This document shows positions 1 to 64,000 of a DNA stretch of 64,000 nucleotides, piece after piece (positions within the stretch are counted from its first letter, which is position 1; every line of letters starts with the position of its first letter). Made by a program: the position numbers and the translations under genes. The notes below the pieces were generated by a model, which did not search any database, was not told where the DNA came from, and saw nothing but the letters and a program-made list of their open reading frames with translations. The DNA is from Desulfopila aestuarii DSM 18488 (GTDB taxonomy: Bacteria; Desulfobacterota; Desulfobulbia; Desulfobulbales; Desulfocapsaceae): contig CAMBBS010000008.1 in the NCBI GenBank assembly GCA_945863875.1, positions 1-64,000 on the forward strand. Direction: 5' to 3'.

Positions 1-86
1 CGTTCCCATTCCGAACACGGAAGTTAAGCTCTTTTGCGCCGATGGTACTGCACGGGCGACTGTGTGGGAGAGTAGGACACCGCCGT
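1..86 (+). rRNA. rrf: 5S ribosomal RNA, 3' part
   Basis: The first 86 bases read as the body and 3' strand of a bacterial 5S rRNA: the conserved CCGAACACGGAAGTTAAG block sits near the left edge and the GGGAGAGTAGG segment precedes the closing CGCCG. The 5' part lies outside the window, so this is the end of an rRNA operon transcribed rightward. A strong terminator follows directly. Confidence 0.93.
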
Positions 87-96
87 TTTTTATACA

Positions 97-134
97 ACAA
101 AAGCCCCTGACACCTTCGTGTCAGGGGCTTTTGT
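97..134 (+). terminator. rRNA operon intrinsic terminator
   Basis: A 17-bp perfect inverted repeat (97-113 with 118-134) closes on a CTTC loop. The core is GCCCCTGACA/TGTCAGGGGC, with an A run on the left arm and a T run on the right. It sits 11 bases after the 5S end, where an rRNA operon terminator is expected. Confidence 0.9.
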
Positions 135-320
135 CGTTTGCGGCTAGCACAGCCGCCATTCGGTTCCGCCGCTTCTTGCCGGGTACGCTCCTGTCACAGC
201 AAAGTTTCCGCCCTTATCTACCTTGCCAAGAGGAACCAATTTAGCTATATACTTCGGTAGAGATGCTGGAACCCTCCAGCCATCGCAGCAAACACATAAC
301 CATTATCACTGTGAACCTCA

Positions 321-1334
321 ATGACCTCTTTGCCCCTCGCAATCATCATTCTCGCCGCCGGTAAAGGCACCCGAATGAAATCGGATAAAGCCAAAGTATT
401 GCACGAAGTCTTCTACGCCCCGATGGTGCATCATGTCCTGAAGGCCGTGTTACCACTTCAGCCGGCGCAGACCGTGGTTATTGTCGGGCATCAGCAAGAT
501 GCCGTGGCCGAGGCGCTCGCTTCTTTTGATGTTGCCCTCGTCGTGCAAAAAGAACAACTGGGCACCGGCCATGCGGTACGTGTCGCCGAAAATGGTATCA
601 GTGAAAACGCCACCACGGTGATGATCTTGTGTGGTGATACGCCTCTTATTCAAACCGCTACCCTGCAGGAAATGTATGCCTCGCATCTTCGCCGGCAGGC
701 CGCCCTCACCCTGATGACCACAATCCTCGACAATCCTGCCAACTATGGGCGTATTCTCTGTGACAGCGGCAACAAGGTCCAGGGTATTGTCGAACAAAAA
801 GACGCCACCCCGGAGCAGCTGGAAATCAAAGAAATTAACGCCGGTATTTACTGTGTTGACAAGAAATGGCTTTTTGCTGCTTTGCAAGGTGTCGGCACCG
901 ATAACAGTCAAGGGGAGGTGTATCTGACGGATATCGTCAAACTAGCGGTTGACAGTGGTTTGCATGTTGAAAAATTCGCGGTTGCTGCCCCGCTCGATGT
1001 GCTTGGCGTTAATTCTCGAGTAGAGCTTGCCGATGCGCAAAGTGAATTGCAAATGCGCCGGAACAGGACTCTGATGCTGCAAGGCGTGACGATGCATAAT
1101 CCGGCAACGATCAGCGTATCCCCTGAATCCTCTGTCGACAGAGATACGATCCTTGGCCCAGGTGTGAATATTTCCGAGGGGTGCCGTATTGGCCATTCCT
1201 GCAAGATCGGCCAGGGGGTGATTTTGAAAAATTGTCGCCTAGGGGACAACGCTATCATCGGCCCATACAGCTGTTTAGTCGACTGCACAGTTGCTCCCAA
1301 TGCTACCCTCGCCCCTTTCAGTGAAAAAATTTAA
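321..1334 (+). CDS. GlmU-like UDP-N-acetylglucosamine pyrophosphorylase, short form
   Basis: This 337-residue nucleotidyltransferase resembles the N-terminal half of GlmU, which makes UDP-GlcNAc from UTP and GlcNAc-1-phosphate for peptidoglycan and LPS. The signature LAAGKGTRM with a downstream SDKAKVLHEV segment is at residues 11-30, and CGDTPL and EINAGIYC are also present. From about residue 255 a left-handed beta-helix (hexapeptide repeats) begins but stops at APFSEKI, which aligns just before the acetyltransferase active site of full-length GlmU (about 456 residues). It is therefore probably uridylyltransferase only. The next gene starts 11 bases later, so no hidden C-terminal remainder follows. 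The ATG at 321 is the only good start but has a weak Shine-Dalgarno. Confidence 0.85.
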   Translation: MTSLPLAIIILAAGKGTRMKSDKAKVLHEVFYAPMVHHVLKAVLPLQPAQTVVIVGHQQDAVAEALASFDVALVVQKEQLGTGHAVRVAENGISENATTVMILCGDTPLIQTATLQEMYASHLRRQAALTLMTTILDNPANYGRILCDSGNKVQGIVEQKDATPEQLEIKEINAGIYCVDKKWLFAALQGVGTDNSQGEVYLTDIVKLAVDSGLHVEKFAVAAPLDVLGVNSRVELADAQSELQMRRNRTLMLQGVTMHNPATISVSPESSVDRDTILGPGVNISEGCRIGHSCKIGQGVILKNCRLGDNAIIGPYSCLVDCTVAPNATLAPFSEKI

Positions 1335-1345
1335 GGAGATGCACC

Positions 1346-2635
1346 ATGACCGATCTGAAAAAAATGTATTCGACAATCCTCGGCGACAGCTTTCCCATGG
1401 AAATGACCATTTCCTTTGGCGAACAGCGACTCATCTATAAGAAGAAAACCTGGAAAATAACGCAGGAAAACGGCACGGTTGAAGAACGTGGGGTCCGTTA
1501 CGGGGAAAACCCCGATCAGGAGGCGGCTCTGTATGAGCTGACCAACGGCAATCTCACCCTTGGGGAATGTAAATTTATTGAGCCGGGCAATGGTCTGGTG
1601 TCGGCAATTAATGTCGAGGATATGCTGCAGGTCGGCAAACACCCCGGCAAAATCAATCTGACCGATATTGATAACGGTTTAAATATTATCAAATATTTGA
1701 TGGATCGACCTGCTGCGGTCATCCTCAAGCATAACAATCCCTGTGGCGCCGCCTACGGAGACAGTCTCGCCGCCTCCTTTAACCGGGCCTTACGTTGTGA
1801 CCGCATAGCAGCCTTTGGCGGCGCGGTGGTCCTCAACCGAGCCTGCGACATCGATACGGCGAAACTGCTGGTCAATAACTATCTCGAAGTCGTCTGCGCC
1901 CCTGAGTTTGAGGACGGCAGCCTGGAAATCCTCAAGAAATTGAAAAACCTGCGGGTTATCAAAATATCCGCTATCAACCGGCTGGCGGATTTTGAGAGAT
2001 TTCGTTTTCTTGATTTCAAGAGCCTCATCGATGGCGGCATCATCGTACAGCAATCGGCAGTCAATTCCATTCGCAGTATCGACAATCTGACTCCAGCAAC
2101 CGCCACATGGAAGGGCGAGGAATGCACGTGCGGCCGGCAGCCGACCCAGGCTGAAATTGATGACATGATTTTTGGCTGGGCCGTTGAACATGGCGTCACC
2201 TCCAATTCCGTACTCTACGTAAAAAACGGCTGCACCGTGGGCATCGGTACCGGGGAGCAGGACAGGGTCGGCGTGGCGGAGATCGCCGTCCACAAGGCGT
2301 ACAAGAAATACGCGGACCGTCTCTGCTTTGATGCGCACGGCGTGGGCTATGCCGACCTTGAGCTGGCCATCCGCAAGAAGGAGAAAGATGTTTCGCTGAA
2401 GGAAGCCATTGACGCCCAGGTGACAAAGGACCGGGCCGACCTGCCCGGCTCGGTGATGATTTCAGATGCTTTTTTCCCCTTCAGAGACGGCGCCGATGTG
2501 GGCATTGCCCAGGGGGTCTCGGCAATTCTTCAGGCCGGCGGGTCGATGCGCGATTTTGAAACCATCCAGGCCTGTAACGAGGCCAGACCTCAGGTCGCCA
2601 TGATGTTCACCGGTCAGAGATCCTTTAAACACTGA
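1346..2635 (+). CDS. Stand-alone AICAR transformylase (PurH C-terminal domain)
   Basis: This 429-residue enzyme corresponds to the formyltransferase domain of PurH, which transfers a formyl group from 10-formyl-THF to AICAR in the penultimate step of IMP synthesis. Visible family motifs are RYGENPDQ (about residue 50), the catalytic KHNNPCG (about 130-136), AFGGAVV, and a C-terminus ending FTGQRSFKH. The N-terminal IMP cyclohydrolase domain of bifunctional PurH is absent, so cyclohydrolase activity must come from another protein. A Shine-Dalgarno AAGGAG precedes the ATG. It lies 11 bases after the GlmU-like gene, so the two are probably co-transcribed, joining nucleotide-sugar and purine synthesis. 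Confidence 0.88.
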   Translation: MTDLKKMYSTILGDSFPMEMTISFGEQRLIYKKKTWKITQENGTVEERGVRYGENPDQEAALYELTNGNLTLGECKFIEPGNGLVSAINVEDMLQVGKHPGKINLTDIDNGLNIIKYLMDRPAAVILKHNNPCGAAYGDSLAASFNRALRCDRIAAFGGAVVLNRACDIDTAKLLVNNYLEVVCAPEFEDGSLEILKKLKNLRVIKISAINRLADFERFRFLDFKSLIDGGIIVQQSAVNSIRSIDNLTPATATWKGEECTCGRQPTQAEIDDMIFGWAVEHGVTSNSVLYVKNGCTVGIGTGEQDRVGVAEIAVHKAYKKYADRLCFDAHGVGYADLELAIRKKEKDVSLKEAIDAQVTKDRADLPGSVMISDAFFPFRDGADVGIAQGVSAILQAGGSMRDFETIQACNEARPQVAMMFTGQRSFKH

Positions 2636-2762
2636 TTTGGCAAACGCTCAGCAGCGGTCCAGAGGCGGACAAACAGGCAGCCCGGCTATCGTTGGCCTAT
2701 GCGCGGCAGGCTGCCCGTGCGCGTATGGGACGCTGGGGATTGACTCCTGTTTTTATCAAGTC

Positions 2763-3686
2763 CTAATAGAGCACTTCCTTGACACTGACATAGTGCACAC
2801 GCGTTTTATGGTCTTGTGCACAGGAAGAAATTGCGTCAAGCGTCTCCTGATGCGGATGGGCAATGCCGATACCCACGCCCCTCTTTTCCGCAAGAGTGAC
2901 CAGCTTCTGAAGTTGCCAACAGATGTTTTCTTCAGTGAGTATGTTGTCGAGAAATACATGCCGTCCACCGCTCTTAACGTCGTGTTCCCGGGCAATGCGC
3001 AGGCCAACGCTGCCGGCAGAGGTATAACTGTCGACAAAAGAAAGCCTTCGCCTGGAGATTTCCTGCATCAGCCGGGTCATTGCAGCCGGATCCTCGGTGT
3101 ACAATGACCCCATATGGTTGCTTACCCCCACCGCATGGGGCACCTCGTGGAGACATTTCTCGAATTTTGTTATTTGATCTTCAGGCGAGTCTTCAAGGGT
3201 CAATGCTCCGGGACCGGCATGCCATTGCCGGCCTTTCGGCTGCAGCGGCAGATGGAGAAAAATCGTTTTCCCGGAGCGGTATGCCTCTTCTTCCAAGGTT
3301 GCGGTATGGGGCGCAAAAGGCAGAAAAGAATAGGTTAACTCAAAAGGTAAGGCGAGCAGTTGCCGGCCTATCGTCTCATGATAGCCCATGTCGTCAATAA
3401 TGATGGCCACTTTCGGCAACTCCGGTTTCGGCACAGTTTTCTCTTCCTCCGGCACCACCTGCACAAGAGGATCAGGCTCTTCAAAAACAATTCCATTTTT
3501 AATCGACGGCGGAATTTCCTCGGCAAAAACAGTCCGAAAAAAGATAACATATCCCGCAGTACAGACGGAAAAGACCAGGACGAGAAGTAAAACCAGCAGG
3601 GAGCACAGGCGTACAATGCTCCGAAAGGCCGAGCCGTTCTTTTTCGATGCTTTTTTCCGAGGTGTTTTTTTCTTTTGGGGAAGCAT
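2763..3686 (-). CDS. Divergent polysaccharide deacetylase (YibQ family)
   Basis: This 307-residue protein has a lysine-rich N-terminus and one membrane anchor (about residues 24-52), then a linker and a periplasmic NodB-like fold. The divergent deacetylase (YibQ/DUF610) pattern is clear: VAIIIDDMGY (about 92-101), FLHLPLQP, a GVSNHMGS segment and GIAHPHQETL near the end. The family is assigned to carbohydrate deacetylases by fold; substrate and activity are unproven, so a role in envelope polysaccharide processing is inference. It converges with the AICAR transformylase gene. The next gene upstream on the same strand is a polyprenyl diphosphate synthase. Confidence 0.87.
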   Translation of the reverse strand: MLPQKKKTPRKKASKKNGSAFRSIVRLCSLLVLLLVLVFSVCTAGYVIFFRTVFAEEIPPSIKNGIVFEEPDPLVQVVPEEEKTVPKPELPKVAIIIDDMGYHETIGRQLLALPFELTYSFLPFAPHTATLEEEAYRSGKTIFLHLPLQPKGRQWHAGPGALTLEDSPEDQITKFEKCLHEVPHAVGVSNHMGSLYTEDPAAMTRLMQEISRRRLSFVDSYTSAGSVGLRIAREHDVKSGGRHVFLDNILTEENICWQLQKLVTLAEKRGVGIGIAHPHQETLDAISSCAQDHKTRVHYVSVKEVLY

Positions 3687-3752
3687 TCAGCAACACGAAA
3701 AGGTCAAAAGGAGCAGGTTATCTCAGTGTAGAGCGCGTCTGGCCGCTGGCGA

Positions 3753-4760
3753 TTACTTTTCTCGGGTAAGGACGTACCGTGCAAGCCCGGCCAGTAAATT
3801 TCGTTCAAAACCAACGCTTTTCTCGGCAAAAACATCCAGCACCACCGCGGCCTTGTCTACGGCGGCCGCAGCTCTTTCCCGGGCTCCGGCAAAACCGCCG
3901 TATTTCGAAATAATGGTACAGACTTCGCTCAGGCATTGAGTTCTTGCGTCACTGTCGGCTAAAATTTGCATCAGGCGAATCCGATCGTCGGGGTTGGCCG
4001 TTTTCATCGCCAGGATCAACGGCAGGGTCATTTTGCCTTCGGCTAGATCGTTCCCCACCGCCTTGCCGGTTTTTCCAGAATCCCCGAGATAGTCGAGAAG
4101 ATCATCGATGATCTGGTAGGCACAGCCCAACTGCACGCCGTATTCCCGCAGCGCTTTAACCTTCGGCGCATCCCCACCGGCGTATACCGCGCCCACTTCA
4201 CAGGCGGCGGCAATAAGCAGCCCGGTCTTGCCCATAATTGCATCGTAATAATCCAGTTCGGACAGGTTATGCCTCTCGGCATTCCTCAACTGCATAAACT
4301 CGCCATCGACCATGCCGGTTGTCGCCCGACAAAATATCTCCAGACCGGCCTGGCCGGAAAATTTACCGACGATGGCCATGGCCCGGGCATGCAAAAAATC
4401 GCCGGCGAGGATCGCCGCAATAGTGCCGAATTTTTGGTAGACGGACTGTTTGCCGCGGCGTGTTGCCGAGTTGTCAATGATATCATCATGAAAAAGAGTG
4501 GCGGCATGCAGGTACTCAAAGGCCGCCCCGAGCCTGTAGGCGTCATCCTCTTTTCTTCCGCAGAGCCGCGCGGCAACAACCACCAGGAGCGGACGAATAC
4601 GCTTGCCGCCGTTGAAAAGTCCGTAGTCAAGAACCTCGACAAGCAGGTCGTCGACATCGGCCTGCAAACGGGCAAGATCCGCCCGCATAAAGCTATCAAT
4701 CTTTGCAGCCTCTTCTTTTACAGCGGTAAGAATCGACTCCTTGGGCATTACACGTGGCAT
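3753..4760 (-). CDS. Polyprenyl (octaprenyl-type) diphosphate synthase
   Basis: This trans-isoprenyl diphosphate synthase elongates farnesyl diphosphate with IPP, typically for the quinone side chain. It shows GGKRIRPLL, the first aspartate-rich motif in LFHDDIIDNS, RRGKQS, and the second motif in QIIDDLLDYLGD followed by GKAVGNDL. The reading frame is open to 4823, but that overlaps the upstream helicase gene by 50 bases. The ATG at 4760 gives 335 residues, matches the usual family length, lies just past the helicase stop and has GAGG 11 bases before it. ATGs at 4790 and 4748 are alternatives. The DinG gene upstream on the same strand is nearly contiguous, so co-transcription is likely. Confidence 0.9.
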   Translation of the reverse strand: MPRVMPKESILTAVKEEAAKIDSFMRADLARLQADVDDLLVEVLDYGLFNGGKRIRPLLVVVAARLCGRKEDDAYRLGAAFEYLHAATLFHDDIIDNSATRRGKQSVYQKFGTIAAILAGDFLHARAMAIVGKFSGQAGLEIFCRATTGMVDGEFMQLRNAERHNLSELDYYDAIMGKTGLLIAAACEVGAVYAGGDAPKVKALREYGVQLGCAYQIIDDLLDYLGDSGKTGKAVGNDLAEGKMTLPLILAMKTANPDDRIRLMQILADSDARTQCLSEVCTIISKYGGFAGARERAAAAVDKAAVVLDVFAEKSVGFERNLLAGLARYVLTREK

Positions 4761-4773
4761 TTCCTTGGCTACC

Positions 4774-6780
4774 TCAATTGCTTTTGACATGCACTGACTC
4801 AGCATAAAATTGTTCAATATCACCCATGGTGCGGGTAATCGGTGACGGCGGCAGACTTTTCATAAAAACACGCCCATAGCCTTTTTTAACCAAGCGTACA
4901 TCCATAATGGCAATAACCCCCCGGTCGGTGACCGAGCGCATCAACCGGCCGACCCCCTGACGCAGGGCGAGGATTGCCCGGGGGACTTGAAAATCAAAAA
5001 AGGGCTTGCCCCCTTCTTCCCTGATACGTTCAAGGCGCGCCTGGATAACCGGATCGCTCGGCACCTCAAAGGGCAATTTTTCTATGATCAGGCAGCTCAG
5101 TGACTCGCCGGCAACATCGACGCCCTCCCAGAAACTGGCGACCGCCAGTAACACCGAGTGGGTCTCTTCCCGGAAAGTGCGCAACAATGCATTACGCGAG
5201 GCCCTGCCCTGCACCAGCACCGGATAACTGCGGGCATCTTCGAGAAAAGCAGCCAGGAAATCCATGCCCTTAAAACTGGTGCAAAGGACCAGGGCCCGTC
5301 CTTGACTCAATCGCAATATGTCCAGCACCCGATCGCCGACCCGGAACAAAAAATCGGCGTCGGTTGGTTCGGGAAAGGTTGCTTCCGGGATATAGAGAAG
5401 GGTTCGATTAAGATAATCGAAGGGCGAGCTGAATTGCAGGAACAGGGCCCTTTCGTCCAATCCCAGCCGTTCTTTTATATAGGTGAATGAACCACCGGAG
5501 GAGAGCGTTGCCGAGGTCAATATGCAGGAAGCGACTGTGGCGTAGAGATTTGCCCGCAACTCTTCCGCCACTTCAATCGGGGTGGCCGAAAGAATGACTG
5601 CCCGCTCTCTTTTCTCATACCAATGGACAAATGTGTGCTCCTTGCCGTCAAAAAAAAGCGCGATATCACGCAAGGTATCATGGAGCATTACTGCCCTTTT
5701 CTTCAGGACATGCCAGCTTTCACCGCCATGGGCATATCCGCCGAGCTGATCCGTCAGCCCGGATATGGCCACCGAGAGGCGTTCCACTTCTTCCCGCCAA
5801 ACCTTCTGCGTCAGATCATCTACCAGAGATTGCAGAAAAAACCGCCCGGCTTTACCTGGAAAAATCCGCGCAAAAGCATCGAGGTGCATTTTCATAGCAC
5901 TGCAGGACGGCAGCAGGCTGTCCTGCATGGCAGGCGACAAATCGGTCCGGGCCTGTCGTTCAATATCGCCAAGCAGATCAAGCAGCTGATACTGACTGAA
6001 GCTTTTACCGAAAAAAGCCGAGGCGACGTTTTCCAGATGGTGCGCCTCATCAAAGATGACCGCTTCATAGCGCGGCATTAATTCGCCAAATCCGGCTTTT
6101 CGAAGGGCGAGATCGGAAAAAAACAGATGATGATTGACAATGAGCAGCTGCGCCGCTCCGGCTTTTTTCCTCAGCTGATTAACAAAACAGCTGGAAGCCT
6201 CCGGGCAGTCGCCGCCCAGGCAATGGTTGGACTCGCAGGATATTTTCGACCACAAGCCGGATTTCTTGCTCAACCAATCCAGTTCGGCCCGATCTCCGGT
6301 CGCGGTACTCTTCATCCAGCTGTCAATTTTCTCTACCCAGGGATCATCGACCAGCGACAGCTGAGGATTGGCGCAATATTGATACCAGCGGTAATGACAC
6401 AGATAGTTTTCCCGGCCCTTGATGCATAGCGCACCAATCTTTTGCGCTAAAACCTTTTCCACCAGGGGCAGATCTTTATCAATGATCTGATCCTGCAAAT
6501 TAAGGGTCGCGGTGGAGATGACCACCCTTTTCCCGGATAACACCGCCGGGATGAGATAGGCCAGCGTCTTACCGATGCCGGTTTCCGCCTCAACCACGAG
6601 GATTCGTGCCTTATTTTCAGCACCTTCCTCTTCTGCGGCAGCTCCCAGTAAAGCCGTGGCAACCGCATCAGCCATGGCGGTCTGGCCAGGCCTGGCCGCA
6701 AAATTTGCCAGACAAGAGGCAAGCCGGCCTCCCTGTCCGAAAATATCGGCTAAATCAGTCATATCCGCCATATCCACCAC
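4774..6780 (-). CDS. dinG: DinG/YoaA-type iron-sulfur ATP-dependent DNA helicase
   Basis: This 668-residue XPD-like superfamily 2 helicase unwinds DNA 5' to 3' and acts on R-loops and damaged forks. The Walker A motif is EAETGIGKT (about 64-72). The cysteine cluster expected of the [4Fe-4S] domain is present (CIKGRENYLC, then CESNHCLGGDCPEASSC). The DEAH box is in VIFDEAHHLE, and the C-terminal helicase motifs are FWEGVDVAGE and ALRQGVGRLMRS. The start is uncertain: the frame opens with GTG at 6780, and ATG codons at 6771 and 6762 are equally plausible. It overlaps or abuts the polyprenyl synthase gene downstream. Confidence 0.9.
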   Translation of the reverse strand: MVDMADMTDLADIFGQGGRLASCLANFAARPGQTAMADAVATALLGAAAEEEGAENKARILVVEAETGIGKTLAYLIPAVLSGKRVVISTATLNLQDQIIDKDLPLVEKVLAQKIGALCIKGRENYLCHYRWYQYCANPQLSLVDDPWVEKIDSWMKSTATGDRAELDWLSKKSGLWSKISCESNHCLGGDCPEASSCFVNQLRKKAGAAQLLIVNHHLFFSDLALRKAGFGELMPRYEAVIFDEAHHLENVASAFFGKSFSQYQLLDLLGDIERQARTDLSPAMQDSLLPSCSAMKMHLDAFARIFPGKAGRFFLQSLVDDLTQKVWREEVERLSVAISGLTDQLGGYAHGGESWHVLKKRAVMLHDTLRDIALFFDGKEHTFVHWYEKRERAVILSATPIEVAEELRANLYATVASCILTSATLSSGGSFTYIKERLGLDERALFLQFSSPFDYLNRTLLYIPEATFPEPTDADFLFRVGDRVLDILRLSQGRALVLCTSFKGMDFLAAFLEDARSYPVLVQGRASRNALLRTFREETHSVLLAVASFWEGVDVAGESLSCLIIEKLPFEVPSDPVIQARLERIREEGGKPFFDFQVPRAILALRQGVGRLMRSVTDRGVIAIMDVRLVKKGYGRVFMKSLPPSPITRTMGDIEQFYAESVHVKSN

Positions 6781-6995
6781 ATCCGCTCATTGCTTACTTC
6801 CCTCCACCAGCCCGATTATACACAACCCGTCCAGCAAACTGCCAACACTATACAATAGAATTACCGAGGCTGTAATACGATTTTCATTCTTTTCGCATGC
6901 ATCAATCGGAAAAATCAGCAGAAACCATTGATTACTTTTGCACAGAGACAACCTTTTATGCTACAACACATACAGATTGATTATTTTTCAATTGT

Positions 6996-8897
6996 ATGAT
7001 TCTTTCGACGACTTTTTTCCCCACCTTTATCGGCATGGTTGAAATTTTCTTACCGCAAGACACGATATCGACACTCCCCGCCTCCGAGCTCCTTTTTCCC
7101 GGCGAGGTGGTCGTGGTGGTTGATGATTCCCCGGAAATTGTCCTGCTCCTGGCGCATTATCTCCGCCACCAGGGATTCAGTGTTCTCTGCGCCGGCAGTG
7201 CGAAAGAATTCTACGATCTTTTACATAGGGAAAAAATCGGCCTTGTCCTCCTCGACATTGGCCTTCCCGATCAAAATGGCAACGAAATCCTGCTGAATAT
7301 TGCCCCGGCACACCCTGATCTCGGCATCATCATGGTCACCGGTACCACCGATATCGAAGTGGCCCTTGAATGTCTGCGCCAGGGGGCGGATGATTATCTG
7401 ACAAAACCAATCGGCGTTGAGCGATTCAACTACACCATCAAGAATACCCTGAAAAAACGGCGATTAGCCATCGACAATCGCCGTTTTCAGCAGGAGCTGG
7501 AAATCACCAATGCCCGGATGCGTTTTCTGCATCATCTCAACCTGAAGATGAACACCGCCTACCTGAATACCGTCGAACTGCAGGGCATTCTCCAGGCTGT
7601 CCTGGTCGGCATAACCTCTGAAGACGGCCTGCGGTTCAACCGCGCCTTTCTCGCGCTCTTCAGCAAAGATTGCCGCTATCTTGAAGGAAAACTGGCCATC
7701 GGCCCGGCCTCGCCGGAACATGCCGGACAGGTGTGGGATTCGATAAAGGAAAAAGGGTTGCACCTCGATGATATTCTTTCGACAATCCGTAACAATACCA
7801 TCACCAAAGATGTCGAAGTAAACCGGATCATTCAGACCTTGCGCATCGCCACCGAAGAAGAGGACCACGTCCTGCTGCACGCCAGCCGCATGAAAAAATC
7901 GATACTGGTGCAAAAAGGCCGGACGGAAGGCTGCAGGGTACCGGAAGATCTCATCCGCCTCCTCGGAGAATCATCTTTCGTTGTCGTCCCCCTCTTTTCA
8001 CCCAGCAAGGCCCTCGGGGTCATTATCGTCGATAATTTTGTCACAGGCGCGCCAATTTCCAGGGAAGATATAAACGGACTGGAAATTTTCGCCAGCCAGG
8101 CCAGCCTGGCCATTGAACACAGCCATCTCTATGCGGAAATGGCAGAGAAAATCGCCGAGCTCGAGCTTGTCACCCAGGAACTGGAAAAAAGTAAAGACCT
8201 TCTTGTTGCCTCGGAACGGGCAACGGCCATCGGTCAGATGTCTGCGCAGCTCCTGCATTCCATCAGGAATCCTTTGACCTCGATCGGGGGGACATCGCGA
8301 TTGCTGGTGAAAAAGATCCACGACCCCTATATCGAAAACTTTCTGCAGATTATCACCCAGGAATCTTCGAAGATTGAAATCATCCTCGAAGACCTGTTCA
8401 GTTTCGTCGAAGATACCGAGCTGACCCTTGGCTCTCATCCGCTCTATTCGCTGGTGCGCAAGAGTCTGATGATCTTCTATACGACGATGAAAAATTCGAA
8501 GATAGAATATGTCCTCGAGCTTGATGGACCCGGACCGATTTTACTGATCGATGAAAACAAAATCCGCCAGGTCTTTCTGCATCTTATCAGAAACAGCCTG
8601 GAAGCGATGCCCGATGGCGGCCTGCTGCGCATTGCGGCAACGGAAGATGATCAGCGTATCACCGTGTCGATCACCGATACCGGTACGGGGATAGCGGCCG
8701 ACACCCTTCCGCGGGTGAAGGATCCTTTTTTTACCACGAAAACCTACGGCAACGGCATAGGTCTGGCCCTGGTGGAGCAGACAGTCCAGGCACATGGCGG
8801 CACATTTGTCATCCACGATGGTCCCGGCGGCGGAACCCAGGCCACCGTCACTCTGCCGAAGATTTCACCTCCGTCCAAAAGAAACCAGACAGCCTAA
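6996..8897 (+). CDS. Hybrid sensor: receiver - GAF - histidine kinase
   Basis: This 633-residue cytoplasmic signalling protein begins with a receiver domain (about 37-150) with VVDDSPE, phosphoacceptor D87 in LLDIGLPD and K137 in YLTKPIG. A GAF-like domain (about 185-375) follows, then a short coiled coil. The HisKA dimerisation domain has H421 in LLHSIRNPLTSIGG, and the HATPase_c domain shows NKIRQVFLHLIRNSLEAM, a DTGTGIA G box and GNGIGLALVEQ. There are no membrane segments. The N-terminal receiver means it is itself a phosphorylation target of another kinase. No cognate regulator is adjacent. The ATG at 7035 is an alternative start. The last 33 bases overlap the convergent MFS gene. Confidence 0.88.
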   Translation: MILSTTFFPTFIGMVEIFLPQDTISTLPASELLFPGEVVVVVDDSPEIVLLLAHYLRHQGFSVLCAGSAKEFYDLLHREKIGLVLLDIGLPDQNGNEILLNIAPAHPDLGIIMVTGTTDIEVALECLRQGADDYLTKPIGVERFNYTIKNTLKKRRLAIDNRRFQQELEITNARMRFLHHLNLKMNTAYLNTVELQGILQAVLVGITSEDGLRFNRAFLALFSKDCRYLEGKLAIGPASPEHAGQVWDSIKEKGLHLDDILSTIRNNTITKDVEVNRIIQTLRIATEEEDHVLLHASRMKKSILVQKGRTEGCRVPEDLIRLLGESSFVVVPLFSPSKALGVIIVDNFVTGAPISREDINGLEIFASQASLAIEHSHLYAEMAEKIAELELVTQELEKSKDLLVASERATAIGQMSAQLLHSIRNPLTSIGGTSRLLVKKIHDPYIENFLQIITQESSKIEIILEDLFSFVEDTELTLGSHPLYSLVRKSLMIFYTTMKNSKIEYVLELDGPGPILLIDENKIRQVFLHLIRNSLEAMPDGGLLRIAATEDDQRITVSITDTGTGIAADTLPRVKDPFFTTKTYGNGIGLALVEQTVQAHGGTFVIHDGPGGGTQATVTLPKISPPSKRNQTA

Positions 8898-10283
8898 AAA
8901 TGACAGGCCCGCGGCCATGGTAAAGGTGACGCGCAGGGCGAGAATGAAATAAGCACTCTCGGCCGGGCTATAGCTTGTCAGCGTTGCACCGCCACTAAAA
9001 AAACCATACCACCAGGAAAAGAGGGCGGCCGCCAGGGTGGCCCCGGCAACCATGCCGAGATTCCTCGCCGTGGCCAGTATTCCCGCACTCATGCCAAGTT
9101 TATCTTCGCCAACCCGGGACAGCACCGATGCGCTGTTCGGTGACAGAAAGATCGCCTGCCCGGCGCCGAGCAGGGCAAGTTTCACACCAATCTCTGCAGG
9201 GGAACTTTCGGCAGACAGCCAGGCCAGGCCGACAAGGGCCAGGCCACTGAGACCTAGACCGCCAGTGGCCAGATATCGTGCGCCGATCTTATCGTAAAGC
9301 CACCCGGAGCAGGGCGAGACGACAATGAGCGTCGCCGGAACAGCCATCATCAGCCGCCCCACCCTTTCCACCGGATAGAAAAAAATATACTCCAGATAAA
9401 AAGGAATCAGCGCCAGCACGGTAAATAACACGGCAAAGGAAATGGCCGCCGCCAGTACGGCCGTCCAATAATACCTTTGGCGAAAAAGGATGAGCGGCAC
9501 AATGGGATTGGCCGCTTTTTTTTCGATACGCAGAAAAAGAGAAAACAGCGCACCAAAGCCAACAATGAGCAGAATGTTGGCCGGATTGAGAAATCGATCA
9601 AATCGGTGAAAAATAACCATGCCGAGAACAACCATGATGACCCAGCAGCAGCTGCCCCGCCAGTCAAACTTTTCCGCGCCGCCTCCCCTGGCCGCCTGAT
9701 TCAATTGGCCAAGCAGGAAAAACCTGCCGAGCAGCACCGCCAGAATACTCACCGGCATGGTGACAAGAAAAATAGCCCGCCAGGACGAGACACCAAGCAG
9801 CAGGCCGCCGGCCAGGGGGCCGGTCAGCAGCCCGCAGGCGGTGGCAATACCGACCAGACCCAGGCTACGGCCGAGATGATCGATGGGAAAAACAGTTTTG
9901 ATTATCGCCGGCCCGGATGACATCATCATCGCCGCGCCGAGGGCCTGGACAAACCGGCTGGCTAAAAGTACTGCATAACTGGAGGACAGATAACAGCCGA
10001 GCGCGCCAAGGGTGAAGGTGGCCATGCCGGCCAGGTAGATGTTCCCCCGGCCCAGCCTGTCGGCCAGTCGGCCCCAGAACACGAGAGTGATGGTGATGGT
10101 CAGGAGATAAAAGGTGACGACGAAGGCGGCGTACTCCAGGCTGAGATCAAAGGAACGCATGATCGTCGGCAGGGCGACGTTGATCATACCGCTGTCCATG
10201 GTCGACAGGAAGACCCCGGTCATCACCAGGGCCAGGACCATGCGGCGGGGAGGATTATGTTCGTCTCTCACCAAACAGCTCAC
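8865..10283 (-). CDS. MFS drug/solute exporter, DHA2 (EmrB/QacA-like)
   Basis: This 472-residue integral membrane protein has about 12-14 hydrophobic helices. The N-terminal STMDSGMINVALPTI segment is typical of DHA2 proton antiporters, the loop motif WGRLADRLGRG is the MFS motif A, and GPLAGGLLLG is motif C-like (antiporter signature). Substrate cannot be read from sequence; multidrug or metabolite export is the family expectation. The first codon is GTG at 10283 without a clear ribosome-binding site, and ATG at 10241 is an alternative. The 3' end overlaps the convergent kinase gene by 33 bases, and a terminator separates it from the porin gene upstream. Confidence 0.87.
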   Translation of the reverse strand: MSCLVRDEHNPPRRMVLALVMTGVFLSTMDSGMINVALPTIMRSFDLSLEYAAFVVTFYLLTITITLVFWGRLADRLGRGNIYLAGMATFTLGALGCYLSSSYAVLLASRFVQALGAAMMMSSGPAIIKTVFPIDHLGRSLGLVGIATACGLLTGPLAGGLLLGVSSWRAIFLVTMPVSILAVLLGRFFLLGQLNQAARGGGAEKFDWRGSCCWVIMVVLGMVIFHRFDRFLNPANILLIVGFGALFSLFLRIEKKAANPIVPLILFRQRYYWTAVLAAAISFAVLFTVLALIPFYLEYIFFYPVERVGRLMMAVPATLIVVSPCSGWLYDKIGARYLATGGLGLSGLALVGLAWLSAESSPAEIGVKLALLGAGQAIFLSPNSASVLSRVGEDKLGMSAGILATARNLGMVAGATLAAALFSWWYGFFSGGATLTSYSPAESAYFILALRVTFTMAAGLSFLGCLVSFGRR

Positions 10284-10300
10284 GGAAAAAAATCAAACAA

Positions 10301-10338
10301 AAAAAAGCCCGGTGGAGAGATCTCCACCGGGCTTTTAT
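10301..10338 (-). terminator. Terminator downstream of porin gene
   Basis: A 10-bp GC-rich stem (GCCCGGTGGA/TCCACCGGGC, 10307-10316 with 10323-10332) has a six-base loop. It is flanked by A/T runs on both sides, so in minus orientation it ends in a T tract. It lies 35 bases past the porin stop and just before the MFS start, isolating the highly expressed porin from the exporter. Confidence 0.85.
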
Positions 10339-10372
10339 GACTATGTGCGGCTAAACAGTAGCCGTTGTCAAA

Positions 10373-11581
10373 CTAGAACTTGAGAGATACACGAACACCA
10401 CCTTCCATGATGTCATCATCACCAAGTGCATCATCAGCAACCAGGTAAGCAAAGATGAATTCAGCATTCAGGTTGTCCATCAGGGCGTAGGTGAGTTTTC
10501 CGTCAAATTCGAGACCAAGCTCGTCATCGCCGGCTGCATTCTCTTCAGCAAGCTGTGCATACCAGACATCGAAGTCGAACTTCAGTTTATCCATTGGCTT
10601 GAGGGTCACACCGAGGTTAGCGGCCCAGATATTAGTGGTATCGCCTCCACCACCTGGAATTCCGTTAGGCACGGCGTTATCAAATACACCAAGACCCATG
10701 ATCTCCGACCAGTAGTATGAAGAACCCTCTGGGCTGATGAATCCATCGATTTCATCGTCGGCAAGATCATCATCGCCGGAGGCATAGAAAGCCTGGCCGT
10801 GAACGAGACCGGCATCAGCACCTGCAGCTACCAGGAAAGCGCTGATATCTGAGGAATCAACACCTGCTCCATTATCAACTTCACCACCATTGTAAATGAA
10901 GGTACCCCATGCGGAAACGGCATCAAATTTCATATCAGCGTCAATACCAAGGAAGTAGACGTCGGTATCTTCTTCGGTAAGGGTCGCCCAAGTGACATGC
11001 GGCGTGAGCTTGATGGCATCGTTGACATTAAAGCTCGGCATTAAAGAGACGATATGGGTATCGTTGTCATTTGGATCAGCTACAGTACCATTATTCACAT
11101 CATCCTGCGGGCCGGAAATATAGACAACAGGCAGCTTCACACTACCAAAATCGGCGGTTACCACAGCACCGGCGAAATCGTCATCGAACAGAAAACCACG
11201 GGAGATAACTGCACCTTGCAGACCTAATTTGGTGTTTACATTGCCAAGGGTGAAATCGGCATAGGAGTGTTTGACGACAAAGGTGTTACCGTCAGTTCCG
11301 ATATCCCCACCGTTTGAATCACCGTAATTAGCGTTGAATTCAAAGGCATTGACGAATTTGAAATCATCGTTGAATTTTGCGGTATAGAACAGACGGGTAC
11401 GGGTGTCAGTCCGATTGTAGGAACCAGCGCCGGTCCCTAAATCATTTTGGACGAAATCATCCTGAAAAAACATCCGGGTACGCCAGTAACCACCAAACTG
11501 GCTTTCCACTGCAGCGGCGTTGGTTACGGCAACACCGCCAACAAGGACAAGACCTACGGCTGAAGCTATTATTTTCTTCAT
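10373..11581 (-). CDS. Outer-membrane porin
   Basis: A roughly 402-residue precursor starts MKKIIASAVGLVLVGG and has a cleavable Sec signal ending near NAAA. The mature protein has alternating amphipathic strands, is rich in Asp, Gly and aromatic residues, and ends in SLKF: a C-terminal phenylalanine after a beta-strand is the usual assembly signal of outer-membrane beta-barrels. It resembles deltaproteobacterial general porins. The frame is open to 11626, but the ATG at 11581 is preceded by a strong AGGAGAG site and begins the signal peptide, so it is taken as the start. A near-consensus sigma70 promoter lies 135 bases upstream and a terminator follows. High expression is expected. Confidence 0.9.
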   Translation of the reverse strand: MKKIIASAVGLVLVGGVAVTNAAAVESQFGGYWRTRMFFQDDFVQNDLGTGAGSYNRTDTRTRLFYTAKFNDDFKFVNAFEFNANYGDSNGGDIGTDGNTFVVKHSYADFTLGNVNTKLGLQGAVISRGFLFDDDFAGAVVTADFGSVKLPVVYISGPQDDVNNGTVADPNDNDTHIVSLMPSFNVNDAIKLTPHVTWATLTEEDTDVYFLGIDADMKFDAVSAWGTFIYNGGEVDNGAGVDSSDISAFLVAAGADAGLVHGQAFYASGDDDLADDEIDGFISPEGSSYYWSEIMGLGVFDNAVPNGIPGGGGDTTNIWAANLGVTLKPMDKLKFDFDVWYAQLAEENAAGDDELGLEFDGKLTYALMDNLNAEFIFAYLVADDALGDDDIMEGGVRVSLKF

Positions 11582-11715
11582 TTTCTCTCTCCTGAAAACT
11601 GTTGTAACCCTCTTGACAAGGGTCATTTTTTCTTTGCACGGTCAATAAACTGACTATCAGTTGCAACGCCTTAAGTTAAGGAGCGCACCGGCAAAGATGT
11701 TTCAATCTTGATGCC

Positions 11716-11744
11716 ATAATATACTTGCGGCCGACCCATGTCAA
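11716..11744 (-). promoter_or_regulatory. Near-consensus sigma70 promoter for the porin gene
   Basis: Read on the minus strand: TTGACA (11744-11739), a 17-base spacer, then TATTAT (11721-11716). This matches the sigma70 consensus at 11 of 12 positions with ideal spacing. Transcription would start near 11709, giving a leader of about 128 bases before the porin ATG at 11581. Confidence 0.8.
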
Positions 11745-11794
11745 GAATTTTTTACCTTGAGGTATAATTTTTTATACTCTTCCGGAGGCGGGTG

Positions 11795-13558
11795 CTATTT
11801 TACAGTTTTTTCATGCGAAAATTCAATATCATAAACAGTCAATTCCGTTTCACCGCTGCCTGGTAGCAATTCTGCCAGCGAGCCGCTTTTCGGCAGATGG
11901 CCGACAAACAACCTGCCCTGTGTCTTCCCGGCAACAGCATTTGCTTTCCTTTCCTGGAGTTGCGTCTCATCCATCAGGGTGAAACCATAGCCGGCGACAT
12001 AGCCTTTGAAATTGCCCGTCCGCCACGATTCGTCAAGCGTTGCCCCGTTCCAGGCCAGGCTGACGACGGCGCCGCCGACATAGAACCGCAGTCGGCTAAA
12101 ATAGCCCAGGCCAACCTTGTCACCCTCACTGACGACAATCTCCTGCCGGCCGTCTTTATTAATATCCGTAACGACGATACGGCCCGGTACAAAAATCAGT
12201 TCGCGAAGAGCATCCTCTTCGACGGTGAAATTCCGCGTATCACTTTCGGACGTTGCTTCGCCGCGACTGGGACCGAGATAGATTTTACTGCTGGCAAAAT
12301 TGTTCTTGCTCACCCACATCAGTTCATTACCGGGGCTATAGACGCGCAGCTTTTCTTTCTGATCGACGGCAACGATTTCATAAAAGCCATCGCCATCAAG
12401 ATCGGCATAGGTAAAATCAAAGAGATTGACCGAGGGCGGCAGAGGCAGGCTATTCCCCTCGATAACCTTATAATCCGCATCCAGGCTGACGAGAGAGATG
12501 CCCGGACGAACCAGATCGATTTTTTCAATTCCTCTCTGCTGTCCAGCCAGCTGCCAACCTTTACCGGGAACCAGAAGCGGCCGCAGATACCAGGGGATAT
12601 TGCGAGCGACGATGGAAAAACCTGCGCCCAGGTCGTATTTCATGATCATCGAGGAGACATACAGGCCATCGGTGGCACTGATATAGATCTCCTCTTTGCC
12701 GTCGCCATCAAGATCGGCCAGGTTGAGGGCATGGCTGACAAGGGTTGTCGGCAGGGAGGTTTCCGCTACCTGGACCAGACCATTTTCCCTGATGCCAAAC
12801 AGCCGCAGACTGGAACCGGCCAAAAGGAGTATTTCCTTTAGCCCATCGCCGGTGACATCGCCGACCGCCAGAACGCGCATATCAACCGGGACTTTCGCGT
12901 TCATCCGGGCGCCTTTGCCCGTGGTCGTCACCCCGCTGCCGGCAACACCGATAATGGTCCCGGTATGGACATTTTTCTTATAGGCCGCCTCGGGATGGAC
13001 CGTGACAAAACCCGAACTGCCACCGACCGTGCCGTCTTTCGTTTCCTGTCCGGCGAGAAAAGGCTTTACACCGAAGGCGGTCTGGGCGATATCCTGGGCA
13101 AGTTGCTCGACATCGGCGATAAGGGTATCCGGCGTTTTGCCAAGTACCGAGAAATGCAGTACTTCTTTTTCCGGAACAAGCGGATGGAGATCTACCAGAA
13201 TTTCCAGGCCGCCGGTGAGTGCAAAGAGCTCACCGGTCAGCAGATAATCCGCTTTCTCGCCACCGATTGCCAGAGGGGTCTGCTTCCCCTTTTTCTTCAG
13301 GGAGTTCAGCTCTTCCTGACTAAAGGTCTTTTCCAGCACATTGACGCCATCGTTTGCCGCCAGACGGCCGGCAAGCATCGCCTGGATACTGTCCCTCAGG
13401 TAGGCGTATTTTCCAGCGGAACTTTTATCAAATATCGAAAAGACCACCTGATACTGTTTATCTCCCTGAGACTGCTCTTTTTTTTCTTCGCCCAACACTA
13501 CGCTCACACAACCGAGGGTGAGACAAAACAGAGTGACTGCTATTAATTTGACTCGCAT
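11795..13558 (-). CDS. Exported FG-GAP/VCBS repeat protein
   Basis: This roughly 587-residue protein has an N-terminal signal sequence (MRVKLIAVTLFCLTLGCV). An alpha/beta region (about 35-165) resembles curli/flagellar assembly-type N-terminal domains. From about residue 225 there are repeated calcium-binding propeller motifs: DVTGDGLKEI, DLDGDGKEEIYI, DLDGDGFYEIVAVD and DINKDGRQEIVVSEGD. These FG-GAP repeats build beta-propellers, usually for binding at or outside the envelope. Substrate is unknown. The ATG at 13558 has GGAG five to six bases upstream, whereas the first in-frame ATG at 13570 has none. A Cys in the signal region weakly resembles a lipobox, so lipidation is possible. Confidence 0.8.
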   Translation of the reverse strand: MRVKLIAVTLFCLTLGCVSVVLGEEKKEQSQGDKQYQVVFSIFDKSSAGKYAYLRDSIQAMLAGRLAANDGVNVLEKTFSQEELNSLKKKGKQTPLAIGGEKADYLLTGELFALTGGLEILVDLHPLVPEKEVLHFSVLGKTPDTLIADVEQLAQDIAQTAFGVKPFLAGQETKDGTVGGSSGFVTVHPEAAYKKNVHTGTIIGVAGSGVTTTGKGARMNAKVPVDMRVLAVGDVTGDGLKEILLLAGSSLRLFGIRENGLVQVAETSLPTTLVSHALNLADLDGDGKEEIYISATDGLYVSSMIMKYDLGAGFSIVARNIPWYLRPLLVPGKGWQLAGQQRGIEKIDLVRPGISLVSLDADYKVIEGNSLPLPPSVNLFDFTYADLDGDGFYEIVAVDQKEKLRVYSPGNELMWVSKNNFASSKIYLGPSRGEATSESDTRNFTVEEDALRELIFVPGRIVVTDINKDGRQEIVVSEGDKVGLGYFSRLRFYVGGAVVSLAWNGATLDESWRTGNFKGYVAGYGFTLMDETQLQERKANAVAGKTQGRLFVGHLPKSGSLAELLPGSGETELTVYDIEFSHEKTVK

Positions 13559-13794
13559 GACTTCTCCCAATCATTCAAACATTTAGTGCTCGTAACCGTA
13601 CCTTGCAGTACATTGAGTACATTGCATTACAGGACCTTCCCTTACGGCTTTCATGGACAGCTATCTATATCGCAAATTGTCCGGACAAGCAAGACAAGTA
13701 TCGGGGCAATGCGCAGGAATTTCCCTTGACTTTTGGTCCTGAAAGATAGAAAATAACCATATGATTTCGTACTTATCATACTCTACAGCGGTAC

Positions 13795-14373
13795 ATGAAA
13801 ATGCGTATTCTGCAGACCATTATGACAAAGCAAACCGTCCTCCCGGTACTTATCATCCTGCACCTTCTCAGCTGGACCAGCCTGCTCTCTGCCCAAGACC
13901 TGAAAACACACCATGCCTACAAAGTGACCTCGTATAATCTGGGGGCCTTGCAAAGTTTTCACCACCATGGTGATGCACAGGCATCAGGGGATTTCAAACC
14001 ACTGCTCATAACCGGCGGCACGGCGGACATTCTGAACAGTGAGCACCAGAAAACGGTGTCGCTGAACGAGCAATCCGGGACACCCACCCTGAGCGGCATG
14101 GCCCTTTCCGCCCAGTTTGATGCGACAAACCATATTTCCATCCAAGGCGCCTTCGGTGTAACACGCAATCTCTGGTCGCCTGATCTGATGGATAGCGTCA
14201 ACGGGTCGAGCTGGGAAGCCAACCTTGGCGTTGTTTACAGATTACTCAACAATATTTCCTACGAGCTACATTTCGGTTATATGGATACCGGCAAGCTGTT
14301 TACCAACCGCAGCAGTTATTCCGATGTGGAAAATATCATTATGATATCTAATCAACTGACACTGAGCTTCTAA
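13795..14373 (+). CDS. Small exported beta-barrel-like protein, unknown function
   Basis: This 192-residue protein begins with a signal peptide (hydrophobic stretch about 12-30, ending LSAQ). The mature part is Ser/Asn/Gly rich with alternating strands (ISIQGAFGVTRNLW, YELHFGYMDTG), and the protein ends in QLTLSF. The C-terminal phenylalanine and repeated amphipathic strands suggest a small outer-membrane beta-barrel of about eight strands; this is structural inference, and no family was recognised. It stands alone with its own terminator and is divergent from the FG-GAP gene. Confidence 0.7.
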   Translation: MKMRILQTIMTKQTVLPVLIILHLLSWTSLLSAQDLKTHHAYKVTSYNLGALQSFHHHGDAQASGDFKPLLITGGTADILNSEHQKTVSLNEQSGTPTLSGMALSAQFDATNHISIQGAFGVTRNLWSPDLMDSVNGSSWEANLGVVYRLLNNISYELHFGYMDTGKLFTNRSSYSDVENIIMISNQLTLSF

Positions 14374-14424
14374 CTTCGATTTACCGAAAATACACCAGCT
14401 TCCTGCTTGCCTGTTTTCTTGCTC

Positions 14425-14462
14425 ATCCTCATAGAATAAAAATTTCTATGAGGATTTTTTTT
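14425..14462 (+). terminator. Intrinsic terminator after small outer-membrane protein
   Basis: A 12-bp perfect stem (ATCCTCATAGAA at 14425-14436 with its complement at 14444-14455) has a seven-base loop and is followed by eight T residues. It ends the transcript of the gene stopping at 14373. Confidence 0.88.
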
Positions 14463-14489
14463 GACAAGTTCCCCCGGTTGGAATAAGAG
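14461..14489 (+). promoter_or_regulatory. Candidate promoter for the saccharide cluster
   Basis: TTGACA (14461-14466) sits immediately after the previous terminator's T tract. A 17-base spacer separates it from a poor -10, TAAGAG. The -35 is perfect but the -10 matches only partly. Position, 60-90 bases before the first gene, fits a role in transcribing 14552-19770. Confidence 0.35.
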
Positions 14490-14551
14490 AATCATATCGT
14501 CGCACCACACTCCATTGACGGAGCAATATCGCAGAGAGAACCGTCCCGGCC

Positions 14552-15793
14552 ATGCACACAGAAAACGATCCGCCCGCCTACAACATCCTCATGTACTCAC
14601 ATGACACCTATGGACTGGGACACATCCGCAGAACAATGGCCATAGCCAATCATCTGCGCGACGCCAACACCAATGTGCTCATCCTGACCGGTTCACCGAT
14701 TGCCGGCCGTTTTCAATTCCCGCAGCATGTCGACTTTGTGCGCATCCCCGGGATGATCAAAAAGAGTAATGATGATTACCAGTCTTTTTCGATTCGCATT
14801 CATCCGGAGAAGGCGCTGTCTATTAGAACGAACATCATTCTGGCCACCGCCAGGACATTTCAGCCGAATCTTTTTATTGTTGACAAGGAACCGCTGGGGC
14901 TGAAACGGGAAGTGCTGCCGACCCTCGAATGGCTGAAAAGCGAATCACCATCGACCATGACGGTTCTGGGCTTACGCGACATCCTCGACGACGCTGCGGT
15001 CATCCGGAACGATTGGCGCGAAAAAAATGTCTACACCTACCTCGACCGGTTATATGATGAGATCTGGGTGTATGGGAACCGCGACATCTATGATCCGACC
15101 GAGATGTATGCCATCCCGGAACAAATCCACAACAGAATTCAATACACCGGATATATCCCGCGCAAAAAAATATCCGCGAGGACCCGAAACGCCGTCCGAA
15201 AGAAATACCGGGTCAGCGACGACGACAGATTTATTCTCGTGACCACCGGCGGCGGTGGAGACGGGCTGGAAGTGATCGAACATTATCTGGCCATGCACGA
15301 TCATTTCCCCACCTCGCTGCCTTTTAAATCGATCATTATTACCGGACCGTTCATGCCGAAAAGCATCCGGGAAGCTTTCGCAAAAAGGGCGAAAAAATAT
15401 AACATAAAAACCCTTCCCTTTCACCCGAGGATGGAGGAACTTATGTCGGCCGCGGACCTGGTCGTCTGCATGGGGGGGTACAACACTATCTGCGAGATAC
15501 TCACCCAGCACACCCCGGCCCTGATCATTCCGCGAGAAACGCCGCGAAAAGAGCAATTGATCCGGGCGATACGACTGAAAGAGGAGGGACTGCTCGATTT
15601 CATTCCCTGGACGGAAGTCACCCCCCACCTCCTGCGGGAAAAAATTTTCGACCTGCTGCGGGACGGCCATCACTACGAAAAGAGAATCAATTCCTTTGCT
15701 CTCTCCGGACTCGATACGATGCTCGCCCGGCTGACGTATTTCAAGGAAAAGGGTTTCACCGTCGAAAATACGCTGCGGTGCATTGCGCGGTAA
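14552..15793 (+). CDS. MurG/COG4671-like predicted glycosyltransferase
   Basis: This 413-residue GT-B fold protein has an N-terminal YSHDTYGLGHIRRTMAIA motif, the Gly-rich/His loop typical of MurG-like (GT28) and COG4671 proteins. The C-terminal nucleotide-sugar site includes VTTGGGGDG (about 230-238), a VCMGGYNT segment (about 306-313) and an ALIIPR loop. The C-terminal MGGYNTICEIL motif is the donor-binding region. Donor and acceptor cannot be deduced. It is the first gene of a five-gene co-directional cluster and is clearly related to the gene at 17772-18959. Absence of membrane helices or a signal suggests a cytoplasmic enzyme. Confidence 0.83.
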   Translation: MHTENDPPAYNILMYSHDTYGLGHIRRTMAIANHLRDANTNVLILTGSPIAGRFQFPQHVDFVRIPGMIKKSNDDYQSFSIRIHPEKALSIRTNIILATARTFQPNLFIVDKEPLGLKREVLPTLEWLKSESPSTMTVLGLRDILDDAAVIRNDWREKNVYTYLDRLYDEIWVYGNRDIYDPTEMYAIPEQIHNRIQYTGYIPRKKISARTRNAVRKKYRVSDDDRFILVTTGGGGDGLEVIEHYLAMHDHFPTSLPFKSIIITGPFMPKSIREAFAKRAKKYNIKTLPFHPRMEELMSAADLVVCMGGYNTICEILTQHTPALIIPRETPRKEQLIRAIRLKEEGLLDFIPWTEVTPHLLREKIFDLLRDGHHYEKRINSFALSGLDTMLARLTYFKEKGFTVENTLRCIAR

Positions 15794-15839
15794 TCAGCCT
15801 CCATAAATTTTACGCCCTTATGCCCGGGCTTTTTACGTC

Positions 15840-17129
15840 ATGACACAACAACCGCCGACACCGACCCTTGCCTACATCCTCAAAGGCTATCCACGGATCT
15901 CCGAGACCTTTATCTCCAACGAAATTCTTCTGCTGGAAAACCTGGGCTTTACCATGCGTCTTTTCCCCATGCGCCAGCCGCGCGAAGACTTCAGTCACGC
16001 CTCGGTAAAAGAGATTAAGGCGCGCGTGGATTATCTGCCCACGGAACTGCTTGTCGATTTTTTCCGCCTTCTGCGGCCAAATATTTTTCTCGCCGCCAAG
16101 AAGCCGAAACAGTTCCGGGAAACTCTCCGCACAGCCGCACAGGGCATCAGCAAAGGCAAGGAACTGGCCACCCTGAAACATCTTCTGCAGGCGGGTTACC
16201 TGGCCAATAATCATCTTGAAAAAGATCCATCCATTGCCCAGCTGCATGGCCATTTTGCCCATTCCCCGACCTCGGTGACCATGTTCGCCTCGCTGCTTTC
16301 CGGCATCCCCTTCAGCTTCACGGCCCATGCCAAGGACATCTACACCTCGGACAAAGAAAAACTCCGCAGAAAAATAGCCCAGGCGAAGTTTGTCGTCACC
16401 TGCACCCGGCACAATAAAGAATACCTCGATGCTTTTGCCGGGGACTGTCCCACGCCGATTTATTGTGTCTATCACGGTATAGACACTGCTCTTTTCCAGC
16501 AAACCGAGGTGTCATGCGCAACACATAGCCCTTTTAAAATCCTTACCGTCGCAAGAATGACCCAGAAAAAGGGCTTAGCGACCATTTACCAGGCCCTGGC
16601 CGGTCTGCATGCACAAGGCGTCCGCTTTCAGCATACCCTCATCGGTGACGGAGACGACCGGGAGAAGATCCTCGCCCTGATCGCCGAGCTCGGCCTCAAA
16701 GAGCATTGCCAATGGCTCGGCACCCGGACCCACGAGGAGGTGCTGCTTCATTTCAGGGCCAGCGACCTTTTTGTCCTTGGCTGCGAAATTGCGGCAAACG
16801 GCGACCGGGACGGTATCCCCAATGTCCTGGTGGAGAGCCTGGCCATGGGTGTCCCCGCTCTGTCCTCCGCCGTCTCCGCCATCCCGGAGATTTTGATCGA
16901 TGGCAAGACCGGCATGACGGTGCCGCCATCCCAGCCGGAACAGCTTGGCAAGGCCATGCTGCGCCTCCTTACCGACGAACAACTTCGCCGGCAATTGATC
17001 GCCGGCGGGCAGGAGCTTGTCAAGGATACCTTTGACAACCGCCGATGGATAGAAAAACTGGCGGAACTTTTTCGCCTCCATAACGTTCTCTTCCGACACC
17101 CTTCGACAACAATTTCCGATAACGCATAG
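15840..17129 (+). CDS. Glycosyltransferase family 4
   Basis: This 429-residue GT-B enzyme of the GT4/WcaL-like type contains HGHFAHSPTSV and FTAHAKDIY in the N-terminal domain, then VYHGID, VARMTQKKG and the catalytic GIPNVLVESLAMGVPAL segment with an E-x7-E arrangement. SAVSAIPEIL and GKTGMTVPP complete the donor-binding domain. It probably adds a sugar from an NDP-sugar to a surface or storage glycan with retention of configuration. It follows the first MurG-like gene after 46 bases and precedes the phosphatase gene by seven. Confidence 0.88.
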   Translation: MTQQPPTPTLAYILKGYPRISETFISNEILLLENLGFTMRLFPMRQPREDFSHASVKEIKARVDYLPTELLVDFFRLLRPNIFLAAKKPKQFRETLRTAAQGISKGKELATLKHLLQAGYLANNHLEKDPSIAQLHGHFAHSPTSVTMFASLLSGIPFSFTAHAKDIYTSDKEKLRRKIAQAKFVVTCTRHNKEYLDAFAGDCPTPIYCVYHGIDTALFQQTEVSCATHSPFKILTVARMTQKKGLATIYQALAGLHAQGVRFQHTLIGDGDDREKILALIAELGLKEHCQWLGTRTHEEVLLHFRASDLFVLGCEIAANGDRDGIPNVLVESLAMGVPALSSAVSAIPEILIDGKTGMTVPPSQPEQLGKAMLRLLTDEQLRRQLIAGGQELVKDTFDNRRWIEKLAELFRLHNVLFRHPSTTISDNA

Positions 17130-17136
17130 CCCCATC

Positions 17137-17775
17137 ATGAAACAGACAGCCAATGATATTGCCCCAACCACGACATTCGGCCTGTTACGCCATGGTCAGA
17201 CGGAATGGAACACGCTGAAAAAAATACAGGGTTCGGCGGACTCGCCGTTGACCGCCCGGGGCAGGCACGAAACAAGCAGTTGGGTGCAGACCCTGCAGCC
17301 TTACCACTGGGACCGCATAATCGCCAGCGACCTCGGCCGGGTACGGGCGACGGTCGACATCCTCAACCGGGAACTTGGCCTGCCGGTGTCCTTTGATGCA
17401 CGATTGCGCGAGCAGCACTGGGGTGACTGGGAGGGGCTGACCATTCCCTATATCCAGGAGAATCTTAAAGATGAACTGGCCAGCCGGATAGCAAGGGGCT
17501 GGCACTTTGCCGCGCCGGGGGGCGAAAGCCGGCTGGCCGTCAAAGACCGGGTGCTGGCAACTCTTCTGGAGAGCGCGACGACATGGCCCGGTCAGAAAAT
17601 CCTCGTCGTCTGTCATCAGGGGGTGGTCAAATCTGTGCTCTATTTCCTCCTCGACCGGGAATTTCTTCCCGACGAGGATCCGCTGCTGCACCATAACAGC
17701 CTGCATCTCATCGGCTGCTCGGGGCAACGGTTTTCTCTGCTGGAACTGAACATTCCGCGAACAACCGGGCCATGA
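17137..17775 (+). CDS. Histidine phosphatase superfamily enzyme
   Basis: This 212-residue branch 1 histidine phosphatase (phosphoglycerate mutase-like fold) has the phosphohistidine motif LLRHGQTEWN at about 14-23, then DSPLTARGRHE, the acid residue in REQHWGDWEG (about 90-99), and the second catalytic His in VVCHQGVVKS. The family includes alpha-ribazole phosphatases and sugar-phosphate phosphatases. In this setting, between glycosyltransferases, a sugar-phosphate or glycan-phosphate substrate is the reasonable inference. Its stop overlaps the ATG of the next gene (ATGA), showing translational coupling. Confidence 0.87.
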   Translation: MKQTANDIAPTTTFGLLRHGQTEWNTLKKIQGSADSPLTARGRHETSSWVQTLQPYHWDRIIASDLGRVRATVDILNRELGLPVSFDARLREQHWGDWEGLTIPYIQENLKDELASRIARGWHFAAPGGESRLAVKDRVLATLLESATTWPGQKILVVCHQGVVKSVLYFLLDREFLPDEDPLLHHNSLHLIGCSGQRFSLLELNIPRTTGP

Positions 17776-18959
17776 AGGTCTCCTACTATTGTCAGCATGT
17801 CCTTGGCATCGGTCACTTCCATCGCAGCGTGGCGATCTGCCGGGCCATAGCCCGCTGCCATCCGACCACCCTCATTCTCGGCGGCCCTCCGGTCGAACTT
17901 GCCGGGCCTGACATCGAGGTACTGCGGCTGCCGGGATTGCAGATGGACAGTGAGTTTAACAATATGGTGCCCTGTCGACCTGGGGTATCACTGGCCGAAG
18001 TCAAAACGGCGCGGCAAAAGCAGCTTTTTGCCCATTTTCACGCCAACAGGCCGGACGTTTTCATCACCGAGCTCTACCCTTTCGGCCGCAAGGCCTTCAG
18101 GTTTGAGCTTGACCCGCTGCTTGAGGCAATCGATGACGGTTCCCTGGCGCCGTGCGCCTGCTACTGCAGCGTGCGGGATATCCTGGTGGAAAAAAAAACC
18201 GGACGGGAAAAGTTTGAGCAGCGCGTGGTGCAGACAATCAACACCTCTTTTGACGGCATTCTGGTGCATGCCGACCCGGAAATTATTACCCTTGAGACAA
18301 CCTTCAGCCGCCTGGGCGATATCCGCGTCCCGCTGCACTATACCGGTTTTGTCACTGTTGAAAAAAGCAAGGCGGCAAAAGACGATGCGGGCATCAGGGG
18401 CATCAGAGAACAACTGGGCCTCGCACCTGCCGACAAACTGATTGTCGGCAGTATCGGCGGCGGCAGTGTCGGCAGCGAACTCCTGACTGCCGCCATCGGC
18501 GCTTTTACCATCCTGCAGGACGCCATCCCCGCCCACCTGCAGCTTTTCTGCGGACCGTACTGTGATGAGGCGGCCTATACAACGCTTCAGAACAGGATGC
18601 GGGACCATATGACCATCGCTCGCTTTACCGACCGTTTCCCGGCCTGGCTGGAGGCGGCGGATCTGTCGATTTCCATGGCCGGCTACAACACCTGCATGAA
18701 TCTGCTGCAGGCCGGAATCCCGGCCCTGGTCTACCCTTTCAAGCAGAACAGCGAACAGCGGTTGCGCGCGGAAAGGCTCGGCAGGAAGGCACCGATGACC
18801 ATCATCGACGAGACCGACCTGACGCCGCATCTTTTCGCCAAGAAAATCGCCCAACAGCTCGACCGGCCCCGAATGACTGCCGAGATTAAACTGAACGGGG
18901 CCACAGAGACGGTCAAACAACTGGAAAGATGGCAGTCAGGGCAATTGCACCATGACTAA
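17772..18959 (+). CDS. Second MurG/COG4671-like predicted glycosyltransferase
   Basis: This 395-residue protein begins MKVSYYCQHVLGIGHFHRS, the same Gly-His loop as the gene at 14552 in shorter form. It has the C-terminal features GSIGGGSVGSELL (about 230-242) and SISMAGYNTCMNLL (about 298-311), matching VCMGGYNTICEIL in the sister gene. The two are distant paralogues in one cluster and may act on successive steps or different donors. It overlaps the phosphatase gene by four bases and the next gene by eight, so all three are translated as one unit. Confidence 0.83.
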   Translation: MKVSYYCQHVLGIGHFHRSVAICRAIARCHPTTLILGGPPVELAGPDIEVLRLPGLQMDSEFNNMVPCRPGVSLAEVKTARQKQLFAHFHANRPDVFITELYPFGRKAFRFELDPLLEAIDDGSLAPCACYCSVRDILVEKKTGREKFEQRVVQTINTSFDGILVHADPEIITLETTFSRLGDIRVPLHYTGFVTVEKSKAAKDDAGIRGIREQLGLAPADKLIVGSIGGGSVGSELLTAAIGAFTILQDAIPAHLQLFCGPYCDEAAYTTLQNRMRDHMTIARFTDRFPAWLEAADLSISMAGYNTCMNLLQAGIPALVYPFKQNSEQRLRAERLGRKAPMTIIDETDLTPHLFAKKIAQQLDRPRMTAEIKLNGATETVKQLERWQSGQLHHD

Positions 18960-19770
18960 GCCTGGGTCCTCTCTCTACTTGATCAATCATGGAGATATTG
19001 GTGCCAGACTCGGCTCACATCTTGACCGGGGTTGCCGGCGAGCCGCACAGCGTCCGCTGGTATTTTTCCGAGCCGACGACATCGGCGTTCCCTCGCGCAG
19101 TTTCGCCCAGCTTATTACCTGTTTTCAAAAACATCGGCTGCCGCTCTGCCTGGCGACCGTTCCCGCCTGGCTGACGGCCGCACGACTGCAAGAACTGCGC
19201 CGGCTCACCGGAACCGGCAGTGCACAGTGGTGCTGGCACCAGCACGGCTGGGTACATCGTAACTTTGAAACAAGCGGCAAAAAACAGGAATTCGGACCGG
19301 CACGGACCAAAAGCGCTCTCTCCGCCAGCCTCCGCCAGGGGAAAGAAAGACTGACGAAGCTGTTGGACACTGACTTTCACCCGGTTTTTACGCCGCCGTG
19401 GAACAGGTGCGGCAGCGACACCCTGCAGGCCCTTGTCGATCTCCATTTCACCGCTGTCTCACGAAGCAAGGGGGCCCGGCCGGAGACACTCGCCGCGCTG
19501 CCGGAGTATCAGGTGAATGTCGATCTGCATACCCGCAAAGAGAGCATCCCCGAGCTCGCCCTGGAAAATCTTTTGCGCGAACTTGAGCAAGCTATCGCCT
19601 CGGGGCTGTGCGGCATAATGCTCCACCACCAGAGAATGAACAGGGCGGCTCTACTCGTGCTGGACATCCTGCTCGGACTGATCGCCGGTAACAAAAAACT
19701 GCTCCCGGTTCATTTCGGTGATCTGGCCGCAGGCAGGCAGGCGCAGTCAAACAAAAGTGCAATTGCATAA
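18952..19770 (+). CDS. Polysaccharide deacetylase-fold protein
   Basis: This 272-residue NodB-like/DUF2334-type protein lacks a signal peptide. FFRADDIGVPS (about 36-46) supplies the Asp pair that binds metal in this fold, WCWHQHGWVHRNFE (about 91-104) supplies the His motif, and TPPWNRCG (about 149-156) is the next catalytic block. GIMLHHQRMN near the C-terminus is the last motif. The enzyme probably removes an N-acetyl or related group from a sugar made by the neighbouring transferases. It is translationally coupled to the preceding glycosyltransferase by an eight-base overlap. Confidence 0.8.
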   Translation: MTKPGSSLYLINHGDIGARLGSHLDRGCRRAAQRPLVFFRADDIGVPSRSFAQLITCFQKHRLPLCLATVPAWLTAARLQELRRLTGTGSAQWCWHQHGWVHRNFETSGKKQEFGPARTKSALSASLRQGKERLTKLLDTDFHPVFTPPWNRCGSDTLQALVDLHFTAVSRSKGARPETLAALPEYQVNVDLHTRKESIPELALENLLRELEQAIASGLCGIMLHHQRMNRAALLVLDILLGLIAGNKKLLPVHFGDLAAGRQAQSNKSAIA

Positions 19771-19842
19771 AATCGGCCAAGTGTTTACAGTCTCCCCGAC
19801 ACCCTCCTTGAAAAACTACTCCCAGAACCGATGAGGATACCC

Positions 19843-21345
19843 ATGTCCGACGCCTATCTTTTGCTCGAAGAACAGTTTCGCCAGCTCGCCCGGCTCGATC
19901 ACGCCCTGACCTTTCTCCAGTGGGACCATATGGTGATGATGCCCCCGGGCGGCAGTGAACCCCGGGCACAGGCCATTGCGGAACTGACCGCCCTGCGGCA
20001 CGGGCTGCTCATCTCCGCCAAGACAGCAGACCTGCTGCACGGGGCGGCTGACCGGGTCACTACAGGCGGCCAGCTGCGCAGTCTGCAGGAAATGGAACGG
20101 GAATACCGGCGGGCGGTCTGTCTGCCGCTGGAGCTGGTCAAAGCCCAGTCCCTGGCCGGTTCAAAATGTGAGCACGGCTGGCGCAGCCAGCGCCAGGAGA
20201 ACGACTGGAGTGGTTTTATGACCAATTTTACCGAGGTGGTCGAACTGGCCAGGGAAGAAGCACAGATTCGCCGCGACGTCACCCCCGGCCGTTTTCCGAC
20301 CGCCTATGACGCAATGCTCGACCTCTATTGCACCGGGGACAGCAACAGCTTTATTGGTGATGTTTTTGTCACCCTGAAAAATGTCCTGCCCGGACTGGTC
20401 CAAGAGGTCGTTGACAAACAAAAGGGCGAGTTGGTCCCGGATCTGCGCGGTCAGTATCCCCTCGACCAGCAGCGGTTGCTGAACCTGGAACTGATGCAAT
20501 GCCTTGAATTTAACTTCAACGAGGGACGCCTCGACGTCAGCTCCCATCCCTTCAGTACCGGGTGTCGCGGCGATCAGCGCATCACCACCAGGTTCCGGCA
20601 GACTGATTTTCTCGACGCGCTGCTGGCGACCGCCCATGAAACCGGCCATGCCGCTTATGAAAGCGGCCTGCCGATCACCTGGGATGGACTGCCCGCGGGC
20701 AGCGCGCGCAACATGTGCATCCATGAAAGCCAGAGTCTGCTCTTTGAAAAACAACTCGTTTTGTCCCGGCCCTTTCTCAGTTTTTTCAGCAGCAAGATAC
20801 ACAGCTTGCTCCCTGCCACCGCACCATTCGACGGTGCCCAGCTCTGGGCCGCGGCGACCAGGGTCCAGCCAAGCTACATCCGGGTTGAAGCCGACGAGGT
20901 TACCTATCCGCTGCACATCATTCTCCGCTACGAAATTGAAAGCAGCCTGATCAATAACACCATGCGGGTTACCGACATCCCCTTGCTCTGGGATGAAAAG
21001 ATGCAGGAATACTTCGGCCTCTCCACCGCCGGCAATTACCGTGACGGCTGCCTGCAGGACATGCACTGGACCGACGGTTCCTTCGGCTATTTCCCGTCCT
21101 ACACCATCGGCGCCCTGAATGCGGCGCAGCTCTTTGCCGCCATTGGCCGCACTTATCCGGACTGGCAGAAGCAACTGGCCGGTGGGGAGGTCCATTTTAT
21201 TCGGCATTTTCTCGAGCAGGCCATCTGGAGCAAAGGTTCGACCATGGATTCCCAGGACATCATGCACCTGGCCACCGGCGAATCGACCAATCCGGACTAT
21301 TTTCTTCGCCATATACGGCAGCGGTATCTGCACGAAAATTATTGA
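19843..21345 (+). CDS. Metallocarboxypeptidase, M32 (Taq carboxypeptidase) family
   Basis: This 500-residue zinc carboxypeptidase removes C-terminal residues from peptides in the cytoplasm. The M32 signature HETGH lies in LLATAHETGHAAYE, with the downstream ESQSLLFEKQ (third zinc ligand) and IRVEADEVTYPLHIILRY typical of the family. The frame opens at an ATG at 19831, but ATG 19843 has GAGG six bases upstream and starts MSDAYLLLEEQF as in homologues. The gene is 73 bases after the deacetylase and may be read from the same transcript, though its role is general peptide turnover. Confidence 0.92.
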   Translation: MSDAYLLLEEQFRQLARLDHALTFLQWDHMVMMPPGGSEPRAQAIAELTALRHGLLISAKTADLLHGAADRVTTGGQLRSLQEMEREYRRAVCLPLELVKAQSLAGSKCEHGWRSQRQENDWSGFMTNFTEVVELAREEAQIRRDVTPGRFPTAYDAMLDLYCTGDSNSFIGDVFVTLKNVLPGLVQEVVDKQKGELVPDLRGQYPLDQQRLLNLELMQCLEFNFNEGRLDVSSHPFSTGCRGDQRITTRFRQTDFLDALLATAHETGHAAYESGLPITWDGLPAGSARNMCIHESQSLLFEKQLVLSRPFLSFFSSKIHSLLPATAPFDGAQLWAAATRVQPSYIRVEADEVTYPLHIILRYEIESSLINNTMRVTDIPLLWDEKMQEYFGLSTAGNYRDGCLQDMHWTDGSFGYFPSYTIGALNAAQLFAAIGRTYPDWQKQLAGGEVHFIRHFLEQAIWSKGSTMDSQDIMHLATGESTNPDYFLRHIRQRYLHENY

Positions 21346-21412
21346 CGACAGAAACCATACCGCCTCCCGGTGTTGATAGTTTGTCTTAATACAAGCTGTC
21401 GACGAACATTCA

Positions 21413-21441
21413 TTGACAAGCTATTGTTTAAAAACTAGATT
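21413..21441 (+). promoter_or_regulatory. Candidate sigma70 promoter for the ABC/OPT-like cluster
   Basis: TTGACA (21413-21418), 17-base spacer, TAGATT (21436-21441): perfect -35 and 4/6 -10 at ideal spacing in an AT-rich stretch between the M32 gene and the FtsX permease. A second TTGACG begins at 21441. It would drive the five genes up to 31908. Confidence 0.55.
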
Positions 21442-21534
21442 TGACGCTACAGTGATATTCTTTCTCATACCGTAATAATTCTCTGTGCAGTGCCAAACAG
21501 AGAGCCGTTGCTAATAATACCCGGGGTTGAAGCC

Positions 21535-22185
21535 ATGAGACGTCTTGTCGCGCTGCCGCTTTCGAAATCCTTCCAAATGGCCTACCAGTCGATCCGGGTT
21601 CGTTTTTTTCGCTCACTGGTGACCACCACCAGCCTGGTCCTTGCCGTGGCCTTCCTCACCTTCACCCAGGCCGGAAACGACATCACCGAAGGCTTGCTCA
21701 TCTCGCAAGATCCTGCATTTCTTCAGATCCTCAGTAAAATCGGTTATGACGTGTCCCCTGATGCGCCAAGCATCAACAGCTCGCCCAAGCAGCGCTGGAT
21801 CGTTTTTCTTTCTCTCCTGGTCTGCGTTGTCGGCATAATCAACGCCCAGCTCATGTCGGTGACGGAACGATTTCGTGAAATCGGCACCCTGAAGTGCCTC
21901 GGCGCCCTTGACCGATTCATTGTCAGGATATTCGTCATCGAAGCGACCATGCAGGGGTTGGCGGGTGGCGTTGTCGGCGCTCTGCTGGGAACCCTGGTCG
22001 CTTTGACTGCATCAATTTTCAGGTTTGGTTCGGCGGCAGTATCGGTTATGCCATGGACCGACCTGGGAGCGACCATCTTTTATGCCGTCTGCACCGGAAC
22101 CGGATTGAGCCTTCTCGGGGTCTTGTATCCGGCAATTATTGCTTCACGCATGCTGCCGGTGGAGGCGATGCGCGTCGAGCAATAA
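21535..22185 (+). CDS. FtsX-type ABC transporter permease, short
   Basis: This roughly 216-residue protein has a first membrane helix (about 25-45), a very short periplasmic loop, then three C-terminal helices: IVFLSLLVCVVGIINAQLM, an AGGVVGALLGTLVAL segment and a TGLSLLGVLYPAIIASRML end. The TERFREIGTLKCLGA motif between helices 2 and 3 is the FtsX/MacB coupling region. It lacks the large MacB-like extracytoplasmic domain of LolC or MacB. The frame starts with GTG at 21490, but ATG 21535 starts the basic residues before the first helix and has a GGGG site, so it is preferred. It probably pairs with the ATPase 57 bases downstream. Confidence 0.82.
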   Translation: MRRLVALPLSKSFQMAYQSIRVRFFRSLVTTTSLVLAVAFLTFTQAGNDITEGLLISQDPAFLQILSKIGYDVSPDAPSINSSPKQRWIVFLSLLVCVVGIINAQLMSVTERFREIGTLKCLGALDRFIVRIFVIEATMQGLAGGVVGALLGTLVALTASIFRFGSAAVSVMPWTDLGATIFYAVCTGTGLSLLGVLYPAIIASRMLPVEAMRVEQ

Positions 22186-22242
22186 CATGTCAAGCTGCAT
22201 ACCCTTTGCATAACCTTTGCCCCAAGAGGCATGTAACGCCAT

Positions 22243-22983
22243 ATGACCGAAAAGAAAAAAATAGTCCGGGTTACCGGGGTCACCAAGGATTTCGATCTCG
22301 GGAAAATCGTCGTGAAGGTATTGAAAGGTATCGACCTGGAGATCGAAGAGGGAAAATATATCTCCATTATGGGCCCTTCAGGATCAGGCAAATCGACCTT
22401 ATTCAATATGATCGGCGGCCTCGATAAACCGACCAGCGGCAAGGTGTTCATCGACGAGGTGGATATCGCCCAGCTTGACGCCTATGAACTTGCCTGGCTG
22501 CGCTGCCGCAAAATCGGCTATATCTTTCAGACCTTCAACCTGATCCCGGTCATGACCGCTCTGGAAAATATTACCATTCCCATGACCTTTGCCGGAGTCT
22601 CCAATGACGCTGCGCTGCGGCGCGGCATGGAATTGCTCGACCAGGTGGGGCTGACCGGCCGACATACCCATCGCCCCTCGGAGCTTTCCGGCGGCCAGCA
22701 GCAGCGGGTAGCCGTTGCCAGGGCCCTGGCCAACAGCCCGGCGATCATCCTCGCCGATGAGCCGACGGGAAATCTGGACCTGACGACCGGAGAAGATATT
22801 ATCCGTCTGCTCAAGGAATTGAGCCTGCAGCGGGGGGTGACGGTCATTTCCGCGACCCATGATTATAAAATGCTCAATGTCTCCGACCAGGTTGTCTGGA
22901 TCAGGGACGGCCAGGTGGACAAAATTCAGGAACGAGACGAACTGGATATACGAACAGGCGGGCTGGAAAGTGCCAGGCACTGA
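22243..22983 (+). CDS. ABC transporter ATPase, LolD/MacB type
   Basis: This 246-residue nucleotide-binding protein of the o228/MacB-LolD class energises FtsX-type permeases. It has Walker A GPSGSGKST, Q-loop FQTFNLIPVMTALENI, signature LSGGQQQRVAVARAL, Walker B IILADEPTG and the H-loop SATHD. Such ATPases drive mechanotransmission or lipoprotein/peptide extrusion rather than classical import. It sits between the short permease and the giant permease and can serve both, as only one ATPase is encoded in the cluster. Confidence 0.92.
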   Translation: MTEKKKIVRVTGVTKDFDLGKIVVKVLKGIDLEIEEGKYISIMGPSGSGKSTLFNMIGGLDKPTSGKVFIDEVDIAQLDAYELAWLRCRKIGYIFQTFNLIPVMTALENITIPMTFAGVSNDAALRRGMELLDQVGLTGRHTHRPSELSGGQQQRVAVARALANSPAIILADEPTGNLDLTTGEDIIRLLKELSLQRGVTVISATHDYKMLNVSDQVVWIRDGQVDKIQERDELDIRTGGLESARH

Positions 22984-23039
22984 CGCGACCATATCGCCAT
23001 GTTTAATAGATAAAATCAACCAAGAACCCTGTTCACACA

Positions 23040-26000
23040 ATGAAAAGAGCTTCCTCCATTCTTGGCGTCACCCTCTTTCTGCTTGTGCATCTCTTCGTTC
23101 CGGCACAGGCCCAGACAACGGTTGATAAACAGTCTCTGCGCGAAACGATCGAGACCCTCAGTAGTTTCGGCAGCAGAACCACCGGCTCACCTGGGTACGA
23201 GAAGGCTGCGGCGTTTATTGAAGAAAAGCTGCAGGTTCTCGGCCTTGATCCGCAATCGCATCTTTATGAACTGCCGATCCGCCGTTTTCACGGGGCGACC
23301 CTCAGTTTTGCTGACAAAACACTGCCTCTCGTCCCCCTTATCAATAATGCCGTTACCCCGCAGACCACAGACGGCATTCTTTCGGCCCCCCTCTATTATG
23401 TCGGCAAAGGTCAGTTGCAGGAACTCGATGGCAAAGATATACAAGGCAGCATTGTCCTGCTCGATTTCGCCTCCGGCAGGAACTGGCAGCTGCTCGCTTC
23501 TTTAGGGGCAAAGGCGGCGATTTTCCTGCAGGATGACGACAGCAAAGGACGTGTCTTCTACACGGAGAAACAGGAACTTACCCCGTTGCAGTTTCCTTGT
23601 TTCTGGATGAAAAGAGACGAGGCGGTACATTTTTTCGGCCCCCTGGTCAACCGGCAGACTCCCCTGATCCAGAGGGTTGAACTGCAGTCACGCAGTGTCT
23701 GGGAGACGTACCCGGCAAAAAATATCTATGCCCTTATTGAAGGGACAGACGCACAGCAAAAAAACGAACTGCTGATCATCGAAACCTTTTTTGATAACGA
23801 AGAATTTGTCTCCGGCAACTCTCCCGGGGCCGACGCCGCCTCGTCAATAGCCACCTTGCTGGAACTGGCCAAATCTCTGGTACAAGAGCCGCAGCAACGC
23901 TCCGTTCTGCTGGTCGCCACCAGCGGGCAGGCGCAGACCCTGGCCGGAATGCGCGAGATGATCTGGAGCAGCAATGCCAGGTCGAAGGACCTGCGTGATC
24001 AAAAACTTCTGCTGCAAAAGGAAATAACCAGCGCCAAATTTAATCTGGACCTCATCGAAAATCTCAATTTTCCACTGGTTGAAGATAAAAAAAGAGACGC
24101 CTTCATTGGCGCGGCCATCAAGCACAGCCTGGATGAAATTGTCGATCAGGTATCAAGAGAGCTGATGCGCCTGCGTCTCGCTGAACAGACAGGCGAGACG
24201 AAACGGCTCACCGCCGAAATCGCCGGGGAGCGCCTTTTTTTTCGAAGACTGGGATGGGCGGAGAGTTTTCACGATCTTCCGGCAAAAGAGGCCGAGCTTT
24301 TCAAACAGATACTGCCGCAGGCCATTGCCGGAAATGAGCGGATCGTCCGCGACGCCACAAGGCGCCTCGACGCCCTACAGTCCGCCTCGGCCTTTCGTAC
24401 GCTTGTCCGGGACTATGAAATCGCGACGATTATCAGCCTGCATCTGTCCAGCCACGGTAATGGCGTGGGAGGCTTTCATCAGGGATGGCTCTACAATCTC
24501 AAACAGACAATCAACAGGATCTCGGCCTACAGTACCATCGCCGAAATTCTTGATGATCTCGGCAAAGAGGCTGCCGGCAGGGCGCAGTATCAGGACACCC
24601 TGCGCCCAAGCAACCTGCGCACATGGGATTCGTGGTTTCTCGACCAACCGAACCTCGGGGGAGAGGTCAGCGCGATGGCCGGTTATCTCGGCCTCAGCCT
24701 GGTGACGACGGGCGATAGCCGAATGCTCTGGGGGACGCCTGCGGATACAGTGGACCAGATAGACTGGGCCTATCTGCACGACCAGGCCCAGCTGGTGGAA
24801 CGCCTGGTTCTGGGCCTGGGGCGGACCAAAAAGCTCCAGACCGACAATCCTCCCCGGGACGGTTTTGTCTCGGTGACCGCCCGCACCAATCTTTTACTGC
24901 AAGGGGAACTGTTTGCCAATTATCCGGCCCGGAACACAACCATTCTTGCCTACCAGGGCAGCAATAAATTTTACGCCATGGTCGATGAATCCGGTTATTT
25001 CCAGATCAAGGGCCTGGCCGACAAAAAGCACGTCCTCGACAAACTCATTATCGAAGGATATCGATTCGACGAGGAGAGCGGCAAGGCTATCTGGGCCATT
25101 GATAAGAAGGAAACAGGCAAGGACAATTATCGGCTGAAGCTGCTGCGCAAGTCAATGCAGGCGGATCTGGTGATGTTCAACTGCCGGGAAACGACGTTAT
25201 TTGATCTGCTTGAACCGCGCAGTTTAGCCTATATGACTAAGCTCCATCTCTATGACGGCAGGCGCGACGCGCCCCCCGAACATTACTGGTTCAGCCGGAT
25301 CGACACCAGGGACTCGATTATTTCCTCGATTTATACCGAGCCCGGCACGCGCCTGAAACTGACGCTTTCCGATACCGTGCTCACCAACAAGATGATCCTT
25401 ACCAACGGGTCTGAGACTCATCGGCTTGGTCTTGGTTACCAGGTCGATGACTACCCGTCGATCCCCAACACCATTTATTACGCGGCAAAGGATGCCTGGA
25501 CCCTCCTCGTCCCGCGCATCGATAACCTGCAGACCCACGGCATCTACGACGCACGAATCAACAGCCTGAAAAACAGAGGACTGGCGGCCCTGGCGACAAG
25601 TACGGAAAATTTTGACACCTTCACCTATTCGGTGGCCCGTGAAGCGGCGGCGGAAGCCCTTGCCCTTGCCGCCAGGGTCTATGTGCAGATCGAAAAAACC
25701 CAGAAAGATGTCCTTTTCGGCGTCCTTTTCTATATCGCTCTCTTTGTTCCTTTTGCCTTTGTCATGGAACGCTTTCTCTTTAATTTTGCCACGATCTATA
25801 AGCGGATTATCGGTTTTTCTCTTATCCTTGTCCTGCTTATCACCGTCATCTACAATGTTCATCCGGCCTTCAACCTTGCCTACAGCCCGATGGTGGTCAT
25901 TTTGGCCTTTTTCATCATCGGCCTGTCCTTTATGGTGACCCTGATCATTTTCTTCCGCTTCGAAGACGAGATGATTCTCCTCCAGCGACGGGCGACCCAC

Positions 26001-27839
26001 AAACGGCCGGAGGAGATCAGCCGCTGGAAGGCGTTTGTCGCCGCCTTTTTTCTCGGCGTCTCCAACCTGAGAAGACGGCGGATCAGGACGATCTTGACCT
26101 GCACGACCCTGATAATTCTCACCTTCACCATAATGAGTTTCACAACCATTAAATCGAGCCGGAAAGAGGTCAGATTGCCGTTCCAGACCGAGGCGCCCTA
26201 CCAGGGGCTTCTGCTGAAACGACTCAACCGGCAGAGCCTGCCCCCCCAGGCCACAGATATCCTCGTCAGCAGCATGTCGTCCGTCAGCCGCCCGGCTCCC
26301 CGGGTCTGGCTTGAAGGCAAAGACCCGGCCCGTCCGGTCAACGTCCCGCTCCGCCGGGGCGATTCAGAAATTTACGTCCAGGGCCTCATCGGCCTGAGTC
26401 CGAACGAGGCCTACGTCACCGGACTTGACCAGCTCCTGAGCAGCGGTCGATGGTTCACCGACGAGGACCAGACGGCGATTATTCTCGAAGAGCAGATGGC
26501 CGTCCGGCTGGGCGTAGCCACCGGTGGAAGCATTTCGTTATGGGGGGCACCGTTCACGGTTATCGGCACCTTTACGGCAAAAAATTTCGATAAGGCCATT
26601 GACCTCGATGGCGAACCGCTCACGCCGGTTATCTTCCCCGAAGAGGCGGGAAAGGAAATGAGCGAGGAAGAGATGGAGGCCCTTGAATCCGGTGACGACC
26701 TGCGTTCCTTCCAGAGCAGATACCAGCATGTTTCAGCGGGGCAGACGGTCATTATCCCGGCAAAGACACTGCTGGCAGCCGGCGGCCGGCTGAAAAACAT
26801 CGCCGTCAAACCAGCCGATACCAGCACGATAAGCACTCTTGCCGGCAGCTTGACCGACAGGTTCAGCCTGGCAATTTTTACCGGAGAAGAGGACGGCGTC
26901 TGGCTCTATAACATCAGCGATACGATGAATTACAGCGGGGTGCCGAACATCATCATTCCCCTGCTCATCTCCGTCCTCATTGTCCTGAATACCATGATCA
27001 GTTCCGTCTATGAACGTAAAGGAGAGATTGCCGTCTACACCTCGGTCGGCCTGGCACCCTCCCACGTCGGCTTTCTCTTTGTTGCCGAGGCAATGGCCCT
27101 GGCGGTGATTTCGGTTGTTATCGGCTACCTGGTGGCGCAGGTTTCCGCCGCTTTTCTGTCGACAACGCCGCTGTGGGCAGGGATCACCGTCAACTATTCT
27201 TCCATGGCCGGGGTAGCCGCCATGGTCCTCGTCATGGTCGTCGTCCTCATCTCGGTACTCTATCCGGCCAGGGTTGCCGCCCGCATTGCCATTCCTGACG
27301 TCAACCGCACCTTTGCCCTCCCCGCGCCGGTTGACAATACCATCGAGGTCACCCTGCCCTTTCTGATGAAGTACCGGGAACACGAAAGCATCGGCGGCTT
27401 CATCCACGATTATCTGGTCAGTCATCGGGATATCTCCCATGGAATTTTTTCCACGGGTCCGGTAGAGATAGTCTTCAGCTGTTCAACGATAGATGAGATT
27501 CATAAAATGGTCGCGGAATCGGATAGACCGAACGACGTGCGCTGCCTGCATCTTCGGTCAAACGTCTGGCTTGCCCCCTTTGACTTCGGCATTATGCAAA
27601 TAGTCGACATCCAGTTCTGTCCAGCCCTGGAGGGGCAGGATTTTCTCGAGATCAAAATCACCCTGCACCGGCAGTCGGGCGAATCTGGGGTCTGGCAGCG
27701 AATCAATACCTCCTTTCTCCACGAACTACGCAAACAACTGCTCGTCTGGCGTTCCTATGACCACGAGGCCCATGAGCAGTTGAAAGATTCTTTCCAGAAG
27801 GTTCTGGCCGACAAGGGCCTGGCTCCGGAGCTCATCTGA
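23040..27839 (+). CDS. Pseudo-M28 peptidase fused to FtsX permease
   Basis: This 1599-residue protein has a signal peptide (1-25), then an extracytoplasmic M28-aminopeptidase-like domain (about 30-310; SSFGSRTTGSPGYEKAAAFI with a PA-like insert about 80-215). The metal-binding residues of M28 are replaced: GADAASS stands where GADDxxSG is expected, the HxD position reads ETFFD, and the EE pair reads QA (about 297). Further periplasmic domains run to about 890, followed by three or four helices (about 895-970), a MacB-like periplasmic domain (about 1045-1290) and the FtsX C-terminal helices (about 1300-1430) with MISSVYERKGEIAVYTSVGLA. A soluble tail of about 170 residues follows. This makes it an FtsX permease with a large non-catalytic sensor or binding domain. 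It starts 56 bases after the ATPase. Confidence 0.78.
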   Translation: MKRASSILGVTLFLLVHLFVPAQAQTTVDKQSLRETIETLSSFGSRTTGSPGYEKAAAFIEEKLQVLGLDPQSHLYELPIRRFHGATLSFADKTLPLVPLINNAVTPQTTDGILSAPLYYVGKGQLQELDGKDIQGSIVLLDFASGRNWQLLASLGAKAAIFLQDDDSKGRVFYTEKQELTPLQFPCFWMKRDEAVHFFGPLVNRQTPLIQRVELQSRSVWETYPAKNIYALIEGTDAQQKNELLIIETFFDNEEFVSGNSPGADAASSIATLLELAKSLVQEPQQRSVLLVATSGQAQTLAGMREMIWSSNARSKDLRDQKLLLQKEITSAKFNLDLIENLNFPLVEDKKRDAFIGAAIKHSLDEIVDQVSRELMRLRLAEQTGETKRLTAEIAGERLFFRRLGWAESFHDLPAKEAELFKQILPQAIAGNERIVRDATRRLDALQSASAFRTLVRDYEIATIISLHLSSHGNGVGGFHQGWLYNLKQTINRISAYSTIAEILDDLGKEAAGRAQYQDTLRPSNLRTWDSWFLDQPNLGGEVSAMAGYLGLSLVTTGDSRMLWGTPADTVDQIDWAYLHDQAQLVERLVLGLGRTKKLQTDNPPRDGFVSVTARTNLLLQGELFANYPARNTTILAYQGSNKFYAMVDESGYFQIKGLADKKHVLDKLIIEGYRFDEESGKAIWAIDKKETGKDNYRLKLLRKSMQADLVMFNCRETTLFDLLEPRSLAYMTKLHLYDGRRDAPPEHYWFSRIDTRDSIISSIYTEPGTRLKLTLSDTVLTNKMILTNGSETHRLGLGYQVDDYPSIPNTIYYAAKDAWTLLVPRIDNLQTHGIYDARINSLKNRGLAALATSTENFDTFTYSVAREAAAEALALAARVYVQIEKTQKDVLFGVLFYIALFVPFAFVMERFLFNFATIYKRIIGFSLILVLLITVIYNVHPAFNLAYSPMVVILAFFIIGLSFMVTLIIFFRFEDEMILLQRRATHKRPEEISRWKAFVAAFFLGVSNLRRRRIRTILTCTTLIILTFTIMSFTTIKSSRKEVRLPFQTEAPYQGLLLKRLNRQSLPPQATDILVSSMSSVSRPAPRVWLEGKDPARPVNVPLRRGDSEIYVQGLIGLSPNEAYVTGLDQLLSSGRWFTDEDQTAIILEEQMAVRLGVATGGSISLWGAPFTVIGTFTAKNFDKAIDLDGEPLTPVIFPEEAGKEMSEEEMEALESGDDLRSFQSRYQHVSAGQTVIIPAKTLLAAGGRLKNIAVKPADTSTISTLAGSLTDRFSLAIFTGEEDGVWLYNISDTMNYSGVPNIIIPLLISVLIVLNTMISSVYERKGEIAVYTSVGLAPSHVGFLFVAEAMALAVISVVIGYLVAQVSAAFLSTTPLWAGITVNYSSMAGVAAMVLVMVVVLISVLYPARVAARIAIPDVNRTFALPAPVDNTIEVTLPFLMKYREHESIGGFIHDYLVSHRDISHGIFSTGPVEIVFSCSTIDEIHKMVAESDRPNDVRCLHLRSNVWLAPFDFGIMQIVDIQFCPALEGQDFLEIKITLHRQSGESGVWQRINTSFLHELRKQLLVWRSYDHEAHEQLKDSFQKVLADKGLAPELI

Positions 27840-27840
27840 C

Positions 27841-29841
27841 ATGCAGACTTCTTCTCCAGACCATGTGGCTCGGACCATCCGCAAACGTGCGCCGCTGCTT
27901 GGCCTCCTCCTGGCCGTGGCCATCTGTTTGCTGACCCCCTATAACAATATTTATCTTCGGGCCACGCCCCTTGGCGGCGGCCACTTCCCCCTCGCGCCCT
28001 TTTTTATTTTTCTCCTTCTCGCTATTGTCATCAGCCTTATCGCCAGAATCTTTCGCTCTTCGCTGCTGTTGACCGGCCCGGAGCTGCTGGTCATCTGGAT
28101 AGAGATGGTCATTGGTTCAGGTATCGCCTACACCGGCTTTGCCCGTACCTTTCTTATCAATCTGACCGCTCCGATACATTTTGCAACCCCTGGCAACCGC
28201 TGGGAAGAGATTCTCCATCCCCTCATCCCCCCGGCATTGACGCCAACCGATCCGCAGGCCGTCATGCTGCTGTACAACGGCCTTCCCGGCGGTCGGAGCA
28301 TGGGCTGGCTCGAGGTGGTCGGGGCCATTCCCTGGGCGGCATGGCTCTCGCCCCTGCTACTCTGGGGCATGTTTGTCCTCCTCTCCTATCTGGTTATGTT
28401 GTTTCTTATCAACATTCTTTCCAGACAATGGATCCACAATGAACGGATGAACTTTCCCCTGCTGAAGGTCCCGGAAATGATCAGCAAGGCGGTCAGTGAG
28501 GGGGAAACAGGCAGTTTCTTTTTCAACCGGTTTCTTATCACCGGACTGTCCATCCCCGTCTTTCTCCACCTCATAAATGGGTTAAACCTCTATTATCCGA
28601 CGATACCACCCATCCCGACGCTCTTTCTGGCCGGACCCTATTTCTCCGAGAGCGGCCTGCTCACCGGTTTCCAGAAACTGAAAATCTCTATCTATCCTGC
28701 TTTTATCGGCTTTGCCTTTCTGACCTCACGCCAGATCTCTTTTTCTTTCTGGTTTTTCTTTCTGGCCGGGAGTCTGCTGTACGGCGTCCTCAATCTGCTC
28801 GGCTACTCTATTCCGGTCAGCGAACTCGGCGTCTCCTTCGGTCCAACCCTGGCCCGTCCGGAAGAAATGCAGATGATCGGGGCCTATGGCATCTTTTTCC
28901 TCTTTCTCGTCTGGCTGGCCAGGCTCCACCTTCTCGATGTCTGCAAACAGTCCTTTTTTCTCAAGCCGCCAGCCTCAGGAAGATCGGAGTGGTTTGACGT
29001 GCGCATCTCCTTCTGGGGGGCAATTATCGGTTTTGCATTGATTATCTGGTGGTATATCTGGCTCGGCATGGCCCCGGTCACCGCCGTCCTGGTGGTGGGT
29101 GCTTTTTTTATGATTATGCTGGTGGCAACCCGCATCATCTGTCAGGGGGGACTGGCCTACTTTACCCTGACTGCAGCTCCCACCGACGGCATGATCGCCC
29201 TTTTCGGCGCCAAATTGTTTGCCGGCGCCAGCGGCCTGCTTGCCGGTATGAGCCAGAAGGTTCTTTTCGTCGACCTGCGCGAATCCTTGATGCCCTCACT
29301 TTTGCACGGACGCCATCTGCAGCAGAATAGAAACCCGGCCCTGCTGCTTTTTTCCGGTCTGGCGATGACCATTGTCGCCTCGATGACCGTTTCCATCGTT
29401 GCCATGATGACCCTCTGTTACCGGTACGGCATCCGTGAGCTGCAACTGGACTGGGCCAGTCAGACAACGACTGCGGTCTATGAGAATATTTACCGGCTCA
29501 TCGCCACGACCACCACCACCGGCAACTGGGTGTTCATCTTTGCCCTGGCCGGAGCGCTGGTGATGCTTTTGCTGGTCACCTGTTACCATCGACTCTACTG
29601 GTGGCCCATCCATCCGATCGGCTACCTCACCGCCTACAGCTCGGCCATGCGTATTCTCTGGGTCAGTTTTTTTCTCGGCTGGGCCTGCAACGCCCTGTGC
29701 ATGCGCTACGGCGGGATCGTTCTTTTCAAGAAACTGCAGTTTTTTTTCATCGGTCTGATAATCGGGGATTTTCTCATGGGAGGCGGCTGGGCGCTGGTGG
29801 GACTGTTTACCGATGTCAGTTATCAGGTTCTGCCTGATTAG
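27841..29841 (+). CDS. OPT-like polytopic membrane protein (DUF6785/DUF6784-like)
   Basis: This 666-residue protein has about 14-16 predicted transmembrane helices and no signal peptide. Repeated features include YNNIYLRATPLGGGHFPLAP after the first helix, WIHNERMNFPLLKVPEM, and an EMQMIGAYGIFFLF segment. The general pattern (long helices, ERMNFPLLKVPE-type loop) resembles the DUF6785/DUF6784 group within the oligopeptide transporter-like superfamily. That assignment is from recall of family appearance and needs a profile search. Its ATG follows the stop of the giant FtsX fusion by one base, so the two are tightly coupled. Substrate unknown. Confidence 0.65.
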   Translation: MQTSSPDHVARTIRKRAPLLGLLLAVAICLLTPYNNIYLRATPLGGGHFPLAPFFIFLLLAIVISLIARIFRSSLLLTGPELLVIWIEMVIGSGIAYTGFARTFLINLTAPIHFATPGNRWEEILHPLIPPALTPTDPQAVMLLYNGLPGGRSMGWLEVVGAIPWAAWLSPLLLWGMFVLLSYLVMLFLINILSRQWIHNERMNFPLLKVPEMISKAVSEGETGSFFFNRFLITGLSIPVFLHLINGLNLYYPTIPPIPTLFLAGPYFSESGLLTGFQKLKISIYPAFIGFAFLTSRQISFSFWFFFLAGSLLYGVLNLLGYSIPVSELGVSFGPTLARPEEMQMIGAYGIFFLFLVWLARLHLLDVCKQSFFLKPPASGRSEWFDVRISFWGAIIGFALIIWWYIWLGMAPVTAVLVVGAFFMIMLVATRIICQGGLAYFTLTAAPTDGMIALFGAKLFAGASGLLAGMSQKVLFVDLRESLMPSLLHGRHLQQNRNPALLLFSGLAMTIVASMTVSIVAMMTLCYRYGIRELQLDWASQTTTAVYENIYRLIATTTTTGNWVFIFALAGALVMLLLVTCYHRLYWWPIHPIGYLTAYSSAMRILWVSFFLGWACNALCMRYGGIVLFKKLQFFFIGLIIGDFLMGGGWALVGLFTDVSYQVLPD

Positions 29842-29849
29842 TGACCTAG

Positions 29850-29883
29850 AAATACTCTTCTTGCTTTTCCAAGAAGAGTATTT
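29850..29883 (+). terminator. Strong hairpin between the two OPT-like genes
   Basis: A perfect 14-bp stem (AAATACTCTTCTTG, 29850-29863, with 29870-29883) has a six-base CTTTTC loop. It begins nine bases after the upstream stop. Only three T residues end the right arm, so it is either a weak terminator (attenuator between 29841 and 29950) or an mRNA 3' end stabiliser that lowers expression of the second membrane protein. Confidence 0.6.
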
Positions 29884-29949
29884 CGTTGAGGAACTTATGC
29901 CCGTGCTGTGCGGGGATTAGATATCTGGTGCCTCTACGGAATGTGAAAT

Positions 29950-31908
29950 ATGTATGACGATAAAGAACTAAAAGAATATCGCGACCTGCTGCCGACGCCG
30001 ACGCACTTTGAAGAGGGGTTCGACTGGAAGACGATTATCGGGGCGATTTTCATCGGCTTTTTAATGATGCCCGGTTCGATGTATCTGCAGCTGGTCATCG
30101 GCCAGGGCATCGGCCCGGCCGCCCGCTGGGTGACCATCATTTTGTTTGCCGAGATTGCCAAACGGGCCCATTCCGACCTGAAGCAACAGGAAATTTTTCT
30201 CCTCTACTATATGGCGGGTGCCGCGCTTGCCTCGCCTTTTTCCGGACTGCTGTGGAGCCAGTATCTCGTCCAGTCCGATGCGGCACGGATGCTCGGGGTC
30301 ACCGAATTTATTCCGACCTGGATTGCCCCCGGACCCGACTCTCTGTCGATGGTGGAGAGATCCTTTTTTCATCGGGACTGGTTGATTCCGATTCTCCTGC
30401 TGGTCGGCTCACAGATCATCCAGCGCATTGATCATTTCGGCCTGGGCTACGCCCTGTACCGCATCACCTCCGATGTCGAAAAACTGCCCTTTCCCATGGC
30501 CCCGGTCGCCGCGCTCGGTACCATGGCCCTGGCGGAATCGGCCGAAGAAAAGAAGGAGAGCTGGAAATGGCGTGTGTTCTCCATAGGCGGGGTTATCGGG
30601 TTGGCCTTCGGCTTCATCTATGTTGTGCTGCCGATCATCTCCGGGCTGATCTTCACCGAACAGATCCGCCTTATCCCCATCCCGTGGATCGAGCTGACCG
30701 GCTATACGGAAAACATTCTGCCCGCCGTGGCCACCGGGCTGCAGCTTGATCTCGGTCTGCTGTTTGTCGGCATGGTCCTGCCCTTCTGGGCGGTGATCGG
30801 CGGTCTTATCGGCTTGATTATCACCATCATTCTCAACCCGCTGCTCTATTCCGCCGGTATCCTCAGCCGCTGGCATCCGGGCATGGCCACGGTCGACACC
30901 GTATTCGCCAACAACTTTGATTTTTATATGAGCTTCGGCATTGGCCTGGGCCTGGCCATTGGCCTGATAGGTGTCTGGTCCGTTGTCCGCTCCTTTCGGG
31001 AAAAAGACGGCAACAGGGGGACGCTCCACGACCTGTTTCATCCACCGGCGGGCCGTGGCGATTTCAATTTCTGGATCGCCATTGCCATCTATTTTTTTTC
31101 CACCCTCGCCTACGTTGCGCTGTGCGTCTGGCTGGTACCATCTTTCCCCTGGGTCTTCTTTCTTGCCTACGGGTTTATCTATACCCCGATCATCTCCTAT
31201 ATCACCGCCCGCATGGAAGGTATTGCCGGACAGTTTGTCAGCCTGCCCCTGGTCCGGGAAGCAAGTTTTATTGCCGGCGCCCGTTTCTTCGGCTACCAGG
31301 GTATTGAGATCTGGTATGCCCCCATTCCCATCCACAACTATGGCGAAGCCACCGTTCAGTTCCGCCAGATCGAGCTGACCGGCACCTCCCTGCGGGGCAT
31401 CATCAAGGCGGAACTGCTGGTCTTTCCCATCGTCATGATCGCCAGCCTGATGTTCTCGCAATTCATCTGGCGGCTGGCGCCGATTCCCTCGGCCAACTAC
31501 CCTTTTGCCCAGGAACTGTGGCACCTGCAGGCCTTGAACACCCTGCTCATGCAGACATCCACCTTGGAAGGCAACTCGATGTTTTATCAGGCCTTAAACG
31601 GCACTACCGTTTTCAGCGGGGTCGGCTTTGGCCTGCTCATGTATATGGTGCTCAGCCTTTTTGGCCTGCCGGTGCTGCTCATCTACGGCGTGGTACGCGG
31701 GCTCGGACAATCCACGCCGCACGGCCTGGTTTTAGAGGTCGCCGGCGCCTTGCTCGGCAGGTATTTTTTCTATAAAAAATACGGCCCGATGTGGCGCCAA
31801 TATGCCCCGGTACTGCTCGCCGGCTTTTCCTGCGGCATGGGCCTCAGCGGCATGTTTGCCATGGGTTTTGCCCTTATCATGAAGTCACTTGGTCATATGG
31901 CTTATTAG
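29950..31908 (+). CDS. OPT-family-like membrane transporter
   Basis: This 652-residue polytopic protein has about 14-16 helices. It begins with a cytosolic N-terminus (DLLPTPTHFEEGFDWKTI), then a first helix with MMPGSMYLQLVIGQGIGPA, typical of OPT/peptide-transporter-like proteins. A DVEKLPFPMAPVAALG segment parallels the ERMNFPLLKVPE loop of the preceding gene, supporting a common fold. Later features are HPGMATVDTVFANNFDFYMS and YITARMEGIAGQFVSLP. OPT proteins move peptides or metal chelates. Here the partner is the other OPT-like protein, so a heteromeric or paired transporter is plausible. It is the last gene of the cluster. Confidence 0.68.
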   Translation: MYDDKELKEYRDLLPTPTHFEEGFDWKTIIGAIFIGFLMMPGSMYLQLVIGQGIGPAARWVTIILFAEIAKRAHSDLKQQEIFLLYYMAGAALASPFSGLLWSQYLVQSDAARMLGVTEFIPTWIAPGPDSLSMVERSFFHRDWLIPILLLVGSQIIQRIDHFGLGYALYRITSDVEKLPFPMAPVAALGTMALAESAEEKKESWKWRVFSIGGVIGLAFGFIYVVLPIISGLIFTEQIRLIPIPWIELTGYTENILPAVATGLQLDLGLLFVGMVLPFWAVIGGLIGLIITIILNPLLYSAGILSRWHPGMATVDTVFANNFDFYMSFGIGLGLAIGLIGVWSVVRSFREKDGNRGTLHDLFHPPAGRGDFNFWIAIAIYFFSTLAYVALCVWLVPSFPWVFFLAYGFIYTPIISYITARMEGIAGQFVSLPLVREASFIAGARFFGYQGIEIWYAPIPIHNYGEATVQFRQIELTGTSLRGIIKAELLVFPIVMIASLMFSQFIWRLAPIPSANYPFAQELWHLQALNTLLMQTSTLEGNSMFYQALNGTTVFSGVGFGLLMYMVLSLFGLPVLLIYGVVRGLGQSTPHGLVLEVAGALLGRYFFYKKYGPMWRQYAPVLLAGFSCGMGLSGMFAMGFALIMKSLGHMAY

Positions 31909-31940
31909 TACTTTGGTGTTAGCACTTTGCGACCGGTGTC

Positions 31941-31969
31941 TTGACAATTCTGCCGGGGAAACCGATATT
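31941..31969 (+). promoter_or_regulatory. Candidate sigma70 promoter for the 32019-33919 trio
   Basis: TTGACA (31941-31946), 17-base spacer, GATATT (31964-31969). The -35 is perfect and the -10 matches 4 of 6. Predicted transcript start is near 31976, about 43 bases before the ATG at 32019. Confidence 0.5.
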
Positions 31970-32018
31970 CTTACCAAAAGAAACGTACACAACCGACAAC
32001 AGATGATATGCCGAGAAT

Positions 32019-32627
32019 ATGAGAACAGTAAAAACCGCACGACAATGGATGATACTTTTCAGCCTCGCATTTTGCCTTCTGCCCTTCACCGCGGCGGCAG
32101 AGAACAACGTTCCCCATGAGATTGCCGGCATAGCTCTTGGCACCAACGTTGCTGACTATCCGGATATAATCCAGACAAATTTCCTCAAAGAAGTGGTGGT
32201 CACCGACTGGCATGGTTTCCGCAAGGGCGTTCTTTCCTACGGGACATGCAAATACATTGATCTGATCCTGAAGATCGACATGAAATACCAGGACAAGAGC
32301 AAAGGATTTTACCAGAAATTATTACAGGAATTTCGTAAAAAATTTGGTGATCCCGATTCATGGAACGGCGATTCCTTTGGTGTGGTACATATATGGAAAT
32401 GGCAATTTATTGATAAGGATCGAAATCCGGTGAGCCTGGCACTGCAGCATAACGCCAAAGATGCCGATGAAACCATCGGCAATATGGTCAAACTCTCCTA
32501 TCCGGCAAAAATGGAGGAAGAGCGGCTCTGTTTTATGGAAATGTGTCAACACGGCAAAAAAAACATTGATGAACAACGAAGAGAAGAGCTGAAAAAATCC
32601 GACTGGTCACACCTTGTCCCCAGGTAA
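32019..32627 (+). CDS. Exported protein of unknown function
   Basis: This 202-residue protein has a Sec signal peptide (hydrophobic about 11-25, cleavage near TAAAE). The mature region starts PHEIAGIALGTNVADYPDII, a pattern like small periplasmic proteins that begin 'G-I-x-L-G'. It continues as a mixed alpha/beta domain with GFYQKLLQEFRKKFGDPDSW and a charged C-terminal helix. Only two cysteines remain in the mature chain besides one near the middle. No family was recognised. It is followed after one base by the next gene, so the two are co-translated, and it opens a trio that ends with a PqqD-like protein. Confidence 0.75.
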   Translation: MRTVKTARQWMILFSLAFCLLPFTAAAENNVPHEIAGIALGTNVADYPDIIQTNFLKEVVVTDWHGFRKGVLSYGTCKYIDLILKIDMKYQDKSKGFYQKLLQEFRKKFGDPDSWNGDSFGVVHIWKWQFIDKDRNPVSLALQHNAKDADETIGNMVKLSYPAKMEEERLCFMEMCQHGKKNIDEQRREELKKSDWSHLVPR

Positions 32628-32628
32628 C

Positions 32629-33540
32629 ATGTCTCACGCAGGACGGACAGAGCCAAAAAAAAATGGCAGACTCATCGCCTGGAACGGTCTGCAGCTGCAT
32701 ATTCCTCGCAACTGGGAGGTTCGTGTCTCCGGACAACGCCATCTTGTTTTTGAAAAAGATTTTCAGCCTCAGCTGCAGATCCGGTGGGAAAAACCTGCCC
32801 AAAGCCAACTCCGCGCTCTGCAAGAACGAGCAAGCCACTTTGCCTCCCGGATGGGGACCATTATTGAGGAAGATGATTTCCCACCGGCATGGCGGTATCT
32901 GAGGGATATTTTTCGCCTGGCGACCTGCTATCAGGGGGAGAGCGGCATGCTGGAAGGAGGCATTTTCCTCTGCACCGATGACCGCACTCTCGTTCTCTTT
33001 CAACTCTTTCTGCCCGACCCGGCAACGGGCACAGCAGCAGTTGACCGGGCTCCCTTTGTTGAAATACGAGAATGCCTGGCAACAATTGCATGCCGCAATG
33101 ATCCGGACAACATCTGGTGCATGCAGGATTTTGCTCTCACTCTGCCGGTTTCCTACACGCTCCAGGACTACACTTTTGCTGCCGGTCTTACCCGGATCTC
33201 TTTCACCAATGGTGATCTTTTGGTGCAAACGTGCACGCTTGGCCCGGCGGACAGCCGTCTTGCCCAGCAGTCACTTCAAGGGATTCTCCTCACTCTTGCC
33301 GACACCGCCGATCTGGAAACGACCACCAGCGAAGAGAACACATCCTGCGAAGGTTACAGAAGCCCGACCATCGGCAGACAGGTCCTGCTGCGGCTTCGCC
33401 GGGAGAAATCCTTTATCAGGGCGAAAATATGGCACGAGGTCGCCGGAAACCGCCTCCTTGTTGTTATTCTTTTTTCCAATCGGCCGATTCCCCCGACGGC
33501 AATCCATGACATTTGCCGGCAATATGAAATTATTCCGTAA
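32629..33540 (+). CDS. Unknown protein linked to PqqD-like gene
   Basis: This roughly 303-residue soluble protein (MSHAGRTEPKKNGRLIAWNG start) has no signal peptide or membrane helix. Two halves look alike: residues about 10-150 and 165-303 each begin with a short 'x-L-x-I/L-P' strand (LQLHIPRNWEV and FALTLPVSYTLQ) and continue in beta-rich segments, suggesting an internal duplication. TTG at 32614 would overlap the previous gene. ATG 32629, one base past its stop and with AGG upstream, is preferred. The 3' end overlaps the PqqD-like gene by 17 bases. Function unknown. Confidence 0.7.
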   Translation: MSHAGRTEPKKNGRLIAWNGLQLHIPRNWEVRVSGQRHLVFEKDFQPQLQIRWEKPAQSQLRALQERASHFASRMGTIIEEDDFPPAWRYLRDIFRLATCYQGESGMLEGGIFLCTDDRTLVLFQLFLPDPATGTAAVDRAPFVEIRECLATIACRNDPDNIWCMQDFALTLPVSYTLQDYTFAAGLTRISFTNGDLLVQTCTLGPADSRLAQQSLQGILLTLADTADLETTTSEENTSCEGYRSPTIGRQVLLRLRREKSFIRAKIWHEVAGNRLLVVILFSNRPIPPTAIHDICRQYEIIP

Positions 33541-33919
33541 GAAAAAAGCAATCAAGGAAGCGGTCAGAGGGCTCACCAGGACCGAGGCCTTGGCCGGCGT
33601 GCCGCGGATATCTCCATCGGCCACATGGGTCACCCTTGAAAACGGGGATATTCTCATTGAATATCCTTTAAACATAAAGCCGTTTTTCATTCAGCTGGCC
33701 AATCGGTTTCAGAAGGGCGTGGAACCGAGACCGACGAAAAAGCTGCAGCTGGACGGTATGGGAAGCACAGTCTGGCAGATGTTCGATGGGAAAAAAGATG
33801 TCAAGGCGATTATTCGGGAGGTCTCCGGCCAAAGCGGCCTGTCCCTCCAGGAAGCGGAAATATCAGTCACCACATTTCTTCGCCAGCTGGGGCGACGGGG
33901 ACTTATCCTTATGAGTTAA
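33524..33919 (+). CDS. PqqD family peptide-binding protein
   Basis: This 131-residue protein starts MKLFRKKKAIKEAVRGL. The C-terminal half carries the PqqD winged-helix pattern: LDGMGSTVWQMFDGKKDVKA (about 72-91), then IIREVSGQSGLSLQEAEISV and FLRQLGRRGLI. PqqD-type domains bind precursor peptides for radical SAM and other RiPP enzymes. No radical SAM, precursor peptide or protease gene is seen nearby, so its partner is unknown; the adjoining unknown protein is the best candidate. Its start is inside the previous gene, with 17 bases of overlap. Confidence 0.72.
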   Translation: MKLFRKKKAIKEAVRGLTRTEALAGVPRISPSATWVTLENGDILIEYPLNIKPFFIQLANRFQKGVEPRPTKKLQLDGMGSTVWQMFDGKKDVKAIIREVSGQSGLSLQEAEISVTTFLRQLGRRGLILMS

Positions 33920-33942
33920 AAAACCGGATTTTTCGTCGTTCC

Positions 33943-34731
33943 TCACACCAGGCCCATCTTTTTCGCCAGCAGCTGCAGATCAGCCCAGGTTGCCTGTTTC
34001 ATTTCCGGGTTCTGCAGGAGATAGGTGGGGTGATAGGTGGCCATAACCGGAACAGTCCTGTCTTTGTCCACCTCATAGTCATGAAACTGTCCCCGCAATC
34101 GCGACAGCGGCTGCGACCTTTCCAGCACCGCCCGGGCAGCAACCACGCCCATGGTACAGATCACCTCGGGCTGTAAGACGACAATCTGGCGGCGCAAAAA
34201 AGAAACACAGCTTTGTACATGCGTTGCCTGGGGCTGGCAGGTATCGGGAACCGCACATTTAATTACATTGGTGAGAAACACCTCCCCGGCGGAAAGCTTG
34301 ATAGCCAGGAGCATCCGGCTGAGCATCTCATCCTGGGCAACACCAAAAAGATGGCCCGGGGCAAGGCTCCCTTGGCCGTCTCCCGCCAGCCAGTCACCGA
34401 CAATCAACAGGCGAACCTTGTCGGCGCCACGTCCGGCCACAGGATACAGCCGTTGCTTATGCAGATCACAGGCATGGCAGGCGGCAACTTCTGCCGCGAT
34501 ATCGGTAAGATTCACAGGTGATTTTGCCGGTGCAGGACTATTTTTCCTGGAAGCCGGCTGCCGGTCGACAGTTTTTTGCTGCGCTGGTCCTGCTTTGGCG
34601 GCAGCCTGCGGCATATAATGGAGAAATGACTGCACATCCCCATTGCACGGATAGGGACCAATCCCTATTGAACGATGATACCCAAGCACAGCTTGCAGCT
34701 TTGCCGGCAGATCATTTTTCTCACTCTTCAC
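33943..34731 (-). CDS. Type 4 uracil-DNA glycosylase-like protein, divergent
   Basis: This 262-residue protein has a poorly conserved N-terminal extension (1-78) and a C-terminal UDG superfamily domain. Four cysteines match the [4Fe-4S] ligands of family 4 enzymes: C85-x2-C88 in CHACDLHKQR, then C159 and C175 with the usual 15-residue gap. The second active-site motif YHPTYLLQ is intact, but the first motif, normally GEAPG, reads GDWLAG. Excision of uracil or another deaminated base is possible, but the altered motif makes activity uncertain. It is convergent with the PqqD-like gene. Confidence 0.78.
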   Translation of the reverse strand: MKSEKNDLPAKLQAVLGYHRSIGIGPYPCNGDVQSFLHYMPQAAAKAGPAQQKTVDRQPASRKNSPAPAKSPVNLTDIAAEVAACHACDLHKQRLYPVAGRGADKVRLLIVGDWLAGDGQGSLAPGHLFGVAQDEMLSRMLLAIKLSAGEVFLTNVIKCAVPDTCQPQATHVQSCVSFLRRQIVVLQPEVICTMGVVAARAVLERSQPLSRLRGQFHDYEVDKDRTVPVMATYHPTYLLQNPEMKQATWADLQLLAKKMGLV

Positions 34732-34830
34732 AACGCACCAACCTGAATCCTCCTTGCCCCATTGACCTTACCTGAACCCGCGCGGTTCTTTATGAAAAAG
34801 ATATTGAAACCTGCCCCAAGGCCCTGATCT

Positions 34831-35343
34831 CTAATCAAACGGAAAGTAAAAAATGTCCCATTCATCACCCCCCATTGCCACGGCACTCCCCCTGAACGTT
34901 CCATAGTAATTGAAAGCAATGGCAGCAGCAGCCGCTGGTCTGACGCCGGAAAACCTGATCATCAGCTCATCCGGCGCTTGGCCAAAAGAACTGAAGAGCG
35001 GAGAGATATCTACCGTTTCAATAACTCTCCCCCCGCCATCGAGAAAGCTCATTTTAAAAATAAACTTCCTTGTCACCGGGAAAGAATCGGTCAGGCTCCG
35101 GTCAAAAACAAGCTCCCCGGACAGGTTGAAAGCGGTATCGCTTTGTGCTATGGAATAGCTCAACACCATGTCCTTTGTTTGCCAAAGAGCATCCTGCACA
35201 CCATCTTCCGCCAGCGTAACCCGCGCCTCCGGCCGGGCTATTGCCCCCGTCTCCGGTTTGAGGAAATTCGCACAACCGGACAAAAACAGCATGCCAAGAC
35301 ACAGAACGATTGAGAAAACCTTCACCACCTGTCGAATATTCAT
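34831..35343 (-). CDS. Putative lipoprotein
   Basis: This 170-residue precursor has a lipoprotein signal (hydrophobic about 8-22) ending LFLSGC, so lipidation on Cys24 is expected. The mature domain (about 45-170) is beta-rich with an aromatic end (YYGTFRGSAV, WDIFYFPFD). No family was recognised; it resembles small outer-membrane-attached lipoproteins. It is monocistronic, with a 99-base gap to the UDG-like gene and an AT-rich region upstream. Confidence 0.75.
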   Translation of the reverse strand: MNIRQVVKVFSIVLCLGMLFLSGCANFLKPETGAIARPEARVTLAEDGVQDALWQTKDMVLSYSIAQSDTAFNLSGELVFDRSLTDSFPVTRKFIFKMSFLDGGGRVIETVDISPLFSSFGQAPDELMIRFSGVRPAAAAAIAFNYYGTFRGSAVAMGGDEWDIFYFPFD

Positions 35344-35561
35344 AGGAGCCGGAACCTGTTAAAATGAAAAGCTGAAGAGAAGAATCGGTGTACAAATCTC
35401 CCTGGTAATTTTATAAGATCATATTAACCATTACCAGAGAAATGGAACAATCTTTTCTCTGGGTTTGCACGAAAAATCAAAGCCATTTTTGAGAAAATTT
35501 GGTATTTATTGAACATATGATTATTATTATCAAAATTAGCTAAGTCAAATACTTGTACTGC

Positions 35562-35590
35562 TTTCAACCGCCCCGGTTTGTAAGCATAAT
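35562..35590 (+). promoter_or_regulatory. Candidate promoter for the XRE-type regulator
   Basis: TTTCAA (35562-35567), 17-base spacer, CATAAT (35585-35590) in a strongly AT-rich 270-base gap between the lipoprotein gene (divergent) and the regulator gene. Transcript start would be about 20 bases before the TTG start. The rest of the gap (35344-35561) holds no gene that I can support. Confidence 0.35.
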
Positions 35591-35616
35591 AATTACACCA
35601 TGATGAGGTACGGATC

Positions 35617-35988
35617 TTGACTAAGGAAGAATTCAGTCTGTCCAGAAAGAAACTTGGGAAAACGCAGAAAAAACTGGCAGAACTACTCGGAATGTCTCTA
35701 AAAACTATTCACAGCTACGAGCAGGGCTGGAGAACAATTCCAACACATATTGAGAGACACATCTACTTTCTGCTGATCAATCAGCGGGGCAGGGAAAATA
35801 GCCTTGCACCATGCTGGGAACAAAAAACCTGTGTGATAAAAGAGCAGTGCCCCGCCTGGGAGTTTCAGAGCGGGCATCTCTGCTGGTTTTTATCCGGTAC
35901 ACTGTGTGAATGCACCCTGGATGTCTCCCAGAAAGACAAACTGGAAATATGCAAATCATGTGATATTTTCAAAAATTTGCTCAAATAG
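35617..35988 (+). CDS. XRE-type HTH protein with Cys-rich two-CW-like C-terminus
   Basis: This 123-residue protein starts at TTG 35617. The ATG codons upstream are out of frame, and GAGG eight bases before the TTG decides the start. Residues 5-50 form a Cro/CI-type helix-turn-helix (LGKTQKKLAELLGMSLKTIH). The C-terminus (about 64-120) is rich in cysteine, with CWEQKTC, QCPAWEF, CWFLSGTLCEC and ICKSCDIF. This C-W-x3-C ... C-P ... C-W-x4-G-T-x-C ... C-x2-C order looks like the two-CW motif of anaerobe proteins, probably a metal or redox site. A redox- or metal-responsive regulator is therefore inferred. Confidence 0.78.
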   Translation: MTKEEFSLSRKKLGKTQKKLAELLGMSLKTIHSYEQGWRTIPTHIERHIYFLLINQRGRENSLAPCWEQKTCVIKEQCPAWEFQSGHLCWFLSGTLCECTLDVSQKDKLEICKSCDIFKNLLK

Positions 35989-36096
35989 GGATTTTTTTCC
36001 TGTTCCCGACACAAAACTTTGCCGGGTCAACCCCTGCTGTAACCTCAGATGAGCGTTTAAGGGACACCGGCGGAAAAATGCATTGGAGATAGAATA

Positions 36097-36309
36097 ATGC
36101 CGATATATGAATATAAATGCAGCGATTGCGGCCACATATTTGAGATCCTGACAACGTCAAGCGACGATGCGGGAAAGGTGCAGTGCAGCAAATGTAAAAG
36201 TGACAAGGTCGCGAAGATCATTTCCGCCGGCAGCTTCAGGCGCACTTCAGGCATGTCACTGCCGTCAGCCCCCGCCTCCGGGTGTGGTGGAAAATCTCGT
36301 TTTTCCTGA
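36097..36309 (+). CDS. FmdB-type zinc ribbon protein
   Basis: This 70-residue protein starts MPIYEYKCSDCGHIFE, the hallmark of the FmdB putative regulatory family. A zinc ribbon is formed by CSDC and CSKC (about residues 8-11 and 30-33), and a Ser/Gly-rich tail ends near CGG. A Shine-Dalgarno GGAGATAGA precedes the ATG. The family is associated by name with amidase/formamidase operons, but its function is largely unknown. Confidence 0.9.
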   Translation: MPIYEYKCSDCGHIFEILTTSSDDAGKVQCSKCKSDKVAKIISAGSFRRTSGMSLPSAPASGCGGKSRFS

Positions 36310-36350
36310 GCGTCTTGACCAAAGGTTCCGTGAGAACCTGCCAATTATAT

Positions 36351-36701
36351 TTATTTTTTTTCAGGTTTTGCTGTTGAGAAATCATAAACTTTCTCGTTCT
36401 TCTTGAGGAGACCGTGCTCTTTCCTGGCGATCTCCTCAAGATAGGAGAGATCATTATTCAAACGGTCAATGTCTTCTTGAAGCGTTTGAATGTGCTGCTC
36501 AATGCGCACCTTGTCCTGCTCTAATGCCGTTAATTCGGATCGTTTACTCAGAAGAGTTATTATCCCTGCTCCGGGAGAAAAAAATATCCACAGTACCGCA
36601 ATAACCAGCAGGGCGACGACGATCTTCATCACCCGGCCTTCCTGAACGGGGGAAAGTTTTTGATTGGGCTTTGGTTTCTGCTTCTGTTGGATAAATGCCA
36701 T
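36351..36701 (-). CDS. Septum formation initiator (FtsB/DivIC-like)
   Basis: This roughly 116-residue protein has a basic N-terminus, one transmembrane helix (about 25-45: VMKIVVALLVIAVLWIFF), then a coiled coil rich in Leu/Glu (LTALEQDKVRIEQHIQTLQE) and a final EEIARKEHGLLKKNEKVY, the characteristic FtsB/DivIC end. It stabilises the divisome by pairing with FtsL-type proteins. The frame opens with TTG at 36722, but ATG 36701 is preferred. It is divergent from the DUF523 gene with only 20 bases between the starts. Confidence 0.85.
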   Translation of the reverse strand: MAFIQQKQKPKPNQKLSPVQEGRVMKIVVALLVIAVLWIFFSPGAGIITLLSKRSELTALEQDKVRIEQHIQTLQEDIDRLNNDLSYLEEIARKEHGLLKKNEKVYDFSTAKPEKK

Positions 36702-36721
36702 ACTCACTTTTTTCCTTGCCA

Positions 36722-37138
36722 ATGCAAAATCAACATTCCACCTGTCTGGTCAGTGCCTGCCTGGTCGGCCTCTGCACCCGCTACGACGGACAAGTCAAAA
36801 CCACCTCCGACTATCCGGCACCAATGCATACCATGGCCTGGATACCCGTTTGCCCCGAACAGCTCGGCGGCCTGCCCACGCCCCGAGAAGCCGCCGAGAT
36901 CATCGGCGGTGACGGTGCGGACGTCCTTGCCGGGACGGCCCAAGTGCTTACCAAAAGCGGTCTCGACGTGACGGCCGAATTTATCCGGGGAGCCCGGCAG
37001 GTACTGCATATTGCCCAGTTGCAAAACAGCAGCACGGCTTTCCTCAAAGCCCGCAGCCCGTCATGTGCCGTGCACGGCAGGATCGGCGTTACCGCGGCAC
37101 TGCTTCAGTCGGCCGGTATTGAACTGATCGAATTATAA
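36722..37138 (+). CDS. DUF523 family protein
   Basis: This 138-residue cytoplasmic protein shows the DUF523 pattern: CLVSACLVGLCTRYDG near the N-terminus, WIPVCPEQLGGLPTPR (about 45-60), then a domain with FLKARSPSCAVHGRIGVTAALL. Conserved cysteines suggest metal or redox chemistry, but function is unknown. The frame opens at ATG 36695, which overlaps the FtsB start; the ATG at 36722 is closer to the conserved region and is chosen. Confidence 0.85.
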   Translation: MQNQHSTCLVSACLVGLCTRYDGQVKTTSDYPAPMHTMAWIPVCPEQLGGLPTPREAAEIIGGDGADVLAGTAQVLTKSGLDVTAEFIRGARQVLHIAQLQNSSTAFLKARSPSCAVHGRIGVTAALLQSAGIELIEL

Positions 37139-37190
37139 TACGCCAGACAAACCACCATTACCCCTGGCGCTCGGCCGGCACTGTTTTCTC

Positions 37191-37889
37191 TCATAGTCCG
37201 ATACGCAAAAACCGCAGGATAAGTATACCCGATTCATAGAGCAGATAAAGCGGCCCGCCCATAAGGAGCATATTGACGATATCCGGCGTTGGCGTCAACA
37301 GCGCTGAGGCTATGGCGATGAGTAAAAGGGCATACCGTCTGTTTTTCTCATAAAAACTTCGTTTGAATACCCCGACCTTCGAAAGAAACACCATGAAGAT
37401 AGGCAATTCAAAAATAAGGCCAAAAGCCAGGACGAAGACTGTGGTGAAATTCACAAACCGGCTAACGGATATTACCGGCCTCAGTTCCTCGGAGCTGAAG
37501 CCAAGTAAAAAGTTTATGCCAAACGGCAGGGTTATAAAATAGCAGAACACCGTCCCGGCGTAAAAAAGCAGACAGGTAAAAAAGATAAAGAAAAACAATT
37601 GTCCTCCGGAGACCCCGAACGGCTTGCCCAGAGCCCGCCAGATGACCACCGCAAACCAGGGCATAAGGATATATAAAGCGGCAAAGAGTGCCAGCTTCAC
37701 ATGGGCGAGAAAAGGCCCGGCCACGGAAAAGAAATACAGTTTCTCGGCCAGATGACCCTGGACGAAATGCAGCAGCTGCGGCGAGAGAAAGAAGATCCCC
37801 AGGGTGCTGCAGCAGAGTACCAGCGCCAGATTGCGAATGGATTTTCGCAATTCAACGACGAAGGTAACGATTTTTGTGTGTGCCGCCAT
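37191..37889 (-). CDS. tatC: Twin-arginine translocase subunit TatC
   Basis: This 232-residue membrane protein has six helices and is the signal-peptide receptor of the Tat pathway, which exports folded proteins. An N-terminal VVELRKSIRN block corresponds to the conserved ELR segment. FGLIFELPIFMVFLSKVGV and ASALLTPTPDIVNMLLMGGPLYLLYE carry the remaining TatC hallmarks. The formate dehydrogenase and its small partner in this window bear Tat signals and would be its clients. No tatA or tatB is adjacent. Confidence 0.92.
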   Translation of the reverse strand: MAAHTKIVTFVVELRKSIRNLALVLCCSTLGIFFLSPQLLHFVQGHLAEKLYFFSVAGPFLAHVKLALFAALYILMPWFAVVIWRALGKPFGVSGGQLFFFIFFTCLLFYAGTVFCYFITLPFGINFLLGFSSEELRPVISVSRFVNFTTVFVLAFGLIFELPIFMVFLSKVGVFKRSFYEKNRRYALLLIAIASALLTPTPDIVNMLLMGGPLYLLYESGILILRFLRIGL

Positions 37890-37983
37890 GGGAATATATC
37901 AGGGGTGCCGCTGATTGCAGTATCGGAAAACGCCGTTCGTTTTATTTTCTGCAGGACAAGGTAGCAGAAGCATGGCTAAATTG

Positions 37984-38013
37984 CAATTTGATAGAGGTTC
38001 GTTTCATCAATCA
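37984..38013 (+). repeat. Direct repeat copy 1 flanking glycosyltransferase
   Basis: This 30-base unit starts CAATTTGATAGAGGTT and matches 27 of 30 bases of the copy at 39676-39705 in the same orientation. It lies 4 bases beyond the stop of the glycosyltransferase gene between the tatC and serS genes. Confidence 0.8.
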
Positions 38014-38017
38014 CAGG

Positions 38018-39568
38018 TTAGATTTCATCAACGACGAGATTGACGGATGGGGCGATCGACGGCTGGAGCATGGCAAGCAGTTGGTTGAATTCCGGCAAAA
38101 ACTGGTGGTAATGGTCCTTTTTCAGATAGCGGCTAGCGCCGCTACTGGTTAATTGCACTATGTCGTTGTGCCAGACATAACCGTTTTCAGTAAAGATGTT
38201 CACCAGGTTGTCGTTGAGTTTCTGCGAGTTATGCTGACTTCCCGAGTGCGCGAGAAACCAACTGCGTGGCGAATAGGAACGGCGATGAAGCAACACGTGG
38301 GCTATGACTTCAGGAAGTTGCTCATCCCGGCCGACCTTACCTGTCTGTGCGTTGCATATCGTCATATCCACTCCGGCCGTGGCCGACGAGATAACACAGG
38401 GAATGTCGGCTCGGAAATATTCGTAAACACAGCGACAGCTGTTTTCATAAAGGGACAGATGCACGCCTGTTTTACAGCGGGCAAGATATGAAGGTATATC
38501 TTTACGGCGCACATTAGACAGGACGATGACACGATCGCTCAAGCCCTGCGTCTCGACCAGTCTTTGAAACGCCCGCATATGATGCGGAGAGCCTCGGCCT
38601 ATAAACAGCGCTTTTTTTGTGACAAGGCGCCGGTCCTTTAAAAGCTGCAACATGAAAAAATGACGTTTGCGCGCCATGTCATCAAACGTTGCATTAAAGA
38701 CAATATCAATATCTTTTACCGTTGAACGATCCGGTGGAGCGGCTTCCTGTAAGTAATCACCATGGGCGAGAGAAATAACATGGGTGTTGGTCTGCATGGC
38801 GACAAAACGCCTATCTTCCTCACCGCCAAGACCAAAAACACAAGGGTCTTGCAGTTCGGTGAAAACACGCCACCAGGCGTGCCGGAAAACCACACCCATC
38901 GGAGGTTCCACATAGAAGACATACTGGTCGGCGATTTTTTTCAACACCTGCTTGTCGAGAAAGAGATAGGGAAGGGAAAAAATTCGCAGCACCCCTTTTT
39001 CATGCGGCAAGCGAGGGGGTTTCAAAATTTGCACAAAATGTCTCAACTTGAAGGTGGATTGTGGCTTTTCTGAAAGTTTTGCCTGGATCGTCCGCCGTTC
39101 GGTTGTTAAGAAGTTTATAATTTCGGGTTCATCGTGCAGGAGGTCGAGAGCCTTGGCCAACCAGCGCCATTGGTTTGGAACCGGCAAAAATGATAGAAAG
39201 AGCAGGGCTTGTTTTGCAACTGTTTTGTCGCCGTGCTGATGATACATCCGTTCGAGGGCGGGGGCGATAACGGCACACTGCTCATATGGCCATTGAAGAC
39301 CTCGAGTTCTTTCGAGGTGCGGCCGTCCCCAGACCAGGATTTCATTCAATGTTGTCCGCAGCCGCGTGCGTATTTGACGAAGAGTGCCGCTTGACAAATG
39401 CAGCAGACTATTATTGTGCGCCGTATCAAAAAAATTCTCTAACAGAGCAACATGGTTGTCAAAATTGTCTGAAGAATCCATTGGTGTCAACTTTTTTAGT
39501 GGTTCTGAAAGGGGAAAAATACGGTTTGCGATTGTCTCAAGATAATCGGCCGGACAAAAAAACGTCAA
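38018..39568 (-). CDS. Glycosyltransferase-like protein (GT4-type C-terminal domain)
   Basis: This roughly 516-residue protein has an N-terminal 200-residue region of unrecognised, mostly helical character (LLHLSSGTLRQIRTRLRTTL). The C-terminal GT-B-like half has DIVFNATFDDMARKRHFFMLQ, ALFIGRGSPHH (nucleotide-sugar binding, about 315-325), and GVHLSLYENSCRCVYEYFR plus ADIPCVISSATAGV, which match the acceptor/donor region of group 1 glycosyltransferases. The first codon is TTG 39568 without a clear ribosome-binding site; ATG 39481 is an alternative. Substrate unknown. Flanking 30-base direct repeats suggest it was gained as a unit. Confidence 0.72.
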   Translation of the reverse strand: MTFFCPADYLETIANRIFPLSEPLKKLTPMDSSDNFDNHVALLENFFDTAHNNSLLHLSSGTLRQIRTRLRTTLNEILVWGRPHLERTRGLQWPYEQCAVIAPALERMYHQHGDKTVAKQALLFLSFLPVPNQWRWLAKALDLLHDEPEIINFLTTERRTIQAKLSEKPQSTFKLRHFVQILKPPRLPHEKGVLRIFSLPYLFLDKQVLKKIADQYVFYVEPPMGVVFRHAWWRVFTELQDPCVFGLGGEEDRRFVAMQTNTHVISLAHGDYLQEAAPPDRSTVKDIDIVFNATFDDMARKRHFFMLQLLKDRRLVTKKALFIGRGSPHHMRAFQRLVETQGLSDRVIVLSNVRRKDIPSYLARCKTGVHLSLYENSCRCVYEYFRADIPCVISSATAGVDMTICNAQTGKVGRDEQLPEVIAHVLLHRRSYSPRSWFLAHSGSQHNSQKLNDNLVNIFTENGYVWHNDIVQLTSSGASRYLKKDHYHQFLPEFNQLLAMLQPSIAPSVNLVVDEI

Positions 39569-39675
39569 GAAATATAATGGGAAGCACGTGGCGTCTTATT
39601 TTTGTCGGAAAATTCCATGCAGTTTAAAGGAATTACCACAACCGAAGCGAGGATGATCACTTTGCCGTAAAGTAA

Positions 39676-39705
39676 CAATTTGATAGAGGTTGATTTCACC
39701 AATCA
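39676..39705 (+). repeat. Direct repeat copy 2 flanking glycosyltransferase
   Basis: Second copy of the 30-base unit, located between the glycosyltransferase and serS, 60 bases before the SerRS ATG. It differs from copy 1 at three positions (G/C, A/G, C/T) and has the same orientation. Confidence 0.8.
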
Positions 39706-39764
39706 GCCATGATAAACAATAGATCTCCCGCTGTTCACTATTCCTATAAACCCCATAAAATATT

Positions 39765-41042
39765 ATGCTTGAGCTACGATTTATACGAGAAAACCTTGAC
39801 CTGGTAAAAGAGAAATGCATTCGCCGGGGTATGGGAACAACCCTGATCGATGATTTCGCCGGTACCGACCAGAAGAGACTGGTCCTTCTTACCGAGGTTG
39901 AAGGACTGAAGAATAAGCGTAATACCGTCTCCGATCAGATTGCCGTCCTCAAGCGTGGGTCCGACGATGACCGGCAGAAGGCCGATCCTTTGATCCTTGA
40001 AATGCGTGAAACCAGCCAGCGGATCAAAGAGCTTGATAATGAACTGCACACTATTGAGCAATCCTTGCAGGAAATCGTCATGGCCATCCCCAACCTCTGC
40101 CATGACAGTGTTCCCGTCGGCCAGGACGACTCGAATAATATCGAAATCAAAAAATGGGGCGAAAAGCCGACCTTTTCCTTTCCCCCCAAACCCCACTGGG
40201 AGCTCGGCGAGCAGCAGGATATCATCGATTTCGAACGGGCGGCGAAGATCTCCGGGGCAAGATTTGCCCTGTTGAAGGGCTTTGCGTCAAAACTGGAACG
40301 GGCGCTGACCAATTTCATGCTCGATCTGCACACCCAGCGACATGGCTATACCGAGGTGCTGCCGCCGTTTCTGGTCAACACGCCTTCGATGACGGCCACC
40401 GGACAGTTACCTAAATTTAAAGAGGATCTTTTCAAAATCGAAGACCGGGACCTTTACCTCATCCCCACCGCCGAGGTGCCGGTGACCAATATTCATCGTG
40501 ACGAAACGCTTTCTGAAAAAGACCTGCCGATAAAATATACCGCCTATACGCCCTGTTTCCGCTCCGAAGCCGGAAGCCATGGCCGGGACACCCGGGGGTT
40601 GATCAGACAGCACCAGTTCGATAAGGTTGAGCTGGTCAAATTCACCACCCCGGAAACCTCGGAACTGGAACTGGACAAGCTGCTCGCCGATGCCGAGGCG
40701 GTCCTGCAGCTCCTCGGGCTGCATTACCGGGTGGTTATCCTGTGCACGGGGGATCTTGGTTTTTCCGCCACTAAAACCTACGACATTGAAGTCTGGCTGC
40801 CCGGCCAGGATACCTACAGGGAAATCTCATCGTGTTCCAACTTTCTTGATTTCCAGGCCCGCCGAGGCGGCATACGATACCGGCCGGAGGGTCAGAAGAA
40901 AAGCAAGCTGGTACACACCCTGAACGGCTCAGGATTGGCGGTCGGCCGAACGCTCCTGGCCATTCTTGAGAACTATCAGCAGGCAGACGGCACTTTCAAG
41001 CTGCCGCAGGTACTTGAACCCTACTTTGAGACCCGCTTCTAA
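39765..41042 (+). CDS. serS: Seryl-tRNA synthetase
   Basis: This 425-residue class II synthetase charges tRNA-Ser (and tRNA-Sec for selenocysteine synthesis). It starts [18 protein letters not shown], and the N-terminal coiled-coil arm (about 30-110) is typical. Motif 2 is [20 protein letters not shown] and motif 3 is [19 protein letters not shown]. Length and motif order are those of a complete enzyme. It stands alone, with the MscS gene 46 bases downstream. Confidence 0.96.
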
Positions 41043-41088
41043 CTGAGGGTAACCGAACCAAAGAACAACCTTGGACCCAAAAGAGATT

Positions 41089-43461
41089 ATGATCCAGCCA
41101 CGATTGTTTTTTCCCATGCTGTTCGTCTGCTTTTTTTTGCTGTCCTTTTTTATTTCCCCGGGACACGCCGCAGCTGACAATGGTGCCGCTGCAGAGCTTC
41201 AGGGCAAGGCTCATTCTACAGGTTCGGTTCACGCCACGCTTTCCGGCCTGAGTGACGAACAGGTCCGGCAACTGCTCATTAGTGAGCTGCTGAAAGATGT
41301 CCCCGCGGGAAACGAGCCGTCTGCCAAAGAACCGGCCATGAAAGGCCCGGCGGCACCGCTGGCAAGGATCTTGGAGTCACTGAGTAAGGATTCACTGCAA
41401 TCCGAACACCAGCTCCGCAGGCTCCTGGCGCAAGCCCCCAGCCTGCCGGCCAATCTGCACAAGGTCTTTATTTCCCTGTGCCCCCTCGGGACAGCGTCGG
41501 GTGCGCTGCAAAACTTTCTGTCGGTGCTGTTCTTTATTTCCATCGGTTTTGTTATCGAGCTGCTGGTGAAAAGAAGGGTGCTGACGAAATATTTCCAGGT
41601 CGATGCGAAAAACCTGCCGGAAATGCGCTGGACCGACCGCTTCAGTGCCAGCATGTGTAATGCGCTGCCTGATGTCATCGGTCTCTGCTTATTCTTTGGC
41701 GCATCCTTTGCCGCCTTCTTTCTCTTCGACCAGACGAACTCACCCGTTGCAAAATTACCTTTTCTCGCCATTGTTATCGCCATTGCACTGATCCGCACCG
41801 CCTCCATCTTGCTCCGTATTTTCCTCTCCCCCGAAGTAAGCGCCTTCCGTATCGTGCCGCTGGACTGCCGCACAGCCGCTCATATTTACCGGATCATGGT
41901 TATCATCCTGAGCTACATCATTACCGCGCTGATGTTTTCGGTTGTTGTCTTCAAACTGGGGGCGGAACGTCACGCCGTCCTGCTCCTGCAACTCTTTTTC
42001 GCAACGCTGCTCCTGGCGAACACGGCAATCGCTGTTCTCGTTTACAAGACCAGAGTAAGAGACCATATCGGGGCAGGTGCAGAGCAGGACCAGCAGACCA
42101 GCGGGTGGGGCCGCAGGCGGCTCGCCTCGGTCTGGCACATCCTCGCCCTGCTCTATCTCGGTCTGCTCTGGTTTCTGCTGATATCGAGTATCGCCGGCCC
42201 GGACAAAACCAGCGGCGGCGCGTTCCTGCTCAGTTTTTTTGCACTGCCGATCTGGATGATTTTCGATAAGCTCAGCCAGTGGGTCGTTCTCTATGCCATG
42301 AGCACACTGAAAATCCATCGGCTCGACTACGGCAACGGTGAGGATGCCGGGGAAGAGATTGTCCGGGTGCGGGAAAAAGGCCGGGCGTTCTATCACAAGG
42401 TAAGGTTTTTGGCCAGAACAGCTGTTGCCCTTGCCCTGCTCATCTGGCTGGCCGGTCTCTGGAATATTGAAATCCCTTTCGTTTCCATGCTGGCGGCAGG
42501 ACTCATGGATTCCCTGATAATCATGACGGTGGCCCTGGTCTTTTGGCGATTCATCGACGCATTGATTGAAAGAAAAATGCGCGAGACACTGCCGGAAGTG
42601 CAAGACGAAGGTGAACATAAGGAAGACAGTGAATGGGGAGCCGCCGCAACCAGAGGAAGATCGTATACCCTGTTGCCGATGGTCCGCAAGTTTGTCGCTT
42701 CTGTACTGGTCGTGATGGTAACGCTGACCATTTTGTCATCCATCGGGGTCGATATCGGGCCGTTACTGGCCGGGGCCGGGGTTGTTGGCCTGGCTTTAGG
42801 GTTTGGCGCCCAGAAACTCGTATCAGACATGTTTTCCGGTTTTTTCTACCTGCTGGACGATGCCTTCCGGGTCGGTGAATATGTTACCGCAGGCCCGGTG
42901 TCCGGGATGGTGGAATCCATTACTCTGAGAAATGTCATGCTCCGCCACCACCGGGGCATGTTGCAGATTGTACCGCACAGCGAACTGGGAGCCATCACGA
43001 ATTTCATGCGCGGCGGCATGGTCGTCAAATTCAATCTCGATTTCCCCTATGACGCCGATATCGACAAAATTCGTAAAATTATCAAAAAGGTGGGGATAGC
43101 CATGCTCGAAGACGAAGAATACAGCAAGGGTTTTATCCACCCGATAAAATCGCAGGGAGTCCGGGAAATTGCCAATTCGGTGATGACCATCAGGGTGAAA
43201 TTTACCGCAAAACCCGGCACCCATTTCATTATCCGCCGGGAAGCCTATAAACGAATCACCGAAGCACTGGCTGCCGCCGGCATCCATTACGCCCATAAGA
43301 GGGTCATCGTCGACGTTCCCGGGTTGAGCGAGCAGGTCAGCAGCGGCAAGTTATCCCCGGAGCAGGCCACGGCAATAAGCAGTGCTGCCGGTGCAGCAGC
43401 GCTGGCATCGATTAACGCGGAAGAAGAAAAGCTGAAAATGCTCGCAAAACAGAAAAGTTAA
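41089..43461 (+). CDS. MscS-family mechanosensitive channel, large (MscK-like)
   Basis: This roughly 790-residue membrane protein protects against hypo-osmotic shock. It has a signal/anchor (MLFVCFFLLSFFISPGHAA), a periplasmic N-terminal domain (about 25-135), many helices (about 140-560) and the MscS pore domain. The pore helix is in GVVGLALGFGAQKLVSDMFSG, followed by the upper beta domain FRVGEYVTAGPVSGMVESI, LRNVMLRHHRGMLQIVPHSE and ITNFMRG. The start is ATG 41089 with AAGAGA upstream; TTG 41071 opens the frame but is less likely. Such multi-helix members resemble MscK or YbiO. Confidence 0.9.
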   Translation: MIQPRLFFPMLFVCFFLLSFFISPGHAAADNGAAAELQGKAHSTGSVHATLSGLSDEQVRQLLISELLKDVPAGNEPSAKEPAMKGPAAPLARILESLSKDSLQSEHQLRRLLAQAPSLPANLHKVFISLCPLGTASGALQNFLSVLFFISIGFVIELLVKRRVLTKYFQVDAKNLPEMRWTDRFSASMCNALPDVIGLCLFFGASFAAFFLFDQTNSPVAKLPFLAIVIAIALIRTASILLRIFLSPEVSAFRIVPLDCRTAAHIYRIMVIILSYIITALMFSVVVFKLGAERHAVLLLQLFFATLLLANTAIAVLVYKTRVRDHIGAGAEQDQQTSGWGRRRLASVWHILALLYLGLLWFLLISSIAGPDKTSGGAFLLSFFALPIWMIFDKLSQWVVLYAMSTLKIHRLDYGNGEDAGEEIVRVREKGRAFYHKVRFLARTAVALALLIWLAGLWNIEIPFVSMLAAGLMDSLIIMTVALVFWRFIDALIERKMRETLPEVQDEGEHKEDSEWGAAATRGRSYTLLPMVRKFVASVLVVMVTLTILSSIGVDIGPLLAGAGVVGLALGFGAQKLVSDMFSGFFYLLDDAFRVGEYVTAGPVSGMVESITLRNVMLRHHRGMLQIVPHSELGAITNFMRGGMVVKFNLDFPYDADIDKIRKIIKKVGIAMLEDEEYSKGFIHPIKSQGVREIANSVMTIRVKFTAKPGTHFIIRREAYKRITEALAAAGIHYAHKRVIVDVPGLSEQVSSGKLSPEQATAISSAAGAAALASINAEEEKLKMLAKQKS

Positions 43462-43490
43462 AGCCGGGACATCCGGCAAAGGGGCAGAAA

Positions 43491-44153
43491 TTATTTTTCC
43501 AAATCCTCGACCTGGATGCGCAGTTCGATCTCTTTAATATCTGAATGACACTTGAGCGTCTTGACAAAACCATACACGGTTGCGGCCAATGCCTCCTGAA
43601 TAAAACCTTTCAGGGGAATTTTATTGCCATTCACCAGCAGCGCCATGACCTCTTTGCCTTCTTTGTTGACAAGGAATCTTTTTTCAATGAAAAGAGCAAT
43701 TTCCGGTGCCTCGTCCAGACGAAAGACATAATTGCCGGCGACTCCTTCCAGGTTGGTGGCGACGGCAATAACCCCGTGCACCTCGTCACGAAGTTTCTGG
43801 TCACGGTTACGGAAGACTTCAATTTTCGGAATTTTTTTAGCCGTTTTAAATCCCTCGCCGATAACGATATCCACATCAGGGAAATATCTATGGGCCAGGG
43901 TCCTGAGAGAGAGTCCGCTGTTTTGCGTCTGCAGGACCATCTGGTCCGGCGCCACCAGCATGACACTGTCCGCCCCGGCTTGTTTGTGCATGAACGTATC
44001 CGTGCCCGGGGTATCGAACTGTATGCCCGAATCATTGCTCGATTTAATGACGGCAACCCGATAACCCATCTTTTTCAGCTCGGCAACAACCTGTTTCACC
44101 AAGGTGGTTTTGCCACTGTCATGCCAGCCGATGAACGTTACAATAGACGACAT
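43491..44153 (-). CDS. mobB: Molybdopterin-guanine dinucleotide biosynthesis protein MobB
   Basis: This 220-residue GTP-binding adapter helps insert the molybdenum cofactor guanine dinucleotide (MGD) into molybdoenzymes such as formate dehydrogenase. The P-loop is GWHDSGKTT at the N-terminus, followed by AVIKSSND, a HKQAGADSVMLV block and VDIVIGEGFKTAKKIPKIEVFR, the MobB pattern. The C-terminal 60 residues form an extra domain beyond the usual length of about 170, possibly a regulatory or second-function extension. It lies downstream of the FDH operon on the same strand after a terminator. Confidence 0.9.
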   Translation of the reverse strand: MSSIVTFIGWHDSGKTTLVKQVVAELKKMGYRVAVIKSSNDSGIQFDTPGTDTFMHKQAGADSVMLVAPDQMVLQTQNSGLSLRTLAHRYFPDVDIVIGEGFKTAKKIPKIEVFRNRDQKLRDEVHGVIAVATNLEGVAGNYVFRLDEAPEIALFIEKRFLVNKEGKEVMALLVNGNKIPLKGFIQEALAATVYGFVKTLKCHSDIKEIELRIQVEDLEK

Positions 44154-44324
44154 AAATTTCCCGTCCCTCTTTAAATTAGCTCCCTTCGAACTGCCATCGG
44201 TCTATTTCCATACATCCATTCCTGTAAAGGCAGCACGGTCATTCCGCTTTGAACATACCGAGTTGTATCGTATTTGCAAAGGAACTTTTCCGACAATTGA
44301 TCCGCGCTACCGGCTGGTACGTGA

Positions 44325-44362
44325 AAATAAAAAGAGCGGGATCATATACATCAGCCGCTCTT
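44325..44362 (-). terminator. Terminator of the first FDH operon
   Basis: On the minus strand an 8-bp stem (AAGAGCGG/CCGCTCTT, 44332-44339 with 44355-44362) has a 15-base loop and is followed by a T-rich tract (44325-44332). It lies 24 bases past the stop of the FDH cytochrome b gene. Confidence 0.75.
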
Positions 44363-44385
44363 GTGCCATGCACTGGCGCTCGACC

Positions 44386-45303
44386 TCAAAAACGTCGTTT
44401 TGCTTCCTGTCCCTGCTGATACTTATAGCGACTGTGCAGAATATCCACCTCCTCTTTTGGCTTGTAGCCGCTTTTCATACTTTGCAGAGAGCCGGCAATG
44501 GCAAATACCGCCATGTAGAGATGGGTGAGATAGAATGCCAGGAGGCCCATACCAAGAGTATTGTGCATAATTGCGGCGAGACGGACGCTCTCCACATCCG
44601 CCCCCATACCCCAGATGACATACCCGGTAAAGGCCATGACGGCCCCGCCCAAGGTAACAGACCAGAAATACATCTTCTGGCCGGCGTTGAATTTTCCGGC
44701 GGGAACAGGTTTCTTCCGCCTGCTCAGATAACCGCCGAGAAGAACCAGCCAGGCGATATCATGCCGCCGGGGCAGCATGTCTTTTGGCCAGATGACCAGC
44801 ATCATGCATGCCGGGACGACAAATACCATGGCGGAAAGCAGGTGGACATACCGGGCCGATCTGATCAGGGTTCCACCGCCGATATATTTGCCGAAAACAA
44901 TCATCAGCCCGGTGAGTACAAGGAGAGAAAAACTGAGTGCACCAAAAAAATGGACGACCCGGGTCAGCAGCGGGAAAAACAGCACCTGTTCTCCGCCCTG
45001 GTCAAAATGTTTTGCACCGATGACCAGATAGTGCAGCAAAAACAGTCCGGGAACCACGGTGATGGTGAGCAGGGACGCCTTCCAGAACCATTGTCCCTGC
45101 AGGGTGGTAAACAGTTGCCCGTAGTTCTGCCAGTTGCCGGCAACCTCTGCTATCAGGGCCTGATAGTAGTCAGCCGAGGAAACGGTCAAAAGATCGGCGA
45201 TTGGGCCGGCGGCCGCCGGGTCTTCCCTGGCGTAGACAAAAGCGGCAAACCCTGCCGTAAAAAAACCGGTGAGCAGGAGGAGACAATAAAAAACTCTCTG
45301 CAT
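44386..45303 (-). CDS. Formate dehydrogenase cytochrome b subunit (FdnI-like)
   Basis: This 305-residue membrane protein is the haem-b quinone-reducing subunit of membrane-bound formate dehydrogenase. An N-terminal signal/anchor and at least four core helices are visible, including FFGALSFSLLVLTGLMIVFG, RYVHLLSAMVFVVPACMMLV and TLGMGLLAFYLTHLYMAVFA. His residues in VHFFGA, VHLLSA and HNTLG are the expected haem ligands. The N-terminal ~90-residue periplasmic insertion before the first core helix is longer than in E. coli FdnI. It follows the iron-sulfur subunit after 33 bases and ends the operon. Confidence 0.88.
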   Translation of the reverse strand: MQRVFYCLLLLTGFFTAGFAAFVYAREDPAAAGPIADLLTVSSADYYQALIAEVAGNWQNYGQLFTTLQGQWFWKASLLTITVVPGLFLLHYLVIGAKHFDQGGEQVLFFPLLTRVVHFFGALSFSLLVLTGLMIVFGKYIGGGTLIRSARYVHLLSAMVFVVPACMMLVIWPKDMLPRRHDIAWLVLLGGYLSRRKKPVPAGKFNAGQKMYFWSVTLGGAVMAFTGYVIWGMGADVESVRLAAIMHNTLGMGLLAFYLTHLYMAVFAIAGSLQSMKSGYKPKEEVDILHSRYKYQQGQEAKRRF

Positions 45304-45336
45304 GATGTGCCCCGCATAATGGATAAAAAGCGCCGC

Positions 45337-45924
45337 CTATTCCTTGCCGTAGGCCTTGCTCCAGCCCCAGGCATTGACGCCGGAACCGCGCTGAAAAACC
45401 CGCTCGCGGTAGACATCGGCGACCACGTCGGCATCCCCGGCGAGCAGCGCTTTGGTCGCACACATGCCGGCGCAAAGCGGCACTTTACCCTCGGCGATCC
45501 TGTTCTGGCCATAGAGTCTTTTTTCTTCCGTGCTGAAATTTTCCTCGGGCCCGCCGGCACAGAAGGTACATTTGTCCATGGCGCCACGGGCGCCGAAGAT
45601 ATTGCCTTTGGGAAACTGCGGCGCGCCGAACGGACAGGCCATAAAACAGTAGCCGCAGCCGATGCAGGTCTTTTTGTTGACCAGGACAATGCCGTCGTCA
45701 CGCTGATAAATGGCATCAACTGGACAGACGGCGATGCAGGGGGCGTCGGCGCAATGCATACACGAAACCGAAATGGATTTCTCGCCGGATTTACCCTGAT
45801 CAAGCGTAATCACCCGACGACGGTTCACCCCGACGGGGACATGATGCCCTTCTTTGCAGGCGACGACACAGCCGCTGCAGTCAATACAGCGTTCGACATC
45901 GCATAAAAATTTTACCCTTGCCAT
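45337..45924 (-). CDS. Formate dehydrogenase iron-sulfur subunit
   Basis: This 195-residue [4Fe-4S] electron-transfer subunit (FdnH/FdhB type) carries CIDCSGCVVACKEGH, CMHCADAPCIAVCP, CIGCGYCFMACPFG and CTFCAG/CAGMC clusters: the sixteen-cysteine arrangement of four clusters linking the catalytic subunit to cytochrome b. No C-terminal membrane anchor is present, unlike E. coli FdnH, so the cytochrome b must hold it. A strong GGAGG precedes the ATG, and it begins 16 bases after the catalytic subunit's stop. Confidence 0.94.
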   Translation of the reverse strand: MARVKFLCDVERCIDCSGCVVACKEGHHVPVGVNRRRVITLDQGKSGEKSISVSCMHCADAPCIAVCPVDAIYQRDDGIVLVNKKTCIGCGYCFMACPFGAPQFPKGNIFGARGAMDKCTFCAGGPEENFSTEEKRLYGQNRIAEGKVPLCAGMCATKALLAGDADVVADVYRERVFQRGSGVNAWGWSKAYGKE

Positions 45925-45939
45925 TTCACATCCTCCCCA

Positions 45940-48738
45940 TCAGGCCTTGGCAATTTTGCATAATCCATCCTTGGTCGACTGCATCTGCGTGACAATGTCA
46001 TAGCCATAGTTGGTGACAACGTTGCCCGGTTCGCCGACGGCAAGCGGTGCCGTGCCCTCAGGATAGTTCTCAACCAGGGATTCGCCGAGCAGGACGCCGG
46101 CAAAATGATAGGGCAGGAAGAGCGTTTTTTCATCGACCCTTTCGGTAAAAAAGGTCTTCACCTTGATCCGGCCGCCTTCAGGTGATTCTATCCATACCAT
46201 CTCGCCGTTGCGAACGCCGATATCGTTGCCGAGGCGAGGATTGATCTCGACATACATATCCGGCTGCAGCTCCACCAGATATTGATTGCTGCGCGTCTCG
46301 GCGCCTGCGCCCATGTGCTCGACCATACGGCCGGTGGTCAGGACATAGGGGAAATCCTTGACCAGGTCAGGAATCTGTTCACTGAGAAAGCGCGTATCGA
46401 CGCGGAAATGGTTTTCCTTGTCGACGTAGGTGGGATATTTGAGAATGAGATCCGGCCGGGGCGAATGCAGCGGTTCCCGATGGATCGGCACCTGATCGGG
46501 AAATTCCCAGACAACACAACGGGCCCGGGCATTGCCGGACGGCGCCATGCCGCGGGCGATGGCCGCCTTTATTGTTTTTTGCGAAAGATCCGTCTCCCAG
46601 TTGGTTCCAGGCTCGACATCCTTGAATTCCGCATAGCCACCCCTGACCTCGCTGCCGGGATTGCAGACCCCCTCGGCCGCCAACTGGTTCTCCGTTCGGC
46701 CACTTGCATCGTAGGTCTTCTCGTTACCGAAACGATTCCTGAACGGCAGGCCCCCCTCGGCCACGGTTTTCGAGACATCGTAGAGGATCGGCGTCCCGGG
46801 ATGCTCTTCGGTCCAGCATGGCCAGGGCAGGCCATAATACTCCCCGTCACAGACGCCGCCTTTCGCCTGCAGGTCGTCTATATCAAAGGTGTTCCAGTTT
46901 TCCATGTGTTTTTTGATACGTTCCGGCGTCTGGCCGTTGTAACCGATGCTCAGCGCCCCGCTGCCAAGTTCCCGGGTGATGTCTTCGGGTACCTGCTTGA
47001 TGTTCTTGTAAAACATATCGGCAAAGCCGAGCTTTTTGACGAGTAACTCCATGATCTGATAATCGTCCCGGCTGTTATGCACGGGATCGACGACCCTGCA
47101 GCGCCACTGCAGCTGCCGGGAGGTGGAGGTCACCGACCCGGAGGTTTCGTACTGGCTGGCGCTCGGCAGGAGATAGATGTTGTCGGTATCGCAGGTGGCG
47201 GCGATCATGGTCGGGAAAGGATCGACAACCACCAGCAGGTCGAGCTTGTTATAGGCCCTGACGACTCGATCATACTGCGAGTTGGAGTTTGAGCCGCATC
47301 CCCACTGGATCAACGCCTTGATCGGCGTGTACTGGTGGCATTTTTCCTCTTGCAGGACGCCTTCATACCAGCGAGCGAGAGAAAAGCCTTTTTTGTTCAT
47401 CCACTCTTTTTCGTGAAAGCGGGAAACCATCCAGTCGTAATCGACATCCCAGACACGGCACCAATGTTTCCACGCGCCGTCGGCCAGACCGTAATAGGCG
47501 GGCAGGCTGTCGGCAAGAACACCCATATCCGTGGCCCCCTGCACATTATCATGGCCACGCAGAATATTCGTGCCCCCGCCGGATTTGCCCATATTGCCGA
47601 GAACCAGCTGCAGGATACAGAAGGAGCGGGTTATCGAACTACCGATGGAGTGCTGTGTACTGCCCATGCACCAGGTAAGGCTTGTCGGCCGATTCCTCGC
47701 CAGGAGCCCGGCGACCCGGAGCGTCTGTTCGGCGGGGATACCGGTAATATTTTCCACCTCTTCGGGCGTGTAATCCTTGGCGGCCGCGACCATCTCCCCG
47801 TAACCGGAGACACGGGTCCTGATAAACTCCTTATCTTCCCAGCCATTGGCGATTATGACGTTAATCAGGCCAAGGACAAACGCGGCATCGGTCCCCGGTC
47901 GAATACGTACATACTCCGTGCCCTTGGCGGCCATTTTTGTCCGGCGCGGATCGACGACGATAATCGGCGCATTGTTTTTTTCTTTCGCATGCAGAATATG
48001 CTGCATGGATACCGGATGCGCCTCGGGAGGATTTGAGCCGATAAAAATCATGCTTCTGGCATGGCGCATATCGTTGAGGCTGTTGGTCATCGCCCCGTAG
48101 CCCCAGGTATTGGCCACCCCGGCCACCGTCGTCGAGTGACAGCTGCGCGCCTGATGGTCGACATTGTTCGAGCCCCAGAAAGCGGCAAATTTTCGCTGCA
48201 GGTAGGCCATTTCCGTCGAGACCTTGGCGCTGCCGTTGAGATGCAGTGCGTCCGGGCCGTCTTTTTCGCGAATCGCCACCAGGGTATCACCGATTTCCTT
48301 GATGGCCTGGTCCCAGCTGATGGGCGTCCACCTGCCCGCCACTTTTTTCATCGGATGCTTCAACCGCTTCGAGCTGGTGACCATGTCAATGGCTCCGGCC
48401 CCTTTGCAGCAGTGCGCGCCGAAAGAGACCGGGTGATCGGCGGCAATCTCCTGCCGCACCCACACACCGTTGTGCACTTCAGCAATAATACCGCAGCCGA
48501 CGGAACAGTAGGTGCAGATCGTTTTGATCTTCTCGGAACCGGCATATGGCTCCTTCGGGCCGGATGCCGCCTTTGCCGTACCGGTCATCCTGGAGGTCAT
48601 GGCAGCCCCGGTCAGGGCAGCGGTTGCCGCCGCCAATTTCAAAAAAGACCGTCTGGCGACTTTAGGATTGAGGGTTACCCTCTGCCCAGCGGCAACGGTT
48701 CCGTCCCCGGCGGATATCATTATTTTGCTTCTCGCCAT
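45940..48738 (-). CDS. Formate dehydrogenase catalytic subunit, cysteine type, Tat-exported
   Basis: This 932-residue molybdo/tungsto-bis-MGD oxidoreductase oxidises formate to CO2 in the periplasm. The Tat signal has VARRSFLKLAAATAA (about 28-42). The N-terminal [4Fe-4S] cluster uses C75, C78, C82 and a Cys at 110/111. The active-site ligand is C200 in ARSCHSTTVAG, where E. coli FdnG has selenocysteine, followed by GVANTWGYGAMTNS. The MGD domain signatures WGSNNVDHQARS and GSNPPEAHPV are present. AGGAGGAGG precedes the ATG. Electrons pass to the downstream iron-sulfur and cytochrome b subunits. Confidence 0.94.
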   Translation of the reverse strand: MARSKIMISAGDGTVAAGQRVTLNPKVARRSFLKLAAATAALTGAAMTSRMTGTAKAASGPKEPYAGSEKIKTICTYCSVGCGIIAEVHNGVWVRQEIAADHPVSFGAHCCKGAGAIDMVTSSKRLKHPMKKVAGRWTPISWDQAIKEIGDTLVAIREKDGPDALHLNGSAKVSTEMAYLQRKFAAFWGSNNVDHQARSCHSTTVAGVANTWGYGAMTNSLNDMRHARSMIFIGSNPPEAHPVSMQHILHAKEKNNAPIIVVDPRRTKMAAKGTEYVRIRPGTDAAFVLGLINVIIANGWEDKEFIRTRVSGYGEMVAAAKDYTPEEVENITGIPAEQTLRVAGLLARNRPTSLTWCMGSTQHSIGSSITRSFCILQLVLGNMGKSGGGTNILRGHDNVQGATDMGVLADSLPAYYGLADGAWKHWCRVWDVDYDWMVSRFHEKEWMNKKGFSLARWYEGVLQEEKCHQYTPIKALIQWGCGSNSNSQYDRVVRAYNKLDLLVVVDPFPTMIAATCDTDNIYLLPSASQYETSGSVTSTSRQLQWRCRVVDPVHNSRDDYQIMELLVKKLGFADMFYKNIKQVPEDITRELGSGALSIGYNGQTPERIKKHMENWNTFDIDDLQAKGGVCDGEYYGLPWPCWTEEHPGTPILYDVSKTVAEGGLPFRNRFGNEKTYDASGRTENQLAAEGVCNPGSEVRGGYAEFKDVEPGTNWETDLSQKTIKAAIARGMAPSGNARARCVVWEFPDQVPIHREPLHSPRPDLILKYPTYVDKENHFRVDTRFLSEQIPDLVKDFPYVLTTGRMVEHMGAGAETRSNQYLVELQPDMYVEINPRLGNDIGVRNGEMVWIESPEGGRIKVKTFFTERVDEKTLFLPYHFAGVLLGESLVENYPEGTAPLAVGEPGNVVTNYGYDIVTQMQSTKDGLCKIAKA

Positions 48739-48816
48739 TGCACCTCCTCCTTCTTCGACAACATTCTCGTGACGGAAAGTTTTAAACTGCCGCCCCGAAA
48801 AAACCTCCCCGCTGGC

Positions 48817-49008
48817 TTATGATCGCAAGTTTTTGTAGTATTTCCTGAAATTCTCGCTCTCATGGTAAAGCGTTTCAACCGAGCGGCCAACTGGAGGTGC
48901 GGGTTTGGCCGACGCAGATCCGGCCATAGCCGCAGTCCCGGCCACCACCGCCGTGCCGGCCAGGATATGCTTGAGGAAAAAACGTCTTTGGTCCTCTTCT
49001 TGTTTCAT
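48817..49008 (-). CDS. Small Tat-signal protein of FDH region
   Basis: This 63-residue protein has a Tat signal (QRRFFLKHILAGTAVVAGTA) and a mature tail that is short and charged (SVETLYHESENFRKYYKNLRS). This matches the 'formate dehydrogenase region TAT target' family, of unknown role, found beside FDH operons. The strong AGGAGG six bases before ATG 49008 decides the start over the upstream 49026. It lies 78 bases before fdhA and after the TorD-like gene, and is likely co-exported or co-matured with FdhA. Confidence 0.87.
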   Translation of the reverse strand: MKQEEDQRRFFLKHILAGTAVVAGTAAMAGSASAKPAPPVGRSVETLYHESENFRKYYKNLRS

Positions 49009-49088
49009 TGGAAACCTCCTGTTCAATGTTCTTCAAGGCAACCCTCAACCATATGCCTGGTTCTTGACACGCGGCCCTGAAGCCGTTG

Positions 49089-49733
49089 TCAAAAGGCCAC
49101 AGGGCCAGCGGTACCCCCGGAACGGCATACTAAGCTCTTTTCCAGGTCGAGATAGCCGCCAAGAATTCGGCAGCATAAATAATAAAAATCGGCCTGGGCA
49201 TTATTTTTCAGCGCTGCGGTAAATTCCTCGGTAAACGGTTCGAGAAATTCCTCAAGCAGCCTGGCCTGCAGCCGCCTCATGGTCTCGCCGCCTCTGGCTT
49301 TTTCCTCTTCAAGAAGAGCAACAAAGGTGTCAAGCATGACGACGAGGGAATCTTCCGGGTCCGTCACCCCTTCGGCTTTTAGCACCCCAGCCTCCCGCAT
49401 CAGTCCGCGGATATCGACCAGGGCCTGGGCGTAACCGCGGCCATTGAGGTAATACGAGGCCGTGGTCTCCACCCTGCCGCCATGAAAAGGATTGACAAAG
49501 AGCCGGTAGTATTCTTCCTGCAGCCCCTTCAAGGTGGTGTTATTCAAGGCTCGGCAGATTTCCTTGACCCCATTGTCAAAACGTGGGCTTATCTGCTCCA
49601 GGGCAAGGGCGGAAAAGGTTCCTCGCCAGCGGCTCATGGTCTCCGCGTCAGGCGCCTCAAGGAAAAAGGATTTGAGGAGATCGAGGAAACGAAAACGTAC
49701 CTGGAAAATCTCCCGTTCATGCCGCTCATGCAT
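49089..49733 (-). CDS. TorD/DmsD-type molybdoenzyme chaperone
   Basis: A 214-residue all-helical cytoplasmic chaperone (frame open to 49928, but ATG 49733 is the coupled start; it overlaps the polyferredoxin stop by eight bases). Residues LQEEYYRLFVNPFHGG (about 78-93) contain the E-Y-x-R-L-F signature of the TorD family, and ASYYLNGRGYAQALVDI and DSLVVMLDTFVALLEEEK follow. It binds and proofreads the Tat-exported FdhA. The FDH-region Tat protein follows downstream. Confidence 0.86.
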   Translation of the reverse strand: MHERHEREIFQVRFRFLDLLKSFFLEAPDAETMSRWRGTFSALALEQISPRFDNGVKEICRALNNTTLKGLQEEYYRLFVNPFHGGRVETTASYYLNGRGYAQALVDIRGLMREAGVLKAEGVTDPEDSLVVMLDTFVALLEEEKARGGETMRRLQARLLEEFLEPFTEEFTAALKNNAQADFYYLCCRILGGYLDLEKSLVCRSGGTAGPVAF

Positions 49734-51621
49734 GGCTGTCCGATTGAAAAATCCTGATGACCCGGCAGGTATCGCAGTATGCAAAATGACGGGTATCGAC
49801 CGTTTCTTTTTCGGACAGGATGGCCATGACCCGCTCAAAGCTCTTTCTGGTGCCAAAGACCTTGCCGCAATCTTTACAGGCCATTGGTTCAGCCCTGGCA
49901 AGTTCAACCGGCGCAAAGAAATCATCACTCAAGCTGCATTGAGCAAAGAGGCTCAGGGCATTTTCCGGGCATATACGGACACAGATCCCGCATCCCACAC
50001 ACAGGGCCCCGAGGTGATTCAGCGTCAGCTCCTGCGGTTCGGCTTGCATGGCCGCAATACGGCAATAGTTGAGACAGGCCATGCACTGGGTACACCGCTC
50101 GGTGTCGCAGCGCACGGCGGCGAACGGCATGGCGTCATCCGGCTGTATGGTCACCTCGCGTCCACTTTTATGCACCAGTGTGTGCAGCGCCGCCGCCAGG
50201 GATTGGCGGCGATTGATAAAGACTGCCCCCGGCTGCCCCACGCCAAAGCTACCGGCCGGCGGTTTGGCCATCACCGCATCAAAGTCTTCCAGGCAGCAGC
50301 TGACCACGGCATCGCCCATATCGAAAAGCCGGTTCACCAGGGCATTGAGCAGCCGCCACTGCCCTGGCGCCGCATCTGTACCTTTGGGCGATCCTGCAGG
50401 CAGGCCTTGCATCCCCGATGTCTGCAGCAGAACTATTCGCCTTGCCCCCCTGCTCAGCAGGAAGGCAAAATGGAAAAGAGACAGATACCCCAGCGTATCA
50501 TACTGAAAAAATACAATATTTCCCCGCCGTTTGCCTTGCTGACGCCACCACAGCCGGTGCAGGCCGTCCTGGTTGCCGACCACAACGGTCCCATCCCGGG
50601 GAATGGGTACCGTGTCGAAATACTCAACAAAAGCAGCATCGTCAAACCGTTCATTCTGCAAGGCTCCCGTGGGACAGACGGCAACACAGGCACCGCAATC
50701 CTCACACTTTACCGCATCAACGGTCGTGCCTGCACCGTCCTGAACAATTGCCCCGCAGGGGCAGTTGGACAGGCACAGGTCGCAGCCATGACCAAGATTA
50801 GCGCTGAACTGGCACAGGGTGTTGTCACAGGTGACAACCTCATCGATGCGGCAGGGAAAAAGTGTTGAAAAATACTCGGCAAGCGTCTCGCGGTAATAAA
50901 TATTTTCCGAACCTGCCGGCGGAGCAACCGTGCACGGGCCAAGGATGATGACGGCGGGGATATCCAGAACCTTGTTCAACGCACTGTACACATCAATTGC
51001 CCCGGCAGCGCAGGCCTTTTCACATTCTCTGCAGAAGGTGCACCGGCCGTAGTCGACAAGCAGCTTCTCAGAAATGCACTGTCCGGGGCAGGCCATCCCG
51101 CAGTGTCCGCAATAGGTACAGAGACCGAAGTTGATGGGCGAACGGACCTGATAGTCAATGCGGTACCCCCGGCCGCGACGGGCTGGATGTATTGCCGTCA
51201 CCGTCGGCACTCCCGGGTCGTAGCCTTTGTGCAGCAGGGGCTCAATTTCCAGCAGACCGCCGTAGGTATCTATAAATGTACGCAATTGCCCGGCGCTGTC
51301 GCCGATGACACAGACGCGTCTGTCGACTTCCAGCGTATAACTGCGATACTTCAGCCGGTTGATGCGTCGAAGCTCCGCCTGGGCAATTTTTTCCAGGGTC
51401 AGGGCATTGCACGTTGTCAGATCATCATTGAGCTGAAGCGTTGACGACAGGGGGAATCCACTTTCCGGCGTGATAGAGGAAAAACCCCCGGCAAGAAGAA
51501 TGGTTTTCCCCTGATCAGGAGGAAAAGCCTTGCCGGGGTGGAGGTTGACCTCAGTCCTTTCAAGCCCGGTTACATTCGAGCTGTGCTGAACAAGCAGACA
51601 TGTGGAAAAGAGTTTACCCAT
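49726..51621 (-). CDS. Polyferredoxin, multi-[4Fe-4S] protein of FDH cluster
   Basis: This 631-residue cytoplasmic protein has many cysteine motifs: CTYCGHCGMACP and CTFCRECEKAC (about 168-204), CDLCLSNCPCG and CEDCGACVAVCP (about 280-316), CTQCMACLNYC and CVGCGICVRICP near the C-terminus, and a final CKDCGKVF ... CDTC pair. At least six cubane clusters are likely. Between clusters 4 and 5 a sequence without cysteine motifs (IVFFQYDTLGYLSLFHFAF) may form a Rossmann-like fold. It probably links FDH to another electron carrier. It is translated together with the TorD-like protein (8-base overlap). Confidence 0.8.
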   Translation of the reverse strand: MGKLFSTCLLVQHSSNVTGLERTEVNLHPGKAFPPDQGKTILLAGGFSSITPESGFPLSSTLQLNDDLTTCNALTLEKIAQAELRRINRLKYRSYTLEVDRRVCVIGDSAGQLRTFIDTYGGLLEIEPLLHKGYDPGVPTVTAIHPARRGRGYRIDYQVRSPINFGLCTYCGHCGMACPGQCISEKLLVDYGRCTFCRECEKACAAGAIDVYSALNKVLDIPAVIILGPCTVAPPAGSENIYYRETLAEYFSTLFPCRIDEVVTCDNTLCQFSANLGHGCDLCLSNCPCGAIVQDGAGTTVDAVKCEDCGACVAVCPTGALQNERFDDAAFVEYFDTVPIPRDGTVVVGNQDGLHRLWWRQQGKRRGNIVFFQYDTLGYLSLFHFAFLLSRGARRIVLLQTSGMQGLPAGSPKGTDAAPGQWRLLNALVNRLFDMGDAVVSCCLEDFDAVMAKPPAGSFGVGQPGAVFINRRQSLAAALHTLVHKSGREVTIQPDDAMPFAAVRCDTERCTQCMACLNYCRIAAMQAEPQELTLNHLGALCVGCGICVRICPENALSLFAQCSLSDDFFAPVELARAEPMACKDCGKVFGTRKSFERVMAILSEKETVDTRHFAYCDTCRVIRIFQSDSHA

Positions 51622-51899
51622 AAATTTAAAAACCTTTACCTCACGTCATGCAGGATTCGCCCCTGCCATCAACTTTTTTCGTGTTGCGTCCCCGAGAAGT
51701 CTCCTGCGGGTGCCCCGTATCGCCGCAGACAAACCGGAGACTCCGGGGGGACAGGAAAGGGCAGCGCTGACCATCCTTGCCTGGGAAAGCAGCGTCAGCT
51801 TGCTGTCGAGTAGCGGCAGTATAAGAAAATTCAGCAAAGAAAAGAATCAGCTCCGCCCCTTTTGTTTCATAGGGCAAAGGCAACTGTGCCTGTAGGTTT

Positions 51900-52577
51900 C
51901 TAGCCTACATTGTTCGATCCGGGGGAATTGGAAAACTCCTGTTCGGTCCACAGCACAGCCCGACGGATAAGCTCCGCCGCCGTTTTAACGCCGAGCTTTT
52001 GTTTGACACGGTCCCGATAGGTACCGATGGTTTTCACCCCAAGCTTCATCCGTTCTGCTATTTCACGGGTGGACAGACCGGTGCCGAGCAGCCGGAACAC
52101 CTCAAGTTCCCGATCGGTGAGCAGGTCGACGCGGGAGCAGGTCGGCGACTCCGACTTCATCTGCAGCCGGTCAAGCAGCCGTTCCATAATGCTCGCACTG
52201 ACATGGATCCTGCCGGCGCGAATATTCCTCAGGGCAGAAATAACATTCTCACTGGCCTCTTTTTTCATGATATACCCGCGGGCTCCCGCCCGGATAGCCC
52301 GTTCCGCCCAGACCTGCTCGTCATGCATGGACAGGACTAAAATAGGCAACGGCATTTTCCGGGCGGAGAGTTCCTTGACCAGGTCGAGCCCATTATCGCC
52401 GGCAAGCGTGATATCGACAATGGCCAGGTCGGGAAGCTGGTCCTGGATCATTTTTCTGGCGCCGGCTATATCTTCCGCCAGACCACAGACATGGAAGTCC
52501 TCTTCCTGGTTGAGCAGCTCCGCCATGCCCATTCTGAAGATGGGATGATCGTCGACTATTATCACTCTTGATTTCAT
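51900..52577 (-). CDS. NarL/FixJ-type response regulator
   Basis: This 225-residue regulator has a receiver domain (1-120) with DD at 9-10, phosphoacceptor D55 in AIVDITLAGDNG and conserved LSMHD and KKEAS (Lys) positions. The C-terminal LuxR-type HTH (about 150-210) has LTDRELEVFRLLGTGLSTREIA and VGVKTIGTYRDRVKQKL-like recognition features. The ATG overlaps the kinase stop by four bases, so it is the kinase's partner. Location directly upstream of the FDH operon suggests it regulates that operon. Confidence 0.93.
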   Translation of the reverse strand: MKSRVIIVDDHPIFRMGMAELLNQEEDFHVCGLAEDIAGARKMIQDQLPDLAIVDITLAGDNGLDLVKELSARKMPLPILVLSMHDEQVWAERAIRAGARGYIMKKEASENVISALRNIRAGRIHVSASIMERLLDRLQMKSESPTCSRVDLLTDRELEVFRLLGTGLSTREIAERMKLGVKTIGTYRDRVKQKLGVKTAAELIRRAVLWTEQEFSNSPGSNNVG

Positions 52578-55021
52578 TCCAACCCCTCGCCGGTCACGGT
52601 GATCACCGTGCCGCCCTGCGTATCCGAAATGATCGTCAGTACCGCACCGATCGCCTTGGCCCGATATTTCATGGTATGAAACCCCATGCCGGTTGCCGCC
52701 GGGGTGCCGTCAAAGCCTGTTCCGTCATCGACAATCTTCAACGAAAACCCCTCCTCGTCCAGCCGCATATATACCCCAATATTCTTTGGTTTACCATGGC
52801 GCGCGGCATTAAAGACAGCTTCCCTGATAATATAGTGCAGATGCGTGGCACTATTTTTACCGAGGGTTTTGTCGCCACCTTCCCATGAAAGATCAAAATT
52901 AACCTTAAAAATATTTTCCACCTCGACAACCAGCTCCTCGATAGCCGATTGCAGCCCATACTCATGGACATGCACAGGGTAGAGTCCCTGGGAGAGCCGC
53001 CGGGTCTTTTCAATGGCATCCCTGATGAGATTGCGGATCGTGCCAAGCTGTTTTTCCCGCTCCGGCGCTTCATTCTTCAGTTGCTGATGCAGCACCTTAC
53101 TCAACAGTTCCACGCCGGTGAGGTGGGAACCAAGATCGTCATGCAGATCCCGGCCTATCTTCGACCTTTCTTCTTCACTGATGGCAATAATCTGCCGCTC
53201 CAGGCGGGCAAGTTCCTCCTCGGTGCACTTGTTCTGCACATGCAGCCACATGCCCTCGAGCAGCATGGTCATCTGGCGAATATCCGAATTGTCATATTTT
53301 TCCTTATTATTGCAGACGCCGGCAACAATGACGATTTTCCCGTCATTGTAGACAGGCACATCAAGATGTCGCGTGACAGCATTGCAGTAGGGATAGATAT
53401 CATCTTCCTGGCCAAGGGAGACACCATTGGCTATAACGGCGGTTTTTTTCATAACCGCCCGGCCGGGAAGACCACCGTATGCCACCGACCTGGCGGGGAT
53501 CAGCTCCGCTTCACGCTCTGCTGCATCCTGTTCATTGAAGACAAAATAGGAACAGACGGTGATATGCGTCTGGGCACCATTCACCAGCGCCAGGTATCCT
53601 TCTTCACTTCTGGTTATCTGGACAATACGGCGGAGGATAAAATCGTACTTATCCTGCAGGGAATATTTTTCCATCATGCCCAGGCGCAACAGGGTATCAA
53701 GACGCAGTTCATCCCGATGCAGGAGGAGTTCGTTTTTTACCCGTTCATCGACCATCCGGTTGGCCAGGCGGCCAAGATCTTCGAATTCGCGAAAGACCAG
53801 ATCATCATTGCTGATCGTCACGTTCGCATCGGCCGCCTCCCGAAAAAAATTGGTGAACGAGTTGATGCCCTGTTTGATTTTAAAAGAATAGAAGAAGGTA
53901 CTGAGCAGCAGAAAAGCGACGGCAATTGCAAAGAAGATGATAAAGGCAAAAACATTTTTAAAGGAGATTTCTTGATACATTTCGGTTTCGGTGGCAATGG
54001 ACTGCTCCATGGCGTCCATAAACATAGCCGTCCCCAGCACCCAGTCCCAATCCTCGTAAGCCTGAACAAAACCCAACTTCTGATGCGATGCTCCAGTCGA
54101 CACCCTGTGCAGCGAGTAGTGGACGTATCCCTCCCGGTCGTTATTCTGCACCGTCTGGAGAAAGGCTTCACCATATTTCAGGCCATCAACATCAACGAAA
54201 TCTCTTACCGAACGGCCGATAAGCCGCTCGTCCCGGCTGCTGAGGATGGTCCCGTCGGCACGGAAACAAAAAGCCTCTCCTTCCTTGCCGAATTCCATAT
54301 TACGGATTCTCGCCAGGATCTCATGCTGCAAGGTTTCTTCAAGCTCTTCCGTATAAATGCCCGCCCCGATATACCAGTCGAGCGGCTCGAAGTATTTGAC
54401 AAAGGCGATTTTTGGAAAAATTTTGCCGCGAAACATTGGCTTGACGAGATTATAGCGGTACAATCCGGCTTGTTTATCACGAACGATGCTGACAATATCA
54501 CCAATAACATCCTGCCCGGTCACCTTTTCAAACTCCGCCGCTGATTTACCTTCAAAAAAGGGCTCGTCGGCAAAAAGGTCGATTAAATCGTCCTGCAGCC
54601 TGCCGGCAAAATAATAGCCGCGTCCGTTATCCCAGCGCATCGGCCGCAGAAGTTCAATGACCTTGGAGCGTATTTCAGCAATACTTTTCTCATCCTTGTA
54701 GAGCCGATATTTGTGCGAGGCAATGGTATAGGCAGCCTGTACTCGCTCGCGAATATCAAGCTCCACACTTAACTCATTCTGCTGCCGCCGGTAGTTTATC
54801 AGATCGACGACATTGGCCAGCTCCTCTTTTACCCGCACTTCGTATTGGAGCTTGTAGGTATTACGAATATTGTCGATACTCTCCTCATACGCCTGGAACT
54901 CGGTAATGGCCCAAAAAACGCCAATAAAGGCAGCAAGCGAAGTAACCACCACCAGTGACGCGTAGAACGGTGCGGAAGACAGGGTGATTTTTCTAAAGAG
55001 TCGCATTGAAGGTCTTTCCAT
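52574..55021 (-). CDS. NarX-like histidine kinase with double Cache and GAF domains
   Basis: This 815-residue inner-membrane sensor has TM1 (about 18-40), a periplasmic region with two Cache-type halves (about 45-340; repeat-like patterns GRGYYFAGRLQDDLIDLF and GEAFCFRADGTILSS, YFEPLDWYIGAGIY and YEDWDWVLGTAMF) and TM2 (about 355-378). HAMP-like and GAF (about 455-595, GLPGRAVMKKTAVIANGV) domains follow, then HisKA_3 with H627 in KIGRDLHDDLGSHLTG, and HATPase ending GFHTMKYRAKAIGA. ATG 55006 is an alternative start. The Cache pair senses small organic ligands outside the cell. The binding protein gene is 22 bases upstream and the regulator overlaps downstream. Confidence 0.9.
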   Translation of the reverse strand: MERPSMRLFRKITLSSAPFYASLVVVTSLAAFIGVFWAITEFQAYEESIDNIRNTYKLQYEVRVKEELANVVDLINYRRQQNELSVELDIRERVQAAYTIASHKYRLYKDEKSIAEIRSKVIELLRPMRWDNGRGYYFAGRLQDDLIDLFADEPFFEGKSAAEFEKVTGQDVIGDIVSIVRDKQAGLYRYNLVKPMFRGKIFPKIAFVKYFEPLDWYIGAGIYTEELEETLQHEILARIRNMEFGKEGEAFCFRADGTILSSRDERLIGRSVRDFVDVDGLKYGEAFLQTVQNNDREGYVHYSLHRVSTGASHQKLGFVQAYEDWDWVLGTAMFMDAMEQSIATETEMYQEISFKNVFAFIIFFAIAVAFLLLSTFFYSFKIKQGINSFTNFFREAADANVTISNDDLVFREFEDLGRLANRMVDERVKNELLLHRDELRLDTLLRLGMMEKYSLQDKYDFILRRIVQITRSEEGYLALVNGAQTHITVCSYFVFNEQDAAEREAELIPARSVAYGGLPGRAVMKKTAVIANGVSLGQEDDIYPYCNAVTRHLDVPVYNDGKIVIVAGVCNNKEKYDNSDIRQMTMLLEGMWLHVQNKCTEEELARLERQIIAISEEERSKIGRDLHDDLGSHLTGVELLSKVLHQQLKNEAPEREKQLGTIRNLIRDAIEKTRRLSQGLYPVHVHEYGLQSAIEELVVEVENIFKVNFDLSWEGGDKTLGKNSATHLHYIIREAVFNAARHGKPKNIGVYMRLDEEGFSLKIVDDGTGFDGTPAATGMGFHTMKYRAKAIGAVLTIISDTQGGTVITVTGEGLE

Positions 55022-55043
55022 CCTGTTTATCTCTTTCGACGCA

Positions 55044-56192
55044 TCATTTGTCGTCCTTCAGTCTTTCGACAACCGGATAGATCTGGGTCAGATAAATGGT
55101 ATCCATGCCCTGGTGATCCTGCGGGCCGAATTCCAGGAGGAGTCCTCCGAGGTCAAACTGCCCAATCTCTTCCATGGTCGAAATAAACTTTTCCCTGGTC
55201 AGCTCCCCCCTCACGGTCATGGCAATTTTACCGAACAATTTCCCGGCGATAAAACCCTCAAGAGAGGTAAAGCTTATCGGCGCATCATGCTGATATTTGG
55301 CCATGGCCCTTTTAAAATCGCCGATCAAGCTGATATTGGTATCCAGGGGCGAGGGCACCACCTGGGAGACAATCACGCCCTGGCCGTAGCCGCCAAGGGC
55401 CGCCCTGAGGCTTTCGGTTCCGACAAAGGAAATATTGCAGAACGCCACCTCCCCGGCAATCTTGTTTTTACTCAATTTGATAAATTCGGCACAGGCCGAA
55501 TAGGCACCGACGAGCACCACCGCCTCCGGCTTCTCCTGGTAAATATCGCGCAGAGCGCCCATGACGGCAATGGTGTTTCGTTCGTAACTCCCCTTGGACA
55601 CCAGGGTCATGTTCCTTTTGGCCAGTGCAATCTCAATGCCGCGCAGCCCGGCAAAGCCATAACTGTCATTTTGATAAAAACAGGCGACCCGGCTAATCTT
55701 TTTCTTATCAATCAGGTAGGACGCAAGTTTTTCCATCTCCTGAAAATAACTTGCCCGCACATTGATGACGTAGGTATTAAATGGTGTGCGAAGAAATTCA
55801 GCCCCGGTAAAGGGGGCAAAAAAGGGAATCCTCGCTTCACTGACGATAGGAGCAACCGCCATCGACGTCGGGGTGCCGACGGCGCCGATGAGGGCGAACA
55901 CCTGCTCATCATAGATGAGGGATTTGGTGTTCCGCACCGCTTTGTCCGGCTCGTATCCGTCATCACGGCTGAGCAGGATTATCTCCCGCCCACGAATGCC
56001 GCCCTCGTCATTGATCAAAGAAAAGGCGGCGAGCAGACCGGCCCGCATCTCCAGCCCAAGGTTTTGCGCAGGACCGCTCAGGGCGCAGGATTGTCCGAGG
56101 ACAAGCGGTTGAGCAAGCGCCGATACGGCCCCCTGCCCCGCGACAACGACAAAAATCAGGGCATGCAGTGAAAAAAACAACAACCTCATCAT
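55044..56192 (-). CDS. Periplasmic branched-chain-amino-acid/amide-type binding protein
   Basis: This 382-residue type I periplasmic binding protein (LivK-like fold) starts MMRLLFFSLHALIFVVV with a signal peptide, then VLGQSCALSGPAQNLG, AGLLAAFSLINDEGGIRGR and LSRDDGYEPDKAV, as in LivK/AmiC. No ABC permease or ATPase is adjacent. Instead it is followed after 22 bases by the Cache histidine kinase, so it is probably a sensor accessory delivering a ligand signal. The frame opens at 56330, but ATG 56192 has GGAG seven bases upstream and begins the signal peptide. The ligand is unknown. Confidence 0.88.
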   Translation of the reverse strand: MMRLLFFSLHALIFVVVAGQGAVSALAQPLVLGQSCALSGPAQNLGLEMRAGLLAAFSLINDEGGIRGREIILLSRDDGYEPDKAVRNTKSLIYDEQVFALIGAVGTPTSMAVAPIVSEARIPFFAPFTGAEFLRTPFNTYVINVRASYFQEMEKLASYLIDKKKISRVACFYQNDSYGFAGLRGIEIALAKRNMTLVSKGSYERNTIAVMGALRDIYQEKPEAVVLVGAYSACAEFIKLSKNKIAGEVAFCNISFVGTESLRAALGGYGQGVIVSQVVPSPLDTNISLIGDFKRAMAKYQHDAPISFTSLEGFIAGKLFGKIAMTVRGELTREKFISTMEEIGQFDLGGLLLEFGPQDHQGMDTIYLTQIYPVVERLKDDK

Positions 56193-56527
56193 ACGATTTC
56201 TCCGAGACCTTTTTTTTGGGAGAGATGGTACCAGGGGTACCGGCGCAAAGAACAGGGGAAAAATAATCGGTAAGATGCGCAATTGCAAGGAAGTTGCTCG
56301 TCCTTGTGCACGGAGAAAAGGGGTTGACAAGGACGTGATCCGAGTCTACCTACTCTATATTGTCCGTGGATGAAAAATATGCGTTGCCCGTGCACACCCT
56401 CCCTCGATGATCCAAGGACAGCTCCAGAGCAAAATGATGCTTGAAATTCATCGCCACTCCTTTTAGGGTGTCGAGGGGAATAGGCATAACCGACGAACCG
56501 ACAATATACCAGAGACGACAGACAGAC
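56193..56527 (+). promoter_or_regulatory. Divergent intergenic region between sensor operon and fdhD
   Basis: This 335-base region holds starts for both directions. TTGACA at 56324-56329 with a poor -10 (TACCTA, 56347-56352) is a candidate rightward element. Two GGTACC palindromes (56228-56242, spaced by AGG) lie near the sensor operon start and could bind a regulator. A frame opens at TTG 56441, but no convincing gene lies here. Confidence 0.35.
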
Positions 56528-57313
56528 ATGAACACACCGCATCCAGTCAGCACCCGGCTCACCATGAGCCACACAACAACCGTCATCACCCCCGATGGTT
56601 CGAGGCAACAACTCGAACAGCTGGCCATCGAAACGCCCTATGCCATTGCCCTCAATGATGAAACCATCGGCTCCTCGATGGTCCTGCCAATCGGCCTGGA
56701 GGAGTTCGGCGCCGGTTTTCTCTTTGGTCAGGGCTATATAAAAGAGCCGGGGGAAATCAGAGAGATCCATGTCTGCCCGGAAGGCCGTATTGCCGTCTAT
56801 GCCGATGTCGAACACTCCGAACCGAAAGAGGTCATCATCACCTCCGGTTGCGGTGGAACGGGGAAAATTTCCAAGGAGATGCTTGAAGGCGCCTTTGAAC
56901 CGCTGCAGGAATGCACGATAACCTTTCCGGAAATCAGCGACTTCATCCGCCAGGCCCTGCAAAGCTCCCCTTTAGGCCCGCAAACCCACTGTGTCCATGG
57001 CTGCGGTTTGTGGCAGGATGGCAGGCTGCAGCTTTTTTACGAAGATGTCGGCCGGCATAACGCCGTGGACAAGGTTCTCGGGGCCATCCTGCTTGGCCGG
57101 GCATCGGCGAGAAGTGCAATTTATACCACCGGCCGCCTTACTTCCGATATGGTTTTGAAGTGTGCCCGGATCGGCATCCCGATAATCATGTCCCGGACGG
57201 CACCGTCCTCGCTCGGACTGGCCATTGCCCGCAGAGCGGGAGCAACCCTTGCCGCCTATGCCAGACCGGACCGCTTGAACGTTTTCAACGCTCCCCACCG
57301 CATTGTCATTTAA
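56528..57313 (+). CDS. fdhD: Formate dehydrogenase accessory sulfurtransferase FdhD
   Basis: This 261-residue protein transfers sulfur from the cysteine desulfurase to the molybdenum cofactor of FDH. Family motifs are ETPYAIALNDET, FGAGFLFGQGYI, VHGCGLWQDG, EDVGRHNAVDKVLG and TTGRLTSDMVLKCARIGIPI. The conserved CxxC site of E. coli FdhD aligns with SGCGGTG, so only the first Cys is kept. ATG 56528 is chosen; the frame is open upstream to TTG 56441. It is divergent from the sensor operon and supports both FDH loci in this window. Confidence 0.93.
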   Translation: MNTPHPVSTRLTMSHTTTVITPDGSRQQLEQLAIETPYAIALNDETIGSSMVLPIGLEEFGAGFLFGQGYIKEPGEIREIHVCPEGRIAVYADVEHSEPKEVIITSGCGGTGKISKEMLEGAFEPLQECTITFPEISDFIRQALQSSPLGPQTHCVHGCGLWQDGRLQLFYEDVGRHNAVDKVLGAILLGRASARSAIYTTGRLTSDMVLKCARIGIPIIMSRTAPSSLGLAIARRAGATLAAYARPDRLNVFNAPHRIVI

Positions 57314-57339
57314 GACTCAGCCATGCACAGCCCGGAAGG

Positions 57340-58290
57340 CTATTTTTTCGATCGCCCCTCCATGCCCAGCTCGACCAGACGCTCAAGAAACAGCGGGAAC
57401 GGCAAGCCGTGTACGGCAGCTGCCTGGGGCATAAGGCTGGTGGCTGTCATGCCGGGGATGGTGTTGGTTTCCAGCAGATATAAAGTGCCCTCGTCGGCCA
57501 GGATCATATCCGTTCGGGAATAGCCTCTGAGGCGCAGGGCCCTGTGGGCGGCCACCGCATGCCGCTGCGCCAGTCTGGTGATTTCTTCACTGATCCGGGC
57601 AGGACATATTTCCTCCGTGGCCCCGGGCTTATATTTGGCATCGTAATCAAAGAAACTAAAGCCCGCGCCGGGGACGATTTCGATTACCGGCAGCGCCTCC
57701 GGCTCATTATTGCCAAGCACCCCGACGGTCAGCTCCCGGCCTTTAATATATTTTTCCACCATGACATGGGAATCATGCCGCAGGGCCCTGCCGATTCCGG
57801 CAAGCAGCTCTTCTTCGGATCTTGCCAGGGTGAGGCCAAGACTCGATCCTTCATGGACCGGCTTCACCACCACCGGCAAACCGAACTGCTGAACCAGCTC
57901 CTTCGCGTCGGCCTTCTCCCCTTTGCTAATAATCCGTGACTCCGCCACCGGCAGGCCATGTAACGCATAGAGCTCTTTTGCCAGCTGCTTATCCATGGCA
58001 ATGGCGCTGCCCAGCACCCCGGAGCCCTGGTACGGCACGCCAAGGAGTTCAAGAAAGCCCTGCATGGTACCGTCTTCTCCGTATAAGCCATGGAGGAGAA
58101 TAAAGGCAAAATCGATCTCCGGCGCATCGCCTGCCAACCTGACCAGATCGGTAGCGGGATCATACCGCCGCACGATGAACTTTTCCGGATCCAGGGCTTT
58201 TTCGACGCTCGTAGCGCCGCTGAGTGAAACTTCCCGTTCCCCCGAGACCCCGCCCGCCACTAAAGCAATATGTAGTTTTTCTTTCTGCAT
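57340..58290 (-). CDS. ddl: D-alanine--D-alanine ligase
   Basis: This 316-residue ATP-grasp enzyme joins two D-Ala for peptidoglycan. It starts MQKEKLHIALVAGGVSGEREVSL. Typical features are LHGLYGEDGTMQGFLELLGVPY (about 65-86), the ATP-grasp segments VVVKPVHEGSSLGL and VEKYIKGRELTVGV, and the C-terminal YLLETNTIPGMTATSLMPQAA. Length is normal. GAGGGAAGAG precedes the ATG. A 46-residue ORF lies 12 bases upstream on the same strand. Confidence 0.95.
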   Translation of the reverse strand: MQKEKLHIALVAGGVSGEREVSLSGATSVEKALDPEKFIVRRYDPATDLVRLAGDAPEIDFAFILLHGLYGEDGTMQGFLELLGVPYQGSGVLGSAIAMDKQLAKELYALHGLPVAESRIISKGEKADAKELVQQFGLPVVVKPVHEGSSLGLTLARSEEELLAGIGRALRHDSHVMVEKYIKGRELTVGVLGNNEPEALPVIEIVPGAGFSFFDYDAKYKPGATEEICPARISEEITRLAQRHAVAAHRALRLRGYSRTDMILADEGTLYLLETNTIPGMTATSLMPQAAAVHGLPFPLFLERLVELGMEGRSKK

Positions 58291-58302
58291 AGTTCTCTTC
58301 CC

Positions 58303-58443
58303 TCATATTTTCCATTCGATCTCATGCGTATAACGCGGCACCCCCTGTACCCCGAAACAAGCCGCTGATTTGCGCAGACAGCCACAGCAGACTGCATAAG
58401 TAAAGTACTCTTCCCCGATGGCAAGATCACGAAAAAACGTCAC
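58303..58443 (-). CDS. Candidate 46-residue micro-ORF upstream of ddl
   Basis: A GTG-initiated frame on the minus strand reads MTFFRDLAIGEEYF and continues TYAVCCGCLRKSAACFGVQG, ending VPRYTHEIEWKI. It ends 12 bases before the ddl ATG and would be co-transcribed with it. The FxDLxxGExF opening resembles small conserved proteins, and five cysteines in a 15-residue block suggest a metal site. It has a weak ribosome-binding site, so it may be untranslated leader. Confidence 0.35.
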   Translation of the reverse strand: MTFFRDLAIGEEYFTYAVCCGCLRKSAACFGVQGVPRYTHEIEWKI

Positions 58444-58533
58444 AACCGCTCATTCATGGAGTGCACCGCAGGCAATCCGCTGGTCACGGCAGCGCACCGG
58501 CAGGCAAGAGCGGCGAGTTTCAAGCGAGCATAA

Positions 58534-59784
58534 TTACGGCATGCGGTACAGGCTGCTGATTGTCTTCGGCAGGTCTCCTTTCGGCACCAGGCGGCCATCG
58601 CTACCCACCTCGTAGAGGCCGAACCACTCTTCCGGGTCTTGCCGCTCATGGCGGCTCGAATCGGTTGGGTCCTCGCCACTCTTCCACCACTCGTCGTGCA
58701 GTTCAAAAAAGGCCACGCCGCAATATTTCTCCTTTCCTTTGGCGGTACGGATATCCTGCCAGACGGCGGCAAAATCCTTTGCCGCCGTCTCTACCTGGTG
58801 GCCGCCAAAACCGGGCACCCAGGATTTTGGCTCAAAAGGTGACGTGGACAGCCCCACCTGGGTGATAAATATTGGTTTGTCCGTTCCGGCAGCGAGTTCC
58901 TCCAGATACCCTTGATAGCTGGTGCCGGTGACGGACCCGGGGGGGGAGGTCCGTACGCCATTGGCGTAGGTATAGACGTTCAGGCAGACCAGGTCACCCA
59001 GATCAGGATTGAGGATGTGCTCCTTGGGTACTTCAAGGTCGGGCCGATCGGAGACGGGACCGATATGCGTCCAGCTGGTGTGGCAATAGAGATGCCTTTG
59101 ACCATAACGGCTCAATTCATATTCCATGGCCCCGTCGATCAATCGGGCAAGGGCGATTTCGGTCGGCGTCCGGTTGCTTACCTGCAGATGTTTCCCCTTG
59201 TAGCTGCGCACTTCGGGATGGCGACTGTTCGTTCTGACCACGGCATCGGCCTGCAGCTCATCCCCGACGGAAAAGAAGACCAGCCGATCGGGCCGGCCAA
59301 CCGTGTAGGTATGATCAATGACGCCCTTGATGTCCTCAAGGGTCTTGGCGAGAAACGGTTCCGCCAGGAAATCCTCTTCATAGGCCCAGATCCAGATATC
59401 CTGGCCGTAGACCATCTCGGTCTGATCAAGCGCCGCGAAGAATTTTTTTGGCATGTTCCTGGGGAAAACATGCACATAGGAAACTGCCATATCCTGCATC
59501 AAACCGAGGTGTTCCGTATACCGGTCATCATCTCCGGGGGGCGCACCATACAGCGGGGTTTCGTTGGGCAGATAGGGGGAATAGCCTATCCCCCTGAAAA
59601 AGACCGCTTTCTGTTTCTGCAGATCAATGAGCTCGGCACCTCGCGTCACAAACCTCGTTGGCGCAGGTGTAGCCGGCGATATCCCGCCACTTTTTTCCGC
59701 GCCTTGGCCGGCGGCCAGGGCAAAACCGGCAAGCTGGGAAACACTTGTCCCGAAAAACCAAATGAGAAGAAGTCGACAAAGCAT
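58534..59784 (-). CDS. Exported glycoside hydrolase-like TIM-barrel protein
   Basis: This 416-residue protein has a signal peptide (1-25) and a Pro/Ala-rich linker. The catalytic-type barrel begins with RGAELIDLQKQKAVFFRGIGY (RGIGYSP being the family-type first strand) and continues HVFPRNMPKKFFAAL. The acid/base position is E176 in FFSVGDELQAD, where clan A has NE. The nucleophile strand reads FITQVG with Q309, where Glu is usual. The C-terminus has VAFFELHDEWWKSGEDPT. The barrel probably binds a glucan, but the usual nucleophile is absent. Family is uncertain (GH17/GH72/GH2-like). Confidence 0.68.
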   Translation of the reverse strand: MLCRLLLIWFFGTSVSQLAGFALAAGQGAEKSGGISPATPAPTRFVTRGAELIDLQKQKAVFFRGIGYSPYLPNETPLYGAPPGDDDRYTEHLGLMQDMAVSYVHVFPRNMPKKFFAALDQTEMVYGQDIWIWAYEEDFLAEPFLAKTLEDIKGVIDHTYTVGRPDRLVFFSVGDELQADAVVRTNSRHPEVRSYKGKHLQVSNRTPTEIALARLIDGAMEYELSRYGQRHLYCHTSWTHIGPVSDRPDLEVPKEHILNPDLGDLVCLNVYTYANGVRTSPPGSVTGTSYQGYLEELAAGTDKPIFITQVGLSTSPFEPKSWVPGFGGHQVETAAKDFAAVWQDIRTAKGKEKYCGVAFFELHDEWWKSGEDPTDSSRHERQDPEEWFGLYEVGSDGRLVPKGDLPKTISSLYRMP

Positions 59785-60201
59785 ATTTTCAGGTCTTTTA
59801 AAAAAATGGGTAAGAGGCCGTCAGGAGTTTGGTAGCCGTTGCCAAGCTGTACAAAAAATTCCGTCGTTTATTCACTGCATATTTGACATTCTCCCCGGCC
59901 TGAAGGCCGAGGATGCCACCAGCAGCTTCGCATGAGCAGACGCCTCTGGGCAGTTGCCTTGGTGGATTCCTGCTGCTGATCTTGTTTGACCTTCAGTCTC
60001 TATTTATATGCCTTGCGTATCTTCATAAGGTAAATTATACATTGGTCTATCGAGAAAGACAACGAGATTCGAACCGGGGGACATTGCGTTTTCTATATGC
60101 ACGTCCACCAGGTCTTTGTGACCAGATACCGGAGTAACAGCTTACCCCTGGTGGCCCCGGCCAGAAGGACCGGGCTTTACGGCGCGTTTTTGGTAAAAGG
60201 C
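59785..60201. other. Gene-free stretch with IS200/IS605-like end and structured sequence
   Basis: No convincing gene lies between the glycoside hydrolase-like gene and the FdhE operon terminator. The stretch contains an IS200/IS605-like terminal hairpin at 59883-59918 (listed separately), complementary blocks (CCACC near 59916 with GGTGG near 59961; CAGCAGC with GCTGCTG), and a GATTCGAACC motif at about 60068 that recalls a tRNA T-loop but does not close into a tRNA. It may be a decayed element. Confidence 0.5.
59883..59918 (+). mobile_element. IS200/IS605-type terminal hairpin, remnant
   Basis: The string TTGACATTCTCCCC followed by a short hairpin (CGGCC TGAA GGCCG) and AGGATGCC is of the form seen beside IS200/IS605 tnpB-type elements. 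No transposase or tnpB frame is present within 500 bases, so it is a solitary end or PATE-like remnant. Identification rests on recall of such ends. Confidence 0.45.
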
Positions 60202-60238
60202 AAAAAGGCCGTCCGGTTTATGCAGTACCGAACAGCCT
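60202..60238 (-). terminator. Terminator of the FDH/dsbA/fdhE operon
   Basis: A 12-bp stem with two G-T pairs (60206-60217 with 60227-60238) and a nine-base loop is followed on the minus strand by five T residues (60206-60202). It lies 84 bases past the FdhE stop. Confidence 0.75.
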
Positions 60239-60321
60239 CTTGCTCTCCTTTTTGACGGCAGAGCGCCGAAAAATGACGACAAGACCAGGGGAGATATTTA
60301 AAAAATGTTCCAAGGATCCTG

Positions 60322-61092
60322 CTACTCGATCTTTTTCAGACTGATCGGATTCGGCGCCATGCGCGCATAGCCCTTTCCCTGGGCAATGATGTCGAGAGGG
60401 AGGCTGGACAGATCCGCCAGGTCCATCGTCATTTCATGGAGAACCGAGTGCTCCATGACCTTCACATAGGTTTGACACGCATCGCAGGTGACCACCCGGA
60501 ACCCAGGTTCATCGTCGGAGACGATGCTGTTGAGTTTGGCCGTGTCGATGGTTGCACAGTTTGGACAGCCGATAAAGCGGTATGGGCCGGAGGTGCCGCA
60601 GAAGGAGCAGTGCAGGTTGCGTTTGGGACCCTCGATGACGGATGTCAGGGCCGCCCGAGCTGAGCACAGGGGACAGCGGCCCTCCTCCCAGGGGCTGCCA
60701 TCCAACGGGAAGGTCTCGCCCAGGGCGAGAAAGTAGGGTCGGGCCAGCAGGAAAAGGATCCCGGCCTGCTCTTCTTGGCTATATGGCAGGGAAGAGAGCA
60801 GAGGAAACTCACCAATCGGCAGGCGCATGAAATCGACATCACCATCTTCCAGGGCCTGACGCAGCGGTTTCATTTCCTCACCGGGCAGGCCGAAGATGTC
60901 GACAAATAATTGCCAGACGGCAGCGGCGCCGTCCCGCGGATAGGCCTTGGACTCCGCCGGCGGCACCGCTGATGTCTTTTTTTGCATCAGCTCGGTAACT
61001 TGCTGTTGAAAGCCCTGCCATTTGGCATACAGCTCGAGTGGGTCTTTCAGGTGCGGTCTCTTTTCGATCAAGGCCGGTATATCAATGGTCAT
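60322..61092 (-). CDS. fdhE: Formate dehydrogenase accessory protein FdhE
   Basis: This 256-residue iron-binding rubredoxin-like protein is needed for FDH activity and interacts with the catalytic subunit. Four C-x2-C pairs define it: C140/C143 (CPLC), C162/C165 (CSFC), C176/C179 (CPNC) and C203/C206 (CDAC). The N-terminal helical half (1-125) and the C-terminal LPLDIIAQGKGY are also typical. It ends a five-gene FDH-type operon and follows the di-haem peroxidase gene after eight bases. Confidence 0.93.
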   Translation of the reverse strand: MTIDIPALIEKRPHLKDPLELYAKWQGFQQQVTELMQKKTSAVPPAESKAYPRDGAAAVWQLFVDIFGLPGEEMKPLRQALEDGDVDFMRLPIGEFPLLSSLPYSQEEQAGILFLLARPYFLALGETFPLDGSPWEEGRCPLCSARAALTSVIEGPKRNLHCSFCGTSGPYRFIGCPNCATIDTAKLNSIVSDDEPGFRVVTCDACQTYVKVMEHSVLHEMTMDLADLSSLPLDIIAQGKGYARMAPNPISLKKIE

Positions 61093-61100
61093 AATGCTCC

Positions 61101-62156
61101 TTATGGAATTTTGGGGTAGATAAAGTCGACCGGCACGCCGGACAATCCTTCTTCGAGAAAAACCCTGAGCTGCTCTTTCTCTGTGGGTGAGAGGTGCAGG
61201 GGCTTCAGCACGGTGTTGTCCTTGCCGCCTCCCGCGTTGAAGAATTCAATGACCTCATCCAGGGTCTCATAGATGCCGTTATGCATGTAAGGAGCGGTCA
61301 AGGCAATTTCCCTGAGCGTCGGCGTTCTGAATGCCTGCCAGTCTTTCCGGTCGTTTGTAATGAGGTATCTGCCGGGATCCTCGGCGAGCGTCCTGTACTC
61401 CTCGAAATGAGAGACTTTGGCGACAAACCGGCGCGTTGCCGCAATCCGCGGGTCGTTTAAGTGCTCCGGATTCTCCTGGACGCCAAGGACGTAGAAACGG
61501 TCATCGGCCAGGGCGGCACCGCCATGGCACCGAACACACTGCCCTTTGCCGGTAAATATCGCATACCCCTGCAGCGCCTCGGGCGAGAGTGCGTTTTCAT
61601 CTCCTGTGAGAAACCGGTCAAGGGCGGCATCGCGTGAGACAAGGGACCGCTCGAATGCGGCGATGGCCATAGCGATGCGTTCCCGGCTTGTGTCCCCGTC
61701 GCCAAAAACCTCGGTGAACGCGGTTTCGTATTCCGGTACGGCGCGGATCTCTTCTTCCATATAGTCGAGGTTCTGGTTCATTTCGAAGGCGGACATCATC
61801 GGAAACAGCGCCTGCTCCTCAAGACTTGACGCCCGTCCATCATGAAACAGCAATTTCTGGAAGGCGACATTTATCAGCGTCGGAGAGTTGCGCCAGTTCC
61901 GGGTTGTCGGATAGTTGAGGGAAATTTCCAGGCCATCACTGTAGGCCAGATTCGGATCATGGCAGGTCGCACAGCTCATGGTGCCGTCACCGGACAACCG
62001 CCGGTCGAAAAAAAGCTTCTTGCCGAGTTCTACTTTTGCCTCCGTCTGCGGATTGTTATCCGGGACGGGGACTTTTCCGACCGGCAAAAGCGGGCCGGTC
62101 ATTCCACAAACCGGCAGACAAAGCAGCATGAGAATCATGCAAAATATTTTTTTCAT
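61101..62156 (-). CDS. Di-haem cytochrome c peroxidase (MauG/CcpA type)
   Basis: This 351-residue periplasmic protein has a signal peptide (about 1-20). Haem c motif 1 is CATCH (C62, C65, H66) and motif 2 is CVRCH (C207, C210, H211). Also visible are LGKKLFFDRRLSGDGTMSC, NSPTLINVAF and FRTPTLREIALTAPYMHNG, all standard for bacterial CcpA-type enzymes that reduce hydrogen peroxide. It sits between the selenocysteine-containing DsbA-like gene (4 bases apart) and fdhE (8 bases), so it is co-transcribed with FDH functions, presumably to protect periplasmic redox proteins. Confidence 0.93.
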   Translation of the reverse strand: MKKIFCMILMLLCLPVCGMTGPLLPVGKVPVPDNNPQTEAKVELGKKLFFDRRLSGDGTMSCATCHDPNLAYSDGLEISLNYPTTRNWRNSPTLINVAFQKLLFHDGRASSLEEQALFPMMSAFEMNQNLDYMEEEIRAVPEYETAFTEVFGDGDTSRERIAMAIAAFERSLVSRDAALDRFLTGDENALSPEALQGYAIFTGKGQCVRCHGGAALADDRFYVLGVQENPEHLNDPRIAATRRFVAKVSHFEEYRTLAEDPGRYLITNDRKDWQAFRTPTLREIALTAPYMHNGIYETLDEVIEFFNAGGGKDNTVLKPLHLSPTEKEQLRVFLEEGLSGVPVDFIYPKIP

Positions 62157-62160
62157 CCGG

Positions 62161-62757
62161 CTACATTCCTTTCTGCTTCAATAGTTCGTCGATTATCTTC
62201 TTGAAGTACTCGAAGGGGCGTTCACCGACAATTTGACGGCCATTGATATAGAAGGTCGGTGTGTTGTAGAGATCTATTGACTCGGCGTACAGCACGTCGC
62301 CGTCAATCTCCTTGCTGTGCCCACCGCTGTCGATGGATTCGGTGAATTTCTTTACGTCAAGCCCCAACTCTTGTGCATAAGAGATGAGACTGGCCCGGTC
62401 GAGCTTGGGTGAACGGGTCAGGAGAATTTCATGCATCTCCCAGTATTTCCCCTGATCCCTTGCGGCCAGCGACGCCTCGGCAGCTGTTTTTGAGAAATCA
62501 CGGTATTTGTAGGGATAATTCTTAATGACACGTCTGATCTTGCCGGGGTAGGTCTGCATGAGCTGTTTGACGGTCGGACCGGCCGCCACACAATGCGGTC
62601 ATTGGAAATCGATAAACTCAATGATTGTCACCGGGGCATCTTCAGGCCCGAACGTGGGAGAGTCGCCAATGGGAATCTCGATCTTTTTCTCTTCCGCCTG
62701 AGCCATACCAAAGCATAACAGAAGAACAACACCTAGCAGTAATTTTTTCATCATCAT
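62161..62757 (-). CDS. DsbA/thioredoxin_4-like selenoprotein, in-frame TGA = Sec53
   Basis: The frame from the triple ATG at 62757 reads through one TGA (62599-62601) to the stop at 62161, giving 198 residues. It opens with a signal peptide (MMMKKLLLGVVLLLCFGMAQ), then FGPEDAPVTIIEFIDFQ, Sec53, PHC, then AAGPTVKQLMQTYPGKIR and a C-terminal NTPTFYINGRQIVGERPFEY. This is the thioredoxin_4 (DsbA) fold whose active site is normally C-P-[HY]-C. Here the first, nucleophilic Cys is TGA. Conservation continues uninterrupted on both sides, so this is not a broken gene. A SECIS-like hairpin follows. It probably forms or isomerises disulfides in the periplasm with a selenolate nucleophile. Confidence 0.85.
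62566..62601 (-). promoter_or_regulatory. SECIS-like element after in-frame TGA
   Basis: Starting 18 bases after the TGA the minus strand has a GGTCC apical loop (62580-62576) closed by CGGcC/GaCCG with one mismatch. The loop position and GGTC sequence match, as I recall, E. coli fdhF SECIS, where GGUCU also begins 18 nt after UGA. SelB would bind this element. Confidence 0.6.
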
Positions 62758-62832
62758 ATTATTTGACGAACCCGTAAAATTTTCGGATGGCTACCACGCA
62801 GATGAACAGTTTTTACCACGCCATCATCATTT

Positions 62833-62861
62833 AAAAAGGGGATACCGCAGTATCCCCTTTT
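62833..62861 (-). terminator. Terminator between cytochrome b and dsbA-like genes
   Basis: An 11-bp stem (AAAAGGGGATA/TATCCCCTTTT, 62834-62844 with 62851-62861) has a six-base loop. It has a T run in both orientations. On the minus strand it follows the cytochrome b stop by 31 bases, so it partially or fully separates FDH from the dsbA-ccp-fdhE genes, which would need their own promoter in 62758-62832 if it is efficient. Confidence 0.75.
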
Positions 62862-62892
62862 CTCCTTATATTACATCGTCAAAAAGCATGGA

Positions 62893-63498
62893 TTACATCT
62901 TTCCAGCTGCTTTCATCCACTTGGGATAACGTCTCTTTGCTTCACTGAGCGGCAGGGTGCCGCTGACCATCAGCTTGAACGTCCCCGGATTTGCCAGTGT
63001 CCCTAGATAAACGTGCACCGGCACGGCGATAACAAAGACGATGAAGGCAATATTATGCACCAGGTGGGCAAGAAGCAACATCGACGCATTGTCTTTCATA
63101 AACCAGAGGGCGAAACCGGACAGGGCAATGGCAATACCGGCACCGACAATGGCCAGATAATAGAGCTTCTGCCCCGGATTGTATTTGCCCATCGGCGGAA
63201 CCGTCACCTTGTGTGACAAATACCCGCCGGCCACCTTGAACCATTGCACATCGTCGGCGTCATACTCCAGGGCATCCTTGAAATAGTGGCGCATGGAGTA
63301 GAGCAGGGACAGACTGAAAACCACCCCGCCATAATTGTGCACTGTTTTCATACCGTTCACTCCGCCGAAAACGGAACTGACCGCTTCCCAGTGGAACAGG
63401 AAGGCGAAGCCCGTGATCATCAGCAGGATGCAGCTTCCGGCGAGGATCCAGTGGTTCAGGATCTCGTCGACACTCGATTTTCTTACCATCTCGGCCAT
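62893..63498 (-). CDS. Formate dehydrogenase-type cytochrome b556 subunit
   Basis: This 201-residue membrane protein begins MAEMVRKSSVDEILNHWIL, with a strong AGGAGG before ATG 63498 (frame open to 63582). Four core helices are visible, with haem-ligand His in LNHWILAGS, VHNYGG and LAHLVHNIAFI, and the block HVYLGTLANPG is typical of FdoI/FdnI. It is shorter than the 305-residue FDH cytochrome b of the first locus. It overlaps or abuts the iron-sulfur subunit gene upstream. Confidence 0.9.
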   Translation of the reverse strand: MAEMVRKSSVDEILNHWILAGSCILLMITGFAFLFHWEAVSSVFGGVNGMKTVHNYGGVVFSLSLLYSMRHYFKDALEYDADDVQWFKVAGGYLSHKVTVPPMGKYNPGQKLYYLAIVGAGIAIALSGFALWFMKDNASMLLLAHLVHNIAFIVFVIAVPVHVYLGTLANPGTFKLMVSGTLPLSEAKRRYPKWMKAAGKM

Positions 63499-63499
63499 G

Positions 63500-64000
63500 T
63501 TACACCTCCTCTTCCTTTTCCTTGTGGGGGCCAATGGCCAGATAGTGAATCGCCGCCGCGGCAACCACACCGCCCAGACCAAACAACGAGAGCGGCTTCA
63601 GATACGTATGCCAGAAGACGACGCTGCTCGGAATGGTTGGATTTTCTTTCATACCGTACAGCTTGGGCTCATCCTTGAAGGCGAAGATCGTGCCCAGACC
63701 GCTCAGATCCTTTTCGCCATAAATGGTATTGAAACCGTCCTTTTTAGCGAGACTGATCAGCTCATCCCGATCACCGTATTTCAGTGCGCCGGTGGGGCAT
63801 GTCTTGACACAGGCCGGTTGCATCCCTGCAGTAATACGGTCGTCACAGAGGTTGCATTTGGCCACCTTATTTTCCGCATCGTAGCGGGGAACATCGAACG
63901 GACAGGCGGTAACGCAGAGCTTGCAGCCGATGCACTTGTCCCGATCGTAGGCCACGGCACCCTCCGCCGTCCGGTACAATGCCCCGGAAGGACAGATGGT
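63500..64000 (-). CDS. FDH-type iron-sulfur subunit, 5' end outside window
   Basis: The frame continues past the right edge (it reads TICPSGALYRTAEGAV at the edge). Visible clusters are CIGCKLCVTACPFDVPRYD, CNLCDDRITAGMQPACVKTCP and the edge CP. The C-terminus has the membrane helix PLSLFGLGGVVAAAAIHYLAI and a lysine/glutamate end. This is the FdnH/FdoH type, with C-terminal anchor, unlike the first-locus iron-sulfur subunit which lacks one. The catalytic subunit presumably lies just right of the window. Confidence 0.88.
   Translation of the reverse strand, partial: TICPSGALYRTAEGAVAYDRDKCIGCKLCVTACPFDVPRYDAENKVAKCNLCDDRITAGMQPACVKTCPTGALKYGDRDELISLAKKDGFNTIYGEKDLSGLGTIFAFKDEPKLYGMKENPTIPSSVVFWHTYLKPLSLFGLGGVVAAAAIHYLAIGPHKEKEEEV

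Follow-up and report, generated by a model that had tools for sequence, protein, structure and literature searches.

A gene of the DsbA type with an in-frame TGA very probably encodes a selenoprotein with a UPHC active site, next to a MauG-like gene and, as a rule, after formate dehydrogenase genes. The gene, called Sec-DsbA here, lies in the window, that is, the whole stretch of 64,000 nt of DNA that was analysed, and its product is predicted to be a DsbA-fold thiol oxidoreductase. Below, we report the conservation of the TGA and of the RNA that follows it, the link to one type of formate dehydrogenase, and the selenium machinery of the genome.

The in-frame TGA and its downstream hairpin

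The three features of the locus are the following.

62161-62757, minus strand: Sec-DsbA gene, 198 aa, with a signal-like N-terminal helix, a thioredoxin/DsbA fold, the active site U53-P-H-C56 and the TPT loop T166-P167-T168.
62599-62601, minus strand: in-frame TGA, the codon of U53, probably read as selenocysteine and kept among relatives.
62570-62586, minus strand: predicted bacterial SECIS hairpin with the loop GGTCC at 62576-62580, under comparative constraint.

The frame that runs from 62757 to 62161 ends in TAG and is interrupted once, at residue 53, by a TGA (62601-62599) in the context FIDFQ-U-PHC. The coordinates and counts of a preliminary description, which had noted a 198-codon minus-strand frame with a single TGA in FIDFQ-TGA-PHC, are correct, as is its expectation that standard gene calling would truncate the product to 142 residues: the table-11 ORF listing of the locus holds only a 142-aa piece, at 62161-62589. 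When C was substituted for U, Pfam recognized one continuous domain spanning the site (Thioredoxin_4, 1.6e-27; DSBA, 8.7e-18), and the AlphaFold model of the substituted protein has a mean pLDDT of 91.1, its best fold matches being alpha-DsbA2 (6eez, Z 23.0) and BdbD (3eu3, Z 22.8). Invariant columns among the 27 sequences compared support the active site and the TPT loop. The predicted protein carries the marks of DsbA-like enzymes, namely a thioredoxin fold with an inserted helical domain, a (C/U)xxC motif and a Pro loop, and we infer that it is exported.

We then considered the TGA among relatives. A script processed 84 loci from two overlapping collections; 79 of them, amounting to 60 distinct sequence windows, hold the active site of the subfamily, the five others being two C-terminal fragments, two remote Cys homologues and one locus without a match. 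TGA stands at the DsbA nucleophile in 79/79 site-holding loci, which belong to Desulfobulbales and Nitrospirota. The motif is UPHC or UAHC across the subfamily, and the sequence 3′ of the TGA is conserved. The record labels mostly read Desulfobulbaceae and relatives, or Nitrospirae/Thermodesulfovibrionales. The gene also occurs in cultured strains, such as Desulfofustis glycolicus DSM 9705 (L058) and Desulfopila aestuarii DSM 18488 (L064). Matches with E < 1e-50 were found in 32 of 144 genomes (the window's own included), with a TGA inside every one; the match in G059 also has a TAA close to its end. A phylum sample of 395 genomes added nine more members of the subfamily, all with TGA. Among remoter homologues, at 36-46% identity, 13 have TGC or TGT and one has TGA (L268), while L259, L265, L266 and L267 lie outside the codon-reading pattern. 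The closest Cys forms carry FECPFC at 44-46% identity and have no fdhA beside them in the fetched stretch. The suggestion that homologues would have Cys in place of the TGA is thus supported at a distance: the close ones all have TGA and the remoter ones mostly TGC or TGT. In every locus fetched, the subfamily appears from its sequences to be Sec-only. Nor is UGA simply a sense codon, since the genes of some Sec-DsbA relatives end in TGA as a real stop; a general sense reading was ruled out in this way.

Another family of the DsbA type, whose open frames span about 300 codons, is stop-free in some genomes and has one TGA in others. Copies were seen on contig C61 of the window's own genome, G000 (2337-2846; L002, with TGC), and in relatives, e.g. 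G077:C78.

Downstream of the TGA, a stem (62586-62581 paired with 62575-62570) encloses the loop GGTCC (62580-62576). A hairpin had been reported 18 bases after the TGA; it is the loop that begins there, whereas the stem already begins at 12 bases. A hairpin in a single sequence proves nothing, while comparison across relatives does, and the two gave different answers to the folding check that had been called for. Four stretches around the hairpin, folded alone, showed no extra stability over dinucleotide shuffles (z 0.97, 0.11, 0.55 and 0.25), but the relatives revealed a strong constraint at the RNA level. Indeed, at four-fold degenerate third positions, the mean entropy is 0.27 bits in the six hairpin-forming codons (+5 to +10 from the TGA), against 1.64 bits (lowest 0.85) at 44 other sites of the gene; this comparison is restricted to four-fold codons found in 50 or more of the 60 rows, with codon +4 (1.45 bits) in neither set.

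The base pairs themselves are also maintained. The six stem positions are paired in 60, 55, 60, 59, 28 and 60 of the 60 sequences, the weak one being internal (19-27), with C-A in 32 sequences, C-G in 21 and T-A in 7. Outside these six, a further pair is formed in 46/60, and in L046 double changes keep the pairing at two stem pairs. On average 5.37 of the six pairs are formed, compared to 4.10 (maximum 4.38) in 2,000 randomizations preserving the protein and the codon usage of each gene, an excess that is not a probability because the sequences are related. On this comparative evidence, the gene has a hairpin just 3′ of the UGA with a G opening its loop, as is required of a bacterial SECIS element. 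The GGTCC loop presumably resembles that of the E. coli fdhF SECIS. A Rfam scan of the 64,000-nt window returned 5S rRNA alone at gathering scores.

Gene neighbourhood and the formate dehydrogenase switch

The genes around Sec-DsbA, and the hairpin that precedes it, are listed below.

63500-64000, minus strand: formate dehydrogenase iron-sulfur (beta) subunit, ending at the window edge (Pfam Form-deh_trans, Fer4_11).
62893-63498, minus strand: formate dehydrogenase gamma subunit (cytochrome b), fdhC (TIGR01583, 119.9 bits, cut-off 115.85).
62834-62861, minus strand: terminator-/attenuator-like hairpin, AAAAGGGGATAC-TGCG-GTATCCCCTTTT, between fdhC and the Sec-DsbA gene.
61101-62156, minus strand: MauG/MbnH-like di-haem c-type protein with two CxxCH motifs (Pfam CCP_MauG, 3.6e-51).
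60322-61092, minus strand: FdhE-like formate dehydrogenase accessory protein (Pfam FdhE_C, 1.1e-9, over cut-off).
64282-67422 of contig C8, outside the window: FdhA with its own in-frame TGA (TIGR01553, 1390.8 bits).

A gap of 4 nt separates the Sec-DsbA stop from the MauG-like gene, whose product scores below the cut-offs of NCBIfam TIGR03791 and TIGR04039 (231.4 for 443.85 and 216.8 for 362.85 bits). The FdhE-like protein is below the cut-off of the NCBIfam FdhE model. The start of the gamma subunit was picked from the ORF list, and the search used 62893-63486, which leaves out the first residues of the protein. Downstream of fdhE, a 416-residue frame (58534-59784, minus strand) has no Pfam match at 0.001.

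In 46 of 49 Sec-DsbA loci the MauG-like gene comes next, the three others (L080, L089 and L091) reaching contig ends, and two CxxCH motifs are found in 46/46 of these neighbours. Gene calls in the same 49 loci include fdhA 37 times, a cytochrome b/NrfD-like subunit 36 times and fdhE 24 times; several of the missing calls are contig edges, and L059 also has fdhA by tblastn. The fdhABC genes, of a formate dehydrogenase of the periplasmic type, usually precede Sec-DsbA. Upstream of Sec-DsbA in the Nitrospirota loci L075, L077, L080 and L081 lie other genes; there is no FdhA hit, and the flank of 2.8-4.0 kb contains no fdh gene. A strong, A/T-flanked hairpin between fdhC and dsbA is present in 23/23 Desulfobulbales-type loci (L001, L048-L067, L069 and L094), and its arms covary in several of them; among 27 other loci it is strong in 5, weak in 6 and missing in 16. 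A general terminator scan did not list this hairpin and found terminators no more often than in shuffled sequence (4 vs 4.0). Altogether, the pairing of DsbA with MauG is tighter than its link to formate dehydrogenase.

By alignment, the neighbouring FdhA is related to its D. vulgaris counterpart. In the D. vulgaris enzyme, of which 6sdr is a structure according to the available part of the source (PMC11134731), a C845-C872 disulfide is described in the accessible portions of three papers as governing formate dehydrogenase activity and oxygen protection (PMC11323313, PMC11134731, PMC13397495). Counted along the alignment, C883 and C912 of the neighbouring FdhA correspond to C845 and C872, and the conserved Met is kept as well as both cysteines.

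Both switch cysteines are present in 52 of 53 FdhA rows linked to a DsbA-type gene (linked meaning a DsbA-profile match anywhere in the fetched stretch; among the 53, L211 repeats L064 and L335 has a DsbA of the Cys type) vs 38 of 84 unlinked rows (an upper bound for unlinked, as some end at contig edges, and with one row unreadable at the switch site), the two sets being drawn unalike, the linked rows mostly found via DsbA and the unlinked ones mostly via FdhA. The linked exception, L272, has C and N and has lost one switch cysteine. For the FdhA phylum sample, 60 of at least about 150 places were fetched, together with G398, G436 and G168; they were hand-picked, not random. In the sample of relatives, 28 of 30 unlinked FdhA rows lack both cysteines; L212 is unreadable, and L208 has both cysteines and ends at a contig edge, a DsbA piece opening another contig of that genome (L213). 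Nine places checked late stand outside the 52/53 and 38/84 counts, L338, L339 and L341-L346 among them. L346 is linked and has both cysteines, and L343 is unlinked and has neither. L338, L339 and L341 have both cysteines with FdhA at or near contig ends, and the genome of L339 has DsbA on another contig together with an FdhA tail (L340). L342, L344 and L345 are cut short of the switch site.

We also placed these proteins on a tree computed with FastTree without the switch columns, from 131 of the 137 FdhA rows (L048, L070, L078 and L093 were dropped as short, L212 as cut and L211 as repeating L064). All 48 linked rows fall in one 58-row clade (SH-like support 94), inside which both cysteines are present in 47/48 linked and 4/10 unlinked rows. 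A phylogeny-aware test of DsbA against the switch, run without L208 and L270 (contig edges), gave 5 independent contrasts and was not significant (median p 0.5); on average 2.1 contrasts go the same way, 0.2 the opposite way and 2.8 show no difference. With five independent contrasts, significance is therefore out of reach. Thus, linked formate dehydrogenases are of the switch type, but switch-type formate dehydrogenases do not need Sec-DsbA.

In G168 (L335, contig C24), a two-Cys FdhA is preceded, at a distance of 0.7 kb, by a Cys-type DsbA (CSFC), which may be an independent case of such a pairing.

Because a thiol protein is encoded here next to an enzyme whose surface disulfide is regulatory, Sec-DsbA is a natural candidate partner, and we tentatively propose it as the thiol-redox partner of the allosteric disulfide C883-C912 of FdhA. 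The product itself is very probably a 198-residue thiol oxidoreductase of the DsbA fold with a UPHC active site, and is predicted to be exported. It could reduce C883-C912 and thereby switch the enzyme on under anoxic conditions, or it could close the disulfide, while the MauG-like protein would exchange electrons with Sec-DsbA or remove peroxide. Selenocysteine at a nucleophile position has a lower pKa and allows faster exchange; selenium may here keep thiol exchange fast and resist over-oxidation. A bolder proposal, possible at best, casts Sec-DsbA, as a dedicated DsbA with obligate selenocysteine, and the MauG-like di-haem protein as a relay in the periplasm through which the allosteric disulfide of the adjacent formate dehydrogenase is opened or closed. 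Which way the electrons would flow, and what the di-haem protein would do, is guesswork. If such a relay were real, Sec-DsbA, the di-haem protein and the Sec-containing formate dehydrogenase, three redox elements encoded side by side, would jointly set whether CO2/formate chemistry proceeds under oxygen stress.

Several observations argue against the switch partnership: the four Nitrospirota loci have no fdh gene in their stored upstream flank, 38 two-Cys FdhA rows have no DsbA neighbour (some at contig edges), one linked FdhA (L272) lacks one switch cysteine, a terminator-like hairpin parts fdhC from dsbA, and all linked FdhA lie in one clade. Moreover, in the part of a 2006 list of selenoproteins that is available, D. 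vulgaris has no DsbA-like selenoprotein (PMC1794560).

As the DsbA-MauG pair is the more constant one, the chief alternative takes the MauG-like protein for the true partner, with Sec-DsbA keeping its haem-binding or other thiols reduced or feeding it electrons, and formate dehydrogenase being merely a frequent neighbour. The adjacency in 46/49 loci with contig ends for the other three, the two CxxCH motifs in 46/46, the four loci without fdh and the hairpin separating fdhC from dsbA in 23/23 Desulfobulbales-type loci all speak for it. We consider it less likely than not; on the other side stand the calls of FdhA in 37 and FdhE in 24 of the 49 loci, and the two-Cys type of nearly every linked FdhA. 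A more general role in the assembly or quality control of formate dehydrogenase, making or repairing disulfides or protecting Sec/Cys ligands with no role for C883-C912, is unlikely. While an fdhE-like gene does belong to the cluster in 24/49 loci, FdhA paralogues without the two cysteines, mostly Sec-containing themselves, adjoin such a DsbA gene in 0/28 cases in the sample of relatives.

Selenium machinery and the decoding of the UGA

G000, the window's own genome (4.69 Mb, 93 contigs, 98.5% complete), encodes SelB, SelA and two SelD, all above cut-offs, and each selD gene has one in-frame TGA. Only one tRNA exceeds the tRNA-Sec cut-off of Rfam; its anticodon is GCA, and a T follows its acceptor stem.

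L149, 5001-5090 (contig C30 of G000), minus strand: selC*-type gene resembling tRNA-Sec, anticodon GCA, found with Rfam.

U73 and GCA are features of the selC* tRNA-Cys in the part of the source available (PMC7609411). This gene lies near a UGA-containing selD, a yedF-like gene and a gene for an Fe-S protein, the last two named by sequence reading.

A canonical tRNA-Sec with a UCA anticodon was not found in the 93-contig assembly by Rfam, by its glyQ neighbour or by its acyltransferase neighbour. In comparison, 123 of 144 genomes have a tRNA-Sec match at E 1e-8 or better, and within 6 kb of canonical selC a glyQ-like gene was present in 11 and an acyltransferase-like gene in 14 of 16 loci, both names being assigned from reading the sequences. 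In G000 the glyQ flank is rearranged and holds no tRNA, and the acyltransferase neighbour has no match, an empty search that carries little weight. The machinery that the preliminary description had expected, selA, selB, selC and selD, is therefore there for SelA, SelB and two SelD, but selC was seen only as the GCA gene and not in the UCA form; likewise, the absence of SelB and SelC, which had been named as an argument against selenocysteine, applies in half, as SelB is there and a UCA selC did not turn up in this assembly. The canonical selC of G000 is either lost or in an assembly gap, and we lean to the gap because SelA and SelD are kept.

A reading of the UGA as cysteine in this strain, by the GCA tRNA with SelB and with the canonical tRNA-Sec gene gone, would fit the GCA gene with its T after the acceptor stem being the only one above the Rfam cut-off, and a glyQ flank, a usual site of canonical selC in relatives, that is rearranged and without tRNA. 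It is quite improbable all the same: SelA and two SelD are kept and are sensible only with tRNA-Sec, and the assembly is in 93 contigs at 98.5% completeness. Furthermore, six relatives that have the GCA gene also have a second, higher-scoring tRNA-Sec match, in four of which UCA was read. A nonsense mutation, sequencing error or pseudogene, which the isolated stop in a frame that is intact elsewhere would fit, is next to impossible and was ruled out: the same TGA recurs in 79/79 site-holding loci from two phyla and the sequence after it is conserved.

From the conservation of the TGA, the RNA constraint and SelA, SelB and SelD in the genome, which support the selenocysteine reading put forward in the preliminary description, we infer that UGA 62601-62599 is read as selenocysteine in the cell. 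The ribosome would do so using SelB and the downstream SECIS hairpin.

A longer, second tRNA-Sec-like gene of 96-100 nt with a CTTCAA anticodon loop was observed in L133, L134, L140, L141, L143, L136 and L132, the first five of which share the genus code g5. Six of the seven genomes with this long form have a 94-nt tRNA-Sec match on another contig, and G046 has the long form only. A tRNA-ReC was reportedly described by Vargas-Rodriguez and others in 2018.

Comparison with known systems

DsbA-like selenoproteins with UxxC have been known since 2005, as far as the available parts of the sources go (PMC1088965; also PMC1794560 and PMC13188914); they appear there as a COG2761 DsbA-like protein from the Sargasso Sea in 2005 and as form 1 of PF01323 in a 2026 review. 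In those parts, they are listed with no link to formate dehydrogenase or MauG and no partner is named. Among the NCBIfam models, none fits Sec-DsbA above its cut-off. The best is NF041057 (Rcas_1661 thioredoxin-like (seleno)lipoprotein), with 87.4 bits over residues 35-191, far under the curated cut-off of 190; this family is given as DsbG-like in the accessible portion of the review (PMC13188914).

By structure, the model of Sec-DsbA is closest to alpha-DsbA2 (6eez, over 172 residues) and BdbD (3eu3, over 171), followed by 6mhh and 5idr (both Z 21.8, over 189 and 167 residues), the matched set including ScsC periplasmic DsbA-type enzymes. Identity of alpha-DsbA2, BdbD and ScsC to Sec-DsbA is 20-27%. 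All three are known as Cys enzymes.

The D. vulgaris FdhAB switch shares both cysteines and the conserved Met with the FdhA next to Sec-DsbA, and no dedicated thiol partner is named for it in the parts of the literature at hand; in the same way, the accessible parts of the open-licence literature gave no tie between a DsbA-like selenoprotein and formate dehydrogenase. Our study connects a subfamily that table-11 gene calling truncates, by the arrangement of the genes, with a particular kind of formate dehydrogenase. This kind is under study for CO2 reduction, and its activity hinges on the reduction of a disulfide at the surface. Sec-DsbA is thus a concrete, testable candidate for the physiological thiol partner of the formate dehydrogenase switch.
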